From: Sphingobacteriales bacterium | GTDB taxonomy: Bacteria > Bacteroidota > Bacteroidia > Sphingobacteriales > Sphingobacteriaceae | DNA length: 42,642 nt | Direction of reading: 5' to 3' | NCBI GenBank assembly: GCA_947505035.1 | Contig: CANNIS010000004.1 | Span: 1 to 42,642 of the forward strand | In this document: piece by piece, positions 1 to 42,642 of the stretch | Layout of the letters: every line of letters starts with the position of its first letter | How positions within the stretch are numbered: the stretch's first letter is position 1 | Position numbers and translations under genes: made by a program | The notes under the pieces: model-generated | The model's database searches: none | The model's input: only the letters and a program-made list of their open reading frames with translations | Told to the model about the DNA's origin: nothing

Positions 1-919
1 AATGTTTAATGTCAAAGGTACAGATTTCTCTTTTTTTAAATGGTATATCCCAGTCTCCATCATAAGAAATATAGGTTGGAACCAGTATTTCTTCATTTAA
101 ATAACTCAACTCTATGTTCATTTTTACATGAAAATCGAAAGGAATGGAACTGTATGCCATGTCGATATACCTGCCTAAAATTTTCATGTTTTTAGCATCA
201 AAAACAGTGGTGAGCTCTTTAATCATCGTGTCGTCTTTGTTCCACCAGCTAATGCCTTCTTTTAATTTACATTTGAAATAATACACCGGTATGTCCCCTT
301 GGTATGTTGCATAATAAAAACTGTATTGGTAATACTTTGCTAAGTCGGGACTAAAAATAGCTGTTTTATCACTTATCAATGGCACGCCTTTTACGGGTTT
401 GCCTGGTGTAAATAGTAAAGTTTTTAATTTTTCTTTATATGCTTCTTCAGCCGTTTCTTTTTTGCTTACTTTTTTATCTGCTAAAAAATCCGTGTTTTTT
501 TCATTCATAAAAATATACGAAAACATGCGAACAGTAAATAGATCAAAATCGCCATTATATTTTGTCACTCGGCCACTGTCTTTTTTTTCGATCAATTCTT
601 GATGATATCGAAGCCCTTCGTTCACATGTTTTATTTTTCGATAAATTTTACCTGTTTGTTTTTGTGCCTCATCATAAGTTTTAATTTTATTTTCCGCAAT
701 AAAAGTATAATGCTTTAAGGCTTTAAATGCCTTATAAAACAAGGTGTCTTGGAGCATTACGGTGGTAAAATCGTTTACACTTAATCCTCGTTTTGCCGTA
801 ATTGCCATAGCCGAATCAATATTAACAGAACGCAAGGTGTCTGAAAAAATTTGCTTCTTACTTTGTGCAATCACAAAAGTATTTTGTAAAATAAAAAATA
901 AAAAAAATAGTTTTTTCAA
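1..919 (-). CDS. Secreted protein of unknown function, C-terminus cut by window edge, TTG start
   Basis: An open frame of about 306 codons runs on the minus strand from 919 to the window edge without a stop. It has no ATG near its beginning. Translated from the TTG at 919-917 it starts L/M-KKLFFLFFILQNTFVIAQ, a good Sec signal peptide with cleavage after AQ. An in-frame TAG at 934-932 lies just upstream, so no longer start is possible and the next in-frame ATG would remove the signal peptide. The mature part is mixed alpha/beta and rich in Lys, Tyr and Phe. Near the window edge it has beta-strand-like stretches such as ELSYLNEEILVPTYISYDG, and then IPFKKRE. I do not recognise a named family; it resembles exported hypothetical proteins seen widely in Bacteroidota. 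It lies downstream of pntB behind a stem-loop, so it is probably a separate transcription unit. Confidence 0.75.
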   Translation of the reverse strand, partial: MKKLFFLFFILQNTFVIAQSKKQIFSDTLRSVNIDSAMAITAKRGLSVNDFTTVMLQDTLFYKAFKALKHYTFIAENKIKTYDEAQKQTGKIYRKIKHVNEGLRYHQELIEKKDSGRVTKYNGDFDLFTVRMFSYIFMNEKNTDFLADKKVSKKETAEEAYKEKLKTLLFTPGKPVKGVPLISDKTAIFSPDLAKYYQYSFYYATYQGDIPVYYFKCKLKEGISWWNKDDTMIKELTTVFDAKNMKILGRYIDMAYSSIPFDFHVKMNIELSYLNEEILVPTYISYDGDWDIPFKKREICTFDIKH

Positions 920-936
920 ATTAATAATTGGCTATA

Positions 937-973
937 AACAACAAATTCTTGCTTAGGGCAAGAATTTGTTGTT
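937..973 (-). terminator. Strong stem-loop after pntB
   Basis: A 16-bp perfect inverted repeat (arms 937-952 and 958-973, loop TTAGG) built around CAACAAATTCTTGC lies 19 bases past the pntB stop. It probably ends the pnt operon. The minus-strand sequence after the stem is only moderately T-rich, so it may also act as an mRNA 3'-end stabiliser. It ends 17 bases before the TTG start of the next gene and so falls in or just ahead of that gene's leader. Confidence 0.5.
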
Positions 974-991
974 GGAAAAATTTAAATATTA

Positions 992-2386
992 TTACATTGT
1001 TTTTAATTCTGCTACTAAAGCTGTTAATGCTTTTTTTGCATCTCCAAAAAACATACTTGTTTTTGGATCGTAAAACAACAAGTTCTCAATGCCAGCATAA
1101 CCAGCACTCATAGAGCGTTTGTTTACAATAATATGCTTCGCTTTTTCTACATCTAAAATTGGCATACCATAAATTGGCGAACTTGGATCTGTTTTAGCAG
1201 CTGGATTTACTACGTCATTTGCACCGACAACTAACACCACATCCGTTTGTTCAAATTCCGAATTGATTTCGTCCATCTCTACCATCTTACCATAATCAAC
1301 ATTTGATTCGGCTAATAAAACATTCATATGCCCTGGCATACGACCTGCAACCGGATGAATAGCGTACTTCACTTCCACGCCACGCTCTTCTAATAATAAT
1401 TCTAATTCATGAATAATATGTTGTGCTTGCGCAACTGCTAAACCATAACCAGGCACAATCACTACGCGCTTAGAATAATTCATTAACACCGCCACATCGG
1501 TTGTAGATATATCTTTAATTGAACCCGCCACTTCGGCTCCATCTGCAGCAGCAGTGGTGCCTCCAAAGGATCCAAAAATTACACTAAACAAAGAACGGTT
1601 CATTGCTTTACACATTACAATCGTTAATAATGTTCCGGCAGATCCTACTAAAATACCACCTGTTAACATCACTTTATTGTCGTATAAAAATCCGCCGAAG
1701 GCAGCAGCTAAACCAGTAAAAGAATTCAACAATGAAATAACAACCGGCATATCTGCTCCGCCAATTGGAATCACAAATAATATTCCGTAAAACAATGCAG
1801 CTGCAAATAATAAATATAACATTGTACTACTATCTGTTCCGCTTACTACAACATAAGCTGCAAAAGCAAATAAAGCAAACATCACAATGGTATTGATGAT
1901 ATTATATTTTGGCAAACGAATTGGTTTTGCCATGGCGCCATTTAATTTAAGGTAGGCAATAATACTACCCGAAAAAGAAACGCTACCAATAATCATACCC
2001 GCTAAAACCGTTATCATGGTAGAGGTTTGGCCTACGCTGTGGTGAAACTCCATTAAACCAATTAAAGCCGCACATGCACCACCCATACCATTAAACATAG
2101 ATACCAATTCTGGCATTTTTGTCATTTGTACTTTTTTAGCAGTTAACCAGCCAATAATGGTACCAGCTGCAATACCGCCAAATATTAAAATCATTTTAAT
2201 ATTATCGCGAGAAGTAAGTCCTTCTTTTGAATAAAGAAAAATGGTGCCGATAATAGCAATCGTCATTCCGGCAGCTGCAATTAAATTTCCTTGTCTTGCT
2301 TTTTTAGGATTACTCATCATTTTTAATCCAATAATAAAAGTAATGGATGCAATGAGGTAAGCTATTTCTAATATATATTGTGTCAT
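992..2386 (-). CDS. pntB: NAD(P)+ transhydrogenase, beta subunit
   Basis: The gene encodes the 464-residue beta subunit of the proton-translocating transhydrogenase, which transfers hydride from NADH to NADP+ using the proton gradient and so supplies NADPH. The first 260 or so residues contain about eight to nine hydrophobic helices (dII membrane domain). The C-terminal part is the NADP(H)-binding dIII domain, with VVIVPGYGLAVAQAQ, then HPVAGRMPGHMNVLLAE and, near the end, KRSMSAGYAGIENLLF, all signatures of this family. The length matches the usual 460-480. It is the last gene of a three-gene operon, 18 bases after the alpha2 subunit gene, and is followed by a stem-loop. Identification is secure. 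Confidence 0.97.
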   Translation of the reverse strand: MTQYILEIAYLIASITFIIGLKMMSNPKKARQGNLIAAAGMTIAIIGTIFLYSKEGLTSRDNIKMILIFGGIAAGTIIGWLTAKKVQMTKMPELVSMFNGMGGACAALIGLMEFHHSVGQTSTMITVLAGMIIGSVSFSGSIIAYLKLNGAMAKPIRLPKYNIINTIVMFALFAFAAYVVVSGTDSSTMLYLLFAAALFYGILFVIPIGGADMPVVISLLNSFTGLAAAFGGFLYDNKVMLTGGILVGSAGTLLTIVMCKAMNRSLFSVIFGSFGGTTAAADGAEVAGSIKDISTTDVAVLMNYSKRVVIVPGYGLAVAQAQHIIHELELLLEERGVEVKYAIHPVAGRMPGHMNVLLAESNVDYGKMVEMDEINSEFEQTDVVLVVGANDVVNPAAKTDPSSPIYGMPILDVEKAKHIIVNKRSMSAGYAGIENLLFYDPKTSMFFGDAKKALTALVAELKTM

Positions 2387-2404
2387 AATAATTTTCTTTG
2401 AGAT

Positions 2405-2710
2405 TTATTTCTTTTTAAACATGTCTAGCATTCTGTCGGTAACTACAAAACCTCCAACAACATTTAAGGTTCCAAGAATCACTGCAACCGTTCCGAGTGT
2501 TAAGGAAATATAATTGCTTGCGTCGGTATCTAGCATCACAATAATTGCACCCACCACTACCACACCGTGAATTGCATTTGCGCCAGACATAAGCGGAGTA
2601 TGCAACACAGAGGGCACATGTCCAATTACTTCTACACCAACAAAAACTGCTAATATGATAAAGTAAATCATCTCTCGATGCGTACTAATAAATGATAATA
2701 TCTGTTCCAT
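2405..2710 (-). CDS. pntAB: NAD(P) transhydrogenase, alpha2 (small membrane) subunit
   Basis: This 101-residue protein has three hydrophobic segments (roughly residues 12-32, 40-60 and 68-90) and matches the membrane part of the transhydrogenase alpha chain. The segment EVIGHVPSVLHTPLMSGANA is the conserved first-helix region of that domain. In E. coli this domain is fused to the NAD-binding alpha domain. Here it is a separate polypeptide, the three-subunit arrangement known from Rhodospirillum rubrum and common in Bacteroidota. It starts 8 bases after the alpha1 gene stop and is followed 18 bases later by pntB, so all three subunits are surely co-expressed. Confidence 0.95.
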   Translation of the reverse strand: MEQILSFISTHREMIYFIILAVFVGVEVIGHVPSVLHTPLMSGANAIHGVVVVGAIIVMLDTDASNYISLTLGTVAVILGTLNVVGGFVVTDRMLDMFKKK

Positions 2711-2718
2711 GATTATTT

Positions 2719-3837
2719 TTATTTAAGAATTGATGGATGAACGGGTGTTCCGTTATGAACAATTAATGAACCTTTGGTAATGTCTTCTGCTAAATCCCAA
2801 TTAAATTTTTCGTTAGTTGCCAAATGCACTAAAAGCGTTTGTATATTTTTAGCATATAGTTCACTTGCGTTCATCGGCAATAAACTTGGAATATTGCTTT
2901 CGCCAATTATGGTTACGCCATTTTTTTGAATTGTTTTATTGATTTCGCTTCCGATCACATTGCCGCCTTGTTCAACAGCCATGTCTAAAATAACCGAACC
3001 AAATTTCATGCTCGCAACCATTTCTTCGGTAACCAATACCGGTGCCTTTTTTCCGGGTATTAAGGCAGTTGTAATCACAATGTCGGCTTCTTTTATATGT
3101 TTGGAAACAAGCTCTTGTTGCATTTTCAGAAATTCTTCTGAAACGCCTTTAACATATCCACCTTCCATTTTTATACTGTCATCGCCTTTTACTTCAATGA
3201 ATTTACCACCTAATGATTCGACTTGTTCTTTAGTTTCTGGGCGAATATCACTCACTTCTACTACTGCTCCTAACCTTTTAGCAGTTGCAATTGCTTGCAG
3301 TCCAGCTACCCCTGCTCCAAAAATTAACACCTTGGAAGGGCGAATGGTTCCCGCGGCAGTGGTCATCATGGGTAAGATTTTACCTATTTCGTTGGCAGCC
3401 ATTAACACTGCTTTATAGCCTGCTAAATTTGCTTGAGAACTTAAGGCATCCATTTTTTGAGCTCGTGAAATACGCGGCACGGCATCCATCGAAAAAGCAG
3501 AAATGCCTGCATTTGTACAAGATTCAACTAATGCTTGATTTGTAGCTGCCCACATAAAGGAAATTAAAACGGCCTCTTTTTTCATGCTCGCTATTTCTGC
3601 AGCAATAGGGGCATTTACTTTTAAAATCACATCTGCATCTGCATATATTTTTTGTGAATCTGCTAGGATACTTGCTCCTGCTGCTTGATAACTTGCATCA
3701 TCAAAATAAGATTTTAAACCAGCTCCGGTTTCTACACAAACTTCGTAGCCTGCTGTAGTTAATTGTTTCACCACCGAGGGTGTTAAAGCCACGCGATTTT
3801 CGCGCTCTTTATTTTCTTTGGGTACACAGATTTTCAA
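2719..3837 (-). CDS. pntAA: NAD(P) transhydrogenase, alpha1 (NAD-binding) subunit
   Basis: This 372-residue cytoplasmic subunit (dI) binds NAD(H) and delivers hydride to dIII of PntB. It begins MKICVPKENKERENRVALTP, the alanine dehydrogenase/PntA N-terminal signature. A Rossmann motif VLIFGAGVAGLQAIATAKRLG lies near residues 168-188, followed by SDIRPETKEQVESLGGKFIE. The loop DIVITTALIPGKKAPVLVTE is typical of dI rather than of alanine dehydrogenase. The length is as expected for the split form. It is the first gene of the pnt operon, 66 bases after the prfB stop; a 14-bp palindrome in that gap could be an operator. Confidence 0.95.
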   Translation of the reverse strand: MKICVPKENKERENRVALTPSVVKQLTTAGYEVCVETGAGLKSYFDDASYQAAGASILADSQKIYADADVILKVNAPIAAEIASMKKEAVLISFMWAATNQALVESCTNAGISAFSMDAVPRISRAQKMDALSSQANLAGYKAVLMAANEIGKILPMMTTAAGTIRPSKVLIFGAGVAGLQAIATAKRLGAVVEVSDIRPETKEQVESLGGKFIEVKGDDSIKMEGGYVKGVSEEFLKMQQELVSKHIKEADIVITTALIPGKKAPVLVTEEMVASMKFGSVILDMAVEQGGNVIGSEINKTIQKNGVTIIGESNIPSLLPMNASELYAKNIQTLLVHLATNEKFNWDLAEDITKGSLIVHNGTPVHPSILK

Positions 3838-3868
3838 AACGTATCGAATTAATTATGGTTAAATATAC

Positions 3869-3882
3869 TATGCCTAGGCATA
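3869..3882. promoter_or_regulatory. Perfect 14-bp palindrome ahead of the pnt operon
   Basis: TATGCCTAGGCATA is a perfect palindrome in the 66-base gap between prfB and pntAA, 31 bases before the pntAA start. The outer ATAC/GTAT flanks are also complementary but offset by one base. A spacer-free palindrome in a promoter-sized gap suggests a dimeric repressor or activator site. As a terminator it would be poor: a 5-bp stem with no T-run. No regulator gene adjoins it, so the function is inferred from position only. Confidence 0.35.
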
Positions 3883-3903
3883 AGTATCAATTTTTTATTT
3901 CTT

Positions 3904-4981
3904 TTAAAATTCCATCAAATAAGCCTTGATGAAGGGATTCAATTCTCCGTCTAAAACTCCCTGTGCATTAGAGGTTTCCATATTTGTTCTCAGGTCTTTT
4001 ACTAATTTATAGGGGTGAAGCACATAGTTTCTAATTTGAGAACCCCATTCTATCTTCTTTTTAGTGCTTTCTACGGCTTGTTTGGCTTCGTTTTTCTTGC
4101 GCAATTCCAATTCGTATAATTGAGACTTCAACATTTTTAATGCTTTTTCTTTATTCTGATTTTGCGAACGCTCTTGTTGACATTCAATGATGATGCCAGA
4201 AGGTGCGTGTTTTAAACGAACGGCTGTTTCTACTTTATTTACATTTTGTCCACCCTTGCCGCCCGCTCTAAAAGTATCCCAACTTACATCTGCTAAGTTG
4301 ATATCAATTTGAATAGAATCATCTACCAAAGGATATACATACACCGAAGCAAAAGAAGTGTGCCTGCGCGCATTCGAATCGAAGGGCGAAATTCTAACCA
4401 ATCGGTGCACACCTGATTCACCTTTTAAATAACCGTAAGTAAATGCACCTTCAAACTCTAAAGTGCAAGATTTAATGCCGGCGCCTTCTCCAGCTTGGTA
4501 ATCTATTTCTTTTACTTGATAACCATTTTTTTCGCCCCACATAATATACATACGCATGAGCATTGCCGCCCAATCACAGCTCTCCGTTCCACCTGCGCCT
4601 GCATTAATAGTCAGTACTGCGTTGAGTTGATCTTCTTCTCCACTCAACATATTTTTAAATTCTAATTCGTCGAGTGCTTTCCAAGCAATGCCCATCTGGC
4701 TAAGCATTTCGGGCTCTTGCGCCGCGCCGTCTTTATAGAATTCATAAAGCACAATGGTGTCTTCGACTGTTGCATTTACCAATGTAAAGGCTTCGGTCCA
4801 AACTTTTTTAGCTTTAATTTGATGTAAGATTTTCTCTGCAACTTTTTGGTCATCCCAAAAATCTGCTGCAAGTGTTTGAGCCAATTCTTGCTCAATCTCC
4901 ACTAGTTTTTGATCGATGTCAAAGATGCCTCCTCAGAGATGTAATGCGATCTCTTAAATCCTTGATTTGTTCGTTGGTCAT
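3904..4981 (-). CDS. prfB: Peptide chain release factor 2, expressed by programmed +1 frameshift
   Basis: RF2 recognises UGA and UAA and triggers peptide release in the ribosome. The gene is in two frames. A 20-codon leader from the ATG at 4981 ends in CTT-TGA, and the remaining frame runs from 4920 to 3904. With a +1 shift at CTT the product is about 358 residues, normal for RF2. The main frame carries the anticodon-like SPF in [15 protein letters not shown] and the catalytic GGQ in [23 protein letters not shown] at 4902 would give a 332-residue product lacking the N-terminus and is not the real start. Read-through at the internal UGA gives autoregulation: scarce RF2 favours shifting. A -7-like element TATTTTTG lies only 4 bases upstream of the ATG. 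Confidence 0.97.
4918..4933 (-). promoter_or_regulatory. prfB programmed +1 frameshift site
   Basis: On the minus strand the sequence reads AGGAGG-CAT-CTT-TGA-C. A Shine-Dalgarno-like AGGAGG (4933-4928) sits three bases before the slippery CTT (4924-4922), followed by in-frame TGA (4921-4919) and then C. This is the E. coli prfB arrangement with only minor base changes (AGGGGG-TAT-CTT-TGA-C). It is the clearest Shine-Dalgarno-like element in the window, in a genome whose start codons otherwise lack them. Confidence 0.95.
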
Positions 4982-4985
4982 GATA

Positions 4986-4993
4986 CAAAAATA
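4986..4993 (-). promoter_or_regulatory. Candidate -7 element for prfB
   Basis: TATTTTTG on the minus strand matches the Bacteroidota -7 consensus TAnnTTTG, but only 4 bases separate it from the prfB ATG. I see no TTG at the normal -33 distance. If used, the mRNA would be nearly leaderless. Confidence 0.25.
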
Positions 4994-5037
4994 AGAAATT
5001 GATTGACATTGTGAATTACAGATCTGAATTATTGTCT

Positions 5038-5394
5038 CTAAAAAAAGGCGTCTTCGAAATGTTGTAGCTCTTTGAAAACTTGATTTTCTTTTAAAATGGC
5101 AATGATATCGAATCGCACTTCACCTCGATGCGAAACAGTAGCTAAATATGCCCTTGCCGCCCTTTTTAGATATTTTCGCTTTTCTTTATTCACAAAGTTT
5201 TCGGGGTAACCAAATTTAATACTTCCCCTTGATTTTACTTCCACAAAAACCAATTCGTTTCCTTTTCGAACGATGAGGTCTATTTCTACATGACTAAATT
5301 GAAAGTTTTCTGCTATTAACTGATATCCCGATTTGATCAAATAGGCCTTGGCTATTCTTTCTCCTTCTTTTCCAAAATCATTATGTAAAGCCAT
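5038..5394 (-). CDS. YraN/UPF0102 family nuclease-like protein
   Basis: This 118-residue protein matches the UPF0102 (YraN) family, a restriction-endonuclease-like fold whose cellular role is not settled. It opens with GKEGERIAKAYLIKSGY, then has HVEIDLIVRKGNELVFVEVKSR, which carries the E-D...ExK arrangement of PD-(D/E)XK nucleases. The length is typical. It is transcribed away from lipB, with 56 bases between the two starts, and stands 56 bases upstream of prfB on the same strand. Whether it has nuclease activity cannot be told from sequence. Confidence 0.9.
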   Translation of the reverse strand: MALHNDFGKEGERIAKAYLIKSGYQLIAENFQFSHVEIDLIVRKGNELVFVEVKSRGSIKFGYPENFVNKEKRKYLKRAARAYLATVSHRGEVRFDIIAILKENQVFKELQHFEDAFF

Positions 5395-5399
5395 GTTGT

Positions 5400-5428
5400 T
5401 TGTTCAATCTATAAAGTTTGTAACTTTG
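5400..5428 (+). promoter_or_regulatory. Promoter for lipB and the serine hydrolase
   Basis: TTG at 5400-5402, an 18-base spacer and TAACTTTG at 5421-5428 fit the Bacteroidota sigma-A promoter (TTG-N17-22-TAnnTTTG). The ATG of lipB is 22 bases downstream, giving a leader of about 16 bases. Confidence 0.55.
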
Positions 5429-5450
5429 CTGCTTACCATCAATTGCTTTT

Positions 5451-6179
5451 ATGCAAGATTTAATATCATCTGAAACAAAAAAAATACGGGTCGAATTCCA
5501 AGACTGGGGTACAATTGATTACCAAGAGGCCTGGGATAAACAAGAAGTTTTGTTTTCAGAAATTGTAAACATTAAATCTGCGAATCGAACCAATAACACC
5601 GAAAATATCACCAAAAATTATTTGATTTTTTGTGAACACCCAGCTGTTTATACTTTAGGAAAAAGCGGTAAGATGGAACACTTGCTTTTAGATGAAAAAG
5701 GTTTGCTTGACAATCATGCACGATTTTATAAAATCAATAGAGGCGGTGACATTACCTATCACGGACCAGGACAATTAGTTGGATATCCAATTTTAAATTT
5801 AGATTACTTTTTTACGGACATTCATAAATATTTAAGACTATTAGAAGAAGCAGTAATATTAACTTTAGCAGATTACAAAATTACAGCGGGAAGGTCTGAA
5901 GGCCAAACTGGCGTATGGTTAGAGAGCGACAACCCCTTTAAAGCAAGAAAAATTTGTGCCATGGGTGTTCGTTGTAGCCGATGGGTAACCATGCATGGCT
6001 TTGCCTTTAATGTGAACACTAATTTAACCCATTTTAAAAATATTATTCCTTGTGGAATTGACGACAAAGCGGTTACTTCGATGGAAGCAGAACTTGGCGA
6101 AAAAGTAGATATGGAATCCGTAAAATTAAAACTAATAGCACATTTAACTGAATTGTTTAACATGGAAATTAAGAAATAA
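5451..6179 (+). CDS. lipB: Lipoyl(octanoyl) transferase
   Basis: LipB moves an octanoyl group from acyl carrier protein to the lipoyl domains of 2-oxoacid dehydrogenases and the glycine cleavage H protein, the first step of lipoate synthesis. The 242-residue protein has the family signature RGGDITYHGPGQLVGYPIL, the lysine of ARKICAMGVRCSRWVTMHGFA and the catalytic cysteine in IIPCGIDDKAVTSM. An N-terminal extension of about 50 residues precedes the usual EHPAVYTLGKSG motif. Its TAA overlaps the next gene's ATG by one base (TAATG), so translation of the two is probably coupled. A good promoter precedes it. Confidence 0.96.
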   Translation: MQDLISSETKKIRVEFQDWGTIDYQEAWDKQEVLFSEIVNIKSANRTNNTENITKNYLIFCEHPAVYTLGKSGKMEHLLLDEKGLLDNHARFYKINRGGDITYHGPGQLVGYPILNLDYFFTDIHKYLRLLEEAVILTLADYKITAGRSEGQTGVWLESDNPFKARKICAMGVRCSRWVTMHGFAFNVNTNLTHFKNIIPCGIDDKAVTSMEAELGEKVDMESVKLKLIAHLTELFNMEIKK

Positions 6180-7309
6180 TGAAGAAAAAAATTATTCAAT
6201 TGAGTATTGCTTTTTTATTGATTTTAAATTTAGCGATTTGGGCAACAGGCACAACCTATATTTACAAAGCGCTTTTACACTTACAAGCCAATATAGATGA
6301 TTTAGACATTTTTGAATACAGCGCCGTTCCAAATACTGGGCAACGTAGTCCTTGGCTAGTTTCTATTGATAAAAATAATAAGCCACTATCAGATTCTTTA
6401 AGAAAAACCCTGCAAACAGGCGAAACCGTTGCTTTTTTAGTAATAAAAAACGATTCTCTTTGTTATGAAGAATATTGGGATGGATATAGCGATAGCTCCT
6501 ACTCTAATTCTTTTTCAATGGCAAAAAGTATCATCAGTATTTTAGTTGGCGTAGCTATTGATGAAGGAAAAATTTCAAGTGTGAAAGATCCGGTTGGTAA
6601 ATATATTCCCGAATATGCAAATGGAGAATTAGCAAAAATAACCATCGAAGATTTATTAAGAATGGCTTCGGGTTTAAACTTTCACGAATCTTATGCAACA
6701 CCTATCAACCAAACAACAGATGCCTATTACGGAAATAATTTAAGAAAATTGATATATTCGTTAAAGGCCGAAAAGCCTGCCGGTGTTGAGTTTAAATATA
6801 AGAGTGGTGATACGCAATTGTTAGGCTTAGTGTTGAGCGCCGCAACTGGAAAATCAAATGCGGCTTATGCATCTGAAAAGTTATGGTCAAAAATTGGAGC
6901 GGAGCACGATGCAAAATGGAGTATTGATCATGCAAATGGTGACGAAAAAGCTTTCTGTTGCTTTTACAGTAATGCCCGTGATTTTGCAAGAATCGGAAAA
7001 TTATACTTACAAAAAGGACGTTGGGGAACGCAACAGCTAGTAGATAGTAATTGGGTATATAAATCTATATCCTCCAATGGATTAAATGATGAAAAGGGAA
7101 ATAAAACCGATTACTATGGTTACCAATGGTGGGTGCTGAAAAATGCTCATTACCCAGCCTTTTATTGCAGGGGTATTTTAGGCCAATACATAGTGGTGAT
7201 ACCTAGTAAAAACACCATTATTGTGCGTTTAGGCAAAAAAAGAGGGGCTAAAATAGTGAATAATCAGCCTTTAGAAGTGATTCAATATGTAAATGAATTG
7301 GCTAAGTAG
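6179..7309 (+). CDS. Membrane-anchored or exported serine hydrolase, class C beta-lactamase family
   Basis: This 376-residue protein has an N-terminal hydrophobic segment (residues 5-25) that is either a signal peptide or an anchor, followed by a beta-lactamase/penicillin-binding-like domain. The catalytic SxxK is in NSFSMAKSIISILVG and the YxN in FCCFYSNARDFARIG; the third motif is probably in the C-terminal GILGQYIVVIP region. Such proteins act in the periplasm on D-amino-acid peptides, esters or amides. The substrate cannot be inferred, and nothing indicates antibiotic resistance. It is translationally coupled to lipB, but there is no obvious functional link. Confidence 0.88.
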   Translation: MKKKIIQLSIAFLLILNLAIWATGTTYIYKALLHLQANIDDLDIFEYSAVPNTGQRSPWLVSIDKNNKPLSDSLRKTLQTGETVAFLVIKNDSLCYEEYWDGYSDSSYSNSFSMAKSIISILVGVAIDEGKISSVKDPVGKYIPEYANGELAKITIEDLLRMASGLNFHESYATPINQTTDAYYGNNLRKLIYSLKAEKPAGVEFKYKSGDTQLLGLVLSAATGKSNAAYASEKLWSKIGAEHDAKWSIDHANGDEKAFCCFYSNARDFARIGKLYLQKGRWGTQQLVDSNWVYKSISSNGLNDEKGNKTDYYGYQWWVLKNAHYPAFYCRGILGQYIVVIPSKNTIIVRLGKKRGAKIVNNQPLEVIQYVNELAK

Positions 7310-7328
7310 TTTTTTTAGCATATTTTCT

Positions 7329-7356
7329 TTGTAGAAAAAAAATATACTTAACTTTA
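7329..7356 (+). promoter_or_regulatory. Candidate promoter for the small lipoprotein
   Basis: TTG at 7329-7331, a 17-base spacer and TAACTTTA at 7349-7356 match the Bacteroidota consensus except for the final G. It lies 35 bases before the ATG. Confidence 0.4.
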
Positions 7357-7391
7357 TAGTATAAACGTGTTATTATAAAAAACCAAATAAA

Positions 7392-7952
7392 ATGAAAAAA
7401 ACTATATTTCATATCGTAATTGCTGGAACGATCTTATTAGGATCTACCTTTTTAGTTTCTTGCGGAGACTTAGGTGTTACAGTAACTATCCCTTATTCTC
7501 AAGAAGTGAGATTTGAATTTGACCAAGTAGATAGTACTGGTGTTTTAGACACCACGGGTGTAATTGCATCGAATCTTGATTCTATTTTAGCTGCGAATGA
7601 TGCAGATAGAGATTACTTAGAATCTATCACATTAACAGGATTAAAATTAACCATGGTAGATTCTGCAGGAAATACTTTACCTGGTGGAAACTTTAATGCA
7701 CTTAACAACATGATTGCTGCCATTTCAAAAGATACCGTTGGTGCTATGTTTCAGAATATTGCTTCATTAAATCCAGTACCACAAAACACCCCATCAATTA
7801 ACTTGGTGGTAGATACTACTGTGGTAAACATTGTACCTTACCTTGCTAAACCAACTTTCAAAGTTAAATTAACAGGTGGTGTAAATACAAGCATCAATAC
7901 TAAAACATATGTTAAAGCAAAAATTAGTTTTAACATTAGAGTAGTTTTATAA
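7392..7952 (+). CDS. Lipoprotein of unknown function
   Basis: The 186-residue protein has a lipoprotein signal: basic MKK, a hydrophobic core and the lipobox FLVSC, with Cys24 as lipidation site. The mature part is rich in Thr, Asp, Val and Asn with alternating hydrophobic residues, suggesting a beta-sandwich. It ends in strands of the form FKVKLTGGVNTSINTKTY and AKISFNIRVVL. I recognise no family. It has its own candidate promoter and a strong terminator, so it is probably a single-gene unit. Confidence 0.8.
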   Translation: MKKTIFHIVIAGTILLGSTFLVSCGDLGVTVTIPYSQEVRFEFDQVDSTGVLDTTGVIASNLDSILAANDADRDYLESITLTGLKLTMVDSAGNTLPGGNFNALNNMIAAISKDTVGAMFQNIASLNPVPQNTPSINLVVDTTVVNIVPYLAKPTFKVKLTGGVNTSINTKTYVKAKISFNIRVVL

Positions 7953-7970
7953 TTTGAAATTATTTGATAA

Positions 7971-8003
7971 AAAAAGTCCTCATCAAAAGATGAGGACTTT
8001 TTT
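7971..8003. terminator. Bidirectional terminator between the lipoprotein gene and groEL
   Basis: The stem AAAGTCCTCATC / GATGAGGACTTT has an AAAA loop (7985-7988) and is flanked by A and T runs. It can therefore terminate both the plus-strand lipoprotein gene (stop 7952) and minus-strand groEL (stop 8028). Confidence 0.9.
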
Positions 8004-8027
8004 TGTGCTTTGATTGTTGGCAATGAC

Positions 8028-9683
<1,656 letters not shown>

Positions 9684-9696
9684 TTAAATCGTTTAA

Positions 9697-9972
9697 TTAA
9701 ATAATTGCGTAAATATCAGACTCGCGCATGATTAAATATTCTTTTCCTTCGTAGGTAATTTCCGTACCGGCATACTTTCCGTATAAAACTTCGTCGCCAA
9801 CTTTAACCGTTATAGGCTCTTCTTTTTTACCATCCCCTACTGCTACAACTGTGCCTCTTTGAGGTTTTTCTTTTGCAGTATCTGGAATAAAAATTCCTGA
9901 AGCTGTTTTTTCTTCTGCAGGTGCTGGTAATATTACCACTCTATCTGCAATTGGTTTAATACTAATTCCCAT
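9697..9972 (-). CDS. groES: Co-chaperonin GroES
   Basis: The 91-residue co-chaperonin caps the GroEL ring. It has the N-terminal [22 protein letters not shown], the mobile loop that contacts GroEL ([16 protein letters not shown]) and the roof/core motif [14 protein letters not shown]. First gene of groESL. I looked for a CIRCE element (TTAGCACTC-N9-GAGTGCTAA) in the 205 bases upstream and found none, so HrcA control of the classical kind is unlikely here. A sigma-A-like promoter lies at 10026-10054. Confidence 0.98.
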
Positions 9973-10025
9973 ATTTTTTATAATTAAAAGTTTAACAATT
10001 TAACACTATCTATCACAAGCTATGC

Positions 10026-10054
10026 CAAGTCTATTTTTTTTGAAATATTGGCAA
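10026..10054 (-). promoter_or_regulatory. Candidate promoter for groESL
   Basis: On the minus strand TTG (10054-10052), an 18-base spacer and TAGACTTG (10033-10026) match the Bacteroidota consensus with one mismatch in the -7 box. It lies 53 bases upstream of the groES ATG and downstream of the secG terminator. Confidence 0.4.
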
Positions 10055-10130
10055 AAAGCGACAAATTTTCATTTTAAAAAGCCTTTTTAGCTATTTTTTT
10101 GGCTATAAGTGTGACAGCATGGCACCAATA

Positions 10131-10159
10131 AAAAACCCCCGCATGTTGCGAGGGTTTTT
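10131..10159 (-). terminator. Terminator of the miaB-secG operon
   Basis: The stem AAAAACCCCCGC / GCGAGGGTTTTT has one C-A mismatch and a 5-base loop (ATGTT). On the minus strand it is GC-rich and followed by a T-run, 18 bases past the secG stop. Confidence 0.85.
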
Positions 10160-10177
10160 AAAAATATTTTTGTTGAA

Positions 10178-10534
10178 TTACTTAGTAGAATCTGCTGCTG
10201 CAGGTGCTGCCGAAGTTGAATTTGCAGGCATATTTGTAGGGGCTTGAGGTGCAGTTGATGCATTATCAATTTGCTCTTGTACTGCCGATTGCTCTGTAAC
10301 ACCTTCTTCTGCGCTTGGTTTTACCATATTGATGACTAAACAAACCACCAATAATGCAATCGCAAGGGTCCAAGTAGCCTTTTCAAGAAAATCGGTTGTT
10401 TTTTTAACCCCCATTACTTGATTAGATGATGAAAAGCTTGAGGATAATCCACCGCCTTTAGGGTTTTGAACCAAAACCACTAAAATTAATAAAACACTGA
10501 TAATTAGGGCAATTACTATTAAAAAAGTATACAT
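10178..10534 (-). CDS. secG: Preprotein translocase subunit SecG
   Basis: SecG is the small accessory subunit of the SecYEG channel in the inner membrane. The 118-residue protein has two hydrophobic helices (about residues 3-23 and 56-74) separated by the diagnostic NPKGGGLSSSFSSSNQ loop with VMGVKKTTDFLEKATW. The tail after residue 80 is low-complexity (Ala, Pro, Thr, Ser, Gln) and cytoplasmic or unstructured, as is common in Bacteroidota SecG. Last gene of the operon, 11 bases after the upstream unknown gene. Confidence 0.95.
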   Translation of the reverse strand: MYTFLIVIALIISVLLILVVLVQNPKGGGLSSSFSSSNQVMGVKKTTDFLEKATWTLAIALLVVCLVINMVKPSAEEGVTEQSAVQEQIDNASTAPQAPTNMPANSTSAAPAAADSTK

Positions 10535-10545
10535 TTTATGCTATT

Positions 10546-11496
10546 TTATTTGTTAATCTCTGATTTAATTTCTTCTATAAGGGAAGCAAAGTAAGCCTTT
10601 TTTTCGGGATATTTCAAACTTAATTTTACATAGGCTTCTATTCCTTTATTAAAAAGTTTCTGTTTTACATATATAGATGCTAAAGTTTCGCTTACTGGAA
10701 TTTGCGTGTCGAGGGCGCTTTTTCTAGCTTTATTCTCCAAATTCAACACCTTTTCGTCTTTATTCACCTTTATTACTTTAGGGTGCTCCGAGTGTATAAA
10801 GTTTTCAATTAATGCTACTTGTTTTTGATTGCCAACAATTGGTTTTTTTGCTAAAGCGGCGTCGCTTGCAAAATATCCCTCACTAAATACATTTCCTAAA
10901 ATTAACTCACCAATTTCATCTTGAATCAGTGATTTAATTTCTTCTGAGGTGTCCAGTCGTATATTTGTTTTGGTTGCTGGATTTTGATCTGTAATTAGTG
11001 GTGGTGTTTTACCAGATTTTTTTTGAAGCCATTGTGTAAATGAAAATGCTCCTTCTTCTGGTTGTGTTATTTCGAATGACTCGTTTTGCAGTTCTGAATT
11101 TTTCGGCTCCAAAATTATCGAATCCAAAATACCTTCCGGAAGAGCTATTGTTTCCTGCACTAAATCTGCGATGGCTTCGTCTTGCAATGTTATTGTAGCG
11201 TCAACTTCAGTTTCGATTACCGGAACTTGCTCAACCACAGCGGGAATAGTACTTACTGCAGCATTGTGTTGATGAATTAAATAATATAACACTTTTCTAT
11301 TGGCTGCATATGCCGCAGTTTGTCGAAGCGTGGCATCAAACATAATTTCATTGGTATTGTGTTGCGCTTTAGCATTTAATAAATGAAATGTTTGACAATA
11401 GGGATATTTTATTAGTAAGTCTTGCAAAATTGGCAAAGCCGATTTATCCATTTGTTCTGGATGGTCTATATAAGAAATAATTTTTTCAGTTTCCAT
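10546..11496 (-). CDS. Hypothetical protein with helical end domains, between lptE and secG
   Basis: This 316-residue protein has no signal peptide. The N-terminal 90 residues are helical, with a tyrosine/leucine repeat reminiscent of a helical-repeat domain (YPYCQTFHLLNAKAQHNT, then LRQTAAYAANRKVLYYLIHQ). The middle (about 100-230) is acidic and probably disordered. The C-terminal 60 residues (SETLASIYVKQKLFNKGIEA, then YVKLSLKYPEKKAYFASLIE) look like one or two TPR motifs. I know no function. It is one base from the lptE stop and 11 bases from secG, which ties it to envelope biogenesis by position; a scaffold role is only a guess. Confidence 0.85.
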   Translation of the reverse strand: METEKIISYIDHPEQMDKSALPILQDLLIKYPYCQTFHLLNAKAQHNTNEIMFDATLRQTAAYAANRKVLYYLIHQHNAAVSTIPAVVEQVPVIETEVDATITLQDEAIADLVQETIALPEGILDSIILEPKNSELQNESFEITQPEEGAFSFTQWLQKKSGKTPPLITDQNPATKTNIRLDTSEEIKSLIQDEIGELILGNVFSEGYFASDAALAKKPIVGNQKQVALIENFIHSEHPKVIKVNKDEKVLNLENKARKSALDTQIPVSETLASIYVKQKLFNKGIEAYVKLSLKYPEKKAYFASLIEEIKSEINK

Positions 11497-11497
11497 A

Positions 11498-12037
11498 TTA
11501 CCAGTTTACAAATGCTTTATTAAAAATATCATCTATTAATTGCGTATTAATTATTTTGATAAGTTCGCTTTCTACATCCGGTAAGTTTTTAGTGCCTGGG
11601 AAATCGGCATACCTAGTAAAAGTATATTCAAAACTTTTGGCTTCTTCTTTTTTATTCGTGTACTTTACTTTAACAGATATACTTAATCTGTTTTGAGAAG
11701 TAGCATTATTCCCCTGCACAGACATTGGCTTTACACTATAATCTATGATTTTGCCGTCAAACTCAATATCAGCTGTACTTCTGGTTAATTGTAAATTTGT
11801 TTGGGTAACAATTCTGTCTTTTAATGACTCTGTGATTGTTTGACTTAATGTTGGAACGACTAAATTCGCGTTGTTTTGAAACAAGAATACGGCAACTGTT
11901 TTTGTTTCGGGCGAAATAGATGCGCCGGTAAAAGAATAGATTCCACAAGCACTCATCATCAATAGCAAAATAGACAAGCTTAATAATTTAAACTTAATGA
12001 TAAAGCTGTTTTTGAAATTAGTTTTTTGTTGTTGCAT
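11498..12037 (-). CDS. lptE: LptE-family LPS-assembly lipoprotein
   Basis: The 179-residue protein has a hydrophobic signal ending LLLMMSACGIYSF, a lipobox with Cys31 as acylation site. The mature part begins with the Bacteroidota LptE pattern ETKTVAVFLFQNNANLVVPT, followed by LTESLKDRI-like helix and RSTADIEFDGKIIDYSVKPM. LptE forms the plug of the LptD channel that inserts LPS in the outer membrane. The family is divergent in this phylum, so assignment rests on the N-terminal half and the conserved neighbourhood. Four bases separate it from the upstream regulator gene and one base from the downstream gene. Confidence 0.85.
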   Translation of the reverse strand: MQQQKTNFKNSFIIKFKLLSLSILLLMMSACGIYSFTGASISPETKTVAVFLFQNNANLVVPTLSQTITESLKDRIVTQTNLQLTRSTADIEFDGKIIDYSVKPMSVQGNNATSQNRLSISVKVKYTNKKEEAKSFEYTFTRYADFPGTKNLPDVESELIKIINTQLIDDIFNKAFVNW

Positions 12038-12041
12038 ATTC

Positions 12042-13322
12042 TTAAAGATTGATGTCGTATTCTTTAATTTTTCTGTACAATGTTCGCTCCGATATGCCTA
12101 ATTCTTGTGCAGCCAATTTTCGTTTGCCTTTATGTTTCTTTAGCGCTTTTTTAATATAGTCAATCTCTTTGTCTTCTAAAGATAAGGTTTCTTCGACCTC
12201 TTCTATGGCTGCGTCTAATTTATAAGGATTACTATGAAAGTTATTTGGCTGAAACGAGCTGTTTGATTGGCTTGCAGGGTTTACATGCATAGGCATTTGA
12301 AAACCTGTGTACTCCAAATTTGTTGGATTTATTTCTTGAACCAGTTTATTGATGATATTGGTATTGTCAGCAATAAACTCATTTGCTGTGCCAGAATTTT
12401 GCAATAGATCTAAGACAACTTTTTTTAAATCGGTGAGGTCTTTTTTCATATCAAACAATACCTTATATAAAATATCTCTTTCGGAAAAATCATTATCGGT
12501 ATGCTGTCCTAATTTTGCAGGCAAACCACTCATAGGTTGCTCAAATGGTAAATATTTGATCAGCTCTTGCGCATCCATTTCTTGTTGCCCATTTTGCAAG
12601 ACAGAAATTTGTTCTGCTACATTTTTTAATTGCCTAATATTTCCTGGCCAAGTATAATGCGCTAGAATGGCTTTGGCTTCTTCGTTTAGCTGAATATTCG
12701 GGCTTCTATACTTTACGGAAAAGTCGGAAATAAATTTTCTGAATAATAAATAAACATCTTCTTTGCGCTCTCTTAGTGACGGCACTTTTAAAGGAACTGT
12801 ATTTAATCGGTAATATAAATCTTCTCTAAATTTTCCACGTTGTACTGCTTCATAAACATTTACATTTGTTGCTGCAACAATTCTAACATTTGTTTTTTGC
12901 ACCTTCGAGGAACCCACGCGTAAATATTCGCCGGTTTCTAATACGCGCAACAATCGTGCTTGCGTACCAATTGGTAACTCTGCAACTTCATCTAAAAAAA
13001 TAGTGCCCCCACTTACTACCTCAAAGTATCCTTTTCTTGCTTCGTGCGCTCCTGTAAATGAACCTTTTTCGTGACCAAAAAGCTCTGAATCTATTGTGCC
13101 CTCAGGTATTGCGCCACAGTTAACTGCAATAAAGGGGCCGTGCTTACGTGCACTTAATTGATGAATAATTTGCGAAAACACTTCTTTACCACTACCACTT
13201 TCGCCGGTAATTAAAACGGAAATATCGGTAGGCGCCACTTGTGTTGCAATGTCTATTGCTCTATTCAATAATGGCGAATTGCCAATTATTCCAAATCTAT
13301 TTTTAATTACTTGTAATTCCAT
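12042..13322 (-). CDS. Sigma-54-type transcriptional activator without receiver domain
   Basis: The 426-residue protein starts almost directly with the AAA+ domain (from about residue 10). Walker A is GESGSGKE (40-47), the sigma-54 contact loop reads GSFTGA (87-92) instead of the common GAFTGA, and Walker B is GGTIFLDEVAELP (105-117). The sensor/arginine region LLRVLETGEYLRVGS and YYRLNTVPLKVPSLRER follow. Residues 250-375 form a long linker. The C-terminal Fis-type helix-turn-helix (about 385-426) includes KLAAQELGISERTLYRKIKEY. There is no receiver, GAF or PAS domain, so its activity must be set by another protein or by its level. It lies 3 bases after miaB and 4 bases before lptE, an arrangement I recall from other Bacteroidota. 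Confidence 0.93.
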   Translation of the reverse strand: MELQVIKNRFGIIGNSPLLNRAIDIATQVAPTDISVLITGESGSGKEVFSQIIHQLSARKHGPFIAVNCGAIPEGTIDSELFGHEKGSFTGAHEARKGYFEVVSGGTIFLDEVAELPIGTQARLLRVLETGEYLRVGSSKVQKTNVRIVAATNVNVYEAVQRGKFREDLYYRLNTVPLKVPSLRERKEDVYLLFRKFISDFSVKYRSPNIQLNEEAKAILAHYTWPGNIRQLKNVAEQISVLQNGQQEMDAQELIKYLPFEQPMSGLPAKLGQHTDNDFSERDILYKVLFDMKKDLTDLKKVVLDLLQNSGTANEFIADNTNIINKLVQEINPTNLEYTGFQMPMHVNPASQSNSSFQPNNFHSNPYKLDAAIEEVEETLSLEDKEIDYIKKALKKHKGKRKLAAQELGISERTLYRKIKEYDINL

Positions 13323-13325
13323 TTG

Positions 13326-14750
13326 TTATTTTACAATTTTCCCAATCAGCGTGGCTGATGTACAACTTTGAATTAGCACTTGAACGTAATCCCCTTTTTT
13401 ATATAGATCTACTACAGGAAAAACGACCACTGCATTTTGATCGTTTTTTCCGGCAAAATCATTTGTCGATTTTTTAGAAAAGCCTTCAATTAATACTTCC
13501 TGCGTTTGTCCTACAAATTCTTTTAATTTCTCTAAACTATGCCCTCTTTGTAAGGCGATCACTTGGTCTAGTCTTGTCGCTTTTGTAGCATCATCAATGT
13601 CATCCTTCATTTTCTTTGCTGCAGGCGTTCCGGGCCTTTCAGAATAAGAGAATTGATAGGCGTAATTAAATTTTACAAGCGCCATCATACTTAAAGTATC
13701 CTTAAACTCCTCGGCTGTTTCGCCACAAAAACCAGTTATAATATCGGTAGAAATAGCGCATCCTGGAATAATTCTTCTAATAGCATCAATTCTATTTAAA
13801 TACCATTCTTTCGAATAATTTCTATTCATTCTATCTAAAACAGTTGTGCTTCCAGATTGAACAGGTAAATGAATTGAATTACAAATATTAGCATGATCGG
13901 CAATGGTTTGTAATACTTCGTCGGTAATATCTTTTGGATGTGAGGTAGAGAATCGAACACGCATTAATGGATTTACCTTTGCTACGAGCGCCAATAACGA
14001 AGCAAAATTGGTAAGCTGTTGCGTTGATTCATCTAACCATTTATAAGAATCTACATTTTGTCCTAATAAAACTACTTCGCGATATCCATTCGAAAACAAA
14101 TCAGCTACTTCTTTAAGAATCGAATTCACATTTCTACTTCGCTCTCTACCCCTTGTAAATGGGACCACACAGAAGGAACACATATTGTCACAACCACGCA
14201 TAATAGAAACATAAGCGTTTACTCCATTCGTATTTAATCTAAGTGGCGTAATGTCTGCGTAGGTTTCTTCTCTAGATAATAATACATTGATTGCTTTTTG
14301 ACCATCATCTGCTTGAGATAATAATAAAGGCAAATCTCTATATGCATCTGGACCAATAACTAAATCAACTAATTTTTCTTCTTCAATAAATTTTGCTTTT
14401 AGTCTTTCAGCCATGCAACCCAATACACCAACAATGGTGCTTGGCTTGGCAATTTTTTGTGCCCTAAAGTCGGTTAATCTTTTTCGAATTCTTTGCTCCG
14501 CATTTTCGCGAATAGAACAGGTATTGATAAAAACAACATCTGCTTCTTTATAATTTGAAGTTGTTTGAAATCCCATTTCTAACATAATAGATGCAACCAC
14601 TTCCGAATCGGCAAAGTTCATGGCACAGCCATAACTTTCAATGTATAACTTCCTCGCTGCAGCATTCGCAATGGTTGGCTCCATCATGATCGCCTCACCT
14701 TGCCTAAGCTCATCGTGCTCTTTTTGAAATATCCCTTTAATGCTTTCCAT
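13326..14750 (-). CDS. miaB: tRNA-2-methylthio-N6-dimethylallyladenosine synthase
   Basis: MiaB is a radical-SAM methylthiotransferase that adds the 2-methylthio group to i6A37 in tRNAs reading UNN codons. The 474-residue protein has the N-terminal MTTase domain with cysteines in [26 protein letters not shown] and [11 protein letters not shown] (auxiliary 4Fe-4S cluster). The radical-SAM motif is [20 protein letters not shown], and a C-terminal TRAM domain ends in [18 protein letters not shown]. The first 30 residues are an extension; M22 or M23 are alternative starts. First gene of the operon down to secG. A -7-like box lies 10 bases upstream. Confidence 0.96.
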
Positions 14751-14760
14751 AATTATTATA

Positions 14761-14768
14761 CAAAAATA
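14761..14768 (-). promoter_or_regulatory. Candidate -7 element for the miaB operon
   Basis: TATTTTTG on the minus strand matches TAnnTTTG, 10 bases before the miaB ATG in the 112-base divergent gap. I see no good -33 TTG, so this is tentative. Confidence 0.3.
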
Positions 14769-14862
14769 CTAAAAATATGAAAAAATGTCAGTTTTTAATT
14801 TTTATCAATTAGAGCTAAAAACAAGTAAATAAGCCTATATTAGTATATTATAGATCAGATTA

Positions 14863-16596
14863 ATGCAATTTAACAAAAAAATAGGGCGTCTTTTATTGCA
14901 AATTTTGGCAGTATTTTTTACTGTACTCCTTCTTTTTGCCTTTTCACTTGCTTGGTATTGGAAACCGACCATTGCCCAGGCCATTCGCAAAAACATCGAA
15001 TTGGCGACCAATAATTTATACAGTGTAGAATTTAAAGACCTTCATATCAATTTTCTAACTGGCAATTTTAGTGTTGACAGTTTAAGGCTAAAACCAAATG
15101 TGTTGGTTTACAAAAAACTAAATCAAACAAATCAAGCCCCACTTTATTTATTTAGTATTATCATTAAAAAATTAGAAATAAAAAATACACATCCAATTCA
15201 ATACTATTTTAACAAAAAATTGTATATCAATAAACTAAATTTAGAAAAACCAATTATAACAGTCTATTATAATGAATTGCGGGCCAACAGAAATAAGCCA
15301 ACAGAAAACAAATATCAAAATCCATACGAGTTAATAAAAAACACCATGATTTCTTTGAATGTTAAAGATATCATTTTCAAAAATACAACCTTGTGCATTC
15401 AAATAGATAGTGCAACAAATAAAAATAGGCAATTTGTTTTTCTATCAAATTTTTATGTTAAAAACTTAATGATAGATGCCGCTTCTCAAACAAATCATCA
15501 CCCATTTTATGCAGATGATATTGGCCTAAGCATTAGAGATTTTAGCTTTACGAATAAGGATAGTTCTTATAACTTTAAAATAGAGGAATGCACGGCAAGT
15601 AGTGCTTCTAAAAGCTTTTCGGTCTATAATTTAGCGATTAGTCCCAGGTTTCCCGAACAAAATTTCTGCGACAAATATGGATATCAAAAAACCAGGTATG
15701 ACTTTACCTTTAAAAGTTTGATTTTAAAAAATTTTGATTTTGAGGGTTTTATTTATCATCAAGTTTTTCGTTCCGAATTACTTGAAATAAATAAAATGAA
15801 AAGTAATATAAATTTAAATAAAAAATTTAAAATAAACCCATTTAGAGAACGGAAGTTTCCGCAACAAATTCCATTTGACCTTACTTTACCTTTAACCATT
15901 AATAAAATTAAGGTAATGAATTCAGAGATAAATTACTCTGAATTATTACAGCAAAATGATTTACGATGGAATATTTCCTTTAATAAATTAGAGGGCGAGA
16001 TTGATAATTTTACCAATGAAAAAAAAGAGATCAATCAAAACAAATTATTGAAAATTGATTTCGATTTTTTACTCAATAACGAAGCCAAAACTAATTTATC
16101 ATTAGGGCTGTTTTATGCCGATCATAAAAGATCTTTTTATTGTAATGGGGAAATGGGCGCTTATAATTTAGCAAAGTTAAACGCTATTTTAAAGCCCCTT
16201 ACTAAAATTGAGATTGCAAATTGTAAGTTAAAAAAGCTGCAAATTAAATTGAAAGGCGACGAAATGGGGGTAAATGCCAATATTTCAATGAAATATAAAA
16301 ATTTAAGGGTTAAGGTATTAGCCGTTGATAGCCGTGATAATCAATTAAAACATCAGAAAATGTACTCCTTTTTGGCAAATGTTATGGTATTATCCAACGA
16401 TAACCCAAGTGTTTACGGCAAATTCGTTCAGCCTCAATTTTACTTAGCCCGCAAGCCTCAACAGGGGTTTTTCAACCTTATTTGGAAGTCTATTTTAAAA
16501 GGATGCAAAGAAAGCATTGGGTATTCCGAGAAAATAGAACTAGAAATGAAACAAAAGTCTAAGAATTATAAAGGATTGCCACGTGGTTCTCAATAG
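14863..16596 (+). CDS. Large membrane-anchored periplasmic protein, AsmA/DUF748-like
   Basis: The 577-residue protein has one N-terminal transmembrane helix (about residues 9-31), followed by KPTIAQAIRKNIELATNNLY and FKDLHINFLTGNFSVDSLRL. This start of membrane helix plus beta-rich segments is typical of AsmA-like proteins, which form long beta-taco folds across the periplasm and handle outer-membrane lipid homeostasis. The body has many short strands alternating with Asn/Lys-rich turns, and no catalytic motif is visible. The assignment is by overall pattern only and no specific role can be given. It is followed 46 bases later by the glutathione peroxidase gene on the same strand, probably in one transcript. 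Confidence 0.75.
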   Translation: MQFNKKIGRLLLQILAVFFTVLLLFAFSLAWYWKPTIAQAIRKNIELATNNLYSVEFKDLHINFLTGNFSVDSLRLKPNVLVYKKLNQTNQAPLYLFSIIIKKLEIKNTHPIQYYFNKKLYINKLNLEKPIITVYYNELRANRNKPTENKYQNPYELIKNTMISLNVKDIIFKNTTLCIQIDSATNKNRQFVFLSNFYVKNLMIDAASQTNHHPFYADDIGLSIRDFSFTNKDSSYNFKIEECTASSASKSFSVYNLAISPRFPEQNFCDKYGYQKTRYDFTFKSLILKNFDFEGFIYHQVFRSELLEINKMKSNINLNKKFKINPFRERKFPQQIPFDLTLPLTINKIKVMNSEINYSELLQQNDLRWNISFNKLEGEIDNFTNEKKEINQNKLLKIDFDFLLNNEAKTNLSLGLFYADHKRSFYCNGEMGAYNLAKLNAILKPLTKIEIANCKLKKLQIKLKGDEMGVNANISMKYKNLRVKVLAVDSRDNQLKHQKMYSFLANVMVLSNDNPSVYGKFVQPQFYLARKPQQGFFNLIWKSILKGCKESIGYSEKIELEMKQKSKNYKGLPRGSQ

Positions 16597-16642
16597 TATA
16601 TATTTAAGAAAACAAAGGAGCAAGAAAATCGTTATTAAGATT

Positions 16643-17209
16643 ATGAAAATATTTATACCCTTACTTACTTTACTGACCTCTTGTTTGGGGTTTAACCAAG
16701 TAAAAAGCAAGCCAGCCAATTTAAAAATGAAAAACAGCATCAACTTTTATTCATTTAAAATGAAATCAATAGATGGAACGCTTATTGATTTTGCTATATA
16801 TAAAGGCAAGAAAGTGCTCATCGTAAATACTGCATCTAAATGTGGGTTTACACCACAATACGAGGCGCTAGAGGCTTTACACAAAAAATATGGCCAGCAA
16901 TTAGTGGTATTAGGCTTTCCTGCTAATAACTTTGGAGGGCAAGAGCCTGGATCAAATAATGACATTGCAGCTTTTTGTCAAAAAAATTATGGCCTTAGCT
17001 TTCAGCTTTTCGAAAAAGTAGATGTAACTGGAGATAAAGCATGTGATTTGTTTAAATGGCTAGCCAATAAAGACGAAAACGGATGGAATAGTCAACAACC
17101 CAATTGGAATTTCAATAAATATTTAATTGATGAACAAGGCAACTTGATCAAATATTTTCCCTCTACTACCAAGCCATTAAGCGAAGAGCTTGTCAATAGC
17201 ATAAAATAA
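16643..17209 (+). CDS. Glutathione peroxidase family lipoprotein (thioredoxin-fold peroxidase)
   Basis: Counted from the ATG at 16643 the protein has 188 residues and begins MKIFIPLLTLLTSC, a lipoprotein signal with Cys14. A frame-open ATG at 16583 would overlap the previous gene and bury this signal, so I reject it. The peroxidase core has the active cysteine C67 in NTASKCGFTPQY (cysteine, not selenocysteine), Gln100 in NNFGGQEPG and Trp155/Asn156 in QPNWNFNKYL, the complete tetrad. Bacterial enzymes of this type usually use thioredoxin rather than glutathione. A lipid anchor places it in the periplasm, against lipid or envelope peroxides. It is followed by a strong terminator. Confidence 0.92.
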   Translation: MKIFIPLLTLLTSCLGFNQVKSKPANLKMKNSINFYSFKMKSIDGTLIDFAIYKGKKVLIVNTASKCGFTPQYEALEALHKKYGQQLVVLGFPANNFGGQEPGSNNDIAAFCQKNYGLSFQLFEKVDVTGDKACDLFKWLANKDENGWNSQQPNWNFNKYLIDEQGNLIKYFPSTTKPLSEELVNSIK

Positions 17210-17235
17210 TACATCCTTTCTTTCCTAATTTCTAT

Positions 17236-17269
17236 AAAAAAGGTCGAAACGTAAATTTCGGCCTTTTTT
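17236..17269 (+). terminator. Terminator after the glutathione peroxidase gene
   Basis: The stem AAAAAAGGTCGAAA / TTTCGGCCTTTTTT has one G-T pair, a six-base loop and a T-run, beginning 27 bases after the stop at 17209. Confidence 0.88.
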
Positions 17270-17270
17270 A

Positions 17271-17278
17271 TATATTTG
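17271..17278 (+). promoter_or_regulatory. Candidate -7 element for the DUF1844 gene
   Basis: TATATTTG matches TAnnTTTG exactly and lies 16 bases before the ATG at 17295. The -33 region would fall inside the preceding terminator stem and shows no TTG, so it is tentative. Confidence 0.35.
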
Positions 17279-17294
17279 TTTAAATATTTTCAGT

Positions 17295-17552
17295 ATGGAA
17301 AAAGACGAACAATTATTTGCCTCGCTAATTTATCTGTTTCACTCAACGGGAATGCAAGGTTTAGGAAAAGTAATGAATCCGATGACAAATGCTATCGAAA
17401 AAAATATAGAGCAGGCGCAACAAGCAATTGATATGCTTGATATGTTAAAAAATAAAACCAAAGGCAATATCAGTTTAGATGCAGAAAAATTATTAACACA
17501 GTTTTTATCTGATTTACGATTAAACTATGTTGATGAAATTGCCAAAAAATAA
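17295..17552 (+). CDS. DUF1844 domain protein
   Basis: This 85-residue, mostly helical soluble protein matches the DUF1844 family in its LFASLIYLFHSTGMQGLGK opening, the following NPMTNAIEKNIEQAQQAIDM and the closing LLTQFLSDLRLNYVDE. The family is widespread but has no known function. It lies 11 bases before the coiled-coil membrane protein gene and is probably co-transcribed with it. Confidence 0.88.
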   Translation: MEKDEQLFASLIYLFHSTGMQGLGKVMNPMTNAIEKNIEQAQQAIDMLDMLKNKTKGNISLDAEKLLTQFLSDLRLNYVDEIAKK

Positions 17553-17563
17553 TTTTAAAAAAA

Positions 17564-18478
17564 ATGGAAAATAACCCAAACGCAGAAAAAGATACTAAAA
17601 AGGTATATATCCTTTTAGTTGTAATCGCATTGTTAATTGCAACAAATGTTTTTCTCTGGTTGCAAAAAAATAAATCGGAAACAAAATTTGAGCAAACAAC
17701 CGATGAAAAATCTAAATTGCAAAGCGAACTCGATCAGTTAGAGGTCGATTTAAATACCGCTACTGCAAACGCCGATACGCTTAATCAAAATTTAATTGCT
17801 AAAGATGAAGAGTTAAAAGGTAAAGTTGCGGAATTACAAGCTGCACTCAAAAGAGGGAAAATGAATACAGCACAGCTTTCAAAGGCTAAAAATGAGATTG
17901 ATCAGTTGCGTTATTACATCAATAAATATCAAGAGCAAATTGCCGCATTAAAAAAAGAAAACGAAGATTTAACCAGTGAAAATTCCGGTTTAAAACAAAC
18001 TGTTGAATCGGAGCAAAAAAAATCAAGTGATTTGTTAAATAAAAACATTTCGCTTTCGAATAAAGTTGCGGTAGCGGAAATTTTAAAGCCGACTAGCTTG
18101 ACTGCCATTGGAATTAAGTTTCGTACTAATGGAAAAGAATCAGCAACAGATCGCGTAAAAAGTTTAGAGAAAATTAAAATCAATTTTACTCTTGCAGATA
18201 ATCAAGTAGCTGCAACTGGAAATAAAGATTTTTATATTAGAATTATTAATCCAGAAAATAAAGCCGAAGTGGTAACAGATGCTAACGAAAGTAAATTTAA
18301 TGCGAATGGCGAATCATTACAATATTCGGTAAAAAGAAGTTTTGATTTTCAAAACAATCCAAGCCAAGAATATAGCATTTACTGGACTAAAGGCTCTAGT
18401 TTAAGCCCTGGAGATTACACCATTATGCTTTACGCAGATGGTACTTCGATCGGTAAAACAATCTTAAAGCTGAAATAA
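17564..18478 (+). CDS. Membrane-anchored coiled-coil protein of unknown function
   Basis: The 304-residue protein has a short N-terminal cytoplasmic tail, one transmembrane helix (about residues 13-34), a long coiled coil (about 38-165, with heptads such as KSKLQSELDQLEVDLNTA and IAALKKENEDLTSENSGLK) and a C-terminal beta domain of about 130 residues ending IGKTILKLK. The topology puts the coiled coil and beta domain in the periplasm. The shape suggests a spacer or scaffold, but I do not recognise the family. It converges on the outer-membrane protein gene with a gap of only 9 bases and no visible terminator. Confidence 0.83.
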   Translation: MENNPNAEKDTKKVYILLVVIALLIATNVFLWLQKNKSETKFEQTTDEKSKLQSELDQLEVDLNTATANADTLNQNLIAKDEELKGKVAELQAALKRGKMNTAQLSKAKNEIDQLRYYINKYQEQIAALKKENEDLTSENSGLKQTVESEQKKSSDLLNKNISLSNKVAVAEILKPTSLTAIGIKFRTNGKESATDRVKSLEKIKINFTLADNQVAATGNKDFYIRIINPENKAEVVTDANESKFNANGESLQYSVKRSFDFQNNPSQEYSIYWTKGSSLSPGDYTIMLYADGTSIGKTILKLK

Positions 18479-18487
18479 AAAAGGCGA

Positions 18488-21400
18488 TTAAAAAAATGCT
18501 CTTGCTTGAACACTACCGATATTGATTGTTGGAGCTGATGCCGATGCCCTGCCATCATATATTATACTTAATTGAATACCGGATCCAAAGTTTCTTTGAA
18601 ACACTAAATTCCAAGTATAATTATTGCCTATTTGCAATCCATCTAACATTTCGTAAGCAATGGCATTGTTTACGCCTGCGTTATAACGATTTTTGATAAC
18701 ACTACATTTGCTTGTTAAGCTAAAACTTCCTGCAGCATTATAACTTGTTTCTATATTAAAACTTAAACGGCGCGATTGCTCTTTTAAAATACTATTATTT
18801 TGTTGAGTAGCATAACTTGCAGCCGTGGTGATTCGCCAAAAATAATTTATTTGACAAGTAAGTTCTGGTTTAAATTCAAAGTAGTCTATATTATAATTTT
18901 TTTCTTTGAAATTCAATGATTGATAGGCTTTTGAGCCATATTTAATTACGCCATTGCCTAAATAATTTTCTAAAAATATAGCACGAATTTGCCAAATATG
19001 TTCCGATTTGTTTTTATTATCGTAGCCATTGACTAATAAATTTTTATTGTCAACTAATTGAATGGTATAATCAAATCCGAAAGCCGGATTAGCTCTGTTA
19101 ACATACAAGGTGTTTCGAATAGCATTTGAATAGGTAACCAAGTTTGTATCGTTTTTATTAATTGCAAAAGGGTTGATGTCAAAACTAGCGGCGTCGGCTA
19201 CTTTTTTATCTATTTTTAATGTTAATTGATTGCTAAACAATCTTCCAACTTTGCCAAATAGATTGTTCGCTGAAAAGTATTTAGCAGGATCAATTAAGAT
19301 ATTTTCAGTAATGCTTGTCGACTTTGTTCTCACAAATTCGGTAGATAGTAAACTTACTTTTAGGTAATTGGCTTCGTAAGAAAATTTGGCTAATTCGAAT
19401 TCGTTCAGTTCCTTAATTCCATTCCCATTATAATCTTGATATATATAAATACCTTGCCCTAAAGGCACTTCCACAAAGGTAAAAGCCCTTTTGGGCTCTT
19501 GGCCAGAACCAATTTCGTAAAATGTAGTACTGCTTAACATACCCCGAAAAAAAGTGCCATCATGTTTTATTCTGGCAATATTATTTTCATCGTTTTTTAA
19601 ATTCACATTAGCGCGCATGACATCTAATTTTCTGTATAAATAATTTACAGACCACATGGAGTTTTTATTTCCATTAAAATCAGCATTAAAATTAAATGAA
19701 TTCGCATTAGTACTAGTAGCAAGATCATTTAAATATGGGTTTTTATCTATTCTATGATTATAAGCCAACTGTATAGTCTTGTTAATTGTGCTGCTATTTT
19801 TTACATAAATACCAATGTCGCTAAATGCAAAACTATTTTGTTTTAATGAATCCATTAAATTAAAATTGCTCCGATTATTTTCTAATTCTTGCGAAAATCC
19901 AATATTAATAAATTTAAAATTTCGCTCTATGTTCGATTTTTGATTAAAGTAATTTGTACTTGTTAAATCGAATGTAGAACGGCTAAGCAGCAGCGCTGTA
20001 TTATTGTTTAGCCTCCAATCTTTATTTAAAAAACTTCCTAAAACAACATGCTGTATTGCATTATATTGATTCTGTTGATTCAAAAAGTTCGCTTTATATT
20101 CTAGGTAATTTTGCTCGTTTTTTAAAAGCTTAGTATTGTAAGTAAGCCAAATTTCGTTTGTTTTAATGGCGGGAATTAAACTATATATCCTCGCGAATTG
20201 AATAGGTCGATAATTCTCTACTGCATTAAAATGCTTATCTACTAATTCTATTGCAATCGAATTAATTAATTTTAAACCATTGCTAGTGTCGGCGCTTAAA
20301 TTTACTTGATTGCGAATGATTGTTTTGTTTGCAAATCCAAAATTGTCTTTATCACCAATGTTAGCATACAAATTTAAATCTCTATTACTAAAAGCAAATT
20401 CGTTAGAAACAAACCAATTTCTTTTTGGCGAATAAGAAAATCCAATGCTCATTTGTTCTTGTTGCTTAGGTGTAATGAGCTTTACAATAGGCTCAAAATT
20501 GCCCTGTGGTATGCCCGATATAGGCTGCACCCAACCATAAACCCGGCCATTAGCGCTGTTATTAAGCAAAACATAATTACCCGCATTGGGGCCCATCTCT
20601 GTAAATACTAATTTAAATTGCTGGCCAGCATATGTTGGATTGTAGACATAAATTAGATAGCCTAAGCTGTCTTTTTTTTGGTACAAAATTTGGTTTGGAT
20701 TTAAATCTGTGCTGTCGGCAGAGCTGTAAAACGCCTTATCTAACTGATCACCAATGGTGCTTAAAAATAATTTTTGATCGCTGGAGAGGTTTTGTAAAAA
20801 ATTAATATTCTTATTGTCTTTTTCGTTATAATAATTAACCGAAAAATCAATTTTTTGTAATTTAAAATTTGTCTTCGCAATATTAACCGTTCTGCTATAA
20901 CTTCTTTCTGAATATTCAAACTCTATAATTATTCTTGAATAAGCTGTAATCATTTTTCTATTGGTAAATATAATTTCTGCCGAATTGTAGTCTATAGTAT
21001 AGTCTTGATTCTCTCCTCTTTTTAATAATTCTCCGTCGATGTATACTCTTTCTGTGCCAGCCATCACGATTAAATAGGATTCGTTGTTGGGCCCTTTAAT
21101 TTTATAGGGCCCTTGACTGCCTTCGGTTCCAAGGAATTCATATTTAAAATACTTCCCTTTTGCAATGGCAGACCCTATGGTTATATCATAATTATTTTGT
21201 TGGGTGCTCAGCAGTACTCCTTTTCCTTTTTTTAAATAATTTAAAAAATAACTCTCCCTACTTTTTAATTCGAAATCGCCTGCAATTAATTTACTATTTG
21301 TATTATTCACCTGAATAAATACCCTATCGAATTCTTGTAGTTGTTGGGTATTCCCTTCTGGCTGCACTGGAATATTATCATCCGAAATAACAGCCAATAA

Positions 21401-21748
21401 ATCTATTTCATTGTTGAGCTTGCCGTCTAATTGTAAATTGAATGAAGACAATACACCTAAATCTTGCGCATTACCAACGCTAATAGCGCGAGCAATACTA
21501 CCCGACTTCGACAAACCATTATCTAAAGCCAAAGTGGAGGCCAATTGAGTGGTCATTAAAAAAGGATCTGCTATGATTGCTTTTCTTTGAAATAAGGAAA
21601 GGCTGTCTTTATGAAAATACTTTTTAGTTAAGAATGAAGGCGTAACGGTACTGGTTTTTGTAGAATCAGGGCCTATTTGATCGGTACGGGCAAAAGCATT
21701 TGCCCCGGTAATCAATAAAATAAATACAATAAAGCCCTTTAAGTGCAT
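18488..21748 (-). CDS. Large outer-membrane beta-barrel-like protein of unknown function
   Basis: The 1086-residue protein has a signal peptide (residues 1-20, ending GANAFA). A beta-rich N-terminal domain includes GDFELKSRESYFLNYLKKG and, near residues 231-277, VYIDGELLKRGENQDYTID followed by SRIIIEFEYSE, a block I recall from many Bacteroidota surface proteins. The rest is long alternating strands with Asn-rich turns and ends in Phe (ARAFF), as outer-membrane barrels do. Around residue 770 there is a calcium-loop-like DYNGNGIKELNEFE. No TonB box or plug domain is visible. It starts 2 bases after the kinase stop, so it is surely part of the anmK-kinase operon. Function unknown. Confidence 0.85.
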   Translation of the reverse strand: MHLKGFIVFILLITGANAFARTDQIGPDSTKTSTVTPSFLTKKYFHKDSLSLFQRKAIIADPFLMTTQLASTLALDNGLSKSGSIARAISVGNAQDLGVLSSFNLQLDGKLNNEIDLLAVISDDNIPVQPEGNTQQLQEFDRVFIQVNNTNSKLIAGDFELKSRESYFLNYLKKGKGVLLSTQQNNYDITIGSAIAKGKYFKYEFLGTEGSQGPYKIKGPNNESYLIVMAGTERVYIDGELLKRGENQDYTIDYNSAEIIFTNRKMITAYSRIIIEFEYSERSYSRTVNIAKTNFKLQKIDFSVNYYNEKDNKNINFLQNLSSDQKLFLSTIGDQLDKAFYSSADSTDLNPNQILYQKKDSLGYLIYVYNPTYAGQQFKLVFTEMGPNAGNYVLLNNSANGRVYGWVQPISGIPQGNFEPIVKLITPKQQEQMSIGFSYSPKRNWFVSNEFAFSNRDLNLYANIGDKDNFGFANKTIIRNQVNLSADTSNGLKLINSIAIELVDKHFNAVENYRPIQFARIYSLIPAIKTNEIWLTYNTKLLKNEQNYLEYKANFLNQQNQYNAIQHVVLGSFLNKDWRLNNNTALLLSRSTFDLTSTNYFNQKSNIERNFKFINIGFSQELENNRSNFNLMDSLKQNSFAFSDIGIYVKNSSTINKTIQLAYNHRIDKNPYLNDLATSTNANSFNFNADFNGNKNSMWSVNYLYRKLDVMRANVNLKNDENNIARIKHDGTFFRGMLSSTTFYEIGSGQEPKRAFTFVEVPLGQGIYIYQDYNGNGIKELNEFELAKFSYEANYLKVSLLSTEFVRTKSTSITENILIDPAKYFSANNLFGKVGRLFSNQLTLKIDKKVADAASFDINPFAINKNDTNLVTYSNAIRNTLYVNRANPAFGFDYTIQLVDNKNLLVNGYDNKNKSEHIWQIRAIFLENYLGNGVIKYGSKAYQSLNFKEKNYNIDYFEFKPELTCQINYFWRITTAASYATQQNNSILKEQSRRLSFNIETSYNAAGSFSLTSKCSVIKNRYNAGVNNAIAYEMLDGLQIGNNYTWNLVFQRNFGSGIQLSIIYDGRASASAPTINIGSVQARAFF

Positions 21749-21750
21749 CC

Positions 21751-24700
21751 TCAGTTTACAATTGGAAGTAAAACGAAGAAAGTAGTGCCTTTATTGGCTG
21801 AACTTTCAAACCAAATTTCTCCATCAATGGGTAGCAAATTATTTTTAACTATGGCCAGGCCTAAACCCATGCCGCTATTTTTAGTCGTAAAACTTGGTTC
21901 AAAAATATTTGCTTGTATAGCCTCGGGTATTCCTACGCCATTGTCTTCAAATTTTATCAATAACTTATTTGAAGAAAAAGCTAAATGCAGCTGAATAATT
22001 GGATGCTCGACTTGATCAACTGCTTGAATGGCGTTTCTAAATAAATTATTAAATATACTGATGAAATTGTCTTTGTTACCTAAAACCTTTAGCTCATTTG
22101 GTGTCTCATCATTGATAGTAAATTTTACATTTGCTAAATGCTTGAATAAATCTAAAGAGGCCCATAGCGCCTCTTTAATTACTACTTCTTCGGTTTTATG
22201 ATTCGGCATTTGTGCGTAGTTTGCAAATTCATTTGCAATGTTAGTCAAGTTATCGATTTGCTGAATAAATGTTTTCGCAAAGTTTTCAAATTTTTCTGTA
22301 AAGCTTTCGTCATGGGCTTGGTATGCTCTCTCTAAAAGCTGCAAGCCTAATTTCATTGGTGTTAAGGGGTTTTTAATTTCGTGTGCAACTTGTTTTGCCA
22401 TCTCTTTCCATGCGCTCTCTCTTTCAGATTTTGCTAATTTATTTGCACTTTCTTCTAAATCGAGAATCATTTTATTATAAGATTTGATCAATGAGCCTAT
22501 TTCATCATTTCGATTCCAATAGATCGTTTTCATTTTTTGACCAAGTTTTATTTTAATAAGTTGATCTTGAATTAAACTGAGTGGCGCAGTAATTGATTTA
22601 GCAATAAAATATGCAAGGATGGAAATTAAGAAAACGATTAATACATAACTGTTGATAATAGTAGTAATAAAGACCGCTATTTTTTGATTGTATTCTGCTG
22701 CATTTGCAAAATAAGGCAAATTTAAATAAGCAATGATTTCCGAATTCGAATTTCTAATGGGCGTGTAAGCAGATAGATAATTTAAATTTCCTACTTGTTC
22801 TTTGATAATAATTTCAGATTGTGCGTCTAGCGATAAGCTGATATAAGCGCTGGGGTTCATGCAATTGGCGGTTATGCCAGATTGAATCAATATAGGGCGC
22901 GTACTTAAGAGTAAATCGCCATTGAGGGCATATAAATTAATATCACTTTGATATAAATCTGCTGCTTGTTGAAATGCCTGCACAAAATCATCTTGCTGAA
23001 CAGATTTGGCTATGGCTTGCCCGTCCACTTTTTTATTAATAACCTGTTGAATAGCCTGTAAATTTTTGCTTAATATTTCTTCTTGTTGTGAAGTATTTAA
23101 ATTACTTATATATTGATAGGTTACCACGCCCATAATAGTGATGGAAATAATAATCGTAAAAAGCAAAGATAATTGCACCCTGGTTTTGAACAGCAATTGT
23201 AATCGGTTGGTAATGGCCAAAAAAGTAAATTGAGCCTGTTGCTCGTTAAGCAAAATACCAATGAAATAAATTATCAGAAATAATACTAGAAAAATTAAAA
23301 ATACATAGGCAAAAAAAGAAATGTAATTAACTAGACTGCTTTTTGCTTTACTAACCACAATCACAACCTCTTGATTAGGCCGGTAAACCAAGTGATCAAA
23401 GCCATTAATAACTAAACTAGTATTGTTATTTGCTAAAAACTCGTTTGGTTTTGTTTTATATGGATAATCGCCTTTTTGAGAAATTAATTTGTTTGATTTA
23501 TATATTGCATAAGCGTATTGGCTAAAATCTTTATTGATCCTTAAATTTCCTTCTAGAAATAATTCTGGATAAATATTATCTTCTCTAAAATAATTTGCAT
23601 TGATTGCCATTACCACCCAAGCGGTGCTATTGTTTATGCTGTACTTAATTTTCGCAAAATAATTTAGCTGCCCGTAATTATTCGTTAGAAAAAATAATCC
23701 TTGATTGGCAGTGGGTTCGCAATTTTTAATGATAAATGAATCTAATTGCTGGTATTTTTCGCGGTCTTTTTTATTATTAAGAAAATAAACATCCCCAGTT
23801 CTGCTATATTTTGAAAAGTATCCATTTAAATAATTCGCATTTAATTTTTCTACTACTAGGGCACTATTTGGTTGCGATTTAGCTAATTGACTAATAATAA
23901 TAGGGTCCTTACTTGCTTTGATTAATATACTATCTAAGAGATATTCCGCAATGGGATCGTTTGCAATTTCTAATTTAGCAACAAGCAACTCCCTGTTTTG
24001 AATTTCTTTTGATTCAATATTTATACTTAATAAATAAACCGATTGAATAACAAATAAAGAAATAATAGAAAGAATTGCAGCGACTGTAAAATGATTCCGA
24101 TCAGAAAACTTGCTTTTAAATAGTATAAATAATACACCAAAAGATAAAAAAGTGATAAGGAATAAAGTGCTAGCTATAAAATAAGCAAAAGATAATAAGA
24201 TGAGCAAAATTAGAAGTGCTAATTTCCATTGCTTGCGCAAATAATTTTGATCAACTATTGCTGCTAAAGTAAATAAACACAAATACACAATATAACAAGC
24301 GAGTGATATAATAGATAAGCCTATAAAACTGTGTACGGTGAGTGTCTCTATATTAAAAAAATCAAAAGAGATGCTTGAGTCTAAAACTAAGGCCTGTATG
24401 AGCGCTAACAGTCCGTAACTAAGAATTAATACGGTTAAATGTAACAGCAATAGAGAACCAATCATATTGATTTTTTTCTGATGTATAAATATTTTGGATA
24501 TAAACCAGACAAGTACAAAAATTAAAATTAGATTAAAAGCTAAGTCTCCCAGAGATGGGAAAATAAAATTACTAGCAAATAAATTTGGGTTAAAGATTGG
24601 AAGCCTGAAAGTTTCGGCTGGAAATTTAAAATAATAGGTGACGGTTCTAATAGCTAATAAACAAGCTATTAAGGTTAATAGCGCAATAGCTTTAGATTTT

Positions 24701-25413
24701 CTTTTAGCTAATAGCACTAAATATACTGCTAGTGTAATGAGTGTAAAAATAATAGCGAGTATTTCTAAGCAAGCCCTTGCGTAAAAATGTTGCGCTCCCA
24801 GTTTATTTAGATCCATTGACACTTGAAACAATTTAGCTCCATTCAGGTCGAGAATGTTTTTAAAATCGCTAGCATTTGCTTGATTCAATAATATATATTC
24901 GGGAACATTTAAATGCGCATCGAATTTATTTTGCAAATACTCGTTTTCATATGCAAAGGAATATTTAACTGGCAATACAAAGAGTGCTGTATTAGCTAAT
25001 TTTGTTTCTTTAAATATAATGTAATAGGCGTTTTTATGCTTTTTAAAAGAAAAATTTGGTAGCGCTTTTAGTTCGTTTTCTGAAAACCCAAGCGTATTGG
25101 AAGTCCAGTATTTTAAACAATTTTTATGATAAACAATGGCAATCGCATTTTTTGATTCAGCTAATCGATTTAGGGCTTGCCATCTACTTTTATTGGCTTT
25201 AGGGCTTTGCGACAAAAGAATATTTTGAATGAGCGTATCTGCTAAAAATAACTTTGCATTTTTAAAATCCTGATTGATTGTTGTTTGAATGTTATTTGTG
25301 CTGCGGTTGAGTAACTGCTGTGGTTGATATAAATACATGCTGATTGCAGCCGTTATAGAAAAAAACAGCGCAATAAGTATAAAAAATTTAGGCGTGTATT
25401 TTATGCTATTCAT
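21751..25413 (-). CDS. Giant sensor histidine kinase with three extracytoplasmic regions
   Basis: The 1220-residue kinase has the following layout by hydrophobicity. TM helix at 9-28, extracytoplasmic region 29-213, a block of about seven or eight helices (214-463), a second region (465-695), helix 697-722, helix 747-769, a third cache-like region (771-910, with DINLYALNGDLLLSTRP) and helix 912-938. HAMP (939-990) follows, then HisKA with H1011 in QVAHEIKNPLTPMKLG and an HATPase with NLFRNAIQAVDQ (N1127), EDNGVGIPE and GMGLGLAIVKN. The catalytic part is NtrY-like and intact. No response regulator is encoded nearby. It starts 6 bases after anmK and 2 bases before the outer-membrane protein gene. 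Confidence 0.9.
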   Translation of the reverse strand: MNSIKYTPKFFILIALFFSITAAISMYLYQPQQLLNRSTNNIQTTINQDFKNAKLFLADTLIQNILLSQSPKANKSRWQALNRLAESKNAIAIVYHKNCLKYWTSNTLGFSENELKALPNFSFKKHKNAYYIIFKETKLANTALFVLPVKYSFAYENEYLQNKFDAHLNVPEYILLNQANASDFKNILDLNGAKLFQVSMDLNKLGAQHFYARACLEILAIIFTLITLAVYLVLLAKRKSKAIALLTLIACLLAIRTVTYYFKFPAETFRLPIFNPNLFASNFIFPSLGDLAFNLILIFVLVWFISKIFIHQKKINMIGSLLLLHLTVLILSYGLLALIQALVLDSSISFDFFNIETLTVHSFIGLSIISLACYIVYLCLFTLAAIVDQNYLRKQWKLALLILLILLSFAYFIASTLFLITFLSFGVLFILFKSKFSDRNHFTVAAILSIISLFVIQSVYLLSINIESKEIQNRELLVAKLEIANDPIAEYLLDSILIKASKDPIIISQLAKSQPNSALVVEKLNANYLNGYFSKYSRTGDVYFLNNKKDREKYQQLDSFIIKNCEPTANQGLFFLTNNYGQLNYFAKIKYSINNSTAWVVMAINANYFREDNIYPELFLEGNLRINKDFSQYAYAIYKSNKLISQKGDYPYKTKPNEFLANNNTSLVINGFDHLVYRPNQEVVIVVSKAKSSLVNYISFFAYVFLIFLVLFLIIYFIGILLNEQQAQFTFLAITNRLQLLFKTRVQLSLLFTIIISITIMGVVTYQYISNLNTSQQEEILSKNLQAIQQVINKKVDGQAIAKSVQQDDFVQAFQQAADLYQSDINLYALNGDLLLSTRPILIQSGITANCMNPSAYISLSLDAQSEIIIKEQVGNLNYLSAYTPIRNSNSEIIAYLNLPYFANAAEYNQKIAVFITTIINSYVLIVFLISILAYFIAKSITAPLSLIQDQLIKIKLGQKMKTIYWNRNDEIGSLIKSYNKMILDLEESANKLAKSERESAWKEMAKQVAHEIKNPLTPMKLGLQLLERAYQAHDESFTEKFENFAKTFIQQIDNLTNIANEFANYAQMPNHKTEEVVIKEALWASLDLFKHLANVKFTINDETPNELKVLGNKDNFISIFNNLFRNAIQAVDQVEHPIIQLHLAFSSNKLLIKFEDNGVGIPEAIQANIFEPSFTTKNSGMGLGLAIVKNNLLPIDGEIWFESSANKGTTFFVLLPIVN

Positions 25414-25419
25414 TTAAAT

Positions 25420-26490
25420 TCAATTTTTTACGAAAAATATTTGCCCGCCGCAATTATTTTTGGGAGCGCCAGTTACAGATGCTAAACAATTATCTTCGTT
25501 TCTATATCTTAACACGCCTAAAAATGCGAATACTAAAGCTTCTTTGAATTCTATTAATACCCGACTTGGTATGATTAATTGCGTATTGGTATGCGCGCTT
25601 ATTCTTTCTATTAAATAGCTATGATAGGCTCCACCGCCTGTGATTAGCATCGAAGCAGGTATTTCGCTCTTATTAACATTAGCCGCAATTTGCATGGCAA
25701 TGTGTTCTGCCAATGTTGCTAAAACATGATTTTCACTTAAGTTATATTTATCTACAGTTGGATAAATATTTTGTAATACCCACTCTTTTCCTAAAGATTT
25801 TGGAAATGCTTGATGGTAATAATTTAATTTATTTAATTCGGCTAATAGCTCGGTATTTACCGTACCCGATCTCGCTAATAATCCTTCATCGTCAAACAAA
25901 AGATTGTTGTCTAGCAAATAATGATTCAATATCATATTTGCAGGACAGATATCGTAGGCTAATCTTTTACCATTTAATTCAAATGAAACATTAGCAATAC
26001 CGCCAATGTTTAAACAATAATTATATGAGGAGAATAAATCTCTGTCGCCAATTGGCACTAAAGGCGCGCCTTGTCCGCCCATGGCCACATCCATTTTTCG
26101 GAAATCGCAAATTGTGGTAAGGCCTGTGTTTGCTGTAATTACAGCGCCAGCCCCAATTTGTAATGTTACCCCATTTGCTGGCTGATGAAAAATAGTATGG
26201 CCATGTGAAGCAATAAAATCAAGCTTAGTTATATTATATTTTTTAATAAACTCAGTAATGTTTTCGGAAAAATAATTTCCAAGGGCGGTGTCTAATAAAT
26301 GAATGGCTAAAACCGAGGTGTTTTCTGCATTTGCTAATTTAATTTTCCAATCTTCGGAATAGGGGTAACATGTTGTATGAATAATTTCATATTCCCATAC
26401 CTTGTTTGTTAAAATAAATTTACAATAGGCTAAATCTACACCATCTAAAGAAGTGCCAGACATCAAGCCAATCACATGATATACTTGCAT
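25420..26490 (-). CDS. anmK: Anhydro-N-acetylmuramic acid kinase
   Basis: AnmK opens and phosphorylates 1,6-anhydroMurNAc to MurNAc-6-phosphate, a step of peptidoglycan recycling. The 356-residue protein has the family start VIGLMSGTSLDGVDLAYC, then ASHGHTIFHQP, the FRKMDVAMGGQGAPLVPIGD active-site region, the sugar-kinase segment LNIGGIANVSF and ASMLITGGGAYHSYLIERI. The length is slightly under E. coli AnmK (369). First gene of the operon with the giant kinase. The gene is complete. Confidence 0.96.
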   Translation of the reverse strand: MQVYHVIGLMSGTSLDGVDLAYCKFILTNKVWEYEIIHTTCYPYSEDWKIKLANAENTSVLAIHLLDTALGNYFSENITEFIKKYNITKLDFIASHGHTIFHQPANGVTLQIGAGAVITANTGLTTICDFRKMDVAMGGQGAPLVPIGDRDLFSSYNYCLNIGGIANVSFELNGKRLAYDICPANMILNHYLLDNNLLFDDEGLLARSGTVNTELLAELNKLNYYHQAFPKSLGKEWVLQNIYPTVDKYNLSENHVLATLAEHIAMQIAANVNKSEIPASMLITGGGAYHSYLIERISAHTNTQLIIPSRVLIEFKEALVFAFLGVLRYRNEDNCLASVTGAPKNNCGGQIFFVKN

Positions 26491-26523
26491 AAGCGAATAT
26501 AATTATTTTATAGGCATAAAACA

Positions 26524-26550
26524 GAAAAGGCGGGACAAGCCCGCCTTTTC
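26524..26550 (-). terminator. Terminator after the T9SS propeller protein gene
   Basis: An 11-bp perfect stem GAAAAGGCGGG / CCCGCCTTTTC with loop ACAAG lies 16 bases past the stop at 26566 and ahead of anmK. The downstream T-run is interrupted (TGTTTTATG on the minus strand). Confidence 0.75.
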
Positions 26551-26565
26551 AATGAGTTCTTTAAA

Positions 26566-27942
26566 TTACTGAACGCTTACTTTTTGAATAGCCACGTTGT
26601 TTCCTTCGCGCACTTCTACAAAATATATTCCGGTAGCTTGATTACTTAAATCTACAGAAGTAAATAACAATGCTTTAGTTGGATAATTTTCGTGATAAAT
26701 TACTCTACCCGTTAAATCCATCACCTTAATTGAAGATGCACCTTTTACATTTGCTTTAACATAAAACTTACCATTCGATGGGTTAGGATAAACTTCGAAG
26801 CCCTCAACTTTGTTGTTTGACAAGCCTGCTGCGGTTCTAACAGAACCCCATTTAGCTACACCACCTGCAGTTGCAGAGGTATTGAATCCACCAGCCCATC
26901 CATTGTTGATGTCGTTGAAACGAATACAAGTATGTTGATCTTTATCGATACTGATCCAAGTTTGTGCCGCATCTTCTGTATATGCTGCACCCAATCCACC
27001 CGAAGTTGAATTGGCAGAAGTAGCAAACCACGTATCTGTTCCAGATACATTTTCAATTGCATTGAAATCATAAACACCAGCAACCGTATCGACGCCTGCA
27101 TAATCCCAATTTAATCCGCCATCTGCTGAAAGAATAAGTGTGTTAACAGCTGCTGTTGTATTTGACATTACAGCAACTGCAAAATCTTTGTCTTGGAAAG
27201 AGATGCTTGGAATTGAGGTCCCGTCTGTGCTGTCTAAAGGCGTTGTGCCTAAAGCCCAAGTTAGGCCCATGTCTTTACTCAATAAAATACGACCAAAATT
27301 TGTTGGATATACAAATGTGCTATCGTGTGCAGCAAAATAACCAACAGTTCCATATTCGTTTGTTAAAGGTGTGTATGGAATATTTGCGCTAGGCACGCGA
27401 GTCCAATTAACACCACCATTGGCCGTAGTATAAATTTCAAAATAACCACTTGCTGGATCGCCAGCTGCAAGACCGTTTTGTGCATCAAAAAAATGCACCA
27501 AGTTGATAAAAGAACTTGCATTGGTAAATGTACCTGCAGAAATTTTTGTCCAGTTTGCACCCCCATTTACCGTTTTGTAAATGCCTTGTAAGCCAATTGT
27601 AGCAGTTACTGGATAGATAGCAGCATATGCCGTATTTGCATCAATTGCAGAAATATTTGCTAATCCATAATTATTTAATGCAGTAGCAGTTGTTCCTTTT
27701 ACCGCACCTGCTAACCAAGAAAAACCACCATTGGTAGTCACACTAAAATCGCGAATGGTTGCGCCTCCACCAGAACCATCGTAAGCGACAGCCCATACAA
27801 TATTTGAATCTACTACATCAAAGTCGTTGATGCCTCTAGAAGCTGTTGTGAAACCAGAATTTTGCACATGAAATGCTTGTTGAGCAGATGCTGAAAAACC
27901 AGCTGCCACTAAACTTAATAAGAGTAAAAGTTTTCTTTTCAT
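26566..27942 (-). CDS. Secreted T9SS protein with Ycf48/BNR-like beta-propeller repeats
   Basis: The 458-residue protein has a signal peptide (MKRKLLLLLSLVAAGFSASAQ) and a propeller body of repeats with the sialidase/Ycf48 pattern: TTNGGFSWL, TVNGGANWTKI, TANGGVNWTRVP, SKDMGLTWALG and SADGGLNWDYAG. A C-terminal type IX sorting domain (about 385-458) carries VYPNPSNGKFYVKA, IKVMDLTGRVIY and GIYFVEVREG. It should be exported through the type IX system and anchored or released at the surface. The ligand or partner is unknown; propellers of this kind usually bind proteins or glycans rather than catalyse. Own terminator downstream. Confidence 0.92.
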   Translation of the reverse strand: MKRKLLLLLSLVAAGFSASAQQAFHVQNSGFTTASRGINDFDVVDSNIVWAVAYDGSGGGATIRDFSVTTNGGFSWLAGAVKGTTATALNNYGLANISAIDANTAYAAIYPVTATIGLQGIYKTVNGGANWTKISAGTFTNASSFINLVHFFDAQNGLAAGDPASGYFEIYTTANGGVNWTRVPSANIPYTPLTNEYGTVGYFAAHDSTFVYPTNFGRILLSKDMGLTWALGTTPLDSTDGTSIPSISFQDKDFAVAVMSNTTAAVNTLILSADGGLNWDYAGVDTVAGVYDFNAIENVSGTDTWFATSANSTSGGLGAAYTEDAAQTWISIDKDQHTCIRFNDINNGWAGGFNTSATAGGVAKWGSVRTAAGLSNNKVEGFEVYPNPSNGKFYVKANVKGASSIKVMDLTGRVIYHENYPTKALLFTSVDLSNQATGIYFVEVREGNNVAIQKVSVQ

Positions 27943-28047
27943 AATTTATTTTTATAGATGATTTAATCTATTGCAAGTTAATAAAAATGAGAAAAGCATT
28001 TATTCTTTAGTCGTTTTTTTAATAAAACTGGAAGAAACAAGCTAATT

Positions 28048-28983
28048 TTAGCTTTCAAAGGCCGAAATTGGGTTATTTGGATCTTTTAATATATCCATTA
28101 AAGAGTAATTCCAGGGTTTCCAAAATGCTTCGAGCACTTGCGCATAGGTTTTGTTTACCCATTCGTCGAATGGCGCTTTAGTAAAGAAACCATTTAAAGC
28201 ACTCACATAAATTTTATCTTGTTGTATCACAAAATCATATTGCATAATTTGATTAAATAAATAATTAGTATAAAATACTTTTGCGCAAAACTCTTGTAAT
28301 TGTTTTGCAGTAATAGGCTGATTATTTATTTTTTCGAATAAATTTTGGTGATAAATTTTATTCGCACCATTGTCTTGCAAGCAAATTAAAATTGCCTTAT
28401 TTTTAATTCGCAATAAAAACGTCATGGTGTTGATCTCGTTTCGATGCTCAAATGGAGCAAGGCTTTCGTCGTTTTCAACATTTAAAATAAATAAGGAAAA
28501 TGGCTTAGCCTCTTCGGCGTCGATTTCAAAAATAATTCCTTGTAAAAAAAATAATAGGTTTTTAAATTTTTCGACTAGTGCTGGAGATAAATCAAAAATT
28601 TCTCCTCTTTGTTGGTTAATCAGCCCGTGCTTTACTTCTTTATAAATTAATCCGTAAGAAATTAAACCAGACCAAAAAAATAAGGTCCATTCCGAAATTT
28701 GTGCAAGCCCTGTTGGATTTTCAAAAGCTGCGGCAACCTGTTTTTGTAGCAATTCAATTTTTTCTTTCGCTTTTTGGCTGCAGGGTAAGCTTAGTTTTCC
28801 GTAAGTGGTATAGGTTTCGTCTAATAATTTAAAAGGTTGCTCTTTTAACTCAAAAGCATCCATTATCCATTCAGGAAATATGTATAATGGTGCGCTTGAC
28901 TCGTCGAGTTTTTCGCCGGTTAAAAAGCAGGTGTTTGCCCTAAATTCAAAATTGATAAATGGATTGTATAATGTCTCTTGCAT
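28048..28983 (-). CDS. Hypothetical cytoplasmic protein
   Basis: The 311-residue protein has no signal peptide or membrane segment. Its N-terminus contains NTCFLTGEKLDESSAPLYIF, then PEWIMDAFELKEQPFKLLDE. The Cys-x-x-Thr-Gly and following Pro-Glu-Trp resemble the opening of some HNH-like or zinc-ribbon proteins, but only one cysteine is present there. Much of the rest is helical and rich in aromatic residues (for example WTLFFWSGLISYGLIYKEV). I do not recognise it and would not assign a function. A -7-like box 12 bases upstream suggests its own promoter, and it diverges from the dipeptide epimerase gene. Confidence 0.8.
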   Translation of the reverse strand: MQETLYNPFINFEFRANTCFLTGEKLDESSAPLYIFPEWIMDAFELKEQPFKLLDETYTTYGKLSLPCSQKAKEKIELLQKQVAAAFENPTGLAQISEWTLFFWSGLISYGLIYKEVKHGLINQQRGEIFDLSPALVEKFKNLLFFLQGIIFEIDAEEAKPFSLFILNVENDESLAPFEHRNEINTMTFLLRIKNKAILICLQDNGANKIYHQNLFEKINNQPITAKQLQEFCAKVFYTNYLFNQIMQYDFVIQQDKIYVSALNGFFTKAPFDEWVNKTYAQVLEAFWKPWNYSLMDILKDPNNPISAFES

Positions 28984-28995
28984 AATCTATATTTA

Positions 28996-29003
28996 CAAAA
29001 GTA
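28996..29003 (-). promoter_or_regulatory. Candidate -7 element for the 28048-28983 gene
   Basis: TACTTTTG on the minus strand matches TAnnTTTG, 12 bases before the ATG at 28983. No clear -33 TTG is present within the 58-base divergent gap. Confidence 0.3.
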
Positions 29004-29041
29004 ATAAATGATTTGAATTGTATTGATTTTATAGAAAAGCT

Positions 29042-30055
29042 ATGATAGAATTTCACACAGAACCATTCTCGCTAGAATTAAATTACCCTTTTAGCATTTC
29101 AAATTTTTCGCGCAGTAATACTCCAGTTGCATTGGTTCGTTTACAGTACGAAGGATTGATAGGATATGGAGAAGCTTCTATGCCGCCCTATTTGGGAGAA
29201 ACACAAGAAAGCGCGAGTCACTTTTTTTCGAAAGTAAGTTTGCGGAATTTCGAACCAAGTCAATATTTGTCTATCATTGAGTATATCGATAATATTGAGC
29301 CAGGGCACCATGCTGCAAAAGCGGCTATAGACATTGCCCTTCACGATTTAATTGCTCAAATAAAAGGAATTCCATGTTACGAATTGCTTGGTTCTGATCA
29401 TGCGAATATGCCCTTTACTTCCTTTACCATAGGCATCGATCATCCCGAAATTATTGCCATCAAAATGAAGGATGCCGAACCCTTTCATTTTATCAAAGTT
29501 AAACTTGGATCTGATCAAGATCAAGTAATCATCAATACCATTAGGTCTATCAGCGATAAGCCTATTTATGTAGATGCAAACAGAGGCTGGGGCAGTAAAG
29601 AACATGCATTGGAAATGATTGAATGGTTGGCTACTCAAAATGTGCAATTAATTGAACAGCCGCTAGAAATTAACCAGCTGGCCGATATGGAATGGTTAAA
29701 ACTTAAATCTCCTTTGCCGTTGTTTGCAGACGAATCTTGCAGACGCTTATACGATATTGAAAATATTGCGAATGCATTTCATGGTATCAATATAAAATTG
29801 ATGAAATCAACTGGTATTGCCGAAGCACAAAAAATGATTGCCAAAGCGCGTGCCTTAGATTTAAAAATAATGATGGGTTGTATGAGCGAGACGTCTTGCG
29901 GAATTTACGCTGCCGCTGCACTTGCACCTCAAGTTGATTACTGCGACCTAGATAGCCCATGGATGGTAAAAAATAATCCTTTCGAAGCGCCACTTTTAAT
30001 TGATGGTAAAATTCAGTTATCGAAAAGCGCAGGACTAGGCCTGATTTTAAAATAA
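29042..30055 (+). CDS. Dipeptide epimerase (L-Ala-D/L-Glu epimerase type), enolase superfamily
   Basis: The 337-residue enzyme belongs to the muconate-lactonising subgroup of enolases. All active-site residues are visible: the KxK pair K152/K154 in FIKVKLGSD, metal ligands D178 (YVDANRGW), E205 (LIEQPLE) and D230 (FADESC), and the opposite base K252 (INIKLMKSTG). The C-terminal CDLDSPW has the Asp-x-Asp (302/304) that binds the dipeptide amino group in L-Ala-D/L-Glu epimerases. That enzyme processes the murein dipeptide L-Ala-D-Glu for reuse. Exact dipeptide preference cannot be read from sequence. Ends in a bidirectional terminator. Confidence 0.9.
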   Translation: MIEFHTEPFSLELNYPFSISNFSRSNTPVALVRLQYEGLIGYGEASMPPYLGETQESASHFFSKVSLRNFEPSQYLSIIEYIDNIEPGHHAAKAAIDIALHDLIAQIKGIPCYELLGSDHANMPFTSFTIGIDHPEIIAIKMKDAEPFHFIKVKLGSDQDQVIINTIRSISDKPIYVDANRGWGSKEHALEMIEWLATQNVQLIEQPLEINQLADMEWLKLKSPLPLFADESCRRLYDIENIANAFHGINIKLMKSTGIAEAQKMIAKARALDLKIMMGCMSETSCGIYAAAALAPQVDYCDLDSPWMVKNNPFEAPLLIDGKIQLSKSAGLGLILK

Positions 30056-30089
30056 AAAAAGGGCTCGTAATTATACGAGCCCTTTTTTT
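30054..30089. terminator. Bidirectional terminator between epimerase and metalloprotease genes
   Basis: A 16-bp perfect stem AAAAAAAGGGCTCGTA / TACGAGCCCTTTTTTT with loop ATTA overlaps the epimerase stop codon. It has A- and T-runs on both sides and serves both convergent genes. Confidence 0.93.
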
Positions 30090-30105
30090 ATTCTTTATAT
30101 CGCTA

Positions 30106-32670
30106 TTATTTCTCTAAACCTTTATTGATTGTATAAATAACATTGGCTCTGTGTGCCTTTGAATCTGCATCTGCTAGCGCTGCAGCCGCTCCCGCAATCA
30201 CTTTTATTTTTCTTAAATTCGCTAATGCATTTGATTGCGCGCGATAATCAAAACTAGCCCCATTCACAATTTCAATTAAATTATTTACATAAGCCAATTG
30301 TAAGTTTTGTCTAAATCCATTCACTGCAGTTTGTGCATCGGCATTAAAAATGGCAACGGTTAAATCGTTCATCATTTCGGCTACAGCATATTGATTGCCA
30401 TATAAACCACCATCCGAAATTCGCTTTAAAACATTGGCGCTTAAAATGTGCGCAAAAATTCCTTTTTGAATATTTAATACGCGTTCGTGTATTTTTGGAT
30501 CTTCGTTTCCACCGCTAAAACCTCTTCTTTGATATTGTAAGTATTGGTATAAATCTGCTGGTAAATCAAAAGCTTTAGGTGCAAAAACATAGTCAGATAA
30601 AGCTTTCATCGCTCTTTTTTGATCTGCGTAACTTACAGCGGTAATAGGCTTTACAGCGCTTTTTTGTTCCGGAAAACTTCTGTCAATATAAACACCACCA
30701 ATGTATCTCGAAATAACACCAGCTGCCGTATTGTATTCGCCTGCTGCTACTAAATAAGCATTACGCATTTCTTGATAAGATTGTCCTTCTTTAATATACT
30801 TTGATTTTAATTTCTTCATTAAGTTATTCGAAAGTTTCATGCGGTCTATCGAATAAGAAATGGCATCGCTCGTTAAATCGTTGATCATTCCTCTTGGATC
30901 AATTCCTTTACCAGCAGCACGCATATCGTCGGCATCGTTTCCAAAAATCAATTGTGGATCGCTCGAGCGCGCTGCAATTTTTAATAACCTATCGGTTTCT
31001 TCTTTTTCATTTGCAGCAGATGTGCTGTAACCAAATTCAATTGCCCACAAATCGTAAGGGCCTGGTTTGGTGGTAAAGTACTGTCCCTGCTTGGTTCTAT
31101 CTAATGCAATGTTTGCAGCAGGATAATCCATTACAGAACCTGTTAATCCAATCTGTTTAGTTAAAGTAGTATTGTTAATGTTCGCTGGGCTATGTAATTG
31201 ACTGGCTTTCATATTATGATTTAAACCGAAAGTGTGCCCTACTTCGTGTAACACTAAATAGTATAAAGACTGTTTTATGTAATTACTTTTTTCAACATCT
31301 GTTGCACTATAAGCCATTAAAGCCGCATTGCCAAATTGTGTTGCTTGACTAAAATAATTTCCGATATCGCAAAAGTTGTTTTGGGTAAATTCATTTGCTT
31401 GAAAAGTTTGCGATGTAGCGTCAAATAATTTTTCTTGTTTTAATCGATTGGTAAAAAACACATACTCTAACATAATATCTGCACCAATAATTTGTCCAGT
31501 TTTAGGATTTACAAAACTTGGACCATAGCCACCAAATGGCGGGAACGGAGAAGATGTCCAGCGTAAAACATTATATCGAATATCGCCTGCATCCCACGAA
31601 GCCGTGTCTGGTTGCACTTCGCAGCGGATCGCATTTTTAAATCCTGCTTTTTCAAATGCTTGATTCCAAGTTAAAATCGCTTCTTTAATGGTTGGTCTAA
31701 ATTCTTCGGGTGTTGTATTTTCTATCCACCAAGTAATGGGTTCAATGGGTTCCGATAAAGTTGCTGATGGGTCTTTCTTTTCTAAATTCCATCTGTTAAT
31801 TACATCTTTATAAGGCGTCGCCTTTTGTGTAGTCATGTCTTCTATTTGTTGCATAAAATAACCAATGCGCGGATCGTCGTAACGTGGCTTAAAATTATTT
31901 TTTGGCATTTCAATAATAGAATGTTGAATTTTAACCGTTACCGATCTTGCATCTGTTACATCTGGTCCGCCGCCATTTGAAGGCGCAGGATTATCGTAAA
32001 CATATTCTACAATTACATCTGTATTTTTTGGATAATTACGAATGCTCGCAAATTTTGTTTTTTCTTTACTCAGCGTGCCCAAGGTAAAACTAGCGCCTGG
32101 CTTGGCATTGGGGTTAGGTGAAGGTTTTATTTGTGATAAATTTTCAACCAAAAATAATTCATCAGCTTTCAGTAAATAATTTTCACCTTCTTCTGCCACA
32201 ATTTTTAAAGAAGCTAAAATTGGTTTGTTGATATTGGCATCGGCCGATTTTGAAATTGGATTAGCTGGATCGAAATAATAATTAGTATTCTCTTTAACGA
32301 ATTCTATTCTATCAAAATATTTTCGAATAGAAAAAACTTCGTTGTCTCTGAAAGATCCTTTAAAAGCACCTGCCGAAACCACACCGTTTTCGGCATAATT
32401 AAAATAAATATATTCTTTGTTTAATTGTTCTTTTTTAATTTTCATGTAAACAGTGCCTATGGCAGTGTCTTGATACATGGCAAATAAACCATCGCTCAGC
32501 TTGGTAGGCTTTATGATTTCTTTGATGGTTTTCTTAGCTTCTTTTTTAGGTGCATCTGTTGCAGTAGCAGCAACGGGTGCAGCGTTTTTGTTTTTTTGTG
32601 CAAAGCTTGCATTGCAGCATAAAATACTAGCGAATACAATCGCCATAGGTAAGTTTGATTTTCTTATCAT
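30106..32670 (-). CDS. Secreted zinc-dependent metalloprotease (DUF5117/DUF4953 type)
   Basis: The 854-residue protein has a signal peptide (to about residue 24, CCNASFAQ) and an N-terminal beta-rich DUF5117-like domain. The catalytic zinc site is HEVGHTFGLNH at 475-485 (HExxHxxGxxH, metzincin-like). A GSVMDYPAANI Met-turn lies about 35 residues later. The C-terminal part (about 570-854) is mostly helical. Homologues in Bacteroidota are large periplasmic or surface proteases of unknown substrate. It follows the THUMP methyltransferase gene by 12 bases but shows no functional link to it. It ends at a strong terminator. Confidence 0.92.
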   Translation of the reverse strand: MIRKSNLPMAIVFASILCCNASFAQKNKNAAPVAATATDAPKKEAKKTIKEIIKPTKLSDGLFAMYQDTAIGTVYMKIKKEQLNKEYIYFNYAENGVVSAGAFKGSFRDNEVFSIRKYFDRIEFVKENTNYYFDPANPISKSADANINKPILASLKIVAEEGENYLLKADELFLVENLSQIKPSPNPNAKPGASFTLGTLSKEKTKFASIRNYPKNTDVIVEYVYDNPAPSNGGGPDVTDARSVTVKIQHSIIEMPKNNFKPRYDDPRIGYFMQQIEDMTTQKATPYKDVINRWNLEKKDPSATLSEPIEPITWWIENTTPEEFRPTIKEAILTWNQAFEKAGFKNAIRCEVQPDTASWDAGDIRYNVLRWTSSPFPPFGGYGPSFVNPKTGQIIGADIMLEYVFFTNRLKQEKLFDATSQTFQANEFTQNNFCDIGNYFSQATQFGNAALMAYSATDVEKSNYIKQSLYYLVLHEVGHTFGLNHNMKASQLHSPANINNTTLTKQIGLTGSVMDYPAANIALDRTKQGQYFTTKPGPYDLWAIEFGYSTSAANEKEETDRLLKIAARSSDPQLIFGNDADDMRAAGKGIDPRGMINDLTSDAISYSIDRMKLSNNLMKKLKSKYIKEGQSYQEMRNAYLVAAGEYNTAAGVISRYIGGVYIDRSFPEQKSAVKPITAVSYADQKRAMKALSDYVFAPKAFDLPADLYQYLQYQRRGFSGGNEDPKIHERVLNIQKGIFAHILSANVLKRISDGGLYGNQYAVAEMMNDLTVAIFNADAQTAVNGFRQNLQLAYVNNLIEIVNGASFDYRAQSNALANLRKIKVIAGAAAALADADSKAHRANVIYTINKGLEK

Positions 32671-32682
32671 GTTGTTAGCTTT

Positions 32683-33867
32683 TTATTGTGATACTATTTT
32701 GGGTTCGCGTTTACTTCCGCCATATAATTCGTAAGCAAGTAAGCGACATTCTAATTTACTATTAAAAAATTCTGTTTTTTGTGAAGCCTTCAATCCTACT
32801 TTTTTAGCAAGATTAGGACTGGCTGTAAAAATAAATCCTTTATAACCTTGACAACTTGTTTTTAAGAAATCGCCAATGGCTTTATAAATAATTTCTAAAT
32901 CTTCGTACTCTCCTAGCCTTTCGCCGTATTCTGGATTAATCATCACTACCCCTAGATTATCTGAAGGCACTTTGGTATCTCTAAAATCACACACTTCAAA
33001 ATCAATGATATGATCGACTCCTGCAGTTTGCGCATTCATGCGTGTAGCATTGATTGCATTTGGATTAATGTCTGTTGCAATTATTTTGGCAGGCGTGCTT
33101 TTTAAAGCAATTGCTCTGCCTTCTGTTCTAATAGATTGATAGTATTCGTCGTTGTATCCTTCGATGTGCATAAAGCTATAATAGGCTCTTAGCAAACCAG
33201 GGTATTTGTTCAAGGCCATTAATGCTGCTTCAATAGCTAGCGTACCGCTACCACACATTGGATTTACAAAGTCTGTTTTTCCATCCCAGCCACTGGCCAT
33301 AATGGTTGCCGCGGCTAAGCTTTCTTGCATTGGTGCCGAACCTGGTAATTTTCTATAATTATGTTTAGATAATGTTTCGCCCGAAGTATCGATAAAAACC
33401 GACACTTGGTTTTCTCGCCAAAATAAATGAATTACTAATTTATTTCTTTCCGGACCACTGTCTGGTCTGATGCCAAATTTTTCTTTCATACGATCAACAA
33501 TCGCATCTTTCAATTTAACATTGGCAAATAAATTATTATCGATGGTATCGTTTTCGACATTAGAAGTGATGCATAAATAGCCATCTTTTTTAATGATGTT
33601 TTCCCAATCGATGGTTAAAGCTTCTTTATACATTAAATCGGCGTTCACCGCTTCGAAATCTTTGATTAACCACAATACTTGGTTACCCGTACGAATATAA
33701 AAATTTAGTTTAATGCAATCATTGATAGTTCCTTCAATGGCAACACCAGTAGACCATTGATCTGTTATAGTAAAGCCTAAATCTGTAACCTCTTTACTCA
33801 AATATGGAGCAATAAATTTGGGGCAAGTAATAATTATTTTACTTTTTTGTTCAAAAGAAATGCTCAT
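32683..33867 (-). CDS. THUMP-domain class I SAM-dependent RNA methyltransferase (RlmL-like)
   Basis: The 394-residue protein has an N-terminal THUMP RNA-binding region (about 60-160) and a Rossmann methyltransferase. SAM-binding motif I is FVNPMCGSGTLAIEAALMA and the acidic motif is IIATDINPNAINATRMNA. Motif IV reads MINPEYGERLG, with NPEYG in place of the usual NPPYG. This architecture is that of RlmL/RlmN6-type enzymes that make m2G or related marks in 23S rRNA; the exact target base is inferred. It sits 26 bases after metG in a translation-related operon. Confidence 0.9.
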   Translation of the reverse strand: MSISFEQKSKIIITCPKFIAPYLSKEVTDLGFTITDQWSTGVAIEGTINDCIKLNFYIRTGNQVLWLIKDFEAVNADLMYKEALTIDWENIIKKDGYLCITSNVENDTIDNNLFANVKLKDAIVDRMKEKFGIRPDSGPERNKLVIHLFWRENQVSVFIDTSGETLSKHNYRKLPGSAPMQESLAAATIMASGWDGKTDFVNPMCGSGTLAIEAALMALNKYPGLLRAYYSFMHIEGYNDEYYQSIRTEGRAIALKSTPAKIIATDINPNAINATRMNAQTAGVDHIIDFEVCDFRDTKVPSDNLGVVMINPEYGERLGEYEDLEIIYKAIGDFLKTSCQGYKGFIFTASPNLAKKVGLKASQKTEFFNSKLECRLLAYELYGGSKREPKIVSQ

Positions 33868-33893
33868 GTTGTGGATTTAAAAAAAATTAAAAT

Positions 33894-35927
33894 TTATTTG
33901 ACGCTGCCGCCATTGCTAATTGCTTTTGTGGGTGCTATAAATACTAAACTTCCATCTGCATTTTCTGCCATTAATATCATGCCTTCTGAAGTAATACCTT
34001 TGATGTCTCTAGGCGCTAGATTTACCAATATGGTAACTTGTTGCCCAATGATATTTTCGGGTTCGTAAAAAGCCGCAATACCAGATACTACGGTTCTTTG
34101 ATCGATACCGGTATCGATGGTCATTTTCAATAAATTTTTTGTTTTCGGTACACGTTCAGCAGCAATGATAGTGCCTACACGCATGTCGTTGTTACTAAAT
34201 TCATCGAAAGTAATCAGTGGTTTTTGTGCTTCCATTTGATGGTTTGCTTGTTCGTTTTCTTTTTTAGATGCAGTCAATTTTGCAAGTTGCGCATCCATTT
34301 GTTCGTCTTCTATTTTGGCAAATAATAAAGTGGCTGCTCCTAACTGATGACCCGCAGGTATTAAGTTTGAGGTGCCTGCTGTATTCCAATCCGAGCTAGC
34401 TAAATTTAATTGCTCGAATAAACTTTTAGAAGTAAACGGTAAAAATGGTTCAGAAAGAATGGCCAAGTTTGCGGCAATTTGTAAACTGATGGCTAAAATA
34501 GTTGCTATCCTTTGCGATTCCTCTTTACTAATTTTCCAAGGTTCGGTGTCGGCTAAATATTTATTTCCTAAACGCGCTAAATTCATCAATTCGACAAGTG
34601 CTTCTCTGAATCGATACTGCTCAATAGATTTTGCAATTTTTGCTGGATAGCTTTGCATTTCGGCAAGGACTGCTAAATCGTATGGCGTGCAGTCTTTGAT
34701 CTCGCCGGCTTTGCCATCAAAATATTTATGACTTAAAACCATTACGCGGTTAATAAAGTTGCCGAAAACAGCGACTAGCTCGTTGTTATTTCTGGCCTGA
34801 AAATCTTTCCAAGTAAAATCGTTGTCTTTGGTTTCGGGTGCATTTGCACAAAGCACATATCTTAAAATATCTTGTTTGCCTGCAAAATCTTGCAAGTATT
34901 CGTGTAACCAAACTGCCCAATTTCTAGAAGTAGAAATTTTTTCACCTTCTAAATTTAAAAATTCGTTGGCCGGTACATTTTCTGGTAATATATAATCGCC
35001 ATGTGCCATTAAAATAGCAGGGAAAATAATGCAATGAAAAACAATATTATCTTTTCCGATAAAATGCACCAATTTAGTGTCTTTGCTTTTCCAATATTTT
35101 TCCCAATCGGGTGTTAATTCTTTCGTAGCAGAAATATAACCGATAGGTGCATCAAACCAAACATACAATACTTTTCCTTCGGCATCTTTCAATGGAACTT
35201 TTACACCCCAATCTAAATCGCGTGTCATGGCGCGCGGTTGCAAACCTTGGTTTAACCACGACTTACACTGCCCATATACATTGGCTTTCCAATCTTTATG
35301 GGAATCAATATAATTTTCGATATCGCCTTGCATTTTATCTAAAGGCAAGAACCAATTTTTAGTTGTTTTTAAAACTGGCACAGCGCCAGAAAGCGTAGAA
35401 TGTGGATTGATTAAATCGGTTGCATTTAAAGTGCTGCCACAATTTTCGCATTGATCGCCGTAGGCGTTTTCGTTATTGCAATTTGGACAAGTGCCCACAA
35501 TATATCTGTCTGCTAAAAACTGCTTTGCTTGTTCGTCATAATATTGCTCCGTTATTTCTTCCGAAAAAATATTTTTTTGGTGCAAATTTGTGAAAAATTC
35601 CGAAGCTGTTTCGTGGTGTGTAGGAGAAGATGTTCTGGCATATATATCGAAAGAAATACCAAAATCTTTAAAAGCATCGCCCATCATTTTATGGTACTTG
35701 TCGATGACTTGTTGCGAAGTAATGCCTTCTTTTTTTGCTCTAATAGAAATTGCGGCACCGTGTTCATCGGAACCACAAATAAATTTCACATCTTTACCTT
35801 TAGAACGAAGATAACGCGCGTAAATATCTGCAGGCAAATAGCAACCTGCCAAATGGCCTATATGAACCGGACCATTTGCATATGGTAAAGCAGCGGTAAC
35901 GGTGGTTCTTTTAAATTGATCTTCCAA
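33894..35927 (-). CDS. metG: Methionyl-tRNA synthetase
   Basis: The 677-residue enzyme charges tRNA-Met. HIGH is at residues 22-25 ([10 protein letters not shown]). The zinc knuckle has C147, C150, C160 and C163 ([18 protein letters not shown]), and the KMSKS loop is the variant KISTS at 330-334 ([15 protein letters not shown]). A C-terminal EMAP-II/Trbp111 tRNA-binding domain (about 570-677) includes [20 protein letters not shown] and [19 protein letters not shown] Lys/Gln-rich linker (about 540-570) joins the two parts. First gene of the operon with the RNA methyltransferase and the metalloprotease, divergent from ldcA. Confidence 0.98.
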
Positions 35928-35954
35928 AACTTTGGTATATAATATCTAATTTGG

Positions 35955-35962
35955 CAAAGATA
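35955..35962 (-). promoter_or_regulatory. Candidate -7 element for metG
   Basis: TATCTTTG on the minus strand matches TAnnTTTG, 27 bases before the metG ATG, within the 49-base divergent gap with ldcA. The best -33 TTG is at 24 bases spacing, which is long. Confidence 0.35.
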
Positions 35963-35976
35963 ATGCTTTAAACGCA

Positions 35977-36876
35977 ATGCACATTCCAAGAAACCTTAAA
36001 AAAGGCGATACAGTAGGTATTTTAAGTACCGCGCGTAAAATAAATGCAGCTGCACTGCAATTTACCATCAATTTATTAGAAAATTGGGGGCTAAAAGTAG
36101 TTTTAGGCAGCAGCATTGGTCTGGCCCATCATCAATTTGCGGGTACTGCCGAACAAAGATTAGCTAATTTTCAGGAATTTTTAGATGATGACAACATAGC
36201 TGCCATTTTATGTGCTCGAGGTGGTTATGGTACCTTGCAAATAATTGACGATATCAACTGGGACCATTTTTTAAAAAATCCAAAATGGATTTGCGGATTT
36301 TCGGATGTAACCGTTTTACATTCGCATTTAACAACACTTGGCGTTGCAAGTATCCATTGCTCCATGCCTTCGCTTTTCCCTACTGAAACAGATCACGAAA
36401 CTTTACACTCGATACGTCGTGCATTGATGGGCGAAAGCAATGAAATTTCGTTTCCAGTGTCTGAGTTTAATAAAGCAGGAGATGCAGAAGGAAATTTAGT
36501 TGGCGGAAATTTATCTTTGGTTTATGCATTACAAGCAAGCGATAGTGATATTGATACCAATGGAAAAATATTATTTCTAGAAGACCTAGATGAATATATA
36601 TATCACATCGACAGAATGATGATTAGTTTAGATCGTGCAGGAAAATTAAAAGGCCTGAAAGGTCTATTAATAGGAGGCATGACGGCTATGAAAGACCACG
36701 AAATTCCATTTGGCAATAAGGTTGAAGAAATTATTTTAGGGGTTTGTGAAAAATATAATTTCCCCGTTTATTTTAATTTTCCGGCTGGCCATTTGGATTT
36801 TAATTTTGCCTTAAAATTACAGTGCCCTGTAAAAATTACATGCAAAAACGATCGCGTACATTTTCAACAAATTTAA
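35977..36876 (+). CDS. ldcA: LD-carboxypeptidase (murein tetrapeptide carboxypeptidase), family S66
   Basis: The 299-residue enzyme removes the terminal D-Ala from murein tetrapeptides in the cytosol so that the tripeptide can be reused. It has the S66 hallmarks: LCARGGYGTLQIID, the nucleophile Ser109 in CGFSDVTVLH, a candidate glutamate at 202 in LFLEDLDEYIYHIDRM and His272 in FPAGHLDFN, giving a Ser-Glu-His triad. There is no signal peptide, consistent with a cytosolic recycling role. The stop codon directly abuts the stop of the convergent amylase gene with no base between them. Confidence 0.93.
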   Translation: MHIPRNLKKGDTVGILSTARKINAAALQFTINLLENWGLKVVLGSSIGLAHHQFAGTAEQRLANFQEFLDDDNIAAILCARGGYGTLQIIDDINWDHFLKNPKWICGFSDVTVLHSHLTTLGVASIHCSMPSLFPTETDHETLHSIRRALMGESNEISFPVSEFNKAGDAEGNLVGGNLSLVYALQASDSDIDTNGKILFLEDLDEYIYHIDRMMISLDRAGKLKGLKGLLIGGMTAMKDHEIPFGNKVEEIILGVCEKYNFPVYFNFPAGHLDFNFALKLQCPVKITCKNDRVHFQQI

Positions 36877-39081
36877 TTATTGCTTAAGCAATCTTTCTAT
36901 CTGCGTAAATTTTTTATTCGAAATTTTTACAAAATAAACGCCTGTTGCTAATTTATCAATATTGATACTATGGTTTGTATGGTTAATTTTTTGCGCTTGC
37001 ATTTGCATGCCATTGCTATCGTATATGACCAAATCAATATCGCCATCGGCAAGTTTTAAGTCAAATTGAATTTGAGTTTGTGCCGGATTAGGGCTCATGG
37101 TAAATTTCTTTAGCTTGTCTGAAATAATGCCCGTGTTTGTATTTGTAAGCTTAATCAGCACATTAGTGCTGGCTTTGAGCGTATTTGCCTGAATAGCCCA
37201 ATTGCTAAAACCACCTACATTATTGATAGCAATTACTCCTAAATTTTCGCCAGTTAATAAATTACTTGCTTGGTAATTGCCCGCGTTTAAAGTAGAAATA
37301 CCTAAAGATAAACTGTCGGTGGTATTGGTATTCGAAAAATTGCTTACACTTAAAATAGCGGTTTGATTATAAATTCTTGCAAAGCCTATGTTTGTATTTT
37401 TTTGATTATCTAATATTAAAACATAGCCTTTTCTTAAAGCTTCGTTTTCGTTTCTTGCTTGAATTAATTTTTGATAATAATTCCAAATAGAATTTTTGTT
37501 TAAACTTAAAGTTTGCACATTATTAGTTGTATAATTTGCGCCTAGTGTTTGCCAAGGAGTTTGTGTGCTAAAGCCTGCATTTGTGCCCGCAGTCCATTGC
37601 ATAGGTTTGCGTTTATTTTCGTCTGCACCCGAACCAACCATGCCAACTTCTTCGCCATAGTAAATGAATGGAACGCCTGGCAGGGTTAGGTATTGGGCTG
37701 CCGCTAGTTTCATTTTGCTAGTATCGTTTCCTAATTGCGTGTACACTCGGTCTTGATCGTGGTTGGTTAAAAATGTGCCATATTGCAAACTCGGATAGGC
37801 TTGCGCAACTACCTTAATTTGATTTTTAATTGCTTCTGTATTTTTATTATTTACTGAAGTTAAAATTGCGCCTGCTAAACCAAATTCAAAACAAGCATCA
37901 AGTCTGTTATTTTCGACATAAGGTACAATTGATGGAGTTGCAGACCAAACTTCTCCAATAGCAAACGCATTCGGATTTGTTTTTTTATACGAAGCGTTAA
38001 AATCTTGCAACAACAAAAAATTGCTTGGCGTATTTTCTAAGACCGTTCCATCTTCATCTAAATATTTAATGGCATCTAATCTAAAGCCATCTACGCCTTT
38101 GTTGAGCCAAAAATCGCTCACTTTAAACATTTCGGTTTTTACTGCTGCATTTTCGTAATTTAAATCTGGCATGCCATTATAAAAAAGCCCGTAATAATAA
38201 CTGTTGTTGTAATTATGCCATACTGATTGACCCCATGGGCCTAAAAAAGCGGGATTTGTTGGGCTCCAGACATACCAATTACGGTAATTATTTACATTAT
38301 TAGCCGATTGCGTAAACCATGGATGCTGGTTAGAAGTATGATTCATTACATAATCGATGATGATTTTGATACCGTGTGCATGCGCGCTATCAATAAGCGC
38401 TTCGAAATCTGCCATGGTGCCATAGTCTGGTTCGGTTGCGTAATAATTTGTTACATCGTATCCGTGGTAACTTGGCGAAGCCATCATGGGCATCAGCCAC
38501 AATGCTGTAATTCCTAAATCTGAATTCGTATTTGGATTACCATCATTTAAATAATTTAATTTTTGAATGATCCCTTGAAAATCTCCAATACCATCGTTAT
38601 TACTATCATAAAAACTACGCACAAATATTTCATAAAACACCGCATCGTTCCACCAATAAGTTGCATAATTGGTGCTAGGTATATTGCATTTATTAAAAGC
38701 TACTACCGGTAAATTAGTAGCAGCGGTAATTGTTTGGTAACGGTTAAAAGTACTGCCCACACTGCAATACAGCGGAGGGTTTTCGGCTCCTGCCCAAGTA
38801 TTGCCATTCACAAATTTATATTCATAATAGCCCGCCGGAAAATTTAATGTTACTTCGTAAATGCTATCTGCATTTGCATCTGTCAATAAAGTAGCGGCCG
38901 GATCCCAATCCGAATTAAACCCCGCTTCACTCTGAAAATTTCCGGCTACATGCACACCCATCGGAGCAATAATTTGATGGTGCATATCGACACTAAATTT
39001 CACCGTAAAATTTTGCGCAAAAAGCGTTAATGGCAAAAAACAAATAAGCAATAAATGGATTTTAAAAAGTTTACGTGGCAT
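36877..39081 (-). CDS. Secreted GH13 alpha-amylase family protein with T9SS sorting domain
   Basis: Counted from the ATG at 39081 the protein has 734 residues with a clean signal peptide (MPRKLFKIHLLLICFLPLTL, then FAQ). A longer reading frame reaching 39165 is an artefact of translating the adjacent tRNA. Residues 24-115 form a starch-binding-like E-set domain (VHVAGNF, GYYEYKFVNG). The GH13 barrel has region I DYVMNH (243-248), region II GFRLDAIKY with nucleophile D336, region III acid/base E377 in IGEVW and region IV TNHDQD with D442. A C-terminal sorting domain (about 655-734: MSPNPAQTQIQF, GVYFVKIS) sends it through the type IX system. It should cleave alpha-1,4-glucans outside the cell; the precise specificity is not readable. 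Confidence 0.95.
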   Translation of the reverse strand: MPRKLFKIHLLLICFLPLTLFAQNFTVKFSVDMHHQIIAPMGVHVAGNFQSEAGFNSDWDPAATLLTDANADSIYEVTLNFPAGYYEYKFVNGNTWAGAENPPLYCSVGSTFNRYQTITAATNLPVVAFNKCNIPSTNYATYWWNDAVFYEIFVRSFYDSNNDGIGDFQGIIQKLNYLNDGNPNTNSDLGITALWLMPMMASPSYHGYDVTNYYATEPDYGTMADFEALIDSAHAHGIKIIIDYVMNHTSNQHPWFTQSANNVNNYRNWYVWSPTNPAFLGPWGQSVWHNYNNSYYYGLFYNGMPDLNYENAAVKTEMFKVSDFWLNKGVDGFRLDAIKYLDEDGTVLENTPSNFLLLQDFNASYKKTNPNAFAIGEVWSATPSIVPYVENNRLDACFEFGLAGAILTSVNNKNTEAIKNQIKVVAQAYPSLQYGTFLTNHDQDRVYTQLGNDTSKMKLAAAQYLTLPGVPFIYYGEEVGMVGSGADENKRKPMQWTAGTNAGFSTQTPWQTLGANYTTNNVQTLSLNKNSIWNYYQKLIQARNENEALRKGYVLILDNQKNTNIGFARIYNQTAILSVSNFSNTNTTDSLSLGISTLNAGNYQASNLLTGENLGVIAINNVGGFSNWAIQANTLKASTNVLIKLTNTNTGIISDKLKKFTMSPNPAQTQIQFDLKLADGDIDLVIYDSNGMQMQAQKINHTNHSINIDKLATGVYFVKISNKKFTQIERLLKQ

Positions 39082-39107
39082 GGCTATTTTGTAAAACGAA
39101 TTAGTAG

Positions 39108-39179
39108 TGGCCCCTACAGGAATCGAACCTGTACCGAGAGAACCGGAATCTCCCATTCTATCCATTAAACTAAAGGGCC
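39108..39179 (-). tRNA. tRNA-Arg (anticodon CCG)
   Basis: The minus strand folds as a 72-base cloverleaf. The acceptor GGCCCTT pairs with AGGGGCC (one T-G), with discriminator A. The anticodon stem GGAGA/TCTCT encloses TTCCGGT, giving anticodon CCG (reads CGG). The T arm is ACAGG-TTCGATT-CCTGT. The CCA end is not encoded (next bases CTA). It is on the same strand as, and only 26 bases upstream of, the GH13 gene. Confidence 0.95.
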
Positions 39180-39298
39180 ATAAAGTGTCTCAAAGATGCA
39201 AAATATCCACGATTTGTCTATATTTTTTAGCAATTCGCCTTAATATTGAAACTTAACACAGATTTTAATTATATTTAATATTACACTAAACCAAAATT

Positions 39299-42200
39299 AT
39301 GAAATTAAAACATTTACTCTTTTTGTTTTGTGCTATTTTATTTATCCAATCAGAATTAATAGCACAAACAACCGTAACCATTCCAACTGCAAATACAGGA
39401 GTTACCATTACTGGTAATGCAGCTACAACTATCAGAAGAAAACCTTTGGGTAGTAATCGTTCTTACGAAAGAACTGCCATTAAATATACACAAGTAGAAG
39501 TTGGTTCGCTTGGTAATATTAGCGGCCTTGCTTTTTATTGCGATACCGTTTTAAACCCAGGCAGAACACCTGTAAAAATTTACATCAAAGAAGTAGCAGA
39601 TACTACTTTTACGGCAAGCACTGTTGCTGCTGAAGAAGCGGGCGCTACACTCGTTTTTGCAGATACTTTAAATTCAACTTTATTTGTAAAAAATACTTGG
39701 GTGCCGATTACTTTTAGCACGCCTTTTTTACATGCTAATCAAACCAATATTGAAATAATTATTGAAACAAATTCTGGCGGAACAGCTGGTTCAGATTTAA
39801 CTGCACTTGCTAAAGGATTTAGATTTTCTACTAAAGGCTTAGTGAATAGTACACAGTATTGGCAAAGTGCTACGGGTAGTAGCACCCCTCCAACAACAAA
39901 TGGTACGCTCACTAATTTTAGACCAAATATTCAGTTAACAATTACCACTGCGCCAGCTTGTACTACGCCTCCAAATGCAGGTACAGCTTTAAGTTCGGCG
40001 ATTGCTGCTTGCGTGGGCACTAACTTTACTTTATCTCTTTCGGGCTCAAGTACCGGTTTAGGTTTAACCTACCAATGGTTGTCTTCTACAAATAATACTT
40101 CTTGGGATACCATCGTTGGTGCAACATCTGTTGTATATCAAACTAACCAAGCCATTGCAAAATATTACGCTTGTATTATTCAATGTAATGGACAAAAAGA
40201 TACCTCGAATTCGGTTAATGTAACAATGAATCCTTTTTACAATTGTTATTGCATTACTAATTTAGGTAATAGTTGTACAGGTGGTCAAGGAACCGCTATC
40301 GACTCAGTTTCTTTCACAAATACTACATTAGCAAAAGGTAGCACAGGCTGTGCAACCGGCAGCTACATTGCGTATCCGGCTTCAGGAAATACTACTGCAA
40401 GTTTAACGCAAGGTGAAACGTATACCTTGAGTAATAAATTTACTGGTTCAGTAAAATCATCGGTGTGGATTGACTACAATAGAAATGGAATTTTCGAAAA
40501 TTCAGAATGGAAACAATTGAGTTTAACTTCTGCAACTGGAACCGTAATCAATAATAACATCAGTATTCCTGCAAATGCGCAAGCAGGTATTACCGGTATG
40601 CGTATCAGAACAAGATCAGCTAATTCAACAAACGATTCTACTTCGGCTTGTACCAACTTTAATAACTCTGGCGAAACAGAAGATTATTTAATTACCATTG
40701 TTGCGGCAAGTGCATGTATTGCACCGCCAAACCCAGGTGTGTTAAGTGTTACAGACACCCTTACTTGTGCAAATAGTCCAGTAACTTTTAGCATTACGGG
40801 TAATACCATTGGTACTGGTCAAACTTATACTTGGTATAGTTCTACAGACAATACCAATTGGACTGCAATTACTGCAGCAACAGATAAAGTTTATTCTACT
40901 GCTTTAAGTGCAAATGGTTTTTACAAATGTGTGATTACTTGTAGTACACTTAGTGCAACTACCAATGTGGTTCAAGTAAATGTAAAAGCTTTTAGCGATT
41001 GTTATTGCGTAAGTGGCATAGGCGGAAATTGTACTACTCAAGCAACAGCCTTAGATTCATTAGCTATTGAAGGAACAACTTTAGATAATGGCAATACCGG
41101 TTGCGGAACAGCTGCCTATAATTCTTTCCCTAATTCTGGCAGTACTACTGGAACTTTAATGCAAGGACAAAATTATATTTTGAAAGCTAAATTTAGTGGT
41201 GCTGCTAGGGCATCTGTTTGGATTGATTATAACCATAATGGTAAATTTGATAATTCGGAATGGCAACTAATTTGTACAAGTAGTGTAGCGAATGTTGCAT
41301 TAAGTGCAAATTTAAATATTCCTTTGACGGCCTTAACAGGTGAAACAGGCATGCGAATTCGTACCCGTGCTACAAATGGCGTTATCGACTCAACAGTTGC
41401 TTGTGCTGCATTTGGTTCGGGCGAAACAGAAGATTATAAAATTAATATTATTCAAGCAACTGCTTGTATTGCACCGCCGAATGCTGGAAATGTAGTGGCT
41501 TCTAAATCGGCATTATGCCCAGGCGGAATTGTTAATTTAGCTGTTAAAGGAAATACAATTGGCTTAGGACAAACTTACCAATGGATTAAATCTTCGGATG
41601 GAAAAAATTGGACAAACATGACTAGCCAATCTTTGAGTACAAAAGACACCGTGAACACGGCTACTTATTATGCATGTGTATTAACATGTTCGAATTTAAA
41701 TGATACTACCGCAGCACAATTGGTAAAGACTAATCCATTCTACAATTGTTATTGCACCTCAACATTAGGTGGCGGCTGTGTTACCTCATTGACTTCGATT
41801 GATTCTGTTAACATTACTAACACGACTATGCATTTCGGATTTACGGGTTGTTCTTTAAATAATTATGCATCGTATCCAGATTCTGGAAATTCAACAGCTA
41901 GTTTACATAAGAATTTTACTTATGAATTAGTAACGAAATTTGCTGGCGTGTCTAGAGCTGGTCTATGGATTGATTTTGACCACAGTGGATCTTTTGATGC
42001 TGCCGAATTTATTTCGATTACAGATACTTCTATTTTAGATTCTGTTACCCAATCATTCATCAGTATTCCTGCCAATGCGCAAATGGGTAAAACAGGTATG
42101 CGTATTCGTACTAGAGCAGTTGCTGGAACGCTTACTGCAACTGATGCTTGTTCGCAATTTGGGTCTGGCGAAACAGAAGATTATGTAATTACCATTGATA

Positions 42201-42478
42201 CTTTTGTAGTGCAAGGTTTACAAAATATATTAGCAGATAACTTTGTAAAAATTTATCCAAATCCAGCTGCAAACCAATTGAATGTTGTTCAATTGAAAAA
42301 CAAGTCTGGTAAAATAAATATTTATGATTTAAATGGTAGGTTATTGATGACCGAAAAATTAAGTGATGGTTTAAATGTTATTTCTACAGAACAATTAAGT
42401 TCAGGAATTTATTTCTACCATTATATTGATGCAAATAATAATGGTTTATCAAATGGTAAAATTGCCATTGTAAAATAA
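39299..42478 (+). CDS. Secreted T9SS adhesin-like protein with three Ig-like/GEVED modules
   Basis: The 1059-residue protein has a signal peptide (residues 1-23, ending SELIAQ), an N-terminal beta-sandwich (about 25-215) and three tandem modules of about 250 residues starting near 219, 471 and 720. Each module has an Ig-like part (YQWLSSTNNTSWDTI, YTWYSSTDNTNWTAI, YQWIKSSDGKNWTNM), a cysteine-rich NCYC turn, and a GEVED domain with WIDYNRNGIFENSEW (about 390), WIDYNHNGKFDNSEW (640) or WIDFDHSGSFDAAEF (889), closing in SGETEDY. A type IX sorting domain follows (976-1059: KIYPNPAANQLNVV, GIYFYHYID). It probably acts at the surface or in matrix or adhesion; no enzyme motif is visible. Own terminator downstream. 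Confidence 0.93.
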   Translation: MKLKHLLFLFCAILFIQSELIAQTTVTIPTANTGVTITGNAATTIRRKPLGSNRSYERTAIKYTQVEVGSLGNISGLAFYCDTVLNPGRTPVKIYIKEVADTTFTASTVAAEEAGATLVFADTLNSTLFVKNTWVPITFSTPFLHANQTNIEIIIETNSGGTAGSDLTALAKGFRFSTKGLVNSTQYWQSATGSSTPPTTNGTLTNFRPNIQLTITTAPACTTPPNAGTALSSAIAACVGTNFTLSLSGSSTGLGLTYQWLSSTNNTSWDTIVGATSVVYQTNQAIAKYYACIIQCNGQKDTSNSVNVTMNPFYNCYCITNLGNSCTGGQGTAIDSVSFTNTTLAKGSTGCATGSYIAYPASGNTTASLTQGETYTLSNKFTGSVKSSVWIDYNRNGIFENSEWKQLSLTSATGTVINNNISIPANAQAGITGMRIRTRSANSTNDSTSACTNFNNSGETEDYLITIVAASACIAPPNPGVLSVTDTLTCANSPVTFSITGNTIGTGQTYTWYSSTDNTNWTAITAATDKVYSTALSANGFYKCVITCSTLSATTNVVQVNVKAFSDCYCVSGIGGNCTTQATALDSLAIEGTTLDNGNTGCGTAAYNSFPNSGSTTGTLMQGQNYILKAKFSGAARASVWIDYNHNGKFDNSEWQLICTSSVANVALSANLNIPLTALTGETGMRIRTRATNGVIDSTVACAAFGSGETEDYKINIIQATACIAPPNAGNVVASKSALCPGGIVNLAVKGNTIGLGQTYQWIKSSDGKNWTNMTSQSLSTKDTVNTATYYACVLTCSNLNDTTAAQLVKTNPFYNCYCTSTLGGGCVTSLTSIDSVNITNTTMHFGFTGCSLNNYASYPDSGNSTASLHKNFTYELVTKFAGVSRAGLWIDFDHSGSFDAAEFISITDTSILDSVTQSFISIPANAQMGKTGMRIRTRAVAGTLTATDACSQFGSGETEDYVITIDTFVVQGLQNILADNFVKIYPNPAANQLNVVQLKNKSGKINIYDLNGRLLMTEKLSDGLNVISTEQLSSGIYFYHYIDANNNGLSNGKIAIVK
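39957..42200 (+). repeat. Three tandem about 750-base coding repeats inside the GEVED gene
   Basis: The modules begin at about 39957, 40713 and 41461. Modules 1 and 3 are closest at DNA level. CAGTATTCCTGC-AATGCGCAA occurs at 40561 and again at 42061, and TCTGGCGAAACAGAAGATTA recurs near 40669 and 42166, a spacing close to 1500 bases. The middle module has diverged more. Confidence 0.85.
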
Positions 42479-42497
42479 ATCAACCTTATTAAAAATT

Positions 42498-42527
42498 AAA
42501 AAGGGCTTCCGATTGGAAGCCCTTTTT
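42498..42527 (+). terminator. Terminator after the GEVED protein gene
   Basis: A 13-bp perfect stem AAAAAGGGCTTCC / GGAAGCCCTTTTT with loop GATT is followed by further T, 20 bases after the stop at 42478. Confidence 0.92.
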
Positions 42528-42600
42528 TTGTGGCTTGATTTTATTATTTAAAAAGAACGCAGGGCTCTTCGAATTATTTACCAGTCAAAATCATTAAATA

Positions 42601-42642
42601 TTAATTCGAAACTTTAAATCGATAAGACAAGCCTAAAGAAAT
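42601..42642 (-). CDS. 3' end of a gene cut by the window edge, possibly an outer-membrane barrel
   Basis: Reading the minus strand from the window edge gives ISLGLSYRFKVSN and then TAA at 42603-42601. Alternating hydrophobic/polar residues with GLSYRFKV look like the last strand of an outer-membrane beta-barrel. Only 13 residues are visible, so this is a suggestion. Confidence 0.35.
   Translation of the reverse strand: MSLGLSYRFKVSN

Follow-up and report, generated by a model that had tools for sequence, protein, structure and literature searches.

In all six genomes of the genus, the gene of a secreted GH13 amylase directly follows a tRNA-Arg(CCG) gene in the same orientation, and the best explanation of this arrangement, in our judgment a fairly likely one, is a tRNA-mRNA dicistron in which the amylase would be co-transcribed from the tRNA promoter. 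The window, that is, the whole stretch of 42,642 nucleotides that was analysed, is one contig of a 1.68-Mb draft genome of a Sphingobacteriales bacterium. The host group is uncultured and apparently of freshwater origin; the isolate names of several relatives resemble lakes. The dicistron was already proposed in a first-pass annotation of this DNA, and four lines of evidence speak for it, namely, the conserved gene order, the lack of a terminator, the conserved DNA before the tRNA and the variable spacer behind it; the lack of a promoter box in that spacer turned out to be weak evidence.

The coordinates of the features are collected in Table 1. The tRNA has no encoded CCA, and its 3′ end reads ...GGGGCCA/CTACT. 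The ARAGORN call (39107-39179, minus strand) includes C39107, which is added compared to the Rfam match and may be an encoded C74. The amylase ATG (39081-39079, minus strand) is located 26 nt past the discriminator base and 25 nt past the tRNA end called by ARAGORN; the 26 bases given in the first-pass annotation for the distance from the tRNA to the ATG on the same strand are borne out by the Rfam coordinates. Among the tRNAs of this genome for which a same-strand CDS was found within 300 nt, none has its CDS closer than these 25 nt.

Table 1 Features of the tRNA-amylase locus (window positions).
Feature	Positions	Strand	Remarks
Secreted GH13 amylase, 734 aa	36877..39081	(-)	Signal peptide, X25/CBM-like domain, catalytic domain, type IX secretion tail
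Spacer, 26 nt, predicted mRNA leader	39082..39107	(-)	Without terminator, without -7 box, predicted unstructured
False N-terminal extension, 28 codons	39082..39165	(-)	Runs from the ATG at 39165, within the tRNA, up to the true start codon; frame not conserved
tRNA-Arg(CCG)	39108..39179	(-)	Rfam RF00005, 60.2 bits; discriminator base A39108
Candidate -7 box CATCTTTG	39191..39198	(-)	11 nt before the tRNA; 5 of 6 to TAnnTTTG
Conserved pre-tRNA block around TAGACAAATCGTGGATATTTTGCATCTTTG	39191..39224	(-)	29/35 alignment columns invariant in 6 genomes

The protein is, as had been claimed, a secreted amylase: both a GH13 domain (Pfam Alpha-amylase, PF00128, E=4.9e-106) and a C-terminal sorting tail of the type IX system (PF18962; TIGR04183, 43.4 bits vs the cut-off of 23) were matched, along with a pullulanase X25 domain. 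None of the NCBIfam GH13 equivalogs among the matches listed reaches its own cut-off, so that "amylase" is to be read as a family-level name. Codon usage offers no link between the two genes and such a link was ruled out: the amylase contains no CGG codons in any of the six genomes and, therefore, tRNA-Arg(CCG) is not needed for reading it. On its other side, the amylase gene is convergent with an S66 peptidase gene, and the two stop codons abut at 36876/36877, with no bases between them.

The first-pass annotation had warned of a false 28-residue N-terminus, and this warning holds. Upstream, the amylase frame stays open as far as the ATG within the tRNA, and a start there would place 28 further residues, MDRMGDSGSLGTGSIPVGATTNSFYKIA, ahead of MPRKLFK. 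The fused frame is open in the window and in two relatives (G004 and G001), as would be expected if the true protein of 762 aa began there. However, a TAA within the spacer stops it in G005 and G002, and in G003 it is out of frame, whereas the ATG with the signal peptide is kept in all six genomes. The longer protein would also bury the signal peptide, and its extension is a translated tRNA. With the frame lost in three of the six genus members, a translation start inside the tRNA is ruled out, its probability being negligible.

Conservation of the junction is strict within the genus and ends at its border. The spacer after the discriminator base measures 26, 26, 26, 26, 20 and 27 nt in the six genomes (G000 to G005). 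A scan of the named collection yielded 79 amylase loci, of which five apparently duplicate contigs of G001-G005, to judge from their identical lengths (57607, 16589, 171354, 18876 and 25313), and do not count as independent; one more (L115) holds the missing part of the split G003 gene. None of the 73 more distant loci has a tRNA ahead of the amylase; three of them (L094, L095 and L129) have less than 200 nt upstream, L080 carries a tRNA-Met after the amylase and L111 a tRNA-Leu on the opposite strand. No tRNA was found at 23 of the amylase loci from whole genomes (L008-L030) either. In the reciprocal search, which matched tRNAs in 53 of 61 family genomes, 17 tRNA-Arg(CCG) loci outside the genus are among the matches listed, and none of these is followed by this amylase. 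A terminator-like hairpin is present within 75 nt past the tRNA in 13 of the same 17 loci (among the matches listed), which is why the loss of the terminator after tRNA-Arg(CCG) looks derived. Only in the genus was the tRNA seen to abut the amylase directly, with its terminator lost; conservation of the neighbourhood in relatives, which the first-pass annotation had suggested checking, is complete within the genus and was found at none of the loci compared outside it. If the genus is young enough, the gene order may persist without function.

In the sister genus genome G027 (L178, G027:C236), a GH13 gene, tRNA-Arg(CCG), metG and an S66 peptidase gene share one 14-kb contig. The order differs: the GH13 gene (44% identical) comes first, followed by a lipoprotein-like ORF and then by tRNA-Arg(CCG). 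From this, the linkage may be older than the genus.

Most of the tRNA units in this genome are terminated. In a scan of the 70 nt after each tRNA, 18 of the 23 showed a strong hairpin followed by a T-run, and a 19th terminator, with a longer loop, was recognised by eye after tRNA-Gln. Within the same 70 nt, no terminator was found for the remaining four, tRNA-Arg(CCG), Cys, Arg(CCT) and Leu(GAG), and for tRNA-Arg(CCG) none was found in any of the six genus genomes. The last result bears on the possibility that read-through is minor, most transcripts being trimmed or stopping where the tRNA ends, and expression of the amylase being weak or accidental. A secreted enzyme, indeed, need not track tRNA levels; however, nothing terminator-like follows the tRNA in six of six genomes, and the amylase is 78-96% identical within the genus and intact, bar the one copy split across contigs (G003). 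We consider minor read-through quite unlikely.

Two of the tRNAs just mentioned have neighbours that are worth recording. At L042 (G000:C3) and L175 (G001:C24), tRNA-Gln is followed by a terminator-like hairpin and then, 58-61 nt past the tRNA, by a prs-like ORF. This distance leaves little room for a promoter, so that partial read-through is possible. At L053 and L166-L170, tRNA-Leu(GAG), for which no terminator was found in our genome, precedes a gene that we take to be mnmA-like, with a TATCTTTA box before its ATG; the distance is 80-100 nt at the loci whose ORF was read.

The probable promoter of the tRNA-amylase unit, judged from its sequence, is the conserved block before the tRNA: invariant columns in the six genomes number 29 of 35 in this block vs 6 of 33 in the spacer. 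The -7 box of Bacteroidota is TAnnTTTG, according to passages in PMC7366714 and PMC6847099, and 19 of the 22 other tRNAs in this genome have a perfect copy within 60 nt. With a matrix score of 4.9, compared to 7.0 for the 95% level of random 60-mers, CATCTTTG is not significant alone, and no clear -33 element was seen by eye before tRNA-Arg(CCG). In G001, the corresponding box is CATCTTTA, and another site scores best there. Nevertheless, eight of the 17 family tRNA-Arg(CCG) loci outside the genus (among the matches listed) carry TATCTTTG or TATCTTTA, that is, TATCTTT(G/A), 6-10 nt before the tRNA. The box CATCTTTG gains weight because boxes occupy a similar place in these loci and because the surrounding block is invariant. 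A scan for E. coli-type promoters gave 8 sites vs 4.7 expected by chance and was set aside, Bacteroidota using other boxes. The conserved block is located in the stretch at 39191-39298 between two divergent units, the tRNA-amylase pair and a type IX cargo gene with GEVED domain (1059 aa, 39299-42478), and may serve both.

Could the amylase have a promoter of its own over the tRNA gene or the spacer, perhaps one read by an alternative sigma factor, with the adjacency to the tRNA being a matter of genome compaction only? The statement in the first-pass annotation that no promoter fits between the genes stands in so far as the spacer alone is too short for a whole promoter, and fails in so far as part of a promoter could lie within the tRNA gene. 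No promoter box was seen when tRNA plus spacer were scanned: the best score is at most 0.8 in all six genomes, compared to a random median of 3.0 for that length, which argues against an own promoter. This evidence is weak because the -7 box is a poor detector: only 2 of the 19 CDS starts tested in the window have a perfect box within 80 nt and the other 17 lack one. Undetected or alternative-sigma promoters are possible, and an alternative box, TAnnTTGY, is described for Flavobacterium psychrophilum in passages of PMC9723704. An SM5-like box in the window, TATTTTGC, fits this pattern and overlaps the conserved block, and is a possible candidate for an alternative promoter. The small genome (1.68 Mb) is consistent with compaction. 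However, the spacer varies from 20 to 27 nt with few invariant columns, and a promoter of this kind would still sit downstream of an unterminated tRNA unit. On balance, an own promoter appears unlikely.

Under the dicistron, RNA polymerase would start just before tRNA-Arg(CCG), find no terminator and run on into the amylase gene. RNase P would cut the 5′ end of the tRNA and RNase Z would cut after the discriminator base, CCA not being encoded. The amylase mRNA freed in this way would carry a 5′ monophosphate, begin with an unstructured leader of about 26 nt and, like mRNAs of other Bacteroidota, be translated with no Shine-Dalgarno sequence. We infer from the sequence a working promoter before the tRNA, one transcript across both genes and no other promoter for the amylase. 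The main 5′ end of the amylase mRNA would be made by RNase Z; its release at the tRNA 3′ end is suggested by the missing CCA and by an RNase Z gene, which scores above the cut-off of its family in all six genus genomes, both of which are only permissive. Cleavage after the discriminator base would leave 26 nt, or 25 nt if C39107 stays on the tRNA, and the leader plus the first 40 nt of coding sequence has a predicted fold of 0.0 kcal/mol (two sequences tried). A predicted leader of 20-27 nt is of ordinary size as judged by Flavobacterium, a permissive comparison: passages in PMC9723704 give a median of 24 for F. psychrophilum, and passages in PMC6847099 a mean of 33 for F. johnsoniae. Arrangements of this kind are known; what is unusual is the passenger gene.

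tRNA-mRNA units of Escherichia coli include thrU-tyrU-glyT-thrT-tufB, tyrT-tpr and metY-nusA, as well as secG-leuU, in which the tRNA comes last. As in these units, the tRNA and the amylase gene are on the same strand with no terminator between them, and a shared promoter and separation by tRNA-processing enzymes are to be expected. Unlike in E. coli, the passenger has no role in translation or housekeeping but encodes an amylase secreted by the type IX system, the spacer is only 26 nt and CCA is not encoded. Given the missing CCA, RNase Z rather than exonuclease trimming would be expected to set the amylase mRNA 5′ end. Dicistronic tRNA-mRNA transcripts of plants (PMC8166872) likewise combine tRNA and mRNA, but these are nuclear transcripts connected to mRNA movement between tissues, neither of which applies here. 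A literature search, with mainly plant and mitochondrial results, found no bacterial case of a tRNA-Arg-amylase pair, which is not proof of its absence in print.

A second candidate unit was traced in the same genome, where tRNA-Cys(GCA) is followed after 35 nt by an ORF of 46 aa encoding a basic protein, MAVTRLKRKDRKNKTVSRL... (G000:C14:18435-18679; loci L044 and L181). Relatives of this ORF are present in 56 of the 61 family genomes, and tRNA-Cys is upstream of it in 28 of the 29 distinct family loci examined (including L183-L205 and L207-L210). At the 29th locus (L182), ARAGORN reported no tRNA-Cys, and a partial tRNA match stops one base from the contig end. In the 24 tRNA-Cys loci analysed, the spacer is 14-101 nt long and contains neither a terminator nor a perfect box; a perfect TAnnTTTG precedes the tRNA in all 24, and a terminator is located past the ORF in 22. 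The layout is the same as in the tRNA-amylase unit, for which it serves as a precedent from the same genome: a -7 box, a tRNA, a short terminator-free spacer and an ORF. The tRNA-Cys unit differs in being family-wide rather than genus-wide, in its passenger of 46-59 aa and in the terminator that comes after it. Beyond the family, 21 other sampled genomes of the class contain relatives of the ORF at E up to 0.01, some of them weak, and at loci L215-L236 ARAGORN found no tRNA-Cys. The protein has no Pfam or NCBIfam match and no PDB match at E up to 10; our guess of a known ribosomal protein was dropped. By its sequence features, the pair is a candidate for a family-wide tRNA-mRNA dicistron.

Elsewhere in the window, at ~4919-4926 on the minus strand, an AGGAGG-like stretch and then CTTTGAC immediately precede the annotated start of a release-factor-2-like ORF (3904-4902, minus strand). 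This site resembles the known programmed +1 frameshift of prfB, in which case the listed GTG start of the ORF would be wrong.

Together, the two units raise the possibility, a tentative and rather doubtful one, that the loss of terminators time and again lets tRNA units of this family capture protein genes, and that some of these genes, such as those behind tRNA-Cys and tRNA-Arg(CCG), would be kept by selection, with RNase Z making the mRNA 5′ end and expression following the tRNA promoter and, hence, the growth rate. For annotation, the amylase locus shows clearly how a tRNA can act as a gene-start trap: a gene caller could extend the frame straight across it. If the dicistron is real, a secreted polysaccharide-degrading enzyme would be coupled to the promoter of a tRNA instead of to its own substrate, and the 5′ end of its mRNA would be made by a tRNA-processing enzyme. 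The family-wide tRNA-Cys layout would let this mechanism be tested in any culturable member.
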